Under the pieces are notes generated by a model. The model did no database searches. It was not told where the DNA came from and saw only the letters and a program-made list of their open reading frames with translations. A DNA stretch of 56,308 bases, taken from Crocinitomicaceae bacterium (GTDB taxonomy: Bacteria > Bacteroidota > Bacteroidia > Flavobacteriales_D > Crocinitomicaceae). Shown here in pieces: positions 1-56,308 of the stretch. The position numbers and the translations under genes were made by a program. The stretch is taken from positions 1 to 56,308 of the forward strand of contig JAQXCN010000058.1 in NCBI GenBank assembly GCA_029251865.1, given 5' to 3'. Position 1 is the first letter of the stretch; every line of letters begins with the position of its first letter.

Positions 1-264
1 GATGATTTTATTGATTGTTATTCAAAAGCCAATACCGATACGGTACTTCCTCAGCATGACTTCATTGCCATAATGACCTGTTCTGATGCTGATGACAATT
101 GTCCATTGGTTCCAGGAGCGAAAAAACGATTCTCAACAACGTATGACGACCCTAAAGCCTTCGATGATTCTGCGAATCCAGTTGAACATTATAAAGAAAG
201 AAGCTTGCAGATTGCGCAAGAGGCGCTCTATACTTTTTACTATTTATCGAAGCTTAGGTCCTAA
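1..264 (+). CDS. ArsC / low-molecular-weight tyrosine phosphatase-like protein (C-terminal part)
   Basis: The reading frame is open from the first base of the window and stops at TAA 262-264, so only the last 87 residues are present and the catalytic N-terminus lies outside. The visible part contains MTCSDADDNCPLVPG followed by YDDPKAFDD, which resembles the cysteine/proline stretch and the D-D-P segment near the end of arsenate reductases and related low-molecular-weight protein-tyrosine phosphatases of Bacteroidota. The family detoxifies arsenate or removes phosphate from proteins; which applies here cannot be decided. The stop overlaps the stop of the convergent pseudouridine synthase gene. 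An internal ATG at 73 is unlikely to be the true start because the family pattern continues upstream of it. Confidence 0.7.
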   Translation, partial: DDFIDCYSKANTDTVLPQHDFIAIMTCSDADDNCPLVPGAKKRFSTTYDDPKAFDDSANPVEHYKERSLQIAQEALYTFYYLSKLRS

Positions 265-938
265 TTAATCGATTTAAAAAGATTCCAGAAAGTATTTTCA
301 GGTAATGGAGCCGTAATCGAAATAGGTTCTTTTGTTGTGGGGTGAGAGAAACTTAGTTTTCTCGCATGCAGACAAATAGAGCCATCATTATTTGATCTTT
401 TTGCACCATATTTTAAATCGCCCTTGATACAGCAACCTATTTTGGAGAATTGAGTCCTGATTTGGTGGTGTCTGCCTGTTTCTAGTTCAACTTCCACAAG
501 GTGGTAGCGCTCAGAGGAGGAGAGAAGACGGTAATGTAATATGGCTTCCTTTGCACCTTTTGTATCCTTGAAGGTCACGTAGCTTTTGTTCTGCTTCTCG
601 TTTTTCTTTAGATAATTCACAAGCTTACCCTCTGAATTTGGCGGTTTGTTTTCTAGAATAGCCCAATAGATTTTGTTCGTTTCTTTATCTCTAAACTGCT
701 TGTTCATACGTTCCAGTCCTTTACTGGTTCGCGCAAATAAAATAACACCGCTTGTTGGTCGATCCAACCGATGAATGACCCCACAGAATACGTTTCCCGG
801 TTTTTTATACTTTTCCTTTAGGTAGGCCTTTATGGTATCAGGCATTGTGGTGTCACCGGTCCGATCACCCTGTACAATTTCTGAAGATTTTTTATTGACG
901 GCAATTAAATGATTGTCTTCGTATAATACTTTTTTGAT
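261..938 (-). CDS. RluA-family RNA pseudouridine synthase
   Basis: This enzyme class isomerises uridine to pseudouridine in rRNA or tRNA. The signature HRLDRPTSGV, with its catalytic aspartate, is present, as is RHHQIRTQF further on. The first in-frame ATG (843-845) is too late: the frame continues upstream with typical family sequence (VLYEDNHLIAVNK and VQGDRTGDT) back to a stop at 957-959. No ATG, GTG or TTG lies in that upstream part. The best candidate start is an ATC at 936-938, five bases after the ccsBA stop, giving a normal N-terminus and about 225 residues. Either a non-canonical start is used or one base is wrong. The family assignment is firm, the exact target is not, and no S4 domain is seen. 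Confidence 0.85.
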   Translation of the reverse strand: MKKVLYEDNHLIAVNKKSSEIVQGDRTGDTTMPDTIKAYLKEKYKKPGNVFCGVIHRLDRPTSGVILFARTSKGLERMNKQFRDKETNKIYWAILENKPPNSEGKLVNYLKKNEKQNKSYVTFKDTKGAKEAILHYRLLSSSERYHLVEVELETGRHHQIRTQFSKIGCCIKGDLKYGAKRSNNDGSICLHARKLSFSHPTTKEPISITAPLPENTFWNLFKSIN

Positions 939-943
939 AGCTG

Positions 944-3900
944 CTAGTTTTTGCGATTAAGCTTTATTTTTTTTCTCACGAATATAAATATGCTTAATAG
1001 GACGAAATTCACAAAAAAGATAATCATAATAATTTGCCATGCTGAGAAAGTAGCATCATAATCATAGCTTGGAGATCCATGCAATAGTTTTAACCCCGAA
1101 AAACCTATTGAAAAAATCACACCGATTTTCATGTTTGAATGGTCGATGTTATTCTTGAAATAGGAGAATCTCAAAAATGAAACCATACTAAATATTTGAA
1201 AGATTAGAAGAGTATATCCAATCCAATTTGGGATGTCTCCTAAACCTTCTCCTTGTGCATAAGAATGTAACCCGACAAGCACGAAGTTCACGCCGAAAAA
1301 AGTAAACAGTATGGCCGAATACCCCCAAAATGCCACTAGATTAAAGGTGAATTTACTCTTCAATCCTGGAATAAATCGGAGGTGAAGAATCACCGCATAT
1401 ACCAATACTGAAACCAATGCCCATGTTTCTTTTGGATCCCATCCCCAATAACGACCCCAGGATTCATTCGCCCATATCCCTCCCAGGAAAGTCCCAATAG
1501 TAAGCATAAACAGACCTATAGTCATCGTCATTTCAGAAACATAGGTAAGCTCGTTTATATTCCTTTTGATAATTTCTGTGTTGTTTTTAGTTTGTATAGT
1601 ATATAAAATGAGATTGAGTAAGCCCAATATACAGGCAAGTCCCAAAAAGCCATAGCTTCCCGTGATGACTGCTACGTGTATCATTAACCAATAGGATTTA
1701 AGTACGGGTTGTAGCGGCGTAATTTCTGGATCGAGAAGATTCATTTCTGTGACAAAAATCATTAATGCTGCAAGTATTGCTGTGCCCGCAATAACGACTG
1801 CGTTTTTTCTAGAAAAGAAAAAACCGGCAAGCATACTGACCCAAGCAATAAAGACAACAGCCTCATATCCGTTACTCCATGGAGCGTGGCCAGAAATAAG
1901 CCATCGCATCGCCAAACCGGATGCATGAAAAAGAAAGAAGCCAATCAAGGCCACAAACATTACTTTTCTCAGTAATTCGAATACTTTAGGGGATTTGGAT
2001 AGGAATATTTTAATGAAAAATAAAATTAACATGAGCAGACCTATGAGGCCATATCCTTGGTAGGTTGTTTTGAAAACATCCAATTTATTGTATGCGATTT
2101 CTAGGTTAACAATTCGTTCAGAAGGAACTATGTTTTTGGAGACCTTCCTCTGGATCGTTTTGAGTTTTTTTAGCGAAACTCCTGCGTTTTTTAAGTCCTC
2201 TTCGTATATGGATTGAAAGTAATTCAGAGCAGCTACTACGCTCAAGGAGTCGGAGGAGCGTCTTACATCCATGTTAAGAGGGGAGGTCCACGAGTTGTTC
2301 AAATCATTTGCAATAGGAATCAACTTCATATATTCCCAAGAAATGATGCTATACGTAACTTGAAAACGTTCTTTAAACTTAATTATCTTTTTATCGAATT
2401 CATCTCTTTTGGATTCAAGTTTTTGAAAACTTTTAGCATATGCTTTTTCCCATTTAAACTGACCTGTTGAATCCAATATTGATTGATAAGAAACATGTTT
2501 CTCTAGACTCAACCTTTTTTGAAGCACTCGATCGACGTAAATCATTTTTTGATTCATCCAGTAGGCTGGATACATATGCATGCTTACTATCGTTTGAACA
2601 GCATTGTAGGTTTTATCTTTTTCTTGATATTTTTTTTCACGGTGAATTTTTCTTAAAAGCTGGTCACATAACGTATGTGCAGGTATGATTCTACCTTCAA
2701 AACTTTGCACGAGAAGTGTTGCGAATTCATCAGCGGACGCCTCATCAAGAATTTTATACGTTTCCCCATTAATAATTGCTTTTTCTGTATTCTCTGTTTT
2801 TGGATTTTCTTTTTCTGTATGATTGTGCGCAGCGTGGTCATGTCCCGCATGGTCATGATCATCTTGAGCTCGAATTTCAGGAGGTAGGGTGCCCATTAAA
2901 AATAAAGCCAAAAGAACGCCCATTTTTTTTGTTTTTAAGTTTTTAAGTTTCGTGTTAAGTAATTTAAATCTACCTGTTGGCGCAATTATGGATAAAATCA
3001 TTCCAATGGCCATTAGTAAGTAGCCGAGGTATGTAATGTTTGTACCCCATTTGTCATAATTTACACTAAGAACAGTGCCTTCTTCATTTTCGGGTGTTTT
3101 TGGATCATCAAGGGTGTAGCTTGACTGAAAAAAGCGATAACCTTCATAATCCATAACGTGATTCATAAAGATTCGTTTGTTCCATTTTGTATTGTTTTTC
3201 TCGTCTATTAGAGTGACCTCACTCGCAAAAGAAGATGGTGAATCTGAACCGGGATATTTGTCGAGTTGAAAGTCTCTACATAGTATTTTGTAAGGTATAG
3301 GTTTCCTAATAGAGCCGTATTCGAGTTGAATACGGAGTTGGTTATATTCAAATGTGTTTGGTACGGGAACTGTTCCCATTCCTCCTCTTAGCGTCACTAC
3401 TTTTGGAGGTAGTTTTGTAAGGACATCACTAACGTTTACTGTAAGATAATCCGCTCCTCTTTTTTTATTTCCGGAATGGATAAGTGCTTTTTCTGCGTGA
3501 TCATATATGTTTTTGATTACAAACTGGTTGTCACCGATTTGGTAAAGCGTGGTCGTCTTTAAGGTAGTCCACGTGCCCTCTTTGTATTCTAAGTATAATG
3601 AGTCCGGTGGCGACTGACCTGTTTGCCTCGCTTTTCGCATTTCACTCATCGCCAAAGAACGCATCGGAACGGTAGAGGTTATTTTCAATTCACCATTTTC
3701 CTCTGTGATCTGAATACCCATTTCTAGTTTCTTAGCACCGTAAATAAGGGGTACACCACCGATCATAATAGATTCGTTATCACCAAGATAGTTGGACTCC
3801 ATTCCCTCAGTTACAATATCTAATACTTTCGAATTTAGTTTTTTATTTATTCGAAAAGAGTCAATGCATTTTGCTTTGAAGTCAAGGTATTGAACCTTGA

Positions 3901-4405
3901 TTTTGTTATTTGGAAGTTCCACTACAGTTGAGAAGTCGTTTCCAAAGCCGTGCGTGTACTCGGATAGGAACTTTTTTACGCCCTTGATTTCTGTCGTTTT
4001 GCTTGTTGTATCTGTAACCTTGATGAGTAGGTGGGGGTCGGATGTGTAAATGAAGTCAGCAGTTTTTCCTTCACCAACAACCATGATGCCTTCAAAACTC
4101 ACAAATCTGGTTATTGCTGACCCGAGAAGTATAATCAAAAAGGAGAGGTGAAAGGATAACACTGCAATCTTTTCCCGCTGAAACATTTTGTATCTGTAGA
4201 TATTTGAAATAAGGTTTAATCCAAGAAATAACAAAAGGAATTCAAACCATGTTGCGTTGTAGATTAAGATTTTAGCTGCTTGAATACCATGCGTGGATTC
4301 AATAAAAGTTGCAAGACCTATAGACGTTAGAAAAGCAAAAAGACCTAAAGTCATAGCCTTCATTGAAAAAAGTGCTCGAATTACTGTGTTTAGCTTATTT
4401 GTCAT
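944..4405 (-). CDS. ccsBA: fused cytochrome c biogenesis protein ResB-CcsA (system II)
   Basis: This large membrane protein (1153 residues from ATG 4405; a TTG three codons earlier is possible) exports haem and attaches it to apocytochromes c. The N-terminus is ResB-like, with membrane segments near residues 15-110 and the ATFIES and IYNATWFEF patterns, followed by a long periplasmic domain. A histidine-rich stretch (residues about 515-533) sits after a membrane segment near 460-510. The C-terminal third is CcsA, with many membrane helices and the haem-handling tryptophan-rich motif WGWDPKETW at about 987-995. One polypeptide replaces the usual two subunits, as is common in Bacteroidota. It is followed after five bases by the probable start of the pseudouridine synthase gene. 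Confidence 0.93.
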   Translation of the reverse strand: MTNKLNTVIRALFSMKAMTLGLFAFLTSIGLATFIESTHGIQAAKILIYNATWFEFLLLFLGLNLISNIYRYKMFQREKIAVLSFHLSFLIILLGSAITRFVSFEGIMVVGEGKTADFIYTSDPHLLIKVTDTTSKTTEIKGVKKFLSEYTHGFGNDFSTVVELPNNKIKVQYLDFKAKCIDSFRINKKLNSKVLDIVTEGMESNYLGDNESIMIGGVPLIYGAKKLEMGIQITEENGELKITSTVPMRSLAMSEMRKARQTGQSPPDSLYLEYKEGTWTTLKTTTLYQIGDNQFVIKNIYDHAEKALIHSGNKKRGADYLTVNVSDVLTKLPPKVVTLRGGMGTVPVPNTFEYNQLRIQLEYGSIRKPIPYKILCRDFQLDKYPGSDSPSSFASEVTLIDEKNNTKWNKRIFMNHVMDYEGYRFFQSSYTLDDPKTPENEEGTVLSVNYDKWGTNITYLGYLLMAIGMILSIIAPTGRFKLLNTKLKNLKTKKMGVLLALFLMGTLPPEIRAQDDHDHAGHDHAAHNHTEKENPKTENTEKAIINGETYKILDEASADEFATLLVQSFEGRIIPAHTLCDQLLRKIHREKKYQEKDKTYNAVQTIVSMHMYPAYWMNQKMIYVDRVLQKRLSLEKHVSYQSILDSTGQFKWEKAYAKSFQKLESKRDEFDKKIIKFKERFQVTYSIISWEYMKLIPIANDLNNSWTSPLNMDVRRSSDSLSVVAALNYFQSIYEEDLKNAGVSLKKLKTIQRKVSKNIVPSERIVNLEIAYNKLDVFKTTYQGYGLIGLLMLILFFIKIFLSKSPKVFELLRKVMFVALIGFFLFHASGLAMRWLISGHAPWSNGYEAVVFIAWVSMLAGFFFSRKNAVVIAGTAILAALMIFVTEMNLLDPEITPLQPVLKSYWLMIHVAVITGSYGFLGLACILGLLNLILYTIQTKNNTEIIKRNINELTYVSEMTMTIGLFMLTIGTFLGGIWANESWGRYWGWDPKETWALVSVLVYAVILHLRFIPGLKSKFTFNLVAFWGYSAILFTFFGVNFVLVGLHSYAQGEGLGDIPNWIGYTLLIFQIFSMVSFLRFSYFKNNIDHSNMKIGVIFSIGFSGLKLLHGSPSYDYDATFSAWQIIMIIFFVNFVLLSIFIFVRKKIKLNRKN

Positions 4406-4509
4406 CGTCTGCAAAAATAAGCATTACTTACCGATACAATTGTATTAGCATACCGGTTTTTGAAGATTATTAAACGGAGATTTGTTCTGATTCTACTTGT
4501 TTCTATGCC

Positions 4510-4998
4510 TTAGTTGTTGACTGTGTCAGCACTCCAACCGTATATCGCTGGGTTTTTCCCCCCCATTGGTCGAAGATACGAAGAAAGCTGTCCTCTGTGA
4601 TGGATAACGTCATTTAAAAAGAACCACATCATTTTAAACCTTGGCATTTCTGCGAAAGGATTACCTCCAACAGAAAGTGAGACCATTACATTGTCCCATT
4701 TTTCAATACTGTAAGATTCTAAAATATTAAGTGCTTCTTTCCAGTTTTTTTCTAATCTCATAGCAAGTTCATCAGCAGTCGAAAACGGAAACGAAAGTTT
4801 CTCATCACAATGTTCGTTTTGAAGGATGATACTGAAATCATAAACATGAGCTGCGATATGCTCAGCAATTTCATAAGCTGTTCTGTTAATAGGATGTGGG
4901 GTGTATTCTAGAGAATTTGTAGGCATGGATCGGATCGTTTCAACCGTTGCTTTCATTTCACTTGAAAAACAAGCCTTAAAAAATTCTAGATTTGTCAT
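4510..4998 (-). CDS. DinB-like four-helix putative metalloprotein
   Basis: The 162-residue protein matches the DinB/YfiT superfamily in length and pattern: an AEHIAAH segment (His47, His51) in the second helix and DVIHHRGQ (His133, His134) in the last, which supply the usual metal-binding histidines. Members act as metal-dependent thiol transferases or remain uncharacterised, so no substrate is claimed. The start ATG at 4996-4998 is the only good one. It is divergent from the H-NOX gene across a 212-base spacer and convergent with nothing, followed downstream by ccsBA in the same direction after about 100 bases. Confidence 0.75.
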   Translation of the reverse strand: MTNLEFFKACFSSEMKATVETIRSMPTNSLEYTPHPINRTAYEIAEHIAAHVYDFSIILQNEHCDEKLSFPFSTADELAMRLEKNWKEALNILESYSIEKWDNVMVSLSVGGNPFAEMPRFKMMWFFLNDVIHHRGQLSSYLRPMGGKNPAIYGWSADTVNN

Positions 4999-5155
4999 AG
5001 TACAAGGTTTTAGCTGAATGCAAAATTAACCTTCGGATTCGGCGATAATCAAGCGAGTTCATCATTTTTTGCAGAACTAAGTTGAATGCACTAGAGGTGA
5101 CTACGTATAAACACTTAGTGCGCGAGATGTCTAAGGCGTAAGGTCTTAAATTATT

Positions 5156-5186
5156 TTTTTTTAAGTCGTTGCTTTATGTAACTTTG
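5156..5186 (+). promoter_or_regulatory. candidate Bacteroidota promoter for the H-NOX locus
   Basis: A perfect -7 element TAACTTTG (5179-5186) fits the TAnnTTTG consensus. Nineteen bases upstream is TTTT (5156-5159), one mismatch from the -33 TTTG. Transcription would begin near 5193 and leave a leader of about 18 bases before the H-NOX ATG at 5211. Placement is by consensus only. Confidence 0.5.
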
Positions 5187-5210
5187 GGAGGCTATTAAAT
5201 CACACAATCT

Positions 5211-5753
5211 ATGTATGGACTCGTAAATAAGGCAATCAAAGAATTAGTTGTCGATAACCATGGCCAAGAAAAATGGCTGGAGATTTGCTCAGAGGCTGGA
5301 TTTGAAGAATCCGATTTTATTTCTTTAAGTCCATATCCGGATAAACTTACGTATGACCTTGTCGGTGCTGCGAGTAAGGTGCTTAAGGCAGACTCCAAAG
5401 ATATCTTAGAGGCCTTTGGTGAATACTGGATTTTGTACACAGCGGATCAAGGTTATGGAGACCTGCTTGACCTTTCAGGGTCATCTTTTGTAGAGTTCTT
5501 GGGTAATTTAGATATGTTGCATCTGAGAATTAATAACATGATGCCTGAGTTGAAAGCGCCTCTTTTTTCAACACAAAATGAGACAGATTCATCTGTTGAG
5601 TTGCTATACAAATCTCATAGAAAAGGTATGGTTCCAATGCTACGAGGATTAATAAAGGGTCTTGGTAAACGGTTTGATATGGTCGTTAATATCCAAGAAG
5701 TTGAATCAAAAGCAACAGAATCGAAAGGTCTGTGTTTCAAAATCACGTGGTAA
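5211..5753 (+). CDS. H-NOX haem nitric-oxide sensor protein
   Basis: This stand-alone haem NO/oxygen-binding protein has 180 residues, the usual length. The proximal haem ligand is His104 (in DMLHLRI), with a conserved proline at 117, and the haem-propionate clamp Y-x-S-x-R is intact at Tyr133, Ser135 and Arg137. The position that carries an oxygen-stabilising tyrosine in O2-binding members (five residues after the arginine) is Pro142 here, so the pocket should favour NO over O2. Family knowledge: stand-alone H-NOX proteins control a partner histidine kinase or cyclic-di-GMP enzyme encoded next door. Here a histidine kinase follows after 25 bases, so it is the likely partner. Confidence 0.93.
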   Translation: MYGLVNKAIKELVVDNHGQEKWLEICSEAGFEESDFISLSPYPDKLTYDLVGAASKVLKADSKDILEAFGEYWILYTADQGYGDLLDLSGSSFVEFLGNLDMLHLRINNMMPELKAPLFSTQNETDSSVELLYKSHRKGMVPMLRGLIKGLGKRFDMVVNIQEVESKATESKGLCFKITW

Positions 5754-5778
5754 TTAAGCCAAAATTTGAATTTAAGAT

Positions 5779-8700
5779 TTGACCAGAAAAATATTTCCAA
5801 AGAACATAATAGATGAAGTAAAGGTTCAAGCCGAAAGAGTTTTGGAGCTTACTAAAAAGCTGTGTGCCATTCATGATGTATTTCTTTGCTTTGGTGACAA
5901 AAATGAAATACATTTTATGCCTAATGAGCCGCCAATAAAAAATGTTTTTTTAGAGCTTCATGGAAAGGTAATACAGACAGGCCAACACCAAATAATTAGT
6001 AAGCCGGATTTTGATCTAACTTCATTTTACAGTTTACCTATTATAAATTCAGAGGGAAATATTTTGGGTTCAATTTGTCTTGTGAATAAGAAAAAAATCA
6101 GTTTAGACAGTTTTCAAATAGAAACACTTGACTTATATGTTCAAAGGTTAGTTTTCTTACTTTCCCCATATAACGTGGGCTCTCCAGAAAGAAATGCTTC
6201 TGTCCTACTTAATACCTCCTCTCCTTACTTTTTTAAAGTCAATCAGGTACTCGAAGTCATGGAAATAGGGGTTAATTTCCGAAAGTCAATACCAGAAATA
6301 AAAAGTGGTGATAGTTTATTTAAGTATTTCCAAATTGATAAAAAAGATACCATTGAGGATCTGAAAATTGAAGAATTATGGTTCAGTAGAATGCATTTTT
6401 TAGATCTAAGGGGACTTAAGCAACGATATAAGTTTACAGCCAAGGAATCAGAGGGCTATATTTACATTTTGGCGGCTCCAATTGTAAATTCGAAATTTGC
6501 TCTCAAAAGTTATAACGTCACCGTAAATGACTTTCCTTTACATGACACTATTGCTGAATACCTGTTCCTTGAACAAACCTCAAGGAAGAGTCTAGAGGAA
6601 TCTAGAATTATTACACAAAACATCATTGCTAAAAACAAAGAAATTGTCAGAATTCAGAAGGAAAATGAGGCGCTTTCAAAGTTTCCTGAACAGAACCCAA
6701 ATCCTATTTTACGATTTGATTTAGATCTGAATTTAGTATATTCTAACGCAGCCTCCGAGGACTATTTTTTATCAGATTTTCAAATCAAAAATGGATATTT
6801 AGGGGAGAGCGCGTTACGTTCAAGATTGAATGAAATAATAACTTCTGATAAGAGGCACCATCATTTTTTTATTGACGCAAAGTTACACTACTATTCAGTT
6901 ACAATAGCTCTAATTACTGAGCTGGGCTATTTGAATATGTATGCGCACGATATTACGGGATATCGAGAACGAAATGAACGAAATCAAACCGCCTTAAAGG
7001 AATTAAATTCAAAGGTTGAAACACAACGCGAGTTTTATGAGTTTATTTTAAACAATCTCCCTGCAGATGTCGCCGTTTTTGATAAAAATCATAAATATGT
7101 TTTTATAAATCCAAAAGGAATTCAGGACGAAAAGGTTAGGGATTACATGATTGGGAAAGATGATTATGACTACTGCCGCTTAAAGGGTGTTCCAAGTGAA
7201 ATGGCAGATAAAAGGCGTGCATTATTTAATGAAGTATTACGTTCCAAAAAGAGTAAAATTTGGGTTGACGACCTTATTAATAAAGAAGGTATTCGGAATG
7301 TGATTCATCGTACAATGGGTCCACTGTTTGATGAAAAAGGTGAAGTTCGTTTTGTTATTGGGTATGGTATGGAAATAACGCAACGTGTGACCGCGGAAGA
7401 AGAGAATGTGAGGTTGTCTTTAGTTGCTAAAAACACCAATAATGGGGTTTTAATGTTGGATACAGAAATGATGATAACATGGGCAAACCAAGCTATGATC
7501 GATCGGTCTGGATACAGCTTAGAGGAAATGCTGGGTAGAAATCCAAGAGAGTTTATTTCAAATGGTACAGAATCTCAAGAATTGAAAAGGTTAAAAGAGG
7601 CCATAAAACTAAAGCAAAATGTGGAAGTTGAAATGCTTCATTCTGATAAAAGTGGTTCTGAATACTATGTTTCTTTGAATTTACAACCTCTTTTTGATGC
7701 AAACAACATGCATAGCGGTTTTATGATGGTGGAGTTTGATATTACGGAACGAATCTCAAGTGAAAAAACAATTCAGAACCTCAACGTAAACCTTGAAAGG
7801 TTGGTTCAGGAAAAAACAGCCAAAAATATGGAATTGGCCTCATCTCTTCGTGACCAAGAAAAAATGGTTACTATTGGTGAATTGGCTTCTGGTGTTGCTC
7901 ATGATCTTAATACGCCACTTGGTGCTATAAAAAGTGGTACTGAAAATGTAAGCTACACCTTAGATGTTCTTTTCAAAAAACTTTTACCTCAAAGCTCTTC
8001 GGAAGATATAGAATATGCCTTTAATAGAGCTTCAAGAAGTGACTTCGAGCTTTTTGTTGGTGGTGTTCAGATGCGTAAAGAGCAAAGAGAGATTATGTCT
8101 TTCTTGACAACTCAGGATTCAGGTTTTTCAAATGACCAATTAAACGATATTGCAATACTGATGGTTAAAGCTCGTGTTAAGCCTGAAGACTCAAAAGAAA
8201 TTCAATTTATTTTGAGGTCACAAGCCCCCCTAGTCTTATTAGACCTCATCCACAATGTTAGACTCGTTTTTTCATTTATAAAAACAATTTCAACATCGGG
8301 TAATCGTGCAACCGAGGTTATTCAAAATCTTCGTTTATTCATAAGAGAGAAGCGTAACACGGCATCGGGAAATGTGAATATTAAGAACAATATTAATACG
8401 GTCCTAAATGTATTTAGTCACAAAATTAAAAACATTGTAGAACTGACTTTTGATATCGATAGTTCGATAAATATTAAGGGATATGATGTTCGTCTTTTTC
8501 AACTGTGGTCGAATTTAATCAAGAATGCATTGGAAAGTATGGAGGATCAGCAAGGACTGAAAACCTTGAAACTATACTCTGAAACAACCAAAGATGATTA
8601 CTTTATTACTGTTGAAAATAATGGTCCCGAGATTTCTGAAAAAAACCAAGTAAAAATCTTCAATAAGTTTTTTACCACCAAGGGTAAGAAAAAAGGTTCG

Positions 8701-8814
8701 GGCCTAGGATTAAATATTGTGAAAAATGTTCTAGAGGAGCACCAGGGGAGGGTTGTTTTGGAGTCAAATTCCAATTTCACACGTTTTATTATCAATTTTA
8801 AAAGAGAAAAATGA
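5779..8814 (+). CDS. soluble GAF-PAS sensor histidine kinase, likely H-NOX partner
   Basis: The protein has 1011 residues and no evident membrane segment. The start is TTG (5779-5781), since the first in-frame ATG would remove part of the N-terminal GAF-like domain (about 10-130). PAS domains follow near 303-395, 418-540 and 547-665, then a short coiled coil and the kinase core. The phospho-acceptor is His708 in GVAHDLNTPLG, the N-box is around Asn916 and the glycine-rich ATP lid GSGLGL starts at 973. About 140 residues separate the phospho-His helix from the second dimerisation helix, roughly 90 more than usual. Its stop overlaps the start of the receiver gene (ATGA), implying coupled translation. 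By position it should receive the H-NOX signal (inference). Confidence 0.92.
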   Translation: MTRKIFPKNIIDEVKVQAERVLELTKKLCAIHDVFLCFGDKNEIHFMPNEPPIKNVFLELHGKVIQTGQHQIISKPDFDLTSFYSLPIINSEGNILGSICLVNKKKISLDSFQIETLDLYVQRLVFLLSPYNVGSPERNASVLLNTSSPYFFKVNQVLEVMEIGVNFRKSIPEIKSGDSLFKYFQIDKKDTIEDLKIEELWFSRMHFLDLRGLKQRYKFTAKESEGYIYILAAPIVNSKFALKSYNVTVNDFPLHDTIAEYLFLEQTSRKSLEESRIITQNIIAKNKEIVRIQKENEALSKFPEQNPNPILRFDLDLNLVYSNAASEDYFLSDFQIKNGYLGESALRSRLNEIITSDKRHHHFFIDAKLHYYSVTIALITELGYLNMYAHDITGYRERNERNQTALKELNSKVETQREFYEFILNNLPADVAVFDKNHKYVFINPKGIQDEKVRDYMIGKDDYDYCRLKGVPSEMADKRRALFNEVLRSKKSKIWVDDLINKEGIRNVIHRTMGPLFDEKGEVRFVIGYGMEITQRVTAEEENVRLSLVAKNTNNGVLMLDTEMMITWANQAMIDRSGYSLEEMLGRNPREFISNGTESQELKRLKEAIKLKQNVEVEMLHSDKSGSEYYVSLNLQPLFDANNMHSGFMMVEFDITERISSEKTIQNLNVNLERLVQEKTAKNMELASSLRDQEKMVTIGELASGVAHDLNTPLGAIKSGTENVSYTLDVLFKKLLPQSSSEDIEYAFNRASRSDFELFVGGVQMRKEQREIMSFLTTQDSGFSNDQLNDIAILMVKARVKPEDSKEIQFILRSQAPLVLLDLIHNVRLVFSFIKTISTSGNRATEVIQNLRLFIREKRNTASGNVNIKNNINTVLNVFSHKIKNIVELTFDIDSSINIKGYDVRLFQLWSNLIKNALESMEDQQGLKTLKLYSETTKDDYFITVENNGPEISEKNQVKIFNKFFTTKGKKKGSGLGLNIVKNVLEEHQGRVVLESNSNFTRFIINFKREK

Positions 8815-9221
8815 GTCAGTTTAAGAACGCCGTCATATGTATTGATGATGACCCTATGATTCTTCAGGTTTTGGGTTTTCAAATGGAAAAGTATTTGGAT
8901 ACGTCAGATACATTAATAGAACTTTATACTGAGCCTTCCAAAGCACTCGGGGATATCAAATCACGTGTGTTTGATGATGTCGATATTCTTTTTTGCATAG
9001 TTGATTATCAAATGCCGCATATGTCTGGAGCGAAACTTATAAGGTCAATAAAGGAGACGCACCCAACAATACCTTGTGTTATGCTTTCTGGACAGGCTAA
9101 TTCCACTCAAATTGAAGCGCTTGAAAATGAAGGCTTATTAGAAATGTTTCTGCAAAAGCCATGGGAAGAATCAGATCTTAAAGGATGTCTTGAACAAATA
9201 AAAAAACGCCATGAAGATTAG
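8811..9221 (+). CDS. single-domain response regulator (receiver only)
   Basis: The 136-residue protein is a receiver domain with no output domain. The acidic pocket is Asp12-Asp13-Asp14, the phospho-acceptor Asp65 (VDYQMP), the conserved Ser93 (MLSGQ) and Lys116 (QKPW). It overlaps the upstream kinase gene by four bases and the downstream kinase gene by eleven, so the locus is probably one transcript. Lacking a DNA-binding or enzymatic domain, it must act by binding a protein partner or by passing phosphate on. It closely resembles the second receiver at 12606-13013 (shared CxDDDPxILQxLGFQ pattern), suggesting duplication of a kinase-receiver pair. Confidence 0.93.
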   Translation: MSQFKNAVICIDDDPMILQVLGFQMEKYLDTSDTLIELYTEPSKALGDIKSRVFDDVDILFCIVDYQMPHMSGAKLIRSIKETHPTIPCVMLSGQANSTQIEALENEGLLEMFLQKPWEESDLKGCLEQIKKRHED

Positions 9222-12200
9222 GATTCAGTTATTTATACTCGGTCTAATTGGTATTCCATTAGCCCTTTTCTCTCAAACAATGTCGAATGAAGAGGGAATT
9301 GAATATTATAACGCCATTATATCCGATCCAAATAGTTCAGATACGGCCATTGCACATTCCTATTTAGAATTATCATCTCTTCTTTATGTCTCCAACATAG
9401 ACACAATGATTCCTTTGTGTAACCGAGTGATTGAAATCGTTGGACCTAAACTTGCTCAATCTCCTGCAGAAAAGGAAAGGATGGTGTTATTAAACCTTTA
9501 TTCAGGTGCCTTAAACAATATTGCAGTTGTTTATATGACGAATGGAGAGATTGAAAGATGTTTGGATTATTTGGAACAAAGTCTTGAGATTTGTCAAAAA
9601 ACAGCGGATAATTATCAAATTGCTACAGCGTTAAATAATATTGGTTATATATTGAACGACCAGGGTAATATAACCAAAGCACTCGATTACTACCATCAGA
9701 GTTTAGAGATTTCGAAGAAAATAGATGATAAAATAGGAATTGCTACGCTTCTAAATAATATTGCAGCGATATATAAAGAACAAAATAATTTAACAGAAGC
9801 ATTAGATTATTATCAGAGAAGTCTTCCAATGCTTCAATCAGAACGCCAACAGCAAAAAATTTCAGGTGTATATAACAGTATTGGTTCAGTTATAGAGCGG
9901 CAAGGCAATAAAAATCTTGCCATGAAGTACTATTTAAAATCTCTTGAGATCGCAAGGGAAATTAAAGATAAAAAGGGTGTGGCCAACTGTTACAGTTCAT
10001 TGGCTGGCTTATATTTGAGTAATAATGAAATTGATAGTGCATTCATATATCACGATAAGAGTTTGGCACTGAGAAGGACAATTGGTTTTAAGGATGGTAT
10101 TGCGATTTCAACGGTAAAATTGGCAGAAATTGAATTTCTAAGAAACAAACCAAGAAGCGCCAAATTATATGCCCTTGAGAGTTTAAAGATTTCTCAGGAA
10201 ATAGGCTTTCCAAGAAATATTATAAAAGCCACGAAATTACTGAGTGAAATTTATGAAGTTGAAAATAATAGCAGCGAAGCCTTAAAAATGCTTCGGTTAA
10301 ATATCCAATTCAAAGATAGTATGGATATAATTGAATATAACAAGGCAATAATAGAAAGGCAAGCGAAGTACGAGTACGATATCACAAGAAAAAAAGACGT
10401 GTTAGAGCATGATCTTGAACTTGCAATCAAAGATGAAAAAATCAAAAATGGGAAATCTTTCAATTACCTTCTTGTTGCACTGCTTGCTCTTGTGGCCATA
10501 TTTATGATTGTGATTATTGAGCGATTAAGAAAAATAAATAACCTTAAATTGAGTTTAGCGATTAAGAATTCTGAAAATGAAAAGTTAGTAGTCAATCTGG
10601 AATCGGTTGTTGAAAATAGAACTTTAAACCTAAAGGAATCGCTTGAGCTTATAGAGGTCAATGAGAAAAACTATAGAGATCTTTTAGATAAATCCTCTGA
10701 AATGATTCAAATGCTGGATACTCAGGGATTTATAACCTATGTGAATCAGGCTTGGTTAAATAACATGTCTTTTAGTTCTTTAGACGAGGTTAAGGGCCGG
10801 TCGATTTCTGATTTTCTTACTGAAGAGACGGGAATAAAATTCCAAACTATTATGCCGGAGCTGATGCAAGGTCATTCCGTTGATGAGTTGTCTTGTGAAT
10901 TCCTTACAAGTAGGAGTCGTGAAATAATTCTCAAAGGTCGTACGCGGCCGATTTTGAAAGATGGTGAATTTTTTGGTTCTCAAGCTTTTTTCTTTAACGT
11001 CACGGATGTGGAAAAAGCGAAACGTGAGATGGATCAGATGGCCAGATTCAAGGAAATCATGTTGAATATTACCACGGAATACATCAATGCACCAATTTCT
11101 GAAATCGATAATGTAATTAACACCTCTCTTTTCGAAATCGCACAATTTTCATCAGCGGATCGCGCCTATGTGTTTAAGTATGATTTTGAGAAGGAAATTT
11201 GTTCTATTACACACGAGTGGGTGGCTGAGGGAGTTCCTTCTCAGATCGAGGAACTTAAAGCTATGCCGTTCTCGAAGGTTCCTTTGTCTCTCAGTTTACA
11301 TAAAAAAGGTGAGCTTGTTGAGTTTTCTGATGTTGCTGATGTTAAAGATGAAAGAGTTCGGAAAGTTCTAAGCGATGAAGGAACGCAGAGTATGATTTCT
11401 ATTCCAATGATGCAAGATAATGAAGCCATTGGTTTTGTTGGTTTTGATATCATGAAAAAGAAACGTGAATTTACGGCGGATGAAAAGAATTTGCTTAGAA
11501 TATATTCCCAGATGATGCTTAATGTTTTTAACAGGATTTCCTATATCGAGGAGCTTCAAAATACCAAAGAAGAGCTCGCTAAGATCAATCGTTCGTTGGA
11601 GAAAAAAGTAATGGAAAACACGAAGAAAAACATGGACCTGTCACGCTCAATTTTGGAGCAGGAAAAACTAGTTACTATAGGTGAAATATCTGCTGGAATT
11701 GCACATGATTTAAACACGCCTTTAGGTACAATTAGGGTAGGTGCGGACAATATCAATTTTATTTTAAATAGTATTTTTAATGGTACCATTTCTGTCTTTT
11801 CAAAAGAAGAACTTGCTCATATCGTTAACCATGTTGAGAAAAACAAAATTGAAATGTATGTTGGCGGCCTTCAAATGCGAAAAGAGAAGGTGAAAATGTT
11901 GGAATATCTTAATGGTTCTTTTCATGATGAATCACCTGAATATTTGGATGAAATTGGTGATTTATTGGTGAAATGTAGATTTGATATAACACAAGAAGAG
12001 GAGATTTCATTGATTTTATCAAAACCTTGTGCCAAGGAATACCTGCAAATAATGAATCAATTACAAATGGCTATGGCTCAGCTTGAAACCATACGGAAAT
12101 CAAGTGATAAGGCAGTTCGTGTCGTGCAGGACATGCGCGCGTTTATTAAAGGAGAAAGTGTTGTTGAGCAAAAGAAAATTAATCTTCGAGATAATATTTC

Positions 12201-12609
12201 AACGGTTTTAGGTGTTTTCAATTATGAAATCAGTCTTAATGTAAATCTTATATTTGATGTTGATACTTCCATTGAATTTATGGGGTACGATATTAAATTA
12301 TTTCAACTTTGGTCAAATATTGTTAAAAATGGTCTTGAAGCCATGTCAGAACAGAAGGAAAAATACCTTGGTATTTTTGCCGAAAAGACAGGAACGCAGT
12401 TAAGAGTTGTATTCGAAAATAATGGGCCAAAAATCCCTAAAGAAATAGCAGAGAGTATTTTTCAAAAATTTTATACCACCAAAGGAACGAAGAGTGGTTC
12501 TGGTTTAGGATTGAGTATTGTGAAAAATGTGCTTAAGGAACACAATGCAGATATAATTCTTGAGTCTGACGAAGCACGGACAAAATTTATAATTACTTTT
12601 GAATTATGA
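9211..12609 (+). CDS. membrane TPR-PAS-GAF sensor histidine kinase
   Basis: The protein has 1132 residues. A signal peptide (about 1-22) is followed by tetratricopeptide repeats (about 60-350), placing a protein-interaction sensor outside the inner membrane. A single membrane helix (about 418-438), a coiled coil, a PAS domain (about 487-600) and a GAF domain (about 620-775) precede the kinase core. His832 is the phospho-acceptor (GIAHDLNTPLG), with an N-box VKNGLEAM and a GSGLGL lid. The kinase core, including a long insertion between the two dimerisation helices, is clearly related to the kinase at 5779-8814. The start at 9211 lies inside the previous receiver gene. The ligand is unknown. 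Confidence 0.92.
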   Translation: MKIRIQLFILGLIGIPLALFSQTMSNEEGIEYYNAIISDPNSSDTAIAHSYLELSSLLYVSNIDTMIPLCNRVIEIVGPKLAQSPAEKERMVLLNLYSGALNNIAVVYMTNGEIERCLDYLEQSLEICQKTADNYQIATALNNIGYILNDQGNITKALDYYHQSLEISKKIDDKIGIATLLNNIAAIYKEQNNLTEALDYYQRSLPMLQSERQQQKISGVYNSIGSVIERQGNKNLAMKYYLKSLEIAREIKDKKGVANCYSSLAGLYLSNNEIDSAFIYHDKSLALRRTIGFKDGIAISTVKLAEIEFLRNKPRSAKLYALESLKISQEIGFPRNIIKATKLLSEIYEVENNSSEALKMLRLNIQFKDSMDIIEYNKAIIERQAKYEYDITRKKDVLEHDLELAIKDEKIKNGKSFNYLLVALLALVAIFMIVIIERLRKINNLKLSLAIKNSENEKLVVNLESVVENRTLNLKESLELIEVNEKNYRDLLDKSSEMIQMLDTQGFITYVNQAWLNNMSFSSLDEVKGRSISDFLTEETGIKFQTIMPELMQGHSVDELSCEFLTSRSREIILKGRTRPILKDGEFFGSQAFFFNVTDVEKAKREMDQMARFKEIMLNITTEYINAPISEIDNVINTSLFEIAQFSSADRAYVFKYDFEKEICSITHEWVAEGVPSQIEELKAMPFSKVPLSLSLHKKGELVEFSDVADVKDERVRKVLSDEGTQSMISIPMMQDNEAIGFVGFDIMKKKREFTADEKNLLRIYSQMMLNVFNRISYIEELQNTKEELAKINRSLEKKVMENTKKNMDLSRSILEQEKLVTIGEISAGIAHDLNTPLGTIRVGADNINFILNSIFNGTISVFSKEELAHIVNHVEKNKIEMYVGGLQMRKEKVKMLEYLNGSFHDESPEYLDEIGDLLVKCRFDITQEEEISLILSKPCAKEYLQIMNQLQMAMAQLETIRKSSDKAVRVVQDMRAFIKGESVVEQKKINLRDNISTVLGVFNYEISLNVNLIFDVDTSIEFMGYDIKLFQLWSNIVKNGLEAMSEQKEKYLGIFAEKTGTQLRVVFENNGPKIPKEIAESIFQKFYTTKGTKSGSGLGLSIVKNVLKEHNADIILESDEARTKFIITFEL

Positions 12610-13013
12610 GCGAAATGAGATATGCTGTTGTGTGCGTTGATGACGACCCATATATCCTTCAAATGTTAGGTTTTCAACTTTCCAAAATCATGGATCAATC
12701 TCACACGCTCATAGAGTATTTCACAGATCCCGATCAAGCGATAGAAAATATTGACTTATTAATCGAAGAGGATATTGATATTATGTTTGTAATGGTCGAT
12801 TATCAGATGCCATCAATGACAGGTGCAGAGTTGATACGTAAATTGAAATTGAAGTACCAAGATTTAAAATGTATTATGTTATCCGGCCAAGCGAATAGAA
12901 CCTCTGTGGACTCTCTTAAAACAGAAAATCTTCTTGAGGAATTTATAGAAAAACCTTGGGATGAAGATGAACTTTTTGACACGCTTCGACCTCTAATTGC
13001 ATTACCTAAATAA
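12606..13013 (+). CDS. single-domain response regulator (receiver only), second copy
   Basis: This 135-residue receiver-only protein has the acidic triad at 12-14, phospho-acceptor Asp65 (VDYQMP), Ser93 and Lys116 (EKPW), all at the same positions as in the receiver at 8811-9221. It overlaps the TPR kinase gene by four bases (ATGA), so the two are translationally coupled. No output domain is present. The pair kinase plus receiver therefore occurs twice in tandem downstream of H-NOX. Confidence 0.93.
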   Translation: MSEMRYAVVCVDDDPYILQMLGFQLSKIMDQSHTLIEYFTDPDQAIENIDLLIEEDIDIMFVMVDYQMPSMTGAELIRKLKLKYQDLKCIMLSGQANRTSVDSLKTENLLEEFIEKPWDEDELFDTLRPLIALPK

Positions 13014-13022
13014 ACCAGTTGA

Positions 13023-14372
13023 ATGAAAACAATACTAATACTTGGTGCGGGGCTTTCCGCTTCTTCCATGATTCGATATCTATTAAACGCATCAAAGGAG
13101 CAGGGTTGGTCTGTACGAATTGTTGATAGAGATTTGGAGCGGGTTGAAAAATTGGTTGATGGTTTTTCCGAAGCAAAAGCGCTCTCTTTTAATGCGTTGG
13201 ACAGAGCACAACGTATAGACGAGATTCAAAATTCAGACCTTGTTATATCCATGTTGCCTGCACGTTTTCATGTTGAGATTGCGCAAGACTGTATTCTACT
13301 TCACAAAAACCTGATCACACCATCTTACATTTCAGATGAAATGAGAGCCTTAGATAAGGACGCAAAGGATTCAGGAATTGTAATAATGAATGAAATAGGG
13401 GTGGATCCTGGAATTGATCATATGAGTGCAATGAAAATCATTGATCACATCAAGGGTATAGGTGGAAAGCTTAATAGCTTTAAGTCTTTCTGCGGAGGCC
13501 TTGTTGCTGAAGAATATGATGATAATCCTTGGAGGTATAAATTTACATGGAATCCAAGAAATGTTGTTTTGGCTGGTAAAGGCGGTACAGCAATGTTTAT
13601 GGATAATCACCAATTTAAATATATTCCTTACAACCGATTGTTTGATCGTCTGGATAGAATTACAATCGAAAATCATGGAAAATTTGTAGGCTATCCTAAC
13701 CGTGATTCACTTTCTTATAAAGAGACTTATGGCTTAGACGGAATCGCTACGTTGTATAGAGGCACCCTTAGAAGACCTAATTTTTGTAAGGGGTTCAATG
13801 TATTTATAGAACTAGGTATGACAGATGATTCCTTTGCAATGACCAACGCAGAGGCGCTTACACCTCGCGATTTCTTAAACGCATTCCTGCCGTATATTCC
13901 TAATTTGTCCGTGGAACAAAAATTCAAATACTTTTTGAGGGAAGACAGAATGTATTTATATGATCAATTTGAATGGCTTGGTGTATTTGGTGATGACCAA
14001 GAATTTGGTTTTAAAGATGCAACACCAGCACAGCTTTTGGAAAAGCTTATGGTGCGTAAAATGTCATTAGCTGAAGATGATAAGGATATGCTTGTCATGT
14101 ATCATGAATTCGAATTCAAGCATGAAGGCAAGGCTAAAAAAATCACTTCGTCAATGATAAATATTGGAGAAGACCAAACCTACACGGCAATGGCGAACAC
14201 TGTTGGCTTGCCCCTGGCAATAGCAGCAAAAATGATTTTGAATAATCAAATTGCTACAAAAGGTGTTACCTTGCCAATAAACAAAGAAATTTACGAACCT
14301 ATTCTTGCGGAATTAAGTCAACATGGAATCGTGTTTAATGAGCAAGAACAAGAAATCAAAGAATATGTCTAA
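13023..14372 (+). CDS. saccharopine dehydrogenase-like NAD(P)-binding oxidoreductase
   Basis: The protein has 449 residues. An N-terminal Rossmann fold is shown by ILGAGLSASS (about residues 5-14) and an acidic residue after the second strand (VDRD). The central GVDPGIDHMSA pattern and the FCGGL stretch are typical of saccharopine reductases/dehydrogenases (Lys9 type), which interconvert saccharopine and aminoadipate semialdehyde plus glutamate. Bacterial members often have other or unknown substrates, and no lysine-catabolism partner is seen nearby. It begins nine bases after the second receiver gene and overlaps the DUF3467 gene by eight bases, so it may belong to the same transcript. Confidence 0.85.
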   Translation: MKTILILGAGLSASSMIRYLLNASKEQGWSVRIVDRDLERVEKLVDGFSEAKALSFNALDRAQRIDEIQNSDLVISMLPARFHVEIAQDCILLHKNLITPSYISDEMRALDKDAKDSGIVIMNEIGVDPGIDHMSAMKIIDHIKGIGGKLNSFKSFCGGLVAEEYDDNPWRYKFTWNPRNVVLAGKGGTAMFMDNHQFKYIPYNRLFDRLDRITIENHGKFVGYPNRDSLSYKETYGLDGIATLYRGTLRRPNFCKGFNVFIELGMTDDSFAMTNAEALTPRDFLNAFLPYIPNLSVEQKFKYFLREDRMYLYDQFEWLGVFGDDQEFGFKDATPAQLLEKLMVRKMSLAEDDKDMLVMYHEFEFKHEGKAKKITSSMINIGEDQTYTAMANTVGLPLAIAAKMILNNQIATKGVTLPINKEIYEPILAELSQHGIVFNEQEQEIKEYV

Positions 14373-14676
14373 GCAGCAGGATGAAAAGCAAATGAATATT
14401 GAATTATCTGAAGAAACTTCTTTAGGAGTATATTCAAATCTAGCGGTAATTACACATTCCCCTTCAGAGGTGGTATGTGATTTTATTCAGGTTATGCCTG
14501 GTATGCCGAAAGGAAAAGTACGGTCTCGGGTGATTATGAATCCACAGAATGCGAAACGGTTTCTCAAAGCCTTACAAGACAATATGAAAAAGTACGAAGA
14601 AAATTTTGGAGCTATTGACGAGCCCAAAAATGACCTTCCTCCAATGAATTTTGGAACGCCTAACACAATGGCCTAG
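14365..14676 (+). CDS. DUF3467 protein
   Basis: This small protein (103 residues from ATG 14365; an earlier in-frame ATG at 14323 would add 14 non-family residues) has the features of DUF3467: GVYSNLAVITHSPSE, then DFIQVMPG and a RVIMNPQNAKRFLKAL helix. The family is widespread in bacteria and has no established function. Its start overlaps the end of the oxidoreductase gene by eight bases, which favours this start and translational coupling. Confidence 0.85.
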   Translation: MSKQQDEKQMNIELSEETSLGVYSNLAVITHSPSEVVCDFIQVMPGMPKGKVRSRVIMNPQNAKRFLKALQDNMKKYEENFGAIDEPKNDLPPMNFGTPNTMA

Positions 14677-14687
14677 ATTGTTCAATT

Positions 14688-15587
14688 ATGCTTGCTGTTT
14701 GCATCCCCGTCTATAACCAAGATGTTTCTCACCTTGTCCTTGAGCTCTTGGAGCAAAAAGAAGCTCTTGATGACAATGTTTCTATCGTTGTTATTGATGA
14801 TGCCTCCTCTGATACTTTTAAGGCGCAGTATGTTGGTTTATCAGAAAGGGTAAAAATAGTTCAGCTTGAACAAAATGTGGGTAGATCAAGAATTAGAAAC
14901 ACCTTCCTTGAGCACACGGACGCCTCTTATTTGCTCTTTATTGATTGTGACTCGAGGATAGTCAAACCGAACTACCTCAGGGATTATCTGAAGGCAATTT
15001 CAACAATCAACCCTCTGGTCTTATTTGGAGCAAGCGAGTACCAAAAGGAAACCCCGAGAATATATTACAGGTTGCGGTGGAGGTATGGTGCAAAAATTGA
15101 AAGTAAAAATTACAACGAACGGATTCAACAACCTATGCTTTCCTTTAAGACAAATAATTTTTTAATCGAAAGAAATACGTTTGTGACCCATCCTTTTAAT
15201 GAAAGTATTTCGGGTTATGGTCATGAGGATACGCTATTCGGCTTTGAATTAGAAAAGAATGGTGTCGTTATTTCACAAATTGATAATCCTGTATTAAACG
15301 CACATTTAGATTCGAATACACAATTCTTAAACAAGACGAATGAGGCCTTAGAAAATCTTATTTATATCTGGGGGTTATCAGGTAATGACAAAGGTCTTGC
15401 AGCGCGCCTAAGAGTGCTTAGCTTTTATTTAAAATATAAAGACTCTGGACGCTTGTCTTGGTTTTTAAGATCAATGGTGAAGCCAGTTCGTTTTCTTCTG
15501 GAAATAGGTTTTGCAAATTTGAAGTTATTTTCGTTGTATAAGCTGTGTTATCTTTTGAAAATCACACACAATCAGAAGCTGCGATAA
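14688..15587 (+). CDS. family 2 glycosyltransferase
   Basis: The protein has 299 residues with a GT-A fold pattern: an opening CIPVYNQ, an IDDASSD nucleotide-binding acidic stretch, a metal-binding DCD (LLFIDCDSR, about residue 86) and GYGHEDTLFGFEL, whose acidic pair is the likely catalytic base region. It would transfer a sugar from a nucleotide-sugar to a surface glycan; donor and acceptor are unknown. No membrane helix is obvious apart from hydrophobic C-terminal stretches. Its end overlaps the end of the convergent GT4 gene by 26 bases. Confidence 0.88.
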   Translation: MLAVCIPVYNQDVSHLVLELLEQKEALDDNVSIVVIDDASSDTFKAQYVGLSERVKIVQLEQNVGRSRIRNTFLEHTDASYLLFIDCDSRIVKPNYLRDYLKAISTINPLVLFGASEYQKETPRIYYRLRWRYGAKIESKNYNERIQQPMLSFKTNNFLIERNTFVTHPFNESISGYGHEDTLFGFELEKNGVVISQIDNPVLNAHLDSNTQFLNKTNEALENLIYIWGLSGNDKGLAARLRVLSFYLKYKDSGRLSWFLRSMVKPVRFLLEIGFANLKLFSLYKLCYLLKITHNQKLR

Positions 15588-16695
15588 TTGCCTCAAGCTT
15601 TTTTCGTTCCACCTGCCAGTTTTCTTCTTTTGCCGCGATTCTACAATTTTCTCTGTGTTTTTCTTGTAAAACGATATCTGCTTTATATGCATTTACAGCG
15701 TCTGAAATTACGGAGGGTTTCGTTTCTGATATAAATGAACCTATGTCGTATTTCACAATAACCTTGGTTATTTCTTTTAGATTTGAACTAAGGATTGGAG
15801 TTTCGGCGTGCATGTAATCAAATAGTTTATTGGGAAGCGCAAGGCCTTGATTAAGACTCGTGTTTTTATCCAATATAAGGCCTAGGTCAGCAAGCCTCGT
15901 AATTTGCATTAGTTGGGCATAGGGCATTCTTGGGATGAATTTGACTTTTAAGTGTAGTTTTTTGTTTGAGACCATTTTTTTTGCCAGAGGAATAACATCA
16001 CCATTGCCCACGAGAAGAAGAACGCAATTTTCGCATTCCTCCATTGCAGTGATTGCTTCCTCTATGCCTCGGTCTTTATTTAAGCCGGAGCCTTGAATAA
16101 TTAAAATAAAGTCATTGCCGTTTAACCCAAGGTTTTTTCTATCTTCTTTATTTTGCCTCTCTTCGCTAAGCAGTGGAACATTACGTATGGTATGAACAGT
16201 AACACCATATTTTTCTTCATAGATCTTGGCTATAGAATCATTTACTGTTATGACATGCGTAAGCTTTGGAAAAATAAATTGTTCTAAAGCCAACCATATT
16301 TTTTGGATTTTTGGTCGAGCGGTGAGTTCTGGTACTTCAGTAAATAGTTCGTGGGTGTCGTAAATAATTCGTGTGTTTTTAAGTTTTGAGATCAAAAAAC
16401 TTGGAGCCAAAGTGTCTAAATCATTCGCATAGATCAAGTCACTCTTTTTTGTAAGAAGAAAAGCGAAAAGTCTTAGGTTTAAAAACACATAAAACAAGGG
16501 GCCCTTTTCAAAAGGCAAACGCAAACGATAGAACTTGTAGTTTTTTTGAGCCATTTTTGGGCTATCTGCCTTTTTTCTCCCAACAAGGGTTACCTCATAA
16601 TTTTGCGCCACAAGAACGGCGCATGTTTTGGCTACGCGATTATCTGTTACGAGATCATTTGAAACACATACGATGGCTTTTTTTTTGTTTTTCAT
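15562..16695 (-). CDS. family 4-like glycosyltransferase (GT-B)
   Basis: The protein has 377 residues. The N-terminal half has the acceptor-domain pattern (SNDLVTDNRV, then DLIYANDLDTL and a YDTHELFTEVPEL stretch). The C-terminal half has a Rossmann donor domain, with IIQGSGLNKDRGIEEAI and GLALPNKLFDYMHAETPIL, the usual site for nucleotide-sugar contacts. It is probably a cytoplasmic enzyme of surface polysaccharide or glycoconjugate synthesis; the sugar is unknown. It converges on the GT2 gene with overlapping 3' ends and is divergent from the tRNA operon. Confidence 0.88.
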   Translation of the reverse strand: MKNKKKAIVCVSNDLVTDNRVAKTCAVLVAQNYEVTLVGRKKADSPKMAQKNYKFYRLRLPFEKGPLFYVFLNLRLFAFLLTKKSDLIYANDLDTLAPSFLISKLKNTRIIYDTHELFTEVPELTARPKIQKIWLALEQFIFPKLTHVITVNDSIAKIYEEKYGVTVHTIRNVPLLSEERQNKEDRKNLGLNGNDFILIIQGSGLNKDRGIEEAITAMEECENCVLLLVGNGDVIPLAKKMVSNKKLHLKVKFIPRMPYAQLMQITRLADLGLILDKNTSLNQGLALPNKLFDYMHAETPILSSNLKEITKVIVKYDIGSFISETKPSVISDAVNAYKADIVLQEKHRENCRIAAKEENWQVERKKLEAIIAASDCV

Positions 16696-16769
16696 TGCTA
16701 CATTTGCAATGTATTTAAATAAACTTTTTTCTCAAAAGAAAAACTTGATTAAAATTATTCTTAAAAAAG

Positions 16770-16799
16770 TTTGTGATAAAAAAAAGTTTCATACATTTG
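16770..16799 (+). promoter_or_regulatory. promoter of the tRNA-tuf operon
   Basis: A -33 TTTG (16770-16773), an 18-base spacer and a perfect -7 TACATTTG (16792-16799) match the Bacteroidota housekeeping promoter. The predicted start is near 16806, about 57 bases before the first tRNA. Position upstream of a strong tRNA-tuf operon supports it. Confidence 0.7.
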
Positions 16800-16862
16800 C
16801 AGTCCCAAAATTAAACAATTTGGGAAAGAATACGTTCTTTTTTTTGTGCACCAACAAAAATT

Positions 16863-16936
16863 GCCGATGTAGCTCAGTTGGCCAGAGCAGCTGATTTGTA
16901 ATCAGCTGGTCGGGGGTTCGAATCCCTCCATCGGCT
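16863..16936 (+). tRNA. tRNA-Thr (anticodon TGT)
   Basis: The cloverleaf is complete: acceptor GCCGATG pairs with CATCGGC, the T-arm contains GGTTCGAATCC, and the anticodon loop TTTGTAA gives TGT. The discriminator is T and CCA is not encoded. First of four tRNAs upstream of tuf. Confidence 0.97.
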
Positions 16937-16947
16937 CGGAAATTGTT

Positions 16948-17029
16948 GGGGAGATACTCAAGCGGCCAACGAGGACAGACTGTAAATCTGTTGGTTTTAC
17001 CTTCGCAGGTTCGAATCCTGCTCTCCCCA
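16948..17029 (+). tRNA. tRNA-Tyr (anticodon GTA)
   Basis: A class II tRNA of 82 bases with a long variable arm. Acceptor GGGGAGA pairs with TCTCCCC, the anticodon loop CTGTAAA gives GTA, and the T-loop is GGTTCGAATCC. The discriminator is A and CCA is not encoded. Confidence 0.97.
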
Positions 17030-17042
17030 CAGAAAGAAATAA

Positions 17043-17115
17043 GCGGGAGTAGCTCAGTTGGTAGAGCGTCAGCCTTCCAAGCTGAATGTCGCGAGTTCGA
17101 CCCTCGTCTCCCGCT
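17043..17115 (+). tRNA. tRNA-Gly (anticodon TCC)
   Basis: Acceptor GCGGGAG pairs with CTCCCGC; the anticodon stem TCAGC/GCTGA closes the loop CTTCCAA, giving TCC. The D-arm and T-arm are canonical, and CCA is not encoded. Confidence 0.97.
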
Positions 17116-17131
17116 CACTTTCATTTGGGCT

Positions 17132-17203
17132 GCCGGTGTAGCTCAGGGGTAGAGCGCTTCCTTGGTAAGGAAGAGGTCACGAGTTCAATTCTCGTCATTG
17201 GCT
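17132..17203 (+). tRNA. tRNA-Thr (anticodon GGT)
   Basis: Acceptor GCCGGTG pairs with CATTGGC using two G-U wobbles. The anticodon stem CTTCC/GGAAG closes the loop TTGGTAA, giving GGT. It lies 70 bases upstream of the tuf start, an arrangement seen in many bacteria. Confidence 0.96.
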
Positions 17204-17273
17204 CAAAAAAAAATTGCGCTTGCGCAGGAATGTTGTAAAAAAGTAAATTATTAATTAAGTAACAAATAGAAAA

Positions 17274-18460
17274 ATGGCAAAGAAAAATTTGTAAGAAACA
17301 AACCGCATTGTAACATTGGTACAATAGGTCATGTCGACCACGGTAAAACAACTTTGACAGCTGCGATTTCAAGCGTATTGTCAAACCAAGGTCTTGCAGC
17401 TGCAAGAGATTTTAGTTCAATTGACAACGCTCCTGAAGAGAAAGAGCGTGGTATTACTATTAACACATCTCACATTGAGTATGAAACAAAAGCCCGTCAT
17501 TACGCGCACGTTGACTGTCCAGGTCACGCCGATTACGTAAAGAACATGGTTACAGGTGCTGCTCAAATGGATGGAGCAATTTTAGTTGTTGCTGCTACAG
17601 ATGGACCAATGCCACAAACACGTGAGCACATCCTTTTAGGAAGACAAGTTGGTGTTCCAAGATTGGTTGTATTCATGAACAAAGTGGATATGGTTGATGA
17701 TGAAGAATTACTTGAATTGGTTGAAATGGAAGTTAGAGAACTTCTTTCTTTTTATCAGTATGATGGTGATAATACTCCAGTTATTCAAGGTTCTGCTCTC
17801 GGAGCATTGAACAATGAAGACAAATGGGTTGCTACCGTAAACGAATTGATGGAAGCTGTTGATACGTATATCGAACTTCCTCCACGTGACGTAGATAAAC
17901 CTTTCTTGATGCCAGTTGAAGATGTATTTACGATTACAGGTCGTGGTACTGTTGCAACAGGAAGAATCGAAACAGGTGTTTGTAACACAGGTGATCCAGT
18001 CGAGATTTTGGGTATGGGTGACGAAAAGTTAACGTCAACCGTTACGGGTGTTGAGATGTTCCGTAAGATTTTGGACAGAGGAGAAGCAGGTGATAACGTA
18101 GGTATCCTTTTGAGAGGTATTGAAAAAGCTCAAATCAAAAGAGGTATGGTTATTTGTAAGCCAGGTTCTACAAAACCACATCACGAATTCAAAGCAGAAA
18201 TATACGTATTGAAGAAAGAAGAGGGTGGGCGACACACTCCTTTCCACAACAAATATAGACCACAATTCTATTTCAGAACAACAGACGTTACAGGAGAAAT
18301 CTTCTTAACCGATGGTCGTGAAATGGTTATGCCTGGAGACAACGTTTCAATCGACGTTAAATTGATTGTACCTGTTGCTATGGATAAAGGACTTCGTTTT
18401 GCAATCCGTGAGGGTGGTAGAACTGTAGGTGCTGGTCAGGTTACTGAGATTGTTTCGTAA
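17274..18460 (+). CDS. tuf: elongation factor Tu, with an apparent one-base frameshift at codon 3
   Basis: EF-Tu is the GTPase that brings aminoacyl-tRNA to the ribosome. The P-loop GHVDHGKT, the switch region, NKVD and all three domains are intact in one frame up to TAA 18458-18460. However, the natural start ATG (17274) runs out of frame: reading from it meets TAA after six codons. Inserting one A into the AAA run at 17279-17281 would restore the expected [17 protein letters not shown] start and a 395-residue protein. In the main frame a stop at 17267-17269 and no ATG, GTG or TTG before 17354 rule out another start. An assembly error in a homopolymer is the simplest reading, since EF-Tu is essential. 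The gene sits between tRNA genes, as is usual. Confidence 0.95.
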
Positions 18461-18485
18461 GGTTTACGAAAATAAGTTTAAAATA

Positions 18486-18510
18486 GGGGGAACTTTTTGT
18501 TCCCCTTTTT
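18486..18510 (+). terminator. hairpin terminator after tuf
   Basis: A seven-base stem GGGGAAC / GTTCCCC with a TTTTT loop is followed directly by TTTTT. It sits 26 bases past the tuf stop and just before tRNA-Trp, so it probably limits, rather than fully blocks, read-through into the secE-nusG genes. Confidence 0.8.
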
Positions 18511-18512
18511 AA

Positions 18513-18585
18513 ACGGGTGTAGCTCAGTTGGTAGAGTAGTGGTCTCCAAAACCATTGGTCGTGGGTTCGAATCCTACCGCCCGTG
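18513..18585 (+). tRNA. tRNA-Trp (anticodon CCA)
   Basis: Acceptor ACGGGTG pairs with CGCCCGT; the anticodon loop CTCCAAA gives CCA. D-arm and T-arm are canonical and the discriminator is G. The tuf - tRNA-Trp - secE order is conserved in many bacteria. Confidence 0.97.
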
Positions 18586-18608
18586 CTGAATTAATAGAAA
18601 TTTGAAAA

Positions 18609-18821
18609 ATGAAATTGGTTAGTTACATACAAGATACATACAGCGAGCTGGTACACAATGTTACGTGGCCAACGTGGCAAGAGCTTCAGAATAATACCAT
18701 TCTAGTTGTTGTTGCTTCAATTATGCTCTCACTCTTCATTTTTTTAATGGACAAGGTTTTTGGTAACGATCCAAATTTTTGGTGGAATGGTGTTTTAGGA
18801 TACATTTACAATTTTTTCTAA
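18609..18821 (+). CDS. secE: preprotein translocase subunit SecE
   Basis: SecE clamps SecY in the inner-membrane protein channel. The 70-residue protein is of the short, single-helix type: an amphipathic N-terminus with the family signature VTWPTWQEL, then one membrane helix (about 30-48). Position between tRNA-Trp and nusG confirms the call. The nusG start follows nine bases after the stop. Confidence 0.95.
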   Translation: MKLVSYIQDTYSELVHNVTWPTWQELQNNTILVVVASIMLSLFIFLMDKVFGNDPNFWWNGVLGYIYNFF

Positions 18822-18830
18822 AGACGGGCT

Positions 18831-19385
18831 ATGAGTGAAATTGCAAAAAAATGGTACGTTGTACGTGCAATTAGTGGGAAAGAAAAGAGTGTAAAGCACT
18901 ACTTGGAGATAGAAATGTCAAGAATGAAAAACTTGGATGATAATATAGACCAGGTTCTTATTCCAACTGAAAAAATATTTCAAATTCGAAATGGTAAAAA
19001 AGTAAACAAAGAACGTGCTTATTTACCGGGTTATGTTTTGATTGAAGCCGCTCTTGTTGGAGAGGTGAAACACGTTATAAGAAGCATACCAAACGTAATT
19101 GGATTTTTAGGTACGGAGAAAGGCGGAGAGCCAGTACCTATGAGAATGTCAGAAGTCAATCGTATCTTAGGTAAGGTTGATGAACTGTCAGAAACAGAAG
19201 AGGAATTGAAAATTCCGTTTGTAGTGGGTGAGTCTGTTAAGGTAATAGATGGCCCTTTCAACAACTTTAGTGGTGTCATCGATGAGATCAATGAAGACAA
19301 GAAAAAGTTGAAAGTGATGGTCAAAATCTTCGGACGTAAAAATCTTCTTGAACTTAGCTACATGCAAGTTGAGAAGGAGAGTTAA
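18831..19385 (+). CDS. nusG: transcription elongation/antitermination factor NusG
   Basis: NusG binds RNA polymerase and links it to Rho or the ribosome. The 184-residue protein has the N-terminal NGN domain (KWYVVRAISGKEKSV, then LPGYVLIEA) and a C-terminal KOW domain (GESVKVIDGPFNNFSG, about 127-180). It stands in the conserved secE-nusG-rplK order; an 84-base leader separates it from rplK. Confidence 0.96.
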   Translation: MSEIAKKWYVVRAISGKEKSVKHYLEIEMSRMKNLDDNIDQVLIPTEKIFQIRNGKKVNKERAYLPGYVLIEAALVGEVKHVIRSIPNVIGFLGTEKGGEPVPMRMSEVNRILGKVDELSETEEELKIPFVVGESVKVIDGPFNNFSGVIDEINEDKKKLKVMVKIFGRKNLLELSYMQVEKES

Positions 19386-19469
19386 TTTGTATTAACCCGT
19401 AGGAGTGAACTAGATGATTAAAGCTTCCCATCGTTTAAGGTTCATGTTTGACTACACAATTTAATATAT

Positions 19470-19916
19470 ATGGCTAAAGAAGTAGCAGGATTGATCAAAT
19501 TACAGATCAGAGGTGGTGCAGCTAACCCAGCCCCTCCAGTCGGACCAGCACTTGGTGCGAAGGGAGTTAATATCATGGAGTTTTGCAAGCAATTTAATGC
19601 AAGAACCCAAGATAAGCCAGGGAAAGTAGTACCGGTTGTAATCACAGTATATAGTGACAAGTCTTTTGACTTTGTTTTAAAAACGCCACCGGCAGCTGTG
19701 CAAATCATGGAACAAATTAAGATTAAAAAGGGTTCGTCTGAGCCTAATCGCGTTAAAGTAGGTGCCATTTCATGGGACCAAATTCGTGTGATTGCTGAAG
19801 ACAAACTTCCCGATTTGAACTGTTTTACAGTTGATTCGGCCATGATGATGGTAGCAGGCACGGCACGAAGTATGGGTGTTAATGTAAAGGGCGGAACAGC
19901 TCCAAAATCCAAATAA
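19470..19916 (+). CDS. rplK: 50S ribosomal protein L11
   Basis: L11 binds 23S rRNA at the GTPase centre and helps stringent factor and release factor action. The protein is 148 residues, starts [16 protein letters not shown] and contains the [10 protein letters not shown] and CKQFNART signatures. It is the first gene of the rplK-rplA-rplJ-rplL set; rplA starts eight bases after it. Confidence 0.98.
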
Positions 19917-19924
19917 TTTAAGTT

Positions 19925-20620
19925 ATGAAAAAAATGACGAAAAATAGAAAAGCGGTTTTTGGAAAGCATGATCTAACAAAGGCCTATTCGTTAACGGATG
20001 CATGTAATTTAGTTAAGGATATTTCCACGACTAAGTTTGATGCTTCAGTTGACCTGTGTGTGCGACTTGGTGTTGATCCAAGAAAAGCAAATCAAATGGT
20101 GAGAGGTACAGTTGCGCTTCCACATGGAACTGGTAAAGATGTTAAGGTATTGGTGCTTTGTACTCCTGACAAGGAACAAGAAGCAAAAGATGCAGGAGCA
20201 GATTACTACGGTTTAGACGAATACATTGCGAAGATTAAGTCCGGTTGGACTGACGTAGATGTTATCGTTACAATGCCATCTGTTATGGGTAAGGTTGGAG
20301 CTTTAGGACGAATTCTAGGTCCTAGAGGTTTAATGCCAAATCCAAAGACAGGAACAGTAACCATGGATGTAGGTAGAGCTGTTACCGAAGTAAAGGCTGG
20401 AAAGATTGACTTTAAAGTCGATAAATACGGAATCGTTCATTCATCTGTTGCGAAAGTAAGCTTTGAAGGAGATAAAATCTTCGATAATGCGAACGAGTTG
20501 CTTCAAATGTTAATTAAAATGAAACCGTCGTCTGCGAAAGGGACATACATCAAGAGTGTTTACATGACCTCAACGATGAGTCCGGGTATTCTCATAGACG
20601 CCAAGTCTCTTAACGCATAA
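19925..20620 (+). CDS. rplA: 50S ribosomal protein L1
   Basis: L1 forms the mobile stalk that helps release deacylated tRNA and, in many bacteria, represses translation of its own operon. The 231-residue protein has the signature [18 protein letters not shown] and the [11 protein letters not shown] stretch. Spacing to rplK and rplJ is 8 and 11 bases, consistent with one transcript. Confidence 0.98.
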
Positions 20621-20631
20621 TACTTAAGAAA

Positions 20632-21153
20632 ATGACTAGAGAAGAAAAAGTAAAGTATATAGATGATTTGGCAGCTGATTTAACAGCTTCAAATGTGTTC
20701 TATCTTACAGACACAGCAGAGCTTACTGTTGAAACAGTGAATGCATTGAGAAGAAAATGCTTTAATGCGAATGTTAGTATGCGTGTTGTTAAAAATGCAT
20801 TGTTGGAAAAGGCAATGGACCGTGTTGAAGGTAAAGACTTTGGAACGTTGAGAGATGTTCTCAAAGGTGCAACCTCAATTATGTTGTCCGAATCTTCAAG
20901 TGCGCCAGCTAAATTGATAGCGGATTTTCGTAAGAAGAATCCAAAGCCAATTTTGAAAGGAGCCTATATTGATGAAGCAATTTTCATTGGTGATGAGCAA
21001 TTGAAAGCATTAGAAGCACTCAAAAGTAAAGAGGAACTTCTTGGTGATATCATTAGTTTATTACAAAGCCCGGCACAGAATGTATTGTCTGGATTACAAA
21101 GCGCTGGTGGTTCTATCGCCGGCATGTTAAAAACGCTCGAAGAAAGAGCATAA
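20632..21153 (+). CDS. rplJ: 50S ribosomal protein L10
   Basis: L10 anchors the L7/L12 dimers to the ribosome stalk. The protein has 173 residues, with the N-terminal rRNA-binding domain (TREEKVKYIDDLAADL, then VVKNALLEKAM) and a C-terminal helix for L7/L12 binding. The gene lies 29 bases before rplL. Confidence 0.97.
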   Translation: MTREEKVKYIDDLAADLTASNVFYLTDTAELTVETVNALRRKCFNANVSMRVVKNALLEKAMDRVEGKDFGTLRDVLKGATSIMLSESSSAPAKLIADFRKKNPKPILKGAYIDEAIFIGDEQLKALEALKSKEELLGDIISLLQSPAQNVLSGLQSAGGSIAGMLKTLEERA

Positions 21154-21182
21154 TTATTAAACCCTTTTAAAAACAAAATAAA

Positions 21183-21560
21183 ATGGCTGATTTAAAGCAA
21201 ATTGCAGAAACGCTAGTAAACCTAACAGTAAAAGAAGTTAGTGAGTTAGCAACGATCATGAAAGACGAATATGGAATCGAACCTGCAGCAGCTGCTGTAG
21301 CAGTAGCAGGACCTGCCGGTGGAGCTGGTGGCGACGCTGCTGAAGAGAAAACAGAATTCGACGTAGTATTGAAGGCTGGTGGACCTAGCAAGCTAGCAGT
21401 AGTTAAACTTGTAAAAGAACTTACTGGAAAAGGTCTTAAAGAGTCTAAAGACTTAGTAGACAACGCACCTACAACATTGAAAGAAGGTGTAGCAAAGGAT
21501 GAAGCTGAAGGACTTAAGAAGTCTTTGGAAGAAGCTGGAGCTGAAGTTGAGATTAAGTAA
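21183..21560 (+). CDS. rplL: 50S ribosomal protein L7/L12
   Basis: This 125-residue stalk protein recruits translation factors. An N-terminal dimerisation domain is followed by an Ala/Gly-rich hinge (about 38-55) and the conserved C-terminal factor-binding domain ([22 protein letters not shown]). A hairpin follows the gene before rpoB. Confidence 0.98.
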
Positions 21561-21578
21561 TTAACTCAAATTATTAAC

Positions 21579-21619
21579 AAGATAGGCACCGCATTTTTGC
21601 GGGGCCTTGTCTTGTTTTA
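21579..21619 (+). terminator. hairpin between rplL and rpoB (terminator or attenuator)
   Basis: An imperfect stem AAGA-GGC-CCGC pairs with GCGG-GCC-TCTT around an ATTTTT loop and is followed by GTTTTAA. It lies 18 bases after rplL. With rpoB immediately downstream and no clear promoter in between, it probably allows partial read-through, lowering rpoBC relative to ribosomal protein transcripts. Confidence 0.6.
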
Positions 21620-21669
21620 AGTGGTATTCAATTTTTGAATACTAAATTTTTAACTAAAAACATTCATCC

Positions 21670-24600
21670 TTGGCAACATCAAATAATTCAACCAGAATTA
21701 ATTTTGCATCAGGCAAAAACCAATTTGATTATCCGGATTTCTTAGAAATCCAATTGAAATCATTTAGGGAGTTTTTCCAATTAGAAACTACTCCTGAAAA
21801 TCGAGAAAGTGAAGGACTTTTTAAAGTTTTCGCGGAAAACTTTCCTATAACCGATACAAGAAACCAGTTCGTTTTAGAGTTCTTGGATTATTTCATTGAT
21901 CCACCGAGATACTCAATTTCAGAATGTATTGAAAGAGGCTTGACGTACAGTGTTCCGTTGAAGGCTAAGCTAAAATTGTATTGTACGGATCCTGAGCACG
22001 AAGATTTTGAAACAATCGTTCAAGACGTCTATTTAGGTACAATTCCTTACATGACGCCAAAAGGTTCTTTTGTGGTGAATGGCGCGGAGCGAGTAATTGT
22101 ATCGCAGCTGCACAGATCACCCGGAGTATTCTTTGGTCAGTCTAGACATGCCAATGGAACAAAATTATATTCAGCAAGAATAATTCCTTTCAAAGGTTCT
22201 TGGATTGAATTTGCTACCGATATTAACAATGTCATGTATGCGTACATTGACAGAAAGAAAAAATTACCTGTAACTACGTTGTTCAGAGCCATTGGTTATG
22301 AAACAGATCGTGATGTTTTAGATATCTTTGGTCTGGCAGATGAGGTTAAGGTTAATAAAACGAATCTTAAAAAACTTGTTGGGAGAAAGCTTGCGGCAAG
22401 AGTTCTTAAGACGTGGATTGAAGATTTCGTCGATGAAGATACTGGCGAGGTAGTTTCAATCGAAAGAAATGAGGTCATTTTTGATAGAGAGGAAGTTATT
22501 ACAGCTGAGCATTTGGACCCAATTATGGAGTCCGGATCGAAATCCGTAACTCTTCATAAAGAGAATGTCAATACTGCTGACTACACGATTATATATAATA
22601 CACTACAGAAAGATATTTCGAACTCTCAAAAAGAAGCAGTAGAACATATCTACAGACAATTGAGAAATGCAGATCCACCCGACTACGAAACAGCAAAAGG
22701 TGTTTTTGAAAAATTATTTTTCTCAGATACTAGATATGATTTAGGTGAAGTAGGTCGTTTCCGTTTGAATAAAAAATTGGGTATTGATCAATCAGAGCAG
22801 TCTCGAGTCCTGACAAAAGATGATATGATCAAGATTATCAAATATCTAATTGAGTTGATCAATTCAAAGGCAGATGTAGATGATATTGATCACCTTTCTA
22901 ATCGTAGAGTTAGAACCGTTGGTGAACAATTGTATTCTCAGTTTGGAGTTGGTCTTGCTAGAATGGCAAGAACCATAAGAGAGCGGATGAATGTAAGAGA
23001 TAATGAAGTCTTTACACCAATTGACTTGATCAATGCAAAGACGCTTTCTTCAGTTATAAATTCATTCTTTGGAACAAATCAGCTATCTCAATTTATGGAT
23101 CAAACGAATCCACTATCAGAGGTAACGCACAAACGAAGATTATCAGCTCTAGGACCAGGTGGTTTATCTAGAGAAAGAGCTGGTTTTGAAGTCCGTGATG
23201 TTCACTACACGCACTATGGACGTCTTTGTACGATTGAAACGCCGGAAGGGCCAAATATTGGTTTGATTTCTTCCCTTTGTGTATTTGCGAAAGTAAATAA
23301 GCTTGGGTTTATAGAAACGCCTTATCGTTCAGTTCAAAAAGGAAAGGTTCAATACGATAAAGAGCCTGTTTATGTAGCAGCAGAAGAGGAAGATTCAAAA
23401 ATTATTGCCCAAGCAAATGCAAAGGTAGATGATAAAGGAAACTTCTTGTCAAGTGTTGTAAAAGCAAGATTTGAGGGAGACTTCCCGGTTGTTGAACCAA
23501 AGAAACTCCATTTAATGGATGTTGGAGCAAATCAAATTGCCTCCATCGCGGCCTCTTCTATTCCCTTCTTGGAGCATGATGATGCCAACAGGGCTTTGAT
23601 GGGATCGAATATGCAGCGTCAGGCAGTTCCGTTATTAAGACCGAATTCTCCTATTGTAGGTACAGGAATTGAGCAATTGGTTGCTGAGGATTCTAGAGTA
23701 CTTATAAATGCAGAAGGTTCAGGAATTGTTGAATATGTTGATGCAAATGAAATAGTAATACGTTACGATTGGAACTCAGAGGATAAACTTGTGAGTTTTG
23801 AAAGTGAAGTGACTAGGTATTCATTAATTAAATTCATGAAAACGAACCAAAGTACTTGTATCAATCTAAAGCCGATCGTAGTGAAAGGAGACAAGGTTGT
23901 TAAAGGTCAGGTGCTTTGTGAAGGATATGCAACTCAAAAAGGAGAATTGGCGCTAGGTCAAAATCTAAAAGTAGCATTCATGCCATGGAAGGGATACAAC
24001 TTTGAGGATGCGATTGTAATTTCTGAAAGAGTTGTTCGTGATGATGTATTTACTTCGATTCATATTGATGAATACTCTCTTGAAGTACGCGATACCAAAA
24101 GAGGGATGGAAGAACTTACGGCTGACATTCCAAACGTTAGTGAAGAAGCAACAAAAGACCTTGACGAGAATGGATGCATCCGCGTAGGAGCTGAAATTAA
24201 GGAAGGTGACATTTTGATTGGGAAAATCACACCGAAAGGTGAAACAGATCCTTCTCCAGAAGAAAAACTTTTACGTGCAATCTTCGGCGACAAAGCTGGT
24301 GATGTTAAAGATGCTTCTCTAAAAGCAGGACCTTCTTTAAGAGGTGTTGTTATTGAAAAGAAGTTGTTCTCAAGAGCTGTTAAAGATAGAAAATCAAAGA
24401 GCCAAGACAAACCATTGTTGGAGTCAATCGATAAGGAATATCAAAAAGATGTTGTTGAACTAAAGGAAAAACTTGCCGAAAAGCTTATTAAAATTATCGG
24501 TGATAAAAAATCTACAGGTGTATTCAACAACTTTAAAGAAGAATTGATCAAAAAAGGAGCTAAGTTTTCTATGAAAGCTTTGACCTCTTTAGATTACACA

Positions 24601-25479
24601 ATTGTGAATCCACTGAAATGGACTTCTGATGAAAAGGTTAACAAGTTGATTAGTCGCGTAATTCACAATTACAACATTAAGGCCAACGATATTTTAGGTA
24701 ATTATAAAAGAAGAAAGTTTCACATCTCAGTAGGTGATGAACTTCCTGCAGGTATTATTAAACTGGCGAAGGTTTTTGTTGCTAAAAAACGAAAACTGAA
24801 AGTTGGAGATAAAATGGCAGGGCGTCATGGTAACAAGGGTATTGTGGCAAATATAGTTCGCCAAGAAGATATGCCATTCCTAGAAGATGGAACACCAGTA
24901 GATATTGTTCTTAACCCACTTGGGGTACCTTCTCGAATGAACCTTGGACAGATTTATGAAACCGTTCTTGGTTGGGCAGGCGAGAAACTTGGAATGAAAT
25001 TCTCAACACCTATTTTTGATGGTGCTACACCAGAAGAAATTAACGATTGGACAGCGAAAGCTGGTGTGCCTCAGTCAGGTAAGACTTACCTTTATGATGG
25101 TGGTACTGGAGAACGTTTCCATCAGCCAGCTACAGTTGGAGTGATATACATGCTTAAATTATCTCACATGGTTGATGATAAGATGCATGCACGTTCTATA
25201 GGTCCATATTCATTGATTACGCAACAACCTTTGGGTGGTAAAGCCCAGTTTGGTGGTCAGCGTTTTGGAGAAATGGAGGTATGGGCGCTAGAGGCATTTG
25301 GTGCATCGAATATCCTTCAAGAAATTTTAACAGTGAAATCCGATGATGTAAATGGTCGGGCAAAAGCATACGAAAGTATAGTGAAAGGCGATAATATTGG
25401 TGAACCAGGAATACCTGAGTCATTCAATGTTTTACTTCATGAACTTCGAGGTTTGTGTCTGAACGTAACAATGGATTAA
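21670..25479 (+). CDS. rpoB: DNA-directed RNA polymerase subunit beta
   Basis: The protein has 1269 residues. The start is TTG (21670), as no ATG precedes the conserved N-terminus [14 protein letters not shown]. The rifampicin region contains [25 protein letters not shown], and the C-terminus has [21 protein letters not shown]. It forms the catalytic core with the beta-prime subunit encoded 31 bases downstream. Nothing unusual is seen beyond the start codon. Confidence 0.98.
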
Positions 25480-25510
25480 GAAACTAGTAACTAACGAATT
25501 AGTATAAAAA

Positions 25511-28500
25511 ATGGCTTTCAAAAAAGAAACACCAAGAAAACAAAGTAGTTTTAATAAAATAACGATTTCACTTTCTTCTCCAGAAATCATTCTAGAGAAT
25601 TCAAGTGGTGAGGTTTTGAAACCAGAGACGATCAACTACAGAACGTACAAACCAGAAAGAGATGGTTTATTCTGTGAAAGAATCTTTGGCCCTGTAAAAG
25701 ACTTCGAATGTCACTGTGGTAAATACAAAAGAATCCGATACAAAGGAATCGTTTGTGACCGCTGTGGTGTTGAGGTTACAGAGAAGAAAGTGCGAAGAGA
25801 GCGTATGGGACACATTGCATTAGTGGTTCCTGTTGCACATATTTGGTACTTTAGATCATTGCCTAACAAAATCGGTTATTTATTAGGTCTTCCAACGAAG
25901 AAACTTGACCAAATTATTTATTATGAGCGTTATGTTGTCATCCAAAGTGGTGCATCAAATGAGCTGCCAGAGGTTGAGTTGAATAAAATGGATTTTTTAA
26001 CTGAAGAAGAATATCTTGATATTTTAGATGCGCTTCCGAAAGAAAACCAATATCTGGATGATACAGATCCTAATAAATTCATTGCAAAAATGGGTGCTGA
26101 AGCAATTCACGACCTATTAAAGTCATTGAACCTTGAGGAAATGTCTTATCATCTTCGTGATCTTGCAGAAAATGAAACTTCTGTTCAAAGAAAGAATGAG
26201 GCGCTAAAAAGACTTCAAGTCGTTGAGGCGATGAAGGATTCTCAAACAAGAGTCGAGAATCGTCCGGAATGGATGATTGTAAAGGTAGTGCCCGTAATTC
26301 CACCAGAGTTAAGACCACTTGTTCCACTTGATGGTGGTAGGTTTGCAACTTCGGATTTAAATGATTTATACAGGAGAGTAATTATAAGAAACAATCGACT
26401 TAAGAGACTGATTGAGATAAAGGCTCCAGAAGTGATTTTGAGAAATGAAAAACGAATGCTTCAGGAATCTGTAGATTCACTATTTGACAACTCTCGTAAG
26501 TCGAGTGCGGTTAAAACAGAATCAAACAGGGCTCTAAAATCTCTTTCTGACTCATTGAAAGGAAAGCAAGGTCGTTTCAGACAAAACCTTCTTGGTAAGC
26601 GTGTTGACTACTCTGCACGTTCTGTAATTGTTGTTGGTCCAAATCTCAAACTTCATGAATGTGGTCTTCCTAAAGGAATGGCTGCGGAGTTATACAAGCC
26701 ATTTATCATTCGTAAAATGATAGAGAGAGGTATCGTGAAAACGGTAAAGTCAGCCAAGAAAATTGTAGATAAGAAAGAACCTGTAGTATGGGATATTCTT
26801 GAGAATATATTGAAAGGGCACCCTGTTCTATTAAACAGAGCCCCTACACTTCACAGGTTGGGTATACAAGCTTTTCAACCGAAGCTTATAGAGGGTAAAG
26901 CGATTCGTTTACACCCATTGGTGACGACCGCATTTAACGCCGATTTTGATGGTGACCAGATGGCGGTTCACCTTCCTTTAGGTAACGCAGCAATACTTGA
27001 GGCACAAATGTTAATGTTAGCCTCTCATAATATTTTGAATCCTGCGAACGGCGCACCAATTGCTGTACCATCTCAGGATATGGTTCTTGGATTGTATTAC
27101 ATTACCAAAGAGAAGAAATCACTTAAGGATGATGTAGTTAAGGGAGAGGACGGGATTTTCTATTCTCCTGCCGAGGTTATCATTGCATATAACGAAGAGA
27201 AACTTGACTTACATGCAAAAATTAAAGTAAAAACTGAAGACTTAAATGAAGCAGGTGAATCCGAGTTGAGACTAATTGAGACGACTTGTGGTCGTGTTAT
27301 ATTTAATGAGCACGTTCCTCAGGAAGCCGGTTTTATCAATGAAGTTTTGACAAAGAAAGCGCTTAGAGATATTATAGGTGGTGTTCTCAAGATTTCTGGT
27401 ACTTCTAGAACTGCACAGTTCCTTGATGATATTAAAGAACTTGGTTATACAATGGCCTTTAAAGGTGGACTATCCTTTAACCTTGATGATATTATCATTC
27501 CAAAAGAAAAAGTAGAACTTGTGGACAAAGCAGAGACACAAGTAAAAGAAGTCATGATGAATTACAACATGGGTCTTATTACAAACAATGAGAGATACAA
27601 TCAAATCATTGATGTTTGGACACATACAAATTCAAGATTGACACATACCTTAATGGATCAGCTTAAAACAGATAGACAAGGATTTAACTCTATCTACATG
27701 ATGTTTGACTCTGGTGCAAGGGGTTCTAAGGAACAAATCCGTCAGCTTTCTGGTATGCGTGGATTGATGGCTAAACCTCAAAAGTCTGGTGCATCTGTTC
27801 AAGAGATTATTGAAAATCCAATTCTTTCAAATTTCAAAGAAGGTCTTTCGATTCTTGAATACTTTATTTCAACGCACGGTGCACGTAAAGGTCTGGCCGA
27901 TACAGCACTTAAAACAGCTGATGCAGGTTACTTGACAAGACGACTTGTCGATGTCGCACAAGATGTTGTTATTAATTCAGAAGATTGTGGTACGCTGAGA
28001 GGAATCGTAGCTACGGCTCTTAAGAAAAATGACGAAATCGTTGAGCCTTTATACGATAGAATTTTAGGAAGAACTTCCGTTCATGACATTTACGTTCCAG
28101 AATCAGACGATCTTATCGTTGCTGCTGGTGATGTTATTTCTGAGGATGTTGCAGAGAAAATTCAAGAGGTAGATATTGATGAAGTCGAAATCCGATCCGT
28201 TTTAACTTGCGAAATGAGAAGAGGCGTTTGTTCTAAATGTTATGGAAGAAACCTCTCAAATCATAGATTGGCGCAACGAGGAGACTCTGTTGGTGTTGTC
28301 GCTGCACAATCCATCGGTGAACCAGGAACTCAACTTACGTTAAGAACCTTCCACGTTGGGGGTACGGCCTCAAACATTGCAGATGTTTCAGACATCAAAG
28401 CGAAAGGAAATGGTTTGTTAGAGATAGATGAATTGAGAACCATTGAGAAAAAAGGTGATGATGGTAATACCAAAGTAATTGTTGTTGGACGATCTGCTGA

Positions 28501-29809
28501 GTTAAAGATCACCGATGAGAAAACAGGGATTGTTATTATGAATACCAATATTCCTTATGGTTCCGAACTTCTCGTCAAAGCAAAAACGAAACTTAAAAAG
28601 GGTGATGTGATTTGTAAATGGGATCCATATAACGCACTGATTATATCAGAGGTGAAAGGTACTGTTGTCTTTGAACATATTGAAGAAGGAATCACATATC
28701 GTGAAGAAGTGGATGAACAAACTGGATTTACTGAAAAAGTAATTACAGAAACAAAAGACAAAAAGAAAACACCCGCAATTCATATAATTGATTCAAAATC
28801 AAAAGAGATTTTGAGAGAATACTCAATACCTGTTAATTCTCATATATCTGTTAAGGAAGGAGACAAACTCGAAGCAGGTCACATCTTGGTAAAGATACCA
28901 AGAATGGCGGGTAAAACTGGTGATATTACCGGTGGGCTTCCAAGAGTAACCGAGTTGTTCGAAGCGAGGAACCCATCAAATCCCGCAGTTGTATCTGCTA
29001 TTGACGGTACGGCTGATTATGGTAATATCAAAAGAGGTAACCGTGAAATTATAATAACACCAAAGGTTGGTGCTGTTCACAAATACCTTGTTCCACTTTC
29101 TAAGCATATTTTAGTTCAAAAGAATGATTATGTTCGTGCTGGTCAACCATTATCTGATGGAGCAATTACGCCAAGAGATATACTCAATATTGAAGGTCCT
29201 ACAAAAGTGCAGGAGTACATTGTAAATGAAATTCAAGAAGTATATCGATTACAAGGTGTTAAGATTAATGACAAGCACTTCGAAGTTATTGTACGTCAAA
29301 TGATGCTCAAAGCTGAGATTATAGATTCAGGCGATACAAAGTTCCTAGAAGGACAGTCAGTTCATAAAGCGGATATCATGGAAGAAAATGATGCGTTATT
29401 TGGAATGATGTTCGTTCAAGAAGTAGGTGACTCTGTTGAATTGAAGAAAGGTCAGCTTGTTTCTGTAAGAAGATTGCGTGATGAAAATGCGAAACTAAAG
29501 AGAGAAGACAAGGCGATTGTTGAGGCTCGTGATGCTAAAGCGGCAACATCTAAACCATTATTACAAGGAATAACAAGAGCGTCACTTCAAACTCAGTCCT
29601 TTATCTCGGCTGCTTCCTTCCAGGAAACAACCAAGGTGCTGAATGAAGCTGCGATTTCAGGAAAAGAAGATCATTTACTTGGTCTGAAAGAGAATGTGAT
29701 TGTGGGGCACTTAATTCCTGCTGGAACAGGTGTGCGCAAATTCCAAAAAATGCTAGTTGGATCTGCCGAAGCTTTAGAATCCTTAAAGGAAGAGGCCAAA
29801 GCTGAATAA
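25511..29809 (+). CDS. rpoC: DNA-directed RNA polymerase subunit beta-prime
   Basis: The protein has 1432 residues. The N-terminal zinc site ([20 protein letters not shown]), the catalytic magnesium-binding NADFDGDQM motif and the second zinc-binding cysteine cluster ([13 protein letters not shown]) are all present. The trigger-loop and bridge-helix regions are intact. It is followed by a hairpin terminator shared with the convergent recG gene. Confidence 0.98.
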
Positions 29810-29827
29810 GCAAAAGACTAAAAATAC

Positions 29828-29855
29828 AAAGGGAGCCGTAAGTCTCCCTTTTTTT
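29828..29855. terminator. bidirectional terminator between rpoC and recG
   Basis: AAAGGGAG pairs with CTCCCTTT around an eight-base loop, followed by a T run on the plus strand; on the minus strand the hairpin lies directly past the recG stop and is followed by T-rich sequence. It can serve both convergent genes. Confidence 0.75.
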
Positions 29856-31950
29856 ATGCAATCTTACCCCAGTCTGGTTTATTGGCAAGAATAAGCTCTA
29901 TGGTCTTTAGTATTCGAATATTTTCAGGTTTAGTGAAATTAGGATCATTATTAATAAGTTTTCTGGCTGCTTCTCGGGCCATGGATACAATTGCGCCGTC
30001 CTTCCTTAGGTCAGATATTTTTAAATCAAGTTCGCCACTTTGCTGAGTGCCCATTAAGTCTCCAGGCCCCCGAAGCTGAAGGTCAACTTCTGCAATGTCG
30101 AATCCGTCGTTTGAATTAACCATTGTTTGCATTCTTTTCTTTGATTCTCTTGAAAGCTCAAGTTTAGTCATTAGAATACAGAATGATTGTTCTCCACCAC
30201 GCCCTACACGCCCGCGTAGCTGATGTAACTGAGATAAACCGAACCGCTCTGCACTTTCGATGATCATCATAGTCGCATTTGGAACATTTACGCCAACCTC
30301 AATTACAGTAGTTGCGACCATGATTTGCGTTTCTCCTTTGATGAAGCGTTGCATTTCAAATTCTTTCTCATCGCTTTTCATTTGTCCGTGGACGATACTT
30401 ACTTTAAATTCTGGCAAAGGAAAGGCTCTTGTAACCGCTTCATAACCATCCATTAGGTTATGAAAGTCTAGTTTTTCAGACTCCTGTATGAGTGGAAAGA
30501 CCATATAAACTTGACGCCCTTTATCAATTTGTTTTTGTACAAATTCAAAAACTTGAAGACGGTTTTTTTCAAAGCGATGAAATGTTTGTATTTCTTTTCT
30601 GCCAGGAGGCAATTCGTCAATTACGGAAACCTCAAGATCTCCGTAAAATGTCATTGCTAGTGTCCTGGGAATAGGTGTCGCTGTCATAATGAGGATATGT
30701 GGAGGTTGTACGTTTTTTTTCCACATTTTTGAACGTTGCGCAACACCAAACCTGTGTTGTTCATCAATAACAACTAATCCAATGTTTTTAAATTGAACTG
30801 TGTCCTCAAGAAGTGCATGGGTACCAACTAGTAAATGAACAGAGCCATCAAGTAACCCTTTGTGTATTTCAGTACGCTTGGCTTTTTTTGTCGAACCTGT
30901 AAGTAATTCAATTTTAATAGGTAAGCCGGCTGTGAACTCTTTTAAGGTTTCAAAGTGTTGGTTGGCTAAGATCTCAGTTGGTGCCATTATTGCACTTTGA
31001 TAATTATTACCTATTGTGATTAGCATTGAAATCAGTGCAACTAAAGTTTTACCACTTCCCACATCGCCTTGAAGAAGTCTGTTCATATGCATGCCGCTTA
31101 AAAAGTCTTTTCTAATTTCTTTGACGACACGTTTTTGAGCACCAGTTAGTTCAAATGGAAGGTGCTTGTCATAAAAGGAGGAGAATAATGTACCAATTTC
31201 ATTGAAAATAAATCCTTTGTGTCGCGCAGAGCTAAGCTTTTTTCGAATGAGTAGTTCCAGTTGAAGATAAAACAGTTCTTCGAATTTCAATCGAATACGC
31301 GCAGCTTGAATATCAGCTTGATTGGCTGGTTGGTGTACTTTAACTAGCGCCTCTTTTTTTGATAAGAGTCTATTATCGGTGCAGATATCATTTGAAAGTG
31401 TTTCTGGAAAAGACGGTCCAATTTGAGGTATTATTAACGCAATTAACTTTTCTATGCCTTTGGAATTTAATCCTTTAGAACTTAGTTTTTCTGTACTAGG
31501 GTAGAGTGGAAAAAAACCAGTTCTTACGTTTTGGCTCGAAGCTAGAGTCATTTCGGGGTGAGGAATTGACCATTTTTGGGCGTATACTTTCGCTTTTCCA
31601 AAAATGTGATACACTTCATTAACCTTTAGGTTGTCTTTGATCCATTTGCCGCCTTGAAACCAAACCAATTCAATATAACCAGTATCGTCTCCGAATCGTG
31701 CAGATAGTTTCTTATACCGACCTTTTCCAGATTCTCTAATCTGATCAATTTTCCCTCTCAGTAAAACATGATTATCGGTGTATTGTATCTCCTTTATTTT
31801 CGTAAAAGAAGTTCGGTCAACATATCTGTAAGGGAAATGAAAGAGCAAGTCGCCATAGGTTTGTATGCCAAGCTCTTTTTTGAGTAAAATGGCTTTTTGA
31901 GGACCAACACCCTTTAAATATTCAATAGGAGTCGCAGCCAAATCGTTCAT
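29854..31950 (-). CDS. recG: ATP-dependent DNA helicase RecG
   Basis: RecG remodels stalled replication forks and branched DNA. The protein is 698 residues, a normal length. The N-terminal wedge (OB-fold) domain comes first, with EYLKGVGPQKA near residue 10. The helicase motifs follow: GDVGSGKT (Walker A, about 295), DEQHRFG (Walker B), TATPIPRTL and QLRGRVGRG. The gene starts 16 bases after accA, so the two probably share a transcript. Confidence 0.97.
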   Translation of the reverse strand: MNDLAATPIEYLKGVGPQKAILLKKELGIQTYGDLLFHFPYRYVDRTSFTKIKEIQYTDNHVLLRGKIDQIRESGKGRYKKLSARFGDDTGYIELVWFQGGKWIKDNLKVNEVYHIFGKAKVYAQKWSIPHPEMTLASSQNVRTGFFPLYPSTEKLSSKGLNSKGIEKLIALIIPQIGPSFPETLSNDICTDNRLLSKKEALVKVHQPANQADIQAARIRLKFEELFYLQLELLIRKKLSSARHKGFIFNEIGTLFSSFYDKHLPFELTGAQKRVVKEIRKDFLSGMHMNRLLQGDVGSGKTLVALISMLITIGNNYQSAIMAPTEILANQHFETLKEFTAGLPIKIELLTGSTKKAKRTEIHKGLLDGSVHLLVGTHALLEDTVQFKNIGLVVIDEQHRFGVAQRSKMWKKNVQPPHILIMTATPIPRTLAMTFYGDLEVSVIDELPPGRKEIQTFHRFEKNRLQVFEFVQKQIDKGRQVYMVFPLIQESEKLDFHNLMDGYEAVTRAFPLPEFKVSIVHGQMKSDEKEFEMQRFIKGETQIMVATTVIEVGVNVPNATMMIIESAERFGLSQLHQLRGRVGRGGEQSFCILMTKLELSRESKKRMQTMVNSNDGFDIAEVDLQLRGPGDLMGTQQSGELDLKISDLRKDGAIVSMAREAARKLINNDPNFTKPENIRILKTIELILANKPDWGKIA

Positions 31951-31966
31951 CAGGAAAGTTTAGTTT

Positions 31967-32923
31967 TTAATGTTTCCAGATTCCCATTTTATTGAACTTA
32001 TCAACTCTTTGGTTGATGCGCTCTTCAGGATCAATAGTTTCTAGTTCTTGTACTGCTTTCTTGATGTATTTTTTTACACGCTCAAAAATGAGGTGTTCCG
32101 AACGGTGGGCTCCGTCGATGGGCTCTTTAATGACATCGTCAACGAGCTTATTTTTGGTCATATCTTTTGAGGTGAGTTTCAGAGCATCAGCAGCTTTTTC
32201 CTTGAACTCCCATGAACGCCATAGAATAGATGAGCAAGATTCCGGTGATATTACCGAATACCAGGTATTTTCTAGCATTACTACCTTGTCGCCAACACCA
32301 ATACCTAGGGCTCCTCCTGAAGCACCTTCGCCAATAATAATACAGATGACAGGGACTTTTAAACGCATCATTTCATAGATATTTCGCGCAATGGCTTCCC
32401 CTTGACCTCTTTCCTCTGCTTCAAGACCAGGAAAGGCACCTGGAGTATCAATGAAGGTAACTATGGGTTTGTTGAATTTCTCTGCAAGCTTCATGAGTCG
32501 AAGAGCTTTTCTGTATCCTTCAGGGTTTGGCATTCCAAAATTCCTGTATTGTCTCATTTTAGTATTGACACCTTTTTGCTGACCAATAAACATTACAGTT
32601 TTTCCATCAACCAATCCGAACCCACCTACCATGGCTTTGTCATCCTTGACGTTTCTGTCGCCATGAAGCTCAATGAACTTGCCTTCTGTAATAGCGTTAA
32701 CATACGCTAATGTATATGGTCGCTCTGGATGTCTTGAAAGTTGTACCCTCTGCCAAGGTGTGAGGTTGGTGAATATTTCTTTGGTTTTCTTTTTAAGCTT
32801 TTGCTCGAGTTCTTGAATTTTATCAGTCATATCGAGATCTGAAGTGTCCCCAATTTCTTTGGTTTTTTCAATTTGCTCTTCAATCGCCTTTATAGGCTCT
32901 TCAAAATCTAAGTAAATACTCAT
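31967..32923 (-). CDS. accA: acetyl-CoA carboxylase carboxyltransferase subunit alpha
   Basis: With AccD it transfers the carboxyl group from biotin to acetyl-CoA, the first step of fatty acid synthesis. The 318-residue protein begins [11 protein letters not shown] and has the helical N-terminus, then [33 protein letters not shown] and [12 protein letters not shown], which form the oxyanion and CoA sites. A candidate promoter lies just upstream; recG follows after 16 bases. Confidence 0.97.
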
Positions 32924-32946
32924 ATATCAGTGAATTTTTATCAAAA

Positions 32947-32954
32947 CAAAGGTA
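32947..32954 (-). promoter_or_regulatory. candidate -7 promoter element upstream of accA
   Basis: On the minus strand TACCTTTG matches TAnnTTTG and lies 24-31 bases before the accA start. No good -33 TTTG is found at the expected spacing, so this is weak. Confidence 0.35.
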
Positions 32955-32992
32955 TTAAAAAGTTTGATTTAATGGTTGATTTACCCACATTC

Positions 32993-34093
32993 TCAGCGGG
33001 TATAATTCCATGTGCTAAAAGCAAAGCTCCATTTATCTTTGAGCTTTCTTTTAACGTCATCTGCTAAGGGCGTGAATTTGTTTTTTTTATAACCTTTATT
33101 TTTATTCACATATTGTTCGAAAAATGGCAATGCTTTCTCAAAGTCAGCTATGTTTAATTCTGAATAAATATGTTTCAAGGTGTGAATTGGATCCTTCGAT
33201 AATTCAGTAAAGGAAACTTCACATAATTGTGATTTGGGAATAGCATTCCGTTCTTTAATGAATTTTTTCATTACCAACTCGTAACTATTTATGACTGTTT
33301 CAGAAATTGCGTTTTGTGAGTATTCCTGAAGAAATTGTGATTTTATTGTCGTGTTGTAAAGGTGAACTGTCGATTGGTAAACCTCATATGGATTGCGATG
33401 AATGAATATAAATTTAGCTTCGGGATAGAGTTCTTTTAATACTGTTATTCTTCCAGTATTGTGTGGGTTTTTTAAAAGTAATGTTCTTTTTATCCCATTA
33501 TAAAATGCAATTTCTTGAAGCATTCGGTTGTATGTTTTTTTCCATTTATTTAATGAAGATTTTGTTGTCTTAAACAAGTGAAATTCCGTAAAGTAACTCT
33601 GGTTTTTTGGGAAGAAAAATGAGTGCATGGCACTTCTATGTGTCAAATTCGTTAAGCAATGTTCTTCCTCTGTTGGAGCAGCTGCGTTAATGAGAACATT
33701 GTCTTGAGGTCTTGTTTTAGGCATGAGCTTATTGAGTAGGGGCCGCATTGTTTTTTTTGAAATTAAAGCGACGCGAAAAAAGAAAGCTTGAAAGGCTTCG
33801 AGATGCGAAAATTGTGGGTCTTGCGAAAGCAGGTAGTGAAGGTGGGTCGTTCCGCTTCTCCAGTGCCCAATTACAAAAACTGGCGGTTTCTTTTTGAAAT
33901 CTATTTTCTGAATTTTTCTATTGAAATACAGATACTGTAACCATCTAAAAGGCGCACTTATAATGGTAAAGAACAAAATCTTAAAGCACATGCGTTTGGA
34001 TACAATACTTTTTCTATTTACGCGCCAAAGCCTCCATAAAACGCTTAAACTTGATATATATAATTGATGCTCTTTAATCGTTTTTTGGGACAT
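32993..34093 (-). CDS. sulfotransferase family protein
   Basis: The protein has 366 residues. The two PAPS-binding regions of sulfotransferases are visible: GHWRSGTTHLHYLL (5'-phosphosulfate loop, about residues 71-84) and FIHRNPYEVYQS (3'-phosphate contact, about 228-240). It would move sulfate from PAPS to a carbohydrate, lipid or protein; the acceptor is unknown. A hydrophobic stretch near the N-terminus could associate it with the membrane. It lies 28 bases after lnt and 69 bases before accA on the same strand. Confidence 0.85.
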   Translation of the reverse strand: MSQKTIKEHQLYISSLSVLWRLWRVNRKSIVSKRMCFKILFFTIISAPFRWLQYLYFNRKIQKIDFKKKPPVFVIGHWRSGTTHLHYLLSQDPQFSHLEAFQAFFFRVALISKKTMRPLLNKLMPKTRPQDNVLINAAAPTEEEHCLTNLTHRSAMHSFFFPKNQSYFTEFHLFKTTKSSLNKWKKTYNRMLQEIAFYNGIKRTLLLKNPHNTGRITVLKELYPEAKFIFIHRNPYEVYQSTVHLYNTTIKSQFLQEYSQNAISETVINSYELVMKKFIKERNAIPKSQLCEVSFTELSKDPIHTLKHIYSELNIADFEKALPFFEQYVNKNKGYKKNKFTPLADDVKRKLKDKWSFAFSTWNYTR

Positions 34094-34121
34094 GGTATTC
34101 TTTATGTATTTAAGTCATTCA

Positions 34122-35753
34122 TTAGACTTCAGTATCTTCACGATTTTTTTCCCTTAGCGGTTTGTTTGGTTTTATTTTTTTTGAAATAGCAAAAATGAAA
34201 ATAAATACACTCAGGAATGCAGCGCTTCTCCCCAGAATATCTCCATATCTCGCGAAGGCCGTCAGTTTGCTCATGAGTGGGACGTCAGCAGAAATTACAT
34301 CAGGATGCCACCATTTAGTTTCTGATACTATTGCGCCGTTGGATGAGATTACGCCGCTTTTCCCTGTATTCGCGGATCGAATAAGCCATTTTCTGTTCTC
34401 GATAGCACGCAGTCTTGCAAAGCTAAAATGTTGCTTGTATCCTGGAGTGTCTTCCCACCATCCATCATTTGTAATTACGCATAGCAGTTTGGCTCCAAGT
34501 CTTGATTGTTCAGCTACAAACTCACTAAAAACAGATTCATAGCATACAATTGGGGCGATAGACCCAAAAGGTGTATTCATTATTTTAACGCGCTCTTCCT
34601 TGCCTAGAGAACCAATGATGCCTCCGTTATCCACGGCAAGTTCCTCAAAGAATGGAACGTATTTGGAGTAAGGCACTTGCTCTACGCCTGCAACAAGCTT
34701 TGATTTATGAACAAATGTCGTTGCGGAGTCCGGCCTTAGCATCAAGCTTGAATTATAGTATTCTATAAAACGGCCGTCTTCTAATTTTCTAGAGCTTTTA
34801 GATTGTCTTTTATCAAAAGTTTTTAGTGTAGATGCACCAATGAGCAGGTTGGTATTCCACGTTGAAATACTATCTCTATACATAGGGTAGATAGACAATG
34901 CTTCTAATTCTGATTCGTCAAAGCTTGCGCTAATAGCGGTTTCAGGTGCAATAACGAGTTGTGTATTTGCATTAACTTTTTGTGAAGCTAGTTTTAATAT
35001 GCTTGTATTTTGTTCTTTAAAAGTGGAGTAATCAAATTTTTGATTGTACGGATCGATATTGGGTTGAACAATTATTGTATTGATCATTTGTTTATTCTTT
35101 TCCTGCTTGATTTGGTTTCGGTGTTGAAACCCTACAAAAATCGAGACAGCTATTGGAAGAAGTATTGCAATGGAAACAGTAATTATTGCTCCGCGAAAAT
35201 TTTGTTTCTTTTTCCATGAACGATAGGCTAAATAGCAAAGTACATTCACTGTAATTACCCATAGTGAGCCGCCTGAAACACCAGTGTATTCATACCATTG
35301 AATCCAGCTTGTTCGTATTGAAAAGGTATTACCAAGTGTAAGCCAAGGGTGGGCAAACTCCCAATGATTATGCAAGTACTCTAGACCTAGCCAATAAAAA
35401 GGGAGGGCCAAATAACCTTCCTTGCTGCCGACATACTTTCTCGTTAAATGAAAAGCTTGAAAGCAAATCGTCATTATTACTGAATTGAATAAAAACGCAA
35501 AAATAGCCCCGCCTAGACTTGCATTAATAAGCCACCATGAGGTGCCAATATTAAAAATTAGAAAACATATTAAAGAATATAGTAAAATTGTCCAAGAAGA
35601 AGATTTCGATTGGTTAATGGATGCCTCTAAGGAAAGAAGGGGAACAAATCCTATGAAAATGAGTGGTGTGATGCTTCCCGTGAAGGGGAAAGCTAAGAAA
35701 AGCATCATTCCTCCGAATGCTGCTCCTATGAATCGCTGTTTTTTATTCAACAT
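34122..35753 (-). CDS. lnt: apolipoprotein N-acyltransferase
   Basis: Lnt adds the third acyl chain to the N-terminal cysteine of lipoproteins in the inner membrane. The 543-residue protein has about six N-terminal membrane helices, then a nitrilase-like periplasmic domain with the catalytic Glu271 (APETA), Lys350 (HKSKLV) and Cys404 (IVCYESVF), and a final membrane helix (about 505-525). Length is normal. A terminator for the preceding rpmA gene separates it from rplU-rpmA. Confidence 0.95.
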   Translation of the reverse strand: MLNKKQRFIGAAFGGMMLFLAFPFTGSITPLIFIGFVPLLSLEASINQSKSSSWTILLYSLICFLIFNIGTSWWLINASLGGAIFAFLFNSVIMTICFQAFHLTRKYVGSKEGYLALPFYWLGLEYLHNHWEFAHPWLTLGNTFSIRTSWIQWYEYTGVSGGSLWVITVNVLCYLAYRSWKKKQNFRGAIITVSIAILLPIAVSIFVGFQHRNQIKQEKNKQMINTIIVQPNIDPYNQKFDYSTFKEQNTSILKLASQKVNANTQLVIAPETAISASFDESELEALSIYPMYRDSISTWNTNLLIGASTLKTFDKRQSKSSRKLEDGRFIEYYNSSLMLRPDSATTFVHKSKLVAGVEQVPYSKYVPFFEELAVDNGGIIGSLGKEERVKIMNTPFGSIAPIVCYESVFSEFVAEQSRLGAKLLCVITNDGWWEDTPGYKQHFSFARLRAIENRKWLIRSANTGKSGVISSNGAIVSETKWWHPDVISADVPLMSKLTAFARYGDILGRSAAFLSVFIFIFAISKKIKPNKPLREKNREDTEV

Positions 35754-35780
35754 CTTTTACAAATATAGTTTCTAGAAAAC

Positions 35781-35808
35781 AAAAAAGGCCGACAAGTGTC
35801 GGCCTTTC
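35781..35808 (-). terminator. hairpin terminator after rpmA
   Basis: AAAGGCCGAC pairs perfectly with GTCGGCCTTT around the loop AAGT. On the minus strand the stem is followed by a T run, fitting termination of rplU-rpmA before lnt. Confidence 0.85.
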
Positions 35809-35825
35809 AAATTCATTTGAAGGTT

Positions 35826-36098
35826 TTAAGCTTCAGCTTCAACTTCTAAAGGAACTACAGAAACAAATGAACGATTGTTCTTTTTCTTTTTGAATTCAAC
35901 CAATCCATCTTCCAATGCATAAAGCGTATGGTCTTTTCCAATGCCTACATTATCTCCTGGATGATGCTGTGTGCCTCTTTGACGAACAATTATGTTTCCT
36001 GCGATAGCAGCTTGCCCACCAAATATCTTAACACCTAATCTCTTACTTTGCGATTCACGTCCGTTTTTCGAACTACCGACTCCTTTCTTATGTGCCAT
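35826..36098 (-). CDS. rpmA: 50S ribosomal protein L27
   Basis: L27 reaches the peptidyl transferase centre with its N-terminus. The 90-residue protein begins [16 protein letters not shown] and contains [21 protein letters not shown], the family signature. It is preceded by rplU with an 11-base gap, the usual pairing, and followed by a strong hairpin. The N-terminus starts at the functional AHKK, without the cleaved extension found in Firmicutes. Confidence 0.98.
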
Positions 36099-36109
36099 TT
36101 TCTTTTATT

Positions 36110-36451
36110 TTATGCTTCCTTCGCTTTCGCTGGTTGCTTCTTAACTTTAATTCCAGTGATAGACAATTCCGTGAAAGATTGTCTGTGACCATTTTTCTTC
36201 TTGTAGCCTTTTCTACGTTTTTTCTTGAAAACAATTACTTTGTCTCCTTTTACGTGGGTTTCTACTTTTGCGGTGACTTTTGCACCTTCTACAGCCGGGG
36301 CGCCAACGTTTACATTTCCATTATCGTCGATTAATAAAACGTTATCAAACTCAACTTTTGAGCCTTCTTTCGCTTCTAGACGATGAACGTAAACCTTCTG
36401 GTCTTTTTGCACTTTAAATTGCTGCCCTGCTATCTCTACTATTGCGTACAT
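36110..36451 (-). CDS. rplU: 50S ribosomal protein L21
   Basis: The protein is 113 residues and starts [18 protein letters not shown], typical of L21, with a basic [17 protein letters not shown] stretch that contacts 23S rRNA. It has a short Ala/Lys-rich C-terminal tail. It is the first gene of the rplU-rpmA operon, with a good promoter upstream. Confidence 0.98.
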
Positions 36452-36489
36452 AACAATGATTACATTATAAGTTATCCAAAATTGGACGA

Positions 36490-36520
36490 CAAAGATACTA
36501 TTTTCTTCTAATGCATCAAA
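36490..36520 (-). promoter_or_regulatory. promoter of rplU-rpmA
   Basis: On the minus strand TTTG (36520-36517), a 19-base spacer and TATCTTTG (36497-36490) match both elements of the Bacteroidota housekeeping promoter exactly. The start of transcription is predicted near 36483, about 32 bases before the rplU ATG. Confidence 0.75.
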
Positions 36521-36547
36521 ATTATTCGCGTGAAATCACGCATAGAT

Positions 36548-37444
36548 TTAGTGCTTTTTGGAATTGGCTATAAAAACCCCCATTAACGCAATTAGCATAC
36601 CTCCAATCTGAGGGCCATTTATACGTTCATTAAAGAATAATCCGATGATGACTGCTACGATGGGTATGAAGTATGTTACGGAGCTCGCGAATAGTGCGGA
36701 TGTGTTCTTAATAATAGTATTGAAAATGAACAGTGCTAGGGCTGTTCCGATTAAAGAAAGGATCAGTATTGAGCCGAATCCATTTCTTACATCTTCGGTG
36801 TTTTTGAATACAGAGAGCGTATCTTCTAAAAAAAATAATCCAATAGCTGGGATTAACAATAAAAGAAAGGCCACGGAAGCAATATCGAGGGATTTATAAT
36901 GCGAGAGTTTGTAGCGAATTACGCTCAAACTGATAGCATAACACAATGTTGCGCAAACGACACTTATAATGTGGCTCCATTCTCCACTCAAAGAGTTTTG
37001 TTTCCCGAAGTAAATCAGAGCGGTAACGCCCAAGAGACCAATAAAAGCGCCTGTGAATTGCCTGGCTGAGATTTGATCATTAAAAATAATTAGTGCAATG
37101 AAAATAGTGAAAATGGGAGTTGTACTATTCAGCATTCCAGCCAAGCCAGAGGTGATTCCAGTCTCTGCGTATGTAAATAGGAATGCGGGTAATAAATTCC
37201 CACACAGTGCCACAATTACAAACGAAAATAAGTCTTTTTTGAAGTTTACTTTCCGAATGGCGAAAAGCCCAAATGGAAGTAGAGCAATGCTTGCAATGAG
37301 TATTCTTAGCGTCGCCACCTGATTTGAAGAAAAAATTGAAGCGCCTTCGTCGTTATACATTGCTGTTTTCATCAAAATGAACGAGCTCCCCCAAATTAAG
37401 GAGAGTAGAAGGAGTAGAAGCCAGTATTTCGCTGAGATTTTCAC
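36548..37444 (-). CDS. EamA/DMT-family transporter
   Basis: The 298-residue protein has about ten membrane helices in two EamA repeats, with the N-terminal pattern LIWGSSFILMK and a second repeat beginning near residue 155. Members export amino acids, metabolites or other small molecules; the substrate is unknown. The start is GTG (37442-37444), as no ATG is available nearby. It is divergent from mraZ across a 222-base spacer that holds MraZ-box-like repeats. Confidence 0.9.
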   Translation of the reverse strand: MKISAKYWLLLLLLSLIWGSSFILMKTAMYNDEGASIFSSNQVATLRILIASIALLPFGLFAIRKVNFKKDLFSFVIVALCGNLLPAFLFTYAETGITSGLAGMLNSTTPIFTIFIALIIFNDQISARQFTGAFIGLLGVTALIYFGKQNSLSGEWSHIISVVCATLCYAISLSVIRYKLSHYKSLDIASVAFLLLLIPAIGLFFLEDTLSVFKNTEDVRNGFGSILILSLIGTALALFIFNTIIKNTSALFASSVTYFIPIVAVIIGLFFNERINGPQIGGMLIALMGVFIANSKKH

Positions 37445-37501
37445 CCTGCAAAATTAAGGAAATTACAATCTCTTAAAAATAAGGACGTAAAATAAAGTTA
37501 T

Positions 37502-37519
37502 CCACTTTTTACCACTTTT
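37502..37519 (-). promoter_or_regulatory. MraZ-box-like repeat, copy 1 (reverse orientation)
   Basis: Read on the minus strand, the site contains GTGGTAAAAAGTGG, an exact copy of the 14 bases at 37620-37633. The two GTGG units are 10 bases apart, one helical turn, as in the tandem repeats bound by MraZ upstream of its own operon in other bacteria. Function is inferred from position and periodicity. Confidence 0.6.
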
Positions 37520-37619
37520 GTAATTTATACGTAAATCTTTGTTTAGTATGGATTAAGGGTGTAATTTTGAAACAAAAAAATCAAACAAGCGTTATAAGTT
37601 ATTAACAATTTGATTATCG

Positions 37620-37638
37620 GTGGTAAAAAGTGGTAAAA
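37620..37638 (+). promoter_or_regulatory. MraZ-box-like repeat, copy 2
   Basis: GTGGTAAAAAGTGGTAAAA carries two GTGG units spaced 10 bases apart and ends 28 bases before the mraZ start. Family knowledge: MraZ octamers bind short direct repeats of about 10-base period upstream of mraZ and repress the dcw operon. The inverted partner lies about 105 bases upstream. Confidence 0.65.
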
Positions 37639-37666
37639 TTCCATTATTTTTACTCATAGTTTCGTT

Positions 37667-38128
37667 ATGGCTGGATTAGTAGGAGAATTTGAGGTAAAGT
37701 TAGATAGCAAGGGTAGATTTCTATTCCCTTCAGGTCTAAGGAAGCAGTTGGCTCCGACTGCCCAGCGTGATTTTATGTTAAACAAAGGTTTTGAGGATTG
37801 TCTTACGCTTTATCCCATTATGGATTGGGAGAAAATGAGTGAGCGATTATCTCAGATGAACTTGTTTAAACCGAAGAATCGAATGTTTTATCGTTTGTTT
37901 CATCAAGGCGCAAAACAAATTGCACTTGATAACGCAGGTCGTGTTTTAATACCGACAGCTCATGCTGAGAGAATTGGCTTAGGGCAAGAGGTGATGCTTA
38001 TTGCATACAATGACCGCGTTGAAATATGGGATAAATCCAAGTACTTCAGCATGATTGAAGAGAACATAACGGACTTTGCAGAATTAGCAAATGAAGTAAT
38101 GGGAGACTTGGATGAATCAACAGAATAA
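37667..38128 (+). CDS. mraZ: division/cell-wall cluster transcriptional repressor MraZ
   Basis: MraZ is an AbrB-fold protein that binds the promoter of its own cluster. The 153-residue protein has two SpoVT/AbrB-like halves: GEFEVKLDSKGRFLFPSGLR (residues about 5-24) and IALDNAGRVLIPTAHA (about 84-99), each with the D-x-x-G-R core. It is the first gene of the dcw cluster and overlaps rsmH by 17 bases. Two repeats likely to be its operators lie upstream. Confidence 0.96.
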   Translation: MAGLVGEFEVKLDSKGRFLFPSGLRKQLAPTAQRDFMLNKGFEDCLTLYPIMDWEKMSERLSQMNLFKPKNRMFYRLFHQGAKQIALDNAGRVLIPTAHAERIGLGQEVMLIAYNDRVEIWDKSKYFSMIEENITDFAELANEVMGDLDESTE

Positions 38129-39029
38129 TAAATACCACATACCGGTTCTGCGTGATGCTTGCATTGAGGGGTTAGATATTAACCCTGACGGCATTTATGT
38201 TGATGTTACTTTCGGTGGCGGTGGGCATTCAAGAGTTATTTATGATAAGCTCTCTTCCAAAGGGGCTCTTTATGCATTGGATCAAGACGAAGATGCTTTA
38301 CGGAATGTTTGGGATGCGCCGAATTTTCATTTTATTCAATCCAACTTTTCTTTTCTTTCAAATCAACTAAGGCTTAAGGGGGTTACTCGGGTTGATGGGA
38401 TACTCGCAGATTTAGGTGTGTCCTCTCATCAGTTTGATGAAGGAGCTCGCGGTTTTTCAATACGAAATGAGGGGGCTTTAGATATGCGAATGAATGCTTC
38501 TGCTTCTCGAAATGCAGCTGATATACTTAATGATTGTGAAGAGGAAGAATTGGTTTCAATTTTCCGGAAGTATGGAGAGATAAGGAACGCGAAAAAATTA
38601 GCTTATGAACTCGTTAAATACCGCCAATCTGGGCAGTTAAGCACAACTCAGGAATTCATCAAGTTTCTGTCTGGTTTTGCCCCGAAATTCAAAGAAAACA
38701 GGTATTACGCTCAGGTCTTTCAAGCGGTAAGAATCGAGGTGAACCAGGAGATAAAAGTACTTGAGGACTTGCTCATACAGTCAGAAAAGATAATTGCTCC
38801 TGAGGGTAGATTGGTTGTTCTGTCTTATCACTCATTAGAGGATAGGCTTGTGAAAAATTTTCTAAAGAAGGGAAATCTAGAAGGTCAGCTTGAAAAAGAT
38901 TTTTTTGGTAATCCAATTAAGCCCTTTTCAGAAGTGACAAGAAAGCCGGTAATACCAAGTGAAGATGAAATCAAATTGAATTCTCGTGCGCGAAGTGCGA
39001 AGTTAAGAATAGGAGAACGAAATGGCTAA
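38112..39029 (+). CDS. rsmH: 16S rRNA (cytosine1402-N4)-methyltransferase
   Basis: RsmH (MraW) methylates C1402 of 16S rRNA using S-adenosylmethionine. The 305-residue protein shows YHIPVLRD at the start, the SAM-binding DVTFGGGGHS, DGILADLGVSSHQ and the late VLSYHSLEDRLVK signature. It overlaps mraZ by 17 bases and the ftsL-like gene by eight. Confidence 0.97.
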   Translation: MNQQNNKYHIPVLRDACIEGLDINPDGIYVDVTFGGGGHSRVIYDKLSSKGALYALDQDEDALRNVWDAPNFHFIQSNFSFLSNQLRLKGVTRVDGILADLGVSSHQFDEGARGFSIRNEGALDMRMNASASRNAADILNDCEEEELVSIFRKYGEIRNAKKLAYELVKYRQSGQLSTTQEFIKFLSGFAPKFKENRYYAQVFQAVRIEVNQEIKVLEDLLIQSEKIIAPEGRLVVLSYHSLEDRLVKNFLKKGNLEGQLEKDFFGNPIKPFSEVTRKPVIPSEDEIKLNSRARSAKLRIGERNG

Positions 39030-39396
39030 AAAGAAAATCACTTCTCAGTCAGATCGAAACGTGCGAAAAAAGCCTAACGCATTAACGCAAATATTAAACG
39101 GAGAGTTTTTAACGAAATCGTTTGTCCTTAATAATTTACCATTCATATTTTTTGGTCTATTTCTACTGATCTTATTTGTCTCTAAAGGCTACTATGTCAA
39201 GCAAATCAATGATGATATAAAGGAGACGGAGTTAGAGGTTAATCAGAATGCAGCTGAATTTCTTGAAGTAAAGTCCTCTTTTGAGGCGAAAACCAAAAGG
39301 CAAGATCTAATTGAAAAACTTGGGGATAGAAACTTGAAAGAGTCCTTGAATGCAACTAAAGTAATACGAATTAAACCTTCTAGAAATGACAGATAA
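39022..39396 (+). CDS. ftsL: FtsL-like cell division protein
   Basis: The 124-residue protein has a basic cytoplasmic N-terminus, one membrane helix (about 36-56) and a periplasmic helical region (about 60-105) likely to form a coiled coil, the layout of FtsL. Position between rsmH and ftsI is the FtsL position in dcw clusters. FtsL bridges FtsQ/FtsB to FtsW-FtsI in the divisome. Sequence conservation of FtsL is low, so the call rests mainly on layout and place. Confidence 0.85.
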   Translation: MAKKKITSQSDRNVRKKPNALTQILNGEFLTKSFVLNNLPFIFFGLFLLILFVSKGYYVKQINDDIKETELEVNQNAAEFLEVKSSFEAKTKRQDLIEKLGDRNLKESLNATKVIRIKPSRNDR

Positions 39397-41506
39397 AGGA
39401 AAGAAGGCGACAAGAAATAGGTCCTATTTTATTTTCTATGTTTTCGTAGTCGTTATGTTTACGATAATATATACTGTAGCTTCTATACAACTCTCTGATT
39501 TAGAGTCTGGTTTGATGCCAGGGGATCGTAAAATCCCAGAAAGAATTGTACTCGATGAGCCCACTCCAGGAGATGTTCTGGATAAAGATTTGAATCCACT
39601 AGTTACTACTGTTTCTTATTACGATGTATTTATGGATCCAGTTGTTGTAGAGGCATCGCTTTTTGAATCAAAAGTAGATTCTTTGGCGGTAGGGATAAAT
39701 AATCTTTTTCATAACAAGAGTGCAGCAGAAATTTCCAAGCAGCTGCGTGCTGCTCGTGAAAAAGGGAACAGGTATGTGAAGATTCAAAAGCAAGTGACAA
39801 ATGAGCAACGAAAGTTGTTAAGAGCATTGCCAATATTTAAGGAAGGTACGTTTAAGGGAGGCATTATTGATGGTAAAGAAACCTCTGTCCGAAAAAAACC
39901 TAAAGGAAAGCTTGCGGAAAGAACACTTGGATACTACAGAAAAGATGGTGATAAAGAAATTGCAGTTGGCGTAGAAGGGGCGTTTCATAAATATCTCGTA
40001 GGCACTGCCGGTAAGCAAATTCAGCAGAGGCTTGCAAATGGCTGGCGAAATACTGGTGTGATTGTGCAAGAGTCCGTACCGGGTTCGGATGTCGTAACAA
40101 CAATAGATTCCGATATTCAAGAGGTCGCACAGTCTGAATTAGAGAAACAGCTGGTGACTATGGATGCGCCTGAAGGATGTGTTATTGTGATGGAAGTGGC
40201 TACTGGATATGTTCGTGCAATTTCAAATTTGAGAAGAAATTCAGACAGTTCTTATTCTGAGTCTTTTAATTATGCAATTGGCCGAAATTCTCCTCCTGGA
40301 TCTACCTTCAAACTTGCCGCTTTAATGGCTGCTTTGGAAGATGGCAAGCTAACTCTAGACACAGAGGTGAATGCCACTGGTGAATATCGTTTTAAAGGGT
40401 CAAAGAAATCATTATTCGACTCGAATTACGGTCATGGCTACGGCAAAATCTCTTTAAAACGGGCTTTCGAGGTTTCTTCAAATGTTATTGCGCCAACCAT
40501 TCATGATGTGTATAAATCGAACCCGAATCAATTTCTTTTAAGGCTTGAGAAGTTCGGATTGACTAAACCTCTGGGTATTTCACTTTCAGGTGAACCAAGT
40601 CCAAAAGTTTCAAGACCAGGTTCTAAAATATGGTCTGGTATTTCTATTCCGTATATGTCAATTGGTTACGAGTTAGAACAAACTCCATTGCAAACTTTAA
40701 ATCTTTACAATTCTGTGGCTAATAATGGAAGAATGATGCAGCCTCAGTTCGTACAAGAGGTTAGAAATGGTAGTAAAGTAGTTCGTTCTTTTCCGCCTGT
40801 TGCGCTTGATGAAAAAATTTGCTCAATGTCCACCATTAATAAGGTTAAAAGTTGCCTCGTAGGTGTAATGGAAGATGGAACCGGAAAAGACTTAAAAAGT
40901 GTTGAATTTAAAATTGCTGGTAAAACAGGAACGGTAAAAATATTATCGAAATCTAGGGAGTTCTTGGATAGGTCTGAGTCTGAATATCAAGCCTCATTTT
41001 GCGGATTTTTCCCAGCAGACAAACCATTGTATTCATGCATAGTAGTCATCTATAAGCCTAAGAAATATATCTATGGAGCAAAGGTTTCTGGGACGGTTTT
41101 CGCAGCTGTAGCAAATAAGGTTTTTGCTTCAAACTTAAAATATCATGATGCGGTCAATGAGTCTTCAGAAAAATCAAACAGTTTGCCTAGAATCAAAGCA
41201 GGAAACAAAGCAGATGCGTCAAATGTACTCGCGAGCCTCGGGTACGACCATAATGTAGAAGGCGGAGGTGCCTGGATTGGTGAGGTAAAACCAAACAAAG
41301 AGATTCATCTTGTTCCACGAAAAATTAAAAGTAAAGTTGTGCCTAGTGTCTCGGGAATGACGGCAAAAGACGCTGTTTTTCTATTAGAGAGGATGGGGCT
41401 TATTGTGGAGCTAAAAGGTTTTGGTAAAGTAGTTTATCAATCTATTCCTGAGGGAACGGATTTAGACAAGGGTAGGTTAATCAAATTGACGCTTAAGAAT
41501 ATATGA
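39386..41506 (+). CDS. ftsI: penicillin-binding protein / septal transpeptidase with PASTA domain
   Basis: The 706-residue class B penicillin-binding protein cross-links septal peptidoglycan. One N-terminal membrane helix (about 13-32) precedes the dimerisation domain. The transpeptidase has Ser306 in PPGSTFK, the SSN motif at 364-366 and Lys513-Thr-Gly. A PASTA domain occupies about 645-706 (VVPSVSGMTAKDAVFLLE), a feature common in Bacteroidota FtsI. It overlaps the FtsL gene by 11 bases and murE by four. Confidence 0.96.
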   Translation: MTDKGKKATRNRSYFIFYVFVVVMFTIIYTVASIQLSDLESGLMPGDRKIPERIVLDEPTPGDVLDKDLNPLVTTVSYYDVFMDPVVVEASLFESKVDSLAVGINNLFHNKSAAEISKQLRAAREKGNRYVKIQKQVTNEQRKLLRALPIFKEGTFKGGIIDGKETSVRKKPKGKLAERTLGYYRKDGDKEIAVGVEGAFHKYLVGTAGKQIQQRLANGWRNTGVIVQESVPGSDVVTTIDSDIQEVAQSELEKQLVTMDAPEGCVIVMEVATGYVRAISNLRRNSDSSYSESFNYAIGRNSPPGSTFKLAALMAALEDGKLTLDTEVNATGEYRFKGSKKSLFDSNYGHGYGKISLKRAFEVSSNVIAPTIHDVYKSNPNQFLLRLEKFGLTKPLGISLSGEPSPKVSRPGSKIWSGISIPYMSIGYELEQTPLQTLNLYNSVANNGRMMQPQFVQEVRNGSKVVRSFPPVALDEKICSMSTINKVKSCLVGVMEDGTGKDLKSVEFKIAGKTGTVKILSKSREFLDRSESEYQASFCGFFPADKPLYSCIVVIYKPKKYIYGAKVSGTVFAAVANKVFASNLKYHDAVNESSEKSNSLPRIKAGNKADASNVLASLGYDHNVEGGGAWIGEVKPNKEIHLVPRKIKSKVVPSVSGMTAKDAVFLLERMGLIVELKGFGKVVYQSIPEGTDLDKGRLIKLTLKNI

Positions 41507-42969
41507 AGGCTTTAGAAAATTTGCTGGATGGTTTAAAATATCAATGTATAATTGGTGAACCATCAAGGGTTATGATTCAGGCAGTTGAATTTGACTCTCG
41601 TGTGGCGAATACAGGTGCTTTATTCGTTGCGGTTAAGGGATTTTCGCAGGACGGCCATGACTACCTCCAGTCAGCTTATGATGCGGGTTGTCGTTGTTTT
41701 ATTGTTGATCGTAAAGTTGATTTTCAGTTCGACGACATATGCTTGGTTCAAGTTGTGGATTCGAGTGAAGCTTTAGCTTTAGTTGCGGCAAATTATTTTG
41801 GTGAGCCTTCGAAGGAACTAAAACTCATTGGTATCACTGGGACAAATGGTAAAACGACTTGTGCCACCTTAATGTATGATTTATTTTGTGGTTTAGGGTA
41901 CAAAACGGGATTGCTATCCACTGTTGTCAATAAGATTGGTAAAGAGTTAGTCCCAGCAACACATACAACGCCAAATCCAGTCGCTTTGAATGCGCTTTTA
42001 CGTGACATGGTTAATGCAGGTTGTTCACATTGTTTTATGGAGGTTAGTTCACATGCAATCGATCAAAATAGAACATTCGGGCTTTATTTCGAGGGGGGTG
42101 TGTTTACCAATATTTCACACGATCATCTAGATTACCACAAGACTTTTTCGGCATATATAAAAGCAAAAAAACAATTTTTTGACCGTTTACCTCTGGCGTC
42201 ATTCGCGCTTGTAAATACGGATGATAAGAATGGGTTAATTATGCTTCAAAACACGAATGCGAAAAGACGTCACTATGCGCTTAAAACCCCAGCAGATTAC
42301 AAGGCAAAAGTAATAGAAAATGCATTGTCAGGCTTAATCCTTGATCTTGATGGAACCGAGTTTTATTCTAGACTTATAGGTCGCTTTAATGCGTATAATC
42401 TATTGGCTGTGTATGCTGTAGCAATGCTTCTTAATGAAGACAAAATTGAGACTCTTGGTGTTTTAAGTAACCTGAAGTCCGTAGAGGGTAGATTTCAGTA
42501 TTTAAAAACCCAAAATGGACCTACAACGATTGTGGATTATGCGCATACACCAGATGCTCTTCTCAATGTAATTGATACCATAATGGCCATAAAAAAGCAG
42601 AAATCGAGGTTGATAACGATTGTTGGGTGCGGTGGGGATAGAGATAAAGACAAGAGGCCTGTTATGGCCTCGATCGCGGGTGCGAAAAGCGATGAATTGA
42701 TTTTGACTTCTGACAATCCGAGAAGTGAAGATCCCGAACAAATTCTAAAGGATATGCAAGCAGGTCTTACGAGCGATCAATTGGATACCGCATTTACCAT
42801 ACCCAATAGACGTGACGCTATTAAGCTTGCTGTTAAGCTTGCGGATGAGCATGATGTGATATTAATCGCAGGAAAAGGACATGAAAAATATCAGGAAATA
42901 AAAGGGATCAAACATGATTTTGATGATTATAAAATTGCAAGTGAATTTACAAACCAAATGAAGAACTAA
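41503..42969 (+). CDS. murE: UDP-MurNAc-tripeptide synthetase MurE (meso-diaminopimelate type)
   Basis: MurE adds the third amino acid to the peptidoglycan precursor. The 488-residue protein has the three Mur-ligase domains: the ATP loop [10 protein letters not shown] (about 107-116), the central SHDHLDYH, and a C-terminal domain with DNPRSEDP (about residue 405). DNPR is the motif that marks meso-diaminopimelate ligases as opposed to lysine ligases. It overlaps ftsI by four bases and shares one base with mraY. Confidence 0.97.
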
Positions 42970-44210
42970 TGCTGTACTATCTTTTTGAATTATTGGATAA
43001 ATATAATATGCCCGGTGCTGGACTCTTTAGTTACATCTCTTTTAGATCGGCATTGGCTCTTATTTCTTCATTAATTATCTCGATTGTTTTTGGGAAACGT
43101 ATTATCGCACGTCTTCAGCGGCAACAAATAGGGGAAACTGTTCGTGATCTTGGACTTGCTGGTCAGATTGAAAAAACAGGAACACCGACCATGGGAGGGC
43201 TTATCATCTTGGGTGCTATTTTGATACCTACGCTGCTTTTTGCCCGACTGGAAAATGTATATGTAATTACAATGCTTCTAGCCACAGTTTGGCTTGGGAT
43301 GATTGGTTTTATTGATGATTACATCAAGGTATTTAAAAAGAATAAAGAAGGACTTAAAGGAAGGTTTAAGGTTATTGGTCAAATTGGAGTAGGTCTGATT
43401 GTAGGATCTGTACTTTATTTTTCTGATGATGTTGTTGTCCATAAGCGCGTTGCAAGTGATTATAAATTAAAGGCCAATGAAAAGTTAGTAAGCCACCAGC
43501 ATACACAAACAGACAATCAGTCTTTCAAATGGGTTGAGACGGATGAAATGACGACAACAATACCTTTTGTCAAAGACAATGAGTTTAATTACAAATGGCT
43601 GCTTGGTGGAGATTCTTCCTACGGATGGCTGATTTTTATTCCAATAGTCATCTTTATTGTAATCGCTGTGTCAAATGGAGCAAATATGACCGACGGATTA
43701 GATGGTCTCGCTACAGGTACATCGGCAATAGTAGGAATCGCATTAGCCATTTTAGCCTACGTAAGTTCTCATGTTAATTTTTCAGATTACCTAAATGTAA
43801 TGTATATCCCTTTTGCCGAGGAGTTGGTGATTTTTATTAGCGCTTTTGTCGGTGCGTGTATTGGTTTTCTTTGGTATAACTCATACCCAGCGCAAGTTTT
43901 CATGGGAGATACTGGAAGTCTAGCGATAGGAGGTATTATCGCAGTATTTGCGATTTCGATTCGGAAAGAGTTACTGATACCAGTTTTATGTGGTGTGTTC
44001 CTGATAGAAAACCTATCAGTCATGCTTCAGGTAGGCTATTTCAAATATTCAAGGAAGAGGTATGGTGAAGGTCGGCGAATTTTTAAAATGGCACCACTTC
44101 ATCATCATTATCAGAAAAGTGGGTTGCATGAAGCTAAAATTGTTGCCAGATTCTGGATTCTAGCGGTACTTCTTGCAGTAGTAACTATAGTAACACTTAA
44201 GGTGCGTTAA
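42969..44210 (+). CDS. mraY: phospho-N-acetylmuramoyl-pentapeptide transferase
   Basis: MraY makes lipid I by joining the MurNAc-pentapeptide to undecaprenyl phosphate in the membrane. The 413-residue protein has about ten helices and the signatures [26 protein letters not shown] and PLHHHYQ. It is longer than the roughly 360-residue proteobacterial enzyme because of a hydrophilic insertion (about 160-210) between two helices. The A of TAATG is shared with murE, and the final base with murD. Confidence 0.97.
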
Positions 44211-45553
44211 TGCGTTTAAAGAATCAAAATATCGTAATAATTGGCGGTGGCGAAAGCGGCGTGGGCGCAGCGATCCTAGCTGAAAAAATGGGTGCAAATG
44301 TTTTTGTATCCGATGCAGGGGTGCTCAAAGATGCGTATAGGTCAGAACTGCATAGTCTAAATGTCGACTATGAGGAATCCGGTCATGATTTAGACCGAAT
44401 CCTCAAGGCTGATCTTGTAGTAAAATCTCCAGGTATTCCAAACACAGTTGAGGTATTGCAAAAGCTTCGGTCTAGCGGTGTTTTAATTTTTTCAGAAATA
44501 GAATTTGCCGCACAATATACGGAGGCAAAAAAGATTTGTATCACAGGTAGTAATGGGAAGACGACAACAACCATGCTCTTGTATCATATTTTTAAAAGTG
44601 CTGGTTTAGAGGTCTGTTTTGCTGGAAATGTGGGTAAGAGTTTGGCGCGTCAAGTTGCAACTTCAGAACCTGAATTCTTTATCATTGAGCTTAGCTCATT
44701 TCAACTTGATGATCTAAAAGATTTTAGGGCTGATATATCAATCTTACTAAATATTACGCCTGATCACCTCGACAGGTATGATAATAATTTAAGTCTTTAC
44801 GCGGACTCAAAAATGCGAATCACTAATAATCAAAAGACTTCTGATTGGTTTATCTATAATGCTGATGACCCTATTATTAGTGAGAAAATTTCAAAGCTTC
44901 ATTTGCCAATGCAAATGGCAAGCTTTTCAATAAAGTCCGCTCAAGAACTCGGCGGATATTCAATTTCGGATCAATTAATAATCAATATAAAAGAACAATT
45001 ATCTATGTCCATTCATGATTTAGCTTTAAAGGGTAAGCACAATACCCAAAATTCATTAGCAGCAGGGATTGCAGCTAGAATAGTAGAAATCCGCAAGGAT
45101 ATCGTACGACAAAGTTTAGAAGACTTTGTAAATGTTGAACACCGTTTAGAATTTGTCGCCAAGATAAATGGCATTGAATTTATAAACGATTCAAAAGCTA
45201 CTAATATTAATTCTACTTGGTTTGCTCTCGAGAGTATGGAGAAGCCGACTGTATGGATCGTTGGTGGTGTAGACAAAGGAAACGATTACAACGAGCTTAT
45301 GTCATTGGTCGACGAGAAAGTGAAGGCGGTAATTTGTCTCGGAGAAAATAATGATAAAATTAAAGAAGCTTTCGCATCAAAGGTTGAGACCATTGTTGAA
45401 GCGAGAAGTGCCGTTGAGGCTGTGGCTTATGCTTATCGATTAGCACACAAGGATGAATCTGTTTTGCTTTCTCCTGCTTGTGCAAGTTTTGATTTATTTG
45501 AAAGCTATGAAGATCGAGGAAATCAATTTAAGCAAGCGGTAAGAATGCTCTAA
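44210..45553 (+). CDS. murD: UDP-N-acetylmuramoylalanine-D-glutamate ligase
   Basis: MurD adds D-glutamate to UDP-MurNAc-L-alanine. The 447-residue protein has an N-terminal Rossmann domain (VIIGGGESGVG), the ATP loop CITGSNGKTTT, the NITPDHLDRY motif, and the C-terminal domain with VWIVGGVDKGNDY and SFDLFESYEDRG. All expected motifs are there, so this copy should be active. The following small gene looks like a second, degenerate copy of its C-terminal domain. Confidence 0.97.
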   Translation: MRLKNQNIVIIGGGESGVGAAILAEKMGANVFVSDAGVLKDAYRSELHSLNVDYEESGHDLDRILKADLVVKSPGIPNTVEVLQKLRSSGVLIFSEIEFAAQYTEAKKICITGSNGKTTTTMLLYHIFKSAGLEVCFAGNVGKSLARQVATSEPEFFIIELSSFQLDDLKDFRADISILLNITPDHLDRYDNNLSLYADSKMRITNNQKTSDWFIYNADDPIISEKISKLHLPMQMASFSIKSAQELGGYSISDQLIINIKEQLSMSIHDLALKGKHNTQNSLAAGIAARIVEIRKDIVRQSLEDFVNVEHRLEFVAKINGIEFINDSKATNINSTWFALESMEKPTVWIVGGVDKGNDYNELMSLVDEKVKAVICLGENNDKIKEAFASKVETIVEARSAVEAVAYAYRLAHKDESVLLSPACASFDLFESYEDRGNQFKQAVRML

Positions 45554-45556
45554 ATT

Positions 45557-46015
45557 TTGAAAAGGAAGAAGTCAAATATCAAGAGTCAACATACCTCGCG
45601 TATTCAAGATTCCTCTTTCGTTGGTGCCCAGCATTCAATGAAGCCTTTGGGGAAATACTTGGGTATGGACACTTTTTCTTGGCATAATCCTGACTTGAAC
45701 TTATTGAATAAAACGATTCAAAATTTTCCTTTCGACATTTTATGGCTAGGGAACGAAAATGAAGTAGAATCATTTCTTGATTTTAATCCAAGGGTGGGAA
45801 GTAAAATAAAATCGATTGTTTTATGTGGGGCTGATATGAAAGATAATTGTTCTGATAAAATCATATCTGTCTCTTCAATTGTAAATGCGCTTGAGTTTGT
45901 AGATACGCTGATCTTCAAGCCTGGCATATTGTTATTGACTGCTTCCGATGCTGATTCTGAATTTAGTCTGAAGTCTTTTGAGTCTCATGTTTTAAAATCA
46001 CAGATACGAAAATGA
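45557..46015 (+). CDS. small dcw protein resembling a detached MurD C-terminal domain
   Basis: I do not recognise an established family. The start is TTG (45557), three bases after the murD stop, and the stop overlaps the ftsW start (ATGA). Over residues about 60-145 of 152 it can be aligned with the last hundred residues of the neighbouring MurD: ILWLGNENE with VWIVGGVDKG, IKSIVLCG with VKAVICLG, and ILLLTASDADSEFSLKSFES with VLLSPACASFDLFESYED. The ATP loop and central domain are absent, so it cannot be a ligase on its own. It may be a decayed duplicate or a binding/regulatory subunit (inference). The first 25 residues are basic and probably flexible. Confidence 0.7.
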   Translation: MKRKKSNIKSQHTSRIQDSSFVGAQHSMKPLGKYLGMDTFSWHNPDLNLLNKTIQNFPFDILWLGNENEVESFLDFNPRVGSKIKSIVLCGADMKDNCSDKIISVSSIVNALEFVDTLIFKPGILLLTASDADSEFSLKSFESHVLKSQIRK

Positions 46016-47202
46016 GAGATCAACTAAGACATTTGAAAGGGGATTCTGTAATGTGGATGATCGTCATATTATTAATGTCATTTTCTTTACTAACCGTTTA
46101 TAGTTTTGTGCCTATACTGGTTAGGATTGAGGGAGGGACGCCCTTTTATTATTTGGTGAAGCATTTAACGTATGTCGTTCTTGGTTTTGTGAGCATGTTT
46201 GCCGTTCATAGAATTAACACGAAATATTTTAGTCAAATCAGTCAGTTTGTTTATTATCTCGCTATTGCCCTTTTAGTATTTACAATCTTTTTTGGTATTA
46301 AGGTCAATGGAGCGGAACGATGGATTCGAGTTTTTGGCTTAACCTTTCAATCTTCTGATTTTGCGAAGCTCGCCCTAATTATGTATTTGTCAAAACTTCT
46401 CGTAAAGAAAGAGAAATATTTTGATGATTGGAAGTTAGGTGTCCTGCCCGTTATGGCACCAATATTTATTATTTGTCTATTGATCTTAAAGGATAACTTA
46501 TCCACGGCGCTGATGCTTTTTACCATCTCCTTTGCGCTCTTATTCATTGCGCGTTTCCCTTGGAAGAAGTTATTGCTTATTATGATTTCTATTGTGGTTG
46601 GGATACTACTTTTTATTTCGGTTCAGGAGGCTTTCCCCACTTTGCAGCTTTCTAGGTATCAAACGTGGAAAGCAAGAATTGTGAGGCTTTGGGAGCAAAA
46701 ACAAGACCCTAGCGCTTCAAAAGTCGAAAATGCACAAGCAAATAATGCAAAACTCGCAATATTTAACGGAGCGTTAATAGGTCAAGGGGTGGGCGATGGT
46801 CAATTAAAGTCATACATTCCTGAGGCCTATGCTGATTTTTATTTTGCAAGTTTTATAGAGGAGTTTGGTTTGATTTCAGGTGTGTTGCTGGCGCTTACCT
46901 ATATTGTTTTGCTATTTCGAATCATAAAAATTGCGTTCAAAACAGAAGTGCTTTTTGAGACTTATTTGTGCTTAGGGATCGGAATTCATCTTTTAATGCA
47001 AGCTTCCATAAATATGCTCGTTTGTATTGGTTTTGTTCCAGTAACAGGACAAAATATGCCTTTTCTCGCGATGGGTGGATCCGCTTTAATAATGGCTTGC
47101 GTATCTATCGGAATTGTTCAATCAGTAGCTCGGGCCAATAATAAACTTACCGCTACAGCCACGTCATTTGATTATAATGGAGATGAAAAAACAGATAAAT
47201 AG
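46012..47202 (+). CDS. ftsW: septal peptidoglycan polymerase FtsW (SEDS family)
   Basis: FtsW polymerises lipid II with FtsI at the septum. The 396-residue protein has about ten membrane helices and the SEDS patterns GAERWIRVFGLTFQSSDFAKLAL, split here by its own helix boundaries, KDNLSTALM and the late GFVPVTGQNMPFLAMGGSA. The ATG overlaps the stop of the preceding small gene and its 3' end overlaps murG. Confidence 0.95.
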   Translation: MRDQLRHLKGDSVMWMIVILLMSFSLLTVYSFVPILVRIEGGTPFYYLVKHLTYVVLGFVSMFAVHRINTKYFSQISQFVYYLAIALLVFTIFFGIKVNGAERWIRVFGLTFQSSDFAKLALIMYLSKLLVKKEKYFDDWKLGVLPVMAPIFIICLLILKDNLSTALMLFTISFALLFIARFPWKKLLLIMISIVVGILLFISVQEAFPTLQLSRYQTWKARIVRLWEQKQDPSASKVENAQANNAKLAIFNGALIGQGVGDGQLKSYIPEAYADFYFASFIEEFGLISGVLLALTYIVLLFRIIKIAFKTEVLFETYLCLGIGIHLLMQASINMLVCIGFVPVTGQNMPFLAMGGSALIMACVSIGIVQSVARANNKLTATATSFDYNGDEKTDK

Positions 47203-48298
47203 AGTTGTAATTTCAGGAGGGGGTACAGGTGGGCATATTTTCCCTGCCATTGCGATAGCGAATGAGATAAAGAAAAGAAATTCTGAGGTGGCTATTTTGT
47301 TTGTGGGCGCTCAAGGAAAAATGGAAATGGAAAGGGTTCCCAATGCGGGCTATGAGATTATGGGTCTCCCTATTGTTGGTTTTAAACGCAAGTTAAGTTT
47401 TTCAAATTTCTTACTTCCTTTTAAGCTCTTTAATAGTTTGTTAAAAGCAAGAAGTGTATTGAAAGCATTCAATCCTGAATTAGTAATAGGTGTTGGTGGT
47501 TATGCGAGTGGCCCAACCTTAAAAATGGCGCAGATGTTAGGTATTCCTAGCGTGATTCAAGAACAAAATTCTTTTCCAGGTAAGACAAATATCCTCCTGT
47601 CAAAAAAGGCAAGGCTAATCTGCACCGCTTACAGCGGTTTAGAACAATTTTTCTCTAAAAGTAAAATACTATTAACGGGGAACCCTGTTCGAGAGGAGTT
47701 AGGGCATATAAACCTATCAAAGAATGATGCGCTTGCTGTTTTCGAACTTGATCCAACGCGGCAAACTGTACTTGTAATTGGTGGAAGCTTGGGCGCAAGA
47801 ACATTAAATGAAGCTTTGTCGCAGTCTATTGATACAATTGTAAAAAGTGAGCTTCAGTTTATTTGGCAGTGTGGTAAAGGATACTATCATAGTATACTTG
47901 AGGCCATTCCTGACATGCCAAAGCAGATTAAATTGATGCCATTTATTTCAAGAATGGATGCAGCTTACGCCGCAGCAGACATTGTTGTTTCTCGCGCAGG
48001 TGCTTTGTCTGTGTCAGAATTGTGTTTGATCGGAAAACCATCTGTGTTTGTTCCCTCTCCTAATGTCGCTGAGGACCACCAGACAAAAAACGCTTTGGCA
48101 TTAGTCACTAATGAAGCCGCGTTGATGGTGAAGGATGTTGATGCTGTTGAGGTCTTAACCGATACGGTTCTGGACTTATTAAAAAATGCGCCTCAAAAAG
48201 CCAAATTAGCTGAGAATATTAAAAAAATGGCAAAGCCAAATGCGACCATAGATATTGTTAATGCTTGCGAAAACCTTTTAATTAAATATGCGAAATAA
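47183..48298 (+). CDS. murG: UDP-GlcNAc transferase MurG
   Basis: MurG converts lipid I to lipid II on the inner face of the membrane. The start MKKQINRVVISGGGTGGHIFPA is chosen at ATG 47183; ATG 47177 or TTG 47168 would add up to five residues. Motifs: GGGTGGHIFPA near the N-terminus, GVGGYASGP (about 100), QEQNSFPG and the UDP-GlcNAc site VSRAGALSVSEL (about 267). It overlaps ftsW by 20 bases and murC by 11. Confidence 0.96.
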   Translation: MKKQINRVVISGGGTGGHIFPAIAIANEIKKRNSEVAILFVGAQGKMEMERVPNAGYEIMGLPIVGFKRKLSFSNFLLPFKLFNSLLKARSVLKAFNPELVIGVGGYASGPTLKMAQMLGIPSVIQEQNSFPGKTNILLSKKARLICTAYSGLEQFFSKSKILLTGNPVREELGHINLSKNDALAVFELDPTRQTVLVIGGSLGARTLNEALSQSIDTIVKSELQFIWQCGKGYYHSILEAIPDMPKQIKLMPFISRMDAAYAAADIVVSRAGALSVSELCLIGKPSVFVPSPNVAEDHQTKNALALVTNEAALMVKDVDAVEVLTDTVLDLLKNAPQKAKLAENIKKMAKPNATIDIVNACENLLIKYAK

Positions 48299-49676
48299 AA
48301 TAACCGATTTTAAGCGTTTTTACTTCATTGGTATTGGAGGTATAGGAATGTCCGCACTCGCGCGATATTTTAATGCGATTGGTAAAGATGTTTTAGGTTA
48401 TGATCGCGCTCCTTCACCGATTACAGAAGCATTGGTAGAAGAAGGTTGTGCTATACATTATGAAGACAAAGGGGCTGAGGTATTTAAACTTGTTTCCTCT
48501 CCCGAAAGTACTTTGGTTATCTATACGCCCGCAGTTGCAGAATCTCATAAGGAGTTAACTTATTTCAGGGAACAAGGATTTATCGTCTATAAAAGAGCAG
48601 AGGCACTCGGTTTAATTACAAGATTTATGAAAGGTCTGTGTGTTGCTGGTACGCATGGGAAAACTACAACAAGTGCAATGCTTTCTCATGTTTTAGATCA
48701 AAGTCCTTGGCGTTGTAACGCTTTCTTAGGTGGTATTGCTTCAAATTCAAATTCAAATTTAATTGTAAATCAGGATACTGATTGGGTTGTGGTAGAGGCA
48801 GATGAATTTGACCGTTCATTTCTGCATTTGTCCCCATTTGCTAGTATTGTTACTGCAATGGATCCTGACCATTTAGATATTTATGGTGATGCAACAAATT
48901 TCAAAGACGGATTTCGACAATATGCAATGAAGATTGATCCAAACGGTTGTTGCGTCATGCATGAAGATGTGTCATTACCTTCTCTCTGTGAATCCGTGAC
49001 CTATGCTATTGATTCTGAAACTGCTGATTACAGAGCATCATACATCAAATATATTGATGGGGTGATGCAGTTTGTCGTGAATACACCTCAAATCAACGCT
49101 AAAAAGTTCACCCTCCAAATACCAGGACTTCACAATGTGTTAAATGCATTAGCGTGTATTGCTTTATTAGATAAAATAGGTTTACCGATGCAAAATATTC
49201 AGCAAGGTTTGAATTCCTTCAAAGGTGTACGTCGTCGGTTTGATATTCAGTTTAAGTCGGAGGAACTCATTTATATTGATGATTATGCGCACCATCCTGA
49301 GGAGCTCAGGTTTTTGATTGACTCTTTGCAAATGATGTATCCCGAGGAAGAGATCACTGCAATTTTTCAGCCGCATCTTTACACGAGGACACGAGATTTT
49401 GGAACAGCGTTTTCTGAACAGCTTTCGAGGTTTGACGCACTGATTCTATTACCAATTTACCCTGCAAGAGAAGAGGAAATACTTGGTATTTCAAGTGAAT
49501 GGTTGTTGTCTATGGTGCGTTTGAAAGAAAAACAAGTACTTAATTCTTCACGAACTCTTGAGTTAATGCAGAAGAAAAGTAAGGGTATTGTAGTAACGAT
49601 TGGCGCTGGAGACATAGATCGAATGGTGGCGCCATTGAGGGATATATTAATTCAAAATGTAGAAGCAACATTATGA
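48288..49676 (+). CDS. murC: UDP-N-acetylmuramate-L-alanine ligase
   Basis: MurC adds the first amino acid, L-alanine, to UDP-MurNAc. The 462-residue protein has the N-terminal FIGIGGIGMSALA, the ATP loop GTHGKTTTSA (about 122-131), VTAMDPDHLDIYG and the domain-3 motif DDYAHHPEE. It overlaps murG by 11 bases and ftsQ by four. Confidence 0.97.
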   Translation: MRNKITDFKRFYFIGIGGIGMSALARYFNAIGKDVLGYDRAPSPITEALVEEGCAIHYEDKGAEVFKLVSSPESTLVIYTPAVAESHKELTYFREQGFIVYKRAEALGLITRFMKGLCVAGTHGKTTTSAMLSHVLDQSPWRCNAFLGGIASNSNSNLIVNQDTDWVVVEADEFDRSFLHLSPFASIVTAMDPDHLDIYGDATNFKDGFRQYAMKIDPNGCCVMHEDVSLPSLCESVTYAIDSETADYRASYIKYIDGVMQFVVNTPQINAKKFTLQIPGLHNVLNALACIALLDKIGLPMQNIQQGLNSFKGVRRRFDIQFKSEELIYIDDYAHHPEELRFLIDSLQMMYPEEEITAIFQPHLYTRTRDFGTAFSEQLSRFDALILLPIYPAREEEILGISSEWLLSMVRLKEKQVLNSSRTLELMQKKSKGIVVTIGAGDIDRMVAPLRDILIQNVEATL

Positions 49677-50470
49677 ATAAATGGTTGAAGATTTTACTGT
49701 GGGTTGTCCTTTTTTCTGGAGTTGTTGCCATTTTAATATGGGAACAATCTGAAGAATCAAGTGCAGATATTAAGATGCCTTTGATTCAAATAACGGTCAC
49801 AGGACAAGATACTTTTTTGACACAAGATGAGGTGATTAATCGGCTCCAAACTCAGCAGATTTTTGACCCTCAGGGTTCTGTGGCTGATTTAGATATCGCT
49901 TTAGCTGAAGCCGTTTTAGATACCATGCCTGAAATCAAACACGCTGATGTTTATAAACACTTGAATGGTTTGTGGCATATTGATCTTGAGCTCATTAAGC
50001 CCATTGCTAGAGTATTTCCTGAAGGGCAAGCTTCATTCTATTTGGACACGGATGGTAACAAGATGAGGCGTTCTTCAATACATACGGCGCGGACACTTAT
50101 TTTTTCCGGTAACATTCCTGACCGAATAACGACTGAAAATGTGAATTCAATTATCAACAACGACTCCTTGAAAAGTATTAGGCTTTTAGATGATATCTAT
50201 CGCATTTCAAATTATGTTTGTAAGGACCCCTTACTGCAATCTTTAATAGGCCAGGTGTATTTTGATGAAAATAAAGATTTCATTCTTATTCCGGTTTTGG
50301 GTAGTCAAAAAATAGTTTTTGGTACAGCAGAAACGATAGAAGAGGTTAGTGATAAATTCAATAGGCTTAAGGTTTTCTATAAAGAAGCCATGCCATTTGA
50401 AGGTTGGAACAAGTACAGTGAAATAAGTTTAAAATATGAAGGACAAGTCGTTTGCAGAAAATTCAGCTGA
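49673..50470 (+). CDS. ftsQ: cell division protein FtsQ
   Basis: The 265-residue protein has a very short cytoplasmic start, one membrane helix (about 5-22) and a periplasmic region with a POTRA-like segment (IQITVTGQDTFLTQDEVINRL, interrupted here to keep within domain bounds, about 35-55) and the later DIDLELIKPIARVFPEG. Position between murC and ftsA is the FtsQ place. It organises the divisome in the periplasm. The ftsA start lies 35 bases inside its 3' end. Confidence 0.9.
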   Translation: MNKWLKILLWVVLFSGVVAILIWEQSEESSADIKMPLIQITVTGQDTFLTQDEVINRLQTQQIFDPQGSVADLDIALAEAVLDTMPEIKHADVYKHLNGLWHIDLELIKPIARVFPEGQASFYLDTDGNKMRRSSIHTARTLIFSGNIPDRITTENVNSIINNDSLKSIRLLDDIYRISNYVCKDPLLQSLIGQVYFDENKDFILIPVLGSQKIVFGTAETIEEVSDKFNRLKVFYKEAMPFEGWNKYSEISLKYEGQVVCRKFS

Positions 50471-51731
50471 GTCGGGTAAGAAATCCGTTGTTGTTGGTTT
50501 AGATATAGGTACCACAAAAATCGCCTGTTTTGTCGGTGTAAAAAACGAACATGGGAAGATTGAAATCATTTCTCAAGGGAAGAGTGAATCTTTAGGCGTC
50601 AAGAAAGGTGTGGTGTCTAACATTCATAGAACCGTTGAATCCATTAAGTCTGCCATTCAAAATACGGAGCAAAATTGCAAAGAAGGAAATTTAAAGTTAA
50701 GCAACGTCGTTGTTGGAATCGCCGGGCAGCACATCAAGAGTATGCAGACCAGTGACAGCTATACACGTAAAAATCGTGAAGAGGAAATCTCTCAAGGCGA
50801 CATTACAACTTTTGTAAACAACATGTATGAGTTGGTTATGAATCCGGGCGAAGAAATAATTACGGTTATCCCTCAAGAATACACAGTGGATGGTGAGCAA
50901 GGTATTAAAGAACCTGTTGGAATGGCAGGTGTTAGACTCGAGGCTAATTTTCACATTATCTCGGGTCAGGTAAGTAATGTAAAAAACATTTACAATTGTG
51001 TTCAAAAAGCGGGTCTTGAGATTAGCGAAGTAATTCTTGAGCCGATCGCTTCAGCGGATGCGGTTTTGAGTGATGAGGAAAAGGAAGCAGGAATTGTTCT
51101 TGTTGATATAGGTGGCGGTACAACGGATGTTGCTATTTTCCATGACGGCATTATTCGCCACACGGCAGTAATTCCTTTCGGTGGTAATGTTGTCACTCAG
51201 GATATTAAAACAGGATGTAGAATATTAGAGCGTCATGCTGAGCGCCTCAAAGTTAAGTTTGGAAGTGCACTTGCCTCAGAAAGTAGTGATAAAGAAGTGG
51301 TTTGTATACCTGGTCTTCGTGGTCAGAAGGCAAAAGAAATCACTGTAAGAAACCTTGCGAGTATCATTGAGGCCCGAATGGTTGAAATCATTGAAAAGGT
51401 CAATAATGAGATTCAAAACTCAGGGTATGCTAAGGATATTATCGGAGGTATCGTAGTAACTGGAGGTGGATCGAAGTTGAAACACCTTACACAGCTTGTG
51501 GAATATTTGACGGGGATGGATGCCAGAATTGGATACCCAAATGAACATCTTGCAAATACGAATGATGAAGCATTAACAAGTCCTATTTATTCAACTGGAA
51601 TCGGGCTTGTTTTGAAGGGTTTCGACAAGAGTTCAAAACCAATTGAAGAACAAGAAGAGGAAGAACCGGCAGTTCGGGGTAAGTTTTTTGAGAAGGTACT
51701 CATGCGCGTGACTGGTATTTTTGAAGATTAA
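50436..51731 (+). CDS. ftsA: cell division protein FtsA
   Basis: FtsA is an actin-like ATPase that tethers FtsZ to the membrane. The 431-residue protein has VVGLDIGTTKIACFVG near the N-terminus, the VLVDIGGGTTDVAIF phosphate-2 motif, VVTGGGSKLKH for adenosine binding, and a C-terminal amphipathic helix (VRGKFFEKVLMRVTGIFED) expected to contact the membrane. It overlaps ftsQ by 35 bases and precedes ftsZ by 27. Confidence 0.97.
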   Translation: MKDKSFAENSAESGKKSVVVGLDIGTTKIACFVGVKNEHGKIEIISQGKSESLGVKKGVVSNIHRTVESIKSAIQNTEQNCKEGNLKLSNVVVGIAGQHIKSMQTSDSYTRKNREEEISQGDITTFVNNMYELVMNPGEEIITVIPQEYTVDGEQGIKEPVGMAGVRLEANFHIISGQVSNVKNIYNCVQKAGLEISEVILEPIASADAVLSDEEKEAGIVLVDIGGGTTDVAIFHDGIIRHTAVIPFGGNVVTQDIKTGCRILERHAERLKVKFGSALASESSDKEVVCIPGLRGQKAKEITVRNLASIIEARMVEIIEKVNNEIQNSGYAKDIIGGIVVTGGGSKLKHLTQLVEYLTGMDARIGYPNEHLANTNDEALTSPIYSTGIGLVLKGFDKSSKPIEEQEEEEPAVRGKFFEKVLMRVTGIFED

Positions 51732-51758
51732 TAAGAAGATAACGTTAAAACTAGAGAT

Positions 51759-53393
51759 ATGGAATTTGATATACCAAAAGAAAACAGTTCAGACATCAAA
51801 GTAGTTGGTGTCGGAGGCGGGGGTAGTAACGCTGTGAATCACATGTTTAATCAGGGGATTCAAGGTGTTGATTTTATCATCTGCAATACGGATCGTCAGG
51901 CATTGGATATCTCTCCAGTACCCTATAAGATTCAACTGGGCACCGAACTAACCGAAGGTAGAGGAGCAGGTATGAAACCAGAGGTTGGTGAAAATGCGGC
52001 CCTAGAAAATCTTGAAGACATTCGTGAGCTTTTGAGTCAAAATACGAAAATGTTGTTTGTTACGGCAGGAATGGGTGGCGGTACAGGAACCGGTGCTGGT
52101 CCAGTAATTGCTCAAATTGCAAAAGATCTAGGCATTCTTACGGTTGGTATTGTGACTGTCCCATTTAATTTCGAAGGAAAAAAACGTAGAATTCAGGCTG
52201 AGGCAGGGCTAGAGAGAATGCGTCAAAACGTAGATAGCTTACTCATAATCAGCAATGAAAGACTCAGAGATTTTGGAAAGAACATGGCATTAACAGCGGC
52301 CTTTGCGCATGCCGATGATATCTTAACGGTTGCAGCGAAAGGTATTGCAGAGTTGATTTCCAGAACAGGTTTAATTAATACAGATTTTAACGATGTGAAC
52401 ACGGTTCTTCGTGACAGTGGGCACGCCATAATGGGCTCTGCACAAGCAGAAGGTGAGGATAGAGCTATGGATGCCGTTACAGCAGCGCTTGCATCACCAT
52501 TATTAAATGACAATGACATAAACGGAGCCAATTATATCCTCCTGAATATTAGTTACAGTAAGTCCAATGAAATCACCATGGATGAAATGGGTGAGATTAC
52601 AGATTACGTACAAGAAGAAGCAGGCTCTACAGCGGATGTGATATTTGGTGTGGGTGAAGATGAAGCACTGGGCGATAAACTTTCTGTTACCATAATTGCA
52701 ACAGGTTTCGCTACCTCAGATGATTTAATTGTTCCCTTAGGGAAGCCAGCAGAGCGTATTAATATTCCTCTTGAAGATGCGGCAAGTAAGGAAATCAAAC
52801 AACCACTAAATAATCCCACAACCTCAACAGCTGAAAGTAATGAAGAAGTGCTTGCAGAGGATGAGCCTTTCGTGAAAACAGTAACGCCAATTGTACTCGA
52901 AAACCAAAATGTTGAGAAAGAAGAAGTCGCATTGGATGAAGAAAAGATTGTTCACGACCTTTCATCAGATGAGAGCGAAAATAGCACTGAAGATACTAAT
53001 GATGGACCGATTGCATGGGAAATTAGTGAAACCATTGTTCCAGAAAACTTAAATGAAGTTGAGGCACAGCCTGACTTATTTGCGGAAACAGAAGTGATTA
53101 AGCACCAACTTGATGATGATGTAGATGCCGAAACTGAACACAAGCCAAGCGCCGAGGACCATCAAAAGATGACGCAAGATCGAGTAACTAAAATTCAGGA
53201 ACATACTTCGCGTCTTAAGAACGTAGATGGGATCACTGATTATGAGAAAGAACCTGCTTTTAAAAGAAGGTCTTTATTTCTAGATAATAGTAAGCCTAGC
53301 GAAAGTAAGCCCAGCCGATTTGGATTGTCAGAGGATGAAGACGGCGGGTCTGATTTAAGCGACAATAGTTTCCTTCACGATAACGTAGATTAA
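51759..53393 (+). CDS. ftsZ: cell division protein FtsZ
   Basis: FtsZ is the tubulin-like GTPase that forms the division ring. The 544-residue protein has VVGVGGGGSNAVNHM at the start, the tubulin signature GMGGGTGTGAGPV (about 107-119) and the T7 loop NTDFNDVNTVL. After about residue 325 comes a long acidic linker. A conserved tail motif, YEKEPAFKRRSLF, sits near 490-502 and is followed by a further polar stretch of about 40 residues rich in Ser, Asp and Glu. The yqeY-like gene begins at the base after its stop. Confidence 0.98.
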   Translation: MEFDIPKENSSDIKVVGVGGGGSNAVNHMFNQGIQGVDFIICNTDRQALDISPVPYKIQLGTELTEGRGAGMKPEVGENAALENLEDIRELLSQNTKMLFVTAGMGGGTGTGAGPVIAQIAKDLGILTVGIVTVPFNFEGKKRRIQAEAGLERMRQNVDSLLIISNERLRDFGKNMALTAAFAHADDILTVAAKGIAELISRTGLINTDFNDVNTVLRDSGHAIMGSAQAEGEDRAMDAVTAALASPLLNDNDINGANYILLNISYSKSNEITMDEMGEITDYVQEEAGSTADVIFGVGEDEALGDKLSVTIIATGFATSDDLIVPLGKPAERINIPLEDAASKEIKQPLNNPTTSTAESNEEVLAEDEPFVKTVTPIVLENQNVEKEEVALDEEKIVHDLSSDESENSTEDTNDGPIAWEISETIVPENLNEVEAQPDLFAETEVIKHQLDDDVDAETEHKPSAEDHQKMTQDRVTKIQEHTSRLKNVDGITDYEKEPAFKRRSLFLDNSKPSESKPSRFGLSEDEDGGSDLSDNSFLHDNVD

Positions 53394-53843
53394 ATGTCAT
53401 TATCCGATCAAATTAACCAATCTATTAAAGCCGCGATGCGCGCGAAGGACAAGGTGCGTCTTTCTACATTGCGGGATATTAAATCTAAAATCATGGTGGA
53501 AGCGACCTCAGGCAGTGGCCAAGAAGTCACAGATGCTGTTGTGCTAAAGATTTGTATGAAGCTTCATAAACAGCGAAAAGAAACATATGCACTGTACAAA
53601 GAACAGGGAAGAGATGATCTCGCAAAGGAGGAATTTGACCAAGCTGAAATTATAGAGGCCTTTTTACCAAAGATGCTCTCTGAAGAGGAAGTTAGAGCTG
53701 AAGTACTTGAGGCTATAAACGCGACAGGTGCATCAGGCCCCCAAGATATGGGTAAATGTATGGGTATGCTCACCAAAAAACTTGCAGGAAAGGCAGATGG
53801 AAAGTTGATATCATCCATTGTTCGTCAGGAGCTGAGTAAATAA
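53394..53843 (+). CDS. GatB/YqeY domain-containing protein
   Basis: The 149-residue protein matches the YqeY family: KAAMRAKDKVRLSTLRDIKS at the N-terminus, EQGRDDLAKEE in the middle and the C-terminal helical domain MGKCMGMLTKKLAGKADGK shared with GatB, which binds tRNA. The role of stand-alone members is not settled. It follows ftsZ without any gap and ends the dcw transcript; no clear hairpin terminator follows. Confidence 0.93.
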   Translation: MSLSDQINQSIKAAMRAKDKVRLSTLRDIKSKIMVEATSGSGQEVTDAVVLKICMKLHKQRKETYALYKEQGRDDLAKEEFDQAEIIEAFLPKMLSEEEVRAEVLEAINATGASGPQDMGKCMGMLTKKLAGKADGKLISSIVRQELSK

Positions 53844-53878
53844 CTTGTGGTAATACGACCTGTATTTACTGATGATTT

Positions 53879-54017
53879 GTTGTCTGAAAATTAATATCAA
53901 AACACTACTCTTATAACCTTCTTTAATGAGTAAATCCATTCCAATGGATATTCATTTAGAACAGTTGTCTGTTCTTCTAAACCCTTACTTTACATAAAAT
54001 TCCTGTTTTCAGACAAC
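53879..54017. repeat. inverted repeat framing the 3' spacer before the surface protein gene
   Basis: GTTGTCTGAAAA (53879-53890) occurs again as its exact reverse complement at 54006-54017. A shorter copy, GTTGTCTG, lies at 53964-53971. Between them is a perfect palindrome with arms ATCCATT and AATGGAT (53934-53949). The 263-base spacer holds no gene; the elements may be operators or a long-range hairpin. Confidence 0.6.
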
Positions 54018-54106
54018 CAAAACGTTTAAATTTGCGTTATACGCTCAAACTAACAAAACTCTATCGTCACTTATTTCAATCACCGACGATTTTTAATGAT
54101 ACGAAA

Positions 54107-56308
54107 ATGAAGAAGAACATCTACGTCTTTTTGATTGCACTTCCTTTTGTAATACTTTTTTCTGCATTTGATGCATACGGGCAAGCCTGTTGTAGTTCCG
54201 AAAGCTACGGTCAGTTTCCGGCCTCAACTTATTCCTGCCTTAATACGGATGGTACCGTGGAGACCATAACCACAACCGGAAGAGGTGGCGAATATTCTCG
54301 AGTTGATGTAATTAATGGTTACGAATACTCTTTTCAAACCACTAAATTAAACCTAAACAATGGTAATGTAAATGCTAAGCACGTTTCAATTACTAATGCT
54401 GATGGAAGTTCATGTCTGGCAGATAGGCAACAAACAGGTGAGGCAGGCTGGTTAGTTTGGACAGCAACTTATACAGGAGAGCTGCGTTTCTATTCTCATA
54501 AAAAAAGCAACTGTGCTTCAGACGCAGGCACGTCATATACCCGTAAAATTAAATGTCAAGCTCCTCCGGTAATTACATCTTTTACCCCGAGTGCAGTATG
54601 TCAAGGGGCATCTGTAACCATAACAGGTACCAATTTAGCATCTGCAACTGCGGTGACTGTAGGTGGTGTTTCGGTCACGGTAACTTCAAATACGGCAACA
54701 GAGATCATAGCCACCATTGGTGTTGGACCTTCTGGTGATGTAAGCGTCACCAACAGTTTTGGAACCGGAGTGAGTTCAAACGAGCTTACGGTAAAAGAAC
54801 AACCTCAGGGCCTTTCTGTCTCCTCGAATGGTGTAACAAATGTATGTTCAGGAGGTTCAGTTGCATTATCTTCTTCAGTCACAATACCATCCATTCCTTC
54901 AAGCTACAGCGATAGCTATGCCACCAGTAACCTGGACACCTACATTTCCAATGTGACTTTAAATTCCGTATCGACGAATTCAGGAATAAATATTGCGAAT
55001 GAGGTTACGGATAATTTAGCTTCTGTAATCACCATAACACCTGGAGGTTCATATACGCTAAGTATTACAACCTCTGATGATGATCTCAGTGCAACGTATG
55101 ACCATGGAATCGCCGCATATATTGATTGGAATGCCGACGGTGACTTTGCCGATGCGGATGAGAATGTGTACACGACAGTCAGTGAAGTTGATATAACTAC
55201 AATTTCAACAACGGTAAATGTTCCCTCAACATTAACATCGGGAGACATAATGCTGCGCGTAGTTGTAAATGAAGCGTCAGCTTCACCGCAGTCAACAGGT
55301 ACGTATCAGTATGGAGAAACGGAGGAGTATACGCTGCGTTACAGTCCTGACTATACATACGATTGGGAGTCAAGTCCTGCAGGATTTACTTCCGAATTGC
55401 AAGATGTAACAAGTAATGCCATCAGTCAAACTACAACGTACACGGTAACGGCAGCCTTAAATGGCTGTGAAGCCTCAGCCTCTACTTCAGCAATTAGTGC
55501 AGTAGCGGCTCCAGAAGTGTCTTCTGCAGCCTCATCTACATCAGATGTCGCGGTTTGCGGATTGGATACTTATGCGGTAAATCTTTCCAACTCAACGAGT
55601 GGGACATGGTCTGCTTCACCTGCCAATGCAGCATTATTTGTACCTTCTCAAGGTTCTCAAAACATTAGTGTTAGTCCTACGGGAGTGAATCAAAATGTTA
55701 CCTTCACCTGGACTGAAAATACCGGTGTTTGTAGTGGGATAACAGATCAAATTATTATTTCATTTAATCAGCCTGTGGATATCGACAACGCTGTAATTTC
55801 CATAGCGGGAGCAGACTCTGATACCTACCTTTGGGGAGGTTTATCAGATGCAGACTGGTCAACGGGTAGCAATTGGTACAAATGGAATGGAATTTTGTGG
55901 ATTAAACAAAACGCCGCTCCAAATTCTAGTGAGGCAAAAATATATATTCAACCTGCAGATAACTTATGTATTACGGCCACTGCACCTAGCGCGGTCAGCG
56001 GATCTGTAAACACCATTGATGTTGCCAATGGAGCAAGTCTGGATTTAAGTACCAGTGTAATCGCTATATCAGGTAATATTAACAACGCCGGGAGTATTTC
56101 TGCGAGCACATCAACGATCGAGTTTAATGGCACGAGTGAGCAAACCATCGCTGGAGGAGGGTCAACGGTTTTTAATAACTTGACTGTAAATAAGTCATCA
56201 AGTGCCTTGGTTATGAATAGTCCTGTCACCGTTTCAGGAGCATTGACAATGACAGAAGGAAACATCAACAATGGTTCGAATATTCTAACAATCGGTGAAT
56301 CAAGTGCA
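54107..56308 (+). CDS. large secreted surface protein with IPT/TIG and GEVED domains (N-terminal part)
   Basis: The frame is open from ATG 54107 to the window end (734 codons) without a stop. A signal peptide covers about residues 1-26. A cysteine-containing beta domain follows, then an IPT/TIG domain (about 153-230), an Ig-like stretch with CSGGSVALSS, and a GEVED domain (about 290-407, with AAYIDWNADGDF and GETEEYTLRY). Later Ser/Thr/Asn-rich repeats include WSTGSNWYKWNG. Such proteins in Bacteroidota are usually exported by the type IX system through a C-terminal signal, which would lie beyond the window. Likely roles are adhesion or cell-surface structure; the ligand is unknown. Confidence 0.88.
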   Translation, partial: MKKNIYVFLIALPFVILFSAFDAYGQACCSSESYGQFPASTYSCLNTDGTVETITTTGRGGEYSRVDVINGYEYSFQTTKLNLNNGNVNAKHVSITNADGSSCLADRQQTGEAGWLVWTATYTGELRFYSHKKSNCASDAGTSYTRKIKCQAPPVITSFTPSAVCQGASVTITGTNLASATAVTVGGVSVTVTSNTATEIIATIGVGPSGDVSVTNSFGTGVSSNELTVKEQPQGLSVSSNGVTNVCSGGSVALSSSVTIPSIPSSYSDSYATSNLDTYISNVTLNSVSTNSGINIANEVTDNLASVITITPGGSYTLSITTSDDDLSATYDHGIAAYIDWNADGDFADADENVYTTVSEVDITTISTTVNVPSTLTSGDIMLRVVVNEASASPQSTGTYQYGETEEYTLRYSPDYTYDWESSPAGFTSELQDVTSNAISQTTTYTVTAALNGCEASASTSAISAVAAPEVSSAASSTSDVAVCGLDTYAVNLSNSTSGTWSASPANAALFVPSQGSQNISVSPTGVNQNVTFTWTENTGVCSGITDQIIISFNQPVDIDNAVISIAGADSDTYLWGGLSDADWSTGSNWYKWNGILWIKQNAAPNSSEAKIYIQPADNLCITATAPSAVSGSVNTIDVANGASLDLSTSVIAISGNINNAGSISASTSTIEFNGTSEQTIAGGGSTVFNNLTVNKSSSALVMNSPVTVSGALTMTEGNINNGSNILTIGESSA

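Follow-up and report, generated by a model that had tools for sequence, protein, structure and literature searches.

An H-NOX locus with two kinase-receiver pairs in a Crocinitomicaceae genome: a putative two-channel two-component operon

Genes of the locus and their recurrence

The window analyzed here, a whole stretch of 56,308 nucleotides from a Crocinitomicaceae bacterium, carries five consecutive genes on its plus strand, which encode a stand-alone H-NOX sensor, a histidine kinase (HK1), a receiver (REC1), a second kinase (HK2), and a second receiver (REC2). A check of the open reading frames verified all five at the coordinates below, where the initial annotation had also placed them.

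5211..5753, plus strand: stand-alone H-NOX, 180 aa (PF07700, E 1.3e-46)
5779..8814, plus strand: HK1, with an N-terminal region, HNOBA, PAS repeats, DHp with an insert, and HATPase
6196..6648, plus strand: HNOBA domain of HK1 and the beginning of the next helix, limits approximate (PF07701, profile, AlphaFold/Foldseek)
7846..8811, plus strand: kinase core of HK1, with a long His-to-N-box spacing (core alignment)
8811..9221, plus strand: REC1, receiver-only, 136 aa, with the acidic pair, acceptor Asp65, Ser, and Lys intact
9211..12609, plus strand: HK2, with a signal-peptide-like start, TPR, TM segment, PAS, GAF, DHp with an insert, and HATPase
11785..12018, plus strand: helical insert of HK2 between DHp helix 1 and helix 2 (residues 49-126 of the AlphaFold core model)
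12606..13013, plus strand: REC2, receiver-only, 135 aa, with active-site residues intact
13023..14372, plus strand: gene of the saccharopine-dehydrogenase family, 9 bases downstream of REC2

The genes are closely packed, with a gap of 25 bases between H-NOX and HK1 and overlaps of 4 (HK1/REC1), 11 (REC1/HK2), and 4 bases (HK2/REC2). In 23 other loci, a saccharopine-dehydrogenase-family gene likewise follows the receiver, at a distance of 3-12 bases; it is a conserved neighbour that may possibly have some role in signalling. A scan for promoters and terminators found no excess over shuffled sequences (34 versus 35.2 and 4 versus 5.2, respectively) and was uninformative, and a search for RNA elements returned tRNAs and nothing else.

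The initial annotation had made its proposal depend on the conservation of this gene order in relatives. Of 68 related H-NOX loci, 5 show the complete five-gene order, which is retained in diverged congeners (57-59% core identity), and 25 have a single kinase with a single receiver. The first of the outcomes named as refuting the proposal, a lack of conservation in relatives, therefore did not arise. The locus is thus more than a chance arrangement, since its H-NOX is the only one that a search of the genome found and the order recurs in relatives.

The sensor and the HNOBA domain of the first kinase

The H-NOX protein matches the whole domain profile (159 bits to PF07700, cut-off 25.5, covering model positions 1-162 of 163), and its best match among solved structures in a PDB search is Nostoc Alr2278 (E 5.5e-48). 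The haem histidine and the Y-x-S-x-R motif, which we take to define the H-NOX family, are present as His104 and Tyr133-x-Ser135-x-Arg137, together with Pro112; across 67 aligned H-NOX sequences, window included, the His, Tyr, and Arg are invariant (67/67 each) and the Ser is found in 66/67. Position 143, presumably that of the O2-stabilising distal tyrosine, holds a methionine here and a tyrosine in 0/67 of the aligned sequences. Because it has Met143 and no distal Tyr, the protein is predicted to bind NO rather than O2. The genome encodes one COX1-family protein and therefore no additional NO reductase of that family, and ScdA_N found no match in this genome or in 22 congeners (4/36 genomes overall); thus, the COX1-family and ScdA_N searches returned no NO-metabolism gene that would tie the organism to NO.

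HK1, which begins with a TTG start and has its phospho-acceptor at His708, lacks a clear membrane span, with at most a marginal hydrophobic window inside the core. It had been described as a soluble GAF-PAS kinase, a label that needs revision: Pfam gives no GAF match in HK1 at E 0.01, and the "PAS" region includes an HNOBA domain. HNOBA is the H-NOX partner module in soluble guanylate cyclase (sGC). In the whole protein, PF07701 scores 22.6 bits, just below its cut-off of 23.4, and it reaches 28.6 bits on the segment alone; 52 of 57 HNOBA segments, window included, match it at E 0.01. Further, a profile search matched the Nostoc kinase PAS domain (2p08/2p04) and sGC, and the AlphaFold model of the domain (pLDDT 89.4) has a PAS-like fold with a C-terminal helix at 127-166, for which Foldseek gave 22 matches at E <= 0.001, each of them to sGC or to the PAS domain of the Nostoc kinase. 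The HNOBA alignment held 56 of the 57 listed segments (all except L049) and the window. We presume that HNOBA is the module on which H-NOX docks.

The fate of this domain in relatives points the same way. Six genus genomes without an intact H-NOX still have the kinase and a REC2-like receiver, and in five of these six, HNOBA is absent, shortened, or decayed while kinase and receiver are kept. In one (G019), it has been excised from HK1, next to a short segment with similarity to the C-terminus of H-NOX (24 residues, 54%, E 0.006); the exception, G026, keeps HNOBA (53% identity) despite having no H-NOX. Three of the six genomes are 80-89% complete, with the locus itself covered in them. Conversely, among 32 HK1-type rows coded as H-NOX-positive, all 31 besides the window match HNOBA by BLAST, although most such rows were found via H-NOX, so that their state holds by construction. 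The co-loss amounts to at most 4-5 independent events; of 4 supported pairs, 3-4 point the same way and none the opposite way (sign test, p 0.125 at best). This test used 38 of 74 cores, with HK2, pseudokinases, and distant rows set aside, and HNOBA states coded by hand: G036 (L107), which still has a 26% match to HNOBA, was coded as decayed, and G009 (L109), whose H-NOX is encoded on another contig, as H-NOX-positive.

Hence, a path from NO through H-NOX to HK1 is well supported at the level of sequence, because HK1 has the HNOBA domain and because that domain is lost, shortened, or decayed in five of the six congeners without an intact H-NOX. The H-NOX gene adjoins the kinase here and in relatives, and control of the kinase is what we predict from this. 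Specifically, NO would bind the H-NOX haem, and H-NOX would dock on the HNOBA of soluble HK1 and presumably alter its autokinase or phosphatase activity, upon which HK1 would phosphorylate REC1. The coupling of H-NOX to a kinase that was first proposed is therefore very likely for HK1, and the link between the sensor and this first kinase-receiver pair would run through a domain that HK1 has in common with animal guanylate cyclase.

The second kinase and the pairing of kinases with receivers

HK2 agrees with its first description as a membrane TPR-PAS-GAF kinase: Pfam finds TPR, PAS, GAF, and kinase domains, and there are hydrophobic stretches at 1-25 and 414-443, with the phospho-acceptor at His832. 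From its hydrophobic start and single span, it looks like an envelope-facing kinase with a periplasmic TPR region, in line with the extracytoplasmic placement suggested at the outset. Residues 191-448, which comprise the TPR and the membrane span, are the best stretch of a match to NCBIfam FimS (E 8.8e-31). At 106.8 bits, this match is far below the cut-off of 600, and HK2 differs from the FimS-type kinases of Porphyromonas in its extra PAS, GAF, and insert and in adjoining a bare receiver. Among relatives, the sensor part of HK2 varies and the PAS-GAF-core part is constant. The second pair is a lineage-specific companion that probably responds to a signal beyond the cell membrane; the inner-membrane HK2 would sense an envelope or protein signal through its TPR region and phosphorylate REC2.

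The initial annotation went further and had H-NOX directly control both kinases, joining NO to the TPR signal via both receivers. The gene order and overlaps are compatible with such wiring, but HK2 has no Pfam match to HNOBA, which is confined to HK1, HK2 is retained in two genomes in which no H-NOX was detected (G019 and G026), and the recognition residues of the two pairs differ (see below). We consider direct control of both kinases highly improbable.

The two kinases nevertheless have much in common. Their catalytic motifs are intact (H-D-L-N-T-P, WSNLIKN/WSNIVKN, and GSGLGL), and both cores contain a helical insert between the two phosphotransfer (DHp) helices, so that the distance from His to N-box in HK2 is 202 residues, versus 141 in a cyanobacterial kinase from the set compared. 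The HK2 core was modelled at a mean pLDDT of 82.6, and the 50 Foldseek matches listed for the core are ordinary kinase cores, with no relative of the insert named among them. The core alignment comprised 48 of 71 listed segments and the two window cores. Within the genome, nothing resembles the HK2 core as closely as the core of HK1 does (41%, versus 26% for the next full-length match). This kinship, the common class of the two receivers, and the order kept in the diverged congeners argue against the reading that the pairs are co-transcribed neighbours only, with H-NOX-HK1-REC1 an ordinary H-NOX system and HK2-REC2 an unrelated one in the same operon. That reading would fit the persistence of HK2 and REC2 without H-NOX in G019 and G026, the link of REC2 to a metabolic gene at 3-12 bases, and the changing sensor part of HK2, yet on balance we find it quite unlikely.

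PF00072 is the sole Pfam match in REC1 and in REC2, which bears out the earlier view that both lack output domains, and no other bare receivers were found in the genome. A PDB search with REC1 returned general receivers. Of 63 receivers collected, the 35 in the four groups checked all have the acidic pair, acceptor Asp, Ser/Thr, and Lys. Recent tandem duplication of the receivers was rejected (p-AU 0.0009, an optimistic value, since a quick preliminary tree preceded the naming of the groups). Tests of single clades gave p 0.015 for REC1 with REC2 and p 0.04 for REC1 with the REC1-like receivers of other two-pair loci; given the latter value, these need not be one clade. The careful receiver tree held 47 of the 63, with 16 distant rows left out.

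At the recognition positions scored (three in the kinases, with two in DHp helix 2 left out, and four in the receivers), HK1 has A,S,N in 8/8 members of the window clade and HK2 has T,V,N in 11/11, and REC1 has (M/L),I,V,Q in 7/7 and REC2 has Y,I,M,Q in 10/10. The pairs therefore show fixed differences at 2/3 kinase and 2/4 receiver positions, and because they differ in this fixed way, the residues suggest that two channels run in parallel, as opposed to a single mixed circuit. If there were instead one convergent circuit, both kinases would phosphorylate REC2 (perhaps also REC1), NO and envelope signals would be summed, and REC1 would be an accessory or a phosphate sink. Such a circuit could explain why HK1-type kinases sit beside REC2-clade receivers in single-pair loci (clade support 98/96), why G026 retains HK1 and HK2 with REC2 alone, REC1 being gone, and why L029 has the order H-NOX-HK1-HK2-REC2, with no receiver directly after HK1. 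However, the genome of L029 (G005) has a REC1-like receiver on another contig, with a different kinase, and both the fixed differences and the departure of single-pair HK1 recognition residues from those of two-pair HK1 are what insulation predicts. We therefore treat the convergent circuit as possible, if doubtful.

We lean, with some confidence, towards a two-channel two-component operon, in which H-NOX-HK1-REC1 forms one channel and HK2-REC2 the other. HK1 and HK2 would be old paralogues that kept the same insert-bearing core and diverged in their recognition residues, each mainly serving its own receiver, and NO and the envelope signal might possibly be integrated downstream of the two channels.

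Output and relation to described systems

The H-NOX and HNOBA-kinase half of the locus is of an already known kind. The Nostoc H-NOX (Alr2278) and the N. punctiforme kinase with PAS domain 2p04/2p08, which is presumably the domain called H-NOXA, likewise combine a stand-alone H-NOX with an HNOBA-type PAS in a histidine kinase. Relative to that kinase, compared by its PAS domain, HK1 has a long insert in its core, and behind HK1 come a bare receiver and a second pair. For the whole operon, we found no described match among the open papers that we searched, as the initial annotation had also supposed. In Shewanella oneidensis, a receiver protein is served by a kinase under the control of an auxiliary H-NOX (HnoX-HnoK-HnoB/HnoD; PMC8846402); the available part of that source describes a c-di-GMP phosphodiesterase output and one H-NOX-linked kinase, in contrast to the bare receivers, absence of any GGDEF found, and two kinases here. 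Closer in layout is the Legionella H-NOX 2 locus (lpg2459-lpg2458-lpg2457), compared by description, in which H-NOX, kinase, and CheY-like receiver-only genes adjoin; its pathway is described as unconfirmed, and a second pair goes unmentioned in the available text (PMC8738867). NosP-NosK-NosR likewise relies on an NO sensor distinct from the kinase and receiver that it modulates (PMC12570481, as far as available), but NosP is a FIST-domain sensor and NosR has a degenerate HD-GYP output, unlike the H-NOX and bare receivers here.

H-NOX signalling, as described in the available parts of two sources, usually has c-di-GMP enzymes or quorum sensing as its endpoint (PMC8738867, PMC8846402). Could the present locus act on c-di-GMP as in Shewanella, with the output enzyme encoded elsewhere? 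The best NCBIfam match of both receivers is the receiver part of NosR, a c-di-GMP-type NO regulator (E 7e-18 and 4e-16), at 65 and 59 bits, far under the family cut-off of 400. Against this, GGDEF found no match in this genome or in 22 congeners, and nothing exceeded its cut-off across the 36 genomes searched, so that the c-di-GMP output known for H-NOX systems is unlikely. As judged by its bare receivers and by the search of its own genome for GGDEF, which found none, the locus falls outside the HnoX-HnoK-HnoB type of pathway. The Shewanella-like route is strongly disfavoured, to the point of being hardly credible. The receivers would more plausibly act through partners encoded elsewhere, in the manner of CheY or DivK.

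Two TPR-GAF proteins elsewhere in the genome (contigs C39 and C22 of G000) have the same insert-bearing core and the acceptor His, with decayed ATP-binding boxes. One of these pseudokinases tracks HK2, and the C22 type is full-length in 2/23 genus genomes, so that we place no weight on it; the GGDEF, ScdA_N, and pseudokinase surveys drew on 23 of the 37 genus genomes covered by the locus surveys. It is conceivable, though rather unlikely, that REC1 and REC2 dock on the C39 and C22 pseudokinases in a DivK-like manner, and that NO and the envelope signal meet there, which would make the locus the active half of a wider web. Regardless, with this sensor and an HNOBA front end common to animal sGC placed before a kinase in a lineage in which no GGDEF was found, another output must exist, and the pseudokinase tracking HK2 offers a concrete lead to it. 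Beyond this genome, the relatives form a natural series of loci in which H-NOX and HNOBA have been lost together, receivers kept, the second pair present or missing, and sensor parts changed; this series offers a test bed for communication between H-NOX and HNOBA and for the insulation of related kinase-receiver pairs.

The five-gene locus and its H-NOX front end

The locus lies on contig C34 of a 2.38 Mb genome in 86 contigs. Its five genes stand on one strand as first annotated, with overlaps of 4 bases after the first histidine kinase (HK1), 11 after its receiver-only protein (REC1), and 4 after the second kinase (HK2):

5211-5753, forward strand, H-NOX
5779-8814, forward strand, HK1
8811-9221, forward strand, REC1
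9211-12609, forward strand, HK2
12606-13013, forward strand, REC2, the second receiver-only protein

A 9-base gap (13014-13022) separates REC2 from a saccharopine-dehydrogenase-family gene (13023-14372), and the equivalent gap is 3-12 bases in 23 other loci, including some without H-NOX or without HK2. The H-NOX, the only one found in its genome, scores 159 bits against PF07700 and is closest among solved structures to Nostoc Alr2278; the nearest labelled loci that it retrieved belong to MAGs assigned to Flavobacteriales or Crocinitomicaceae (84-85% identity). Because the haem histidine is kept in 67/67 aligned H-NOX sequences, and none of the 67 has a tyrosine at the presumed distal position, the protein is predicted to sense NO and not O2.

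The initial annotation described HK1 as a soluble GAF-PAS kinase. Pfam finds no GAF domain, and residues of about 140-290 form an overlooked HNOBA domain (PF07701), the H-NOX partner domain of soluble guanylate cyclase (sGC). PF07701 scores 22.6 bits in whole HK1, slightly below the Pfam cut-off of 23.4, and 28.6 bits on the segment alone; 52 of 57 HNOBA segments, window counted, match it at E 0.01. Further, the family profile retrieves sGC and, at E 2e-19, the PAS structures 2p08/2p04 of a Nostoc kinase, and each of the 22 PDB matches (E <= 0.001) of the domain's AlphaFold model (pLDDT 89.4) is sGC or the same Nostoc PAS domain. Given these profile and fold matches, H-NOX and HK1 resemble an sGC front end divided between two proteins.

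HK2, in which no HNOBA match was found, does look like a membrane TPR-PAS-GAF kinase: a hydrophobic N-terminus and TPRs precede one membrane span (414-443), PAS, GAF, and the kinase core, and we infer that the TPR part is periplasmic. In both kinases 202 residues separate the acceptor His from the N box, versus 141 in a cyanobacterial kinase, and the HK2 core model has five short helices inserted between DHp helices 1 and 2. Since HNOBA kinases of two loci from more distant Bacteroidota (L053, L061) have a spacing of 200, the insert is not confined to this operon. The two cores share 41% identity, and the two receivers 48%.

Conservation and history of the gene order

An H-NOX scan of species genomes yielded 68 loci, and the full order (H-NOX, HK1, a receiver, HK2, REC2) is complete in five (L019, L021, L023, L052, L066); the proposed arrangement is thus kept in relatives and recurs within the genus. 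The TPR part is frame-broken in L019, and two additional ORFs lie ahead of HK2 in L023. Contig ends interrupt the order in L020 and L022, genome G009 has it divided between two contigs (L026, L109), and L029 lacks only the first receiver. TPR-form HK2 adjoins H-NOX in L019, L020, L021, L022, and the window, and occurs without H-NOX in G019; HK2 is short, with no recognised sensor part, in L029, L052, and L066. In L023 and G009, two ORFs with secreted-protein-like starts precede a differently headed HK2; a cassette resembling this one, which includes a REC1-like receiver, sits on a separate contig in G005. Such ORF pairs (286-358 aa and 144-151 aa) precede the kinase in relatives without the TPR part:

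L109:3714-5208
L108:6831-8322
L023:13605-15083

A single pair (H-NOX, HNOBA kinase, one receiver) occupies 25/68 loci, two of which reach a contig end, and the dehydrogenase gene follows 10 of these 25. One kinase with two receivers occurs in 6/68; in more distant Bacteroidota (L053, L055, L058, L062, L064, L068), one HNOBA kinase precedes two tandem receivers, which is an alternative route to twin receivers. After H-NOX in L059:1812-3980, L065:5460-7136, and L080:10547-12286, HNOBA is fused to a SpoIIE-type phosphatase in place of a kinase, a different output from the same front end. In L051, HNOBA is followed by a HisKA_2 match. Genome G003 has H-NOX and an HNOBA protein (L044:10552-12897) that matches HATPase weakly and HisKA not at all, and a search of G003 for REC2-like receivers found none. 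Across the genus (37 genomes, own counted), 13 have H-NOX, 17 REC2-like receivers, and 11 both.

All 13 rows of HK2 cores group in a single clade (SH-aLRT 100), and REC2 forms one clade with receivers of single-pair, dehydrogenase-linked loci (support 98/96). A recent duplication uniting the first and second receivers of two-pair loci was rejected (p-AU 0.0009, optimistic since groups were picked after a quick tree).

Proposed channel insulation, and output

Partner recognition was scored at three kinase and four receiver positions altered in the rewired HK853-RR468 interface, as named in PDB titles, with a presumed placing on our sequences. HK1 of the window clade reads A,S,N (8/8) versus T,V,N in HK2 (11/11), and REC1 reads (M/L),I,V,Q (7/7) versus Y,I,M,Q in REC2 (10/10). 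Single-pair HK1 reads A,I,S (14/14), next to receivers that read (F/Y),I,M,Q. The residues are constant in each group and set the two pairs apart, which favours two putatively insulated channels over one shared circuit. Evidence for a shared circuit, the less likely reading, comes from REC2-type receivers adjoining HK1-type kinases in single-pair loci and from genome G026, where both kinases are accompanied by REC2 but no REC1.

Both receivers do lack output domains: they are the only bare ones among 14 found in the genome, with open frames of 139 (REC1) and 136 (REC2) codons against at least 210 for the other 12. GGDEF was matched neither in this genome nor in any of 22 congeners, and no match exceeded the cut-off in the 36 genomes searched, making the known c-di-GMP output very unlikely. 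Two further kinases in the same genome (G000) give whole-core matches:

C39:5351-8245 (L097:1352-4249), first kinase
C22:2588-5083 (L098), second kinase

By resemblance, each contains TPR and GAF regions; neither has a membrane span, and no receivers were found on their contigs. The six sequences viewed (first kind, L097, L110, L112, L113; second kind, L098, L111) have lost the glycine-rich box and altered the N box, and keep the acceptor His (6/6). Their sequences suggest pseudokinases, with the insert-bearing core of HK1 and HK2, acceptor His, and decayed ATP-binding boxes. Full-length relatives of the C39 protein (37-85% identity; one in two pieces) occur in 8/37 genus genomes, own counted, all among the nine with HK2 (the ninth is G005), an overlap among related genomes and so not independent evidence. 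It is absent from the single-pair genomes of this genus, so at most some receivers of this kind could have it as their target.

Loss of H-NOX and the place of the locus among known systems

Six congeners (G006, G012, G019, G021, G026, G036; completeness 80-94%) keep kinase and receiver without an intact H-NOX, which is evidence that the two may also serve some function in the absence of NO. In five of the six, HNOBA is missing, shortened, or decayed. Specifically, it is excised from HK1 in G019, where 24 upstream codons resemble the H-NOX C-terminus (54%, E 0.006), and matches at only 26% in G036, which has only an H-NOX remnant (41 residues aligned, E 3e-7); the exception, G026, retains it although H-NOX is gone. 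All 31 non-window rows of the 32 coded H-NOX-positive have an HNOBA match, most rows having been found through H-NOX. The tree holds four supported independent pairs, with H-NOX and HNOBA together in 3-4 and opposite in none (p 0.125 at best). This co-loss gives good, not statistically decisive, support to H-NOX probably acting through HNOBA.

In published accounts, a kinase beside H-NOX is well known (PMC8846402, PMC8738867, PMC10746521, PMC12329717), and one H-NOX locus is described as having a CheY-like receiver-only partner (PMC8738867). Among the matches listed from the open literature, whose coverage mostly excludes subscription papers, no title concerned H-NOX in Flavobacteriales or two kinase-receiver pairs within one H-NOX operon. 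The five-gene arrangement is real and recurs in the genus, and the proposed wiring of H-NOX to two pairs is borne out in part: the HNOBA partner domain lies in HK1, with no match in HK2. Most likely, the locus combines a two-component channel built on H-NOX and HNOBA with a neighbouring, paralogous channel that faces the envelope.
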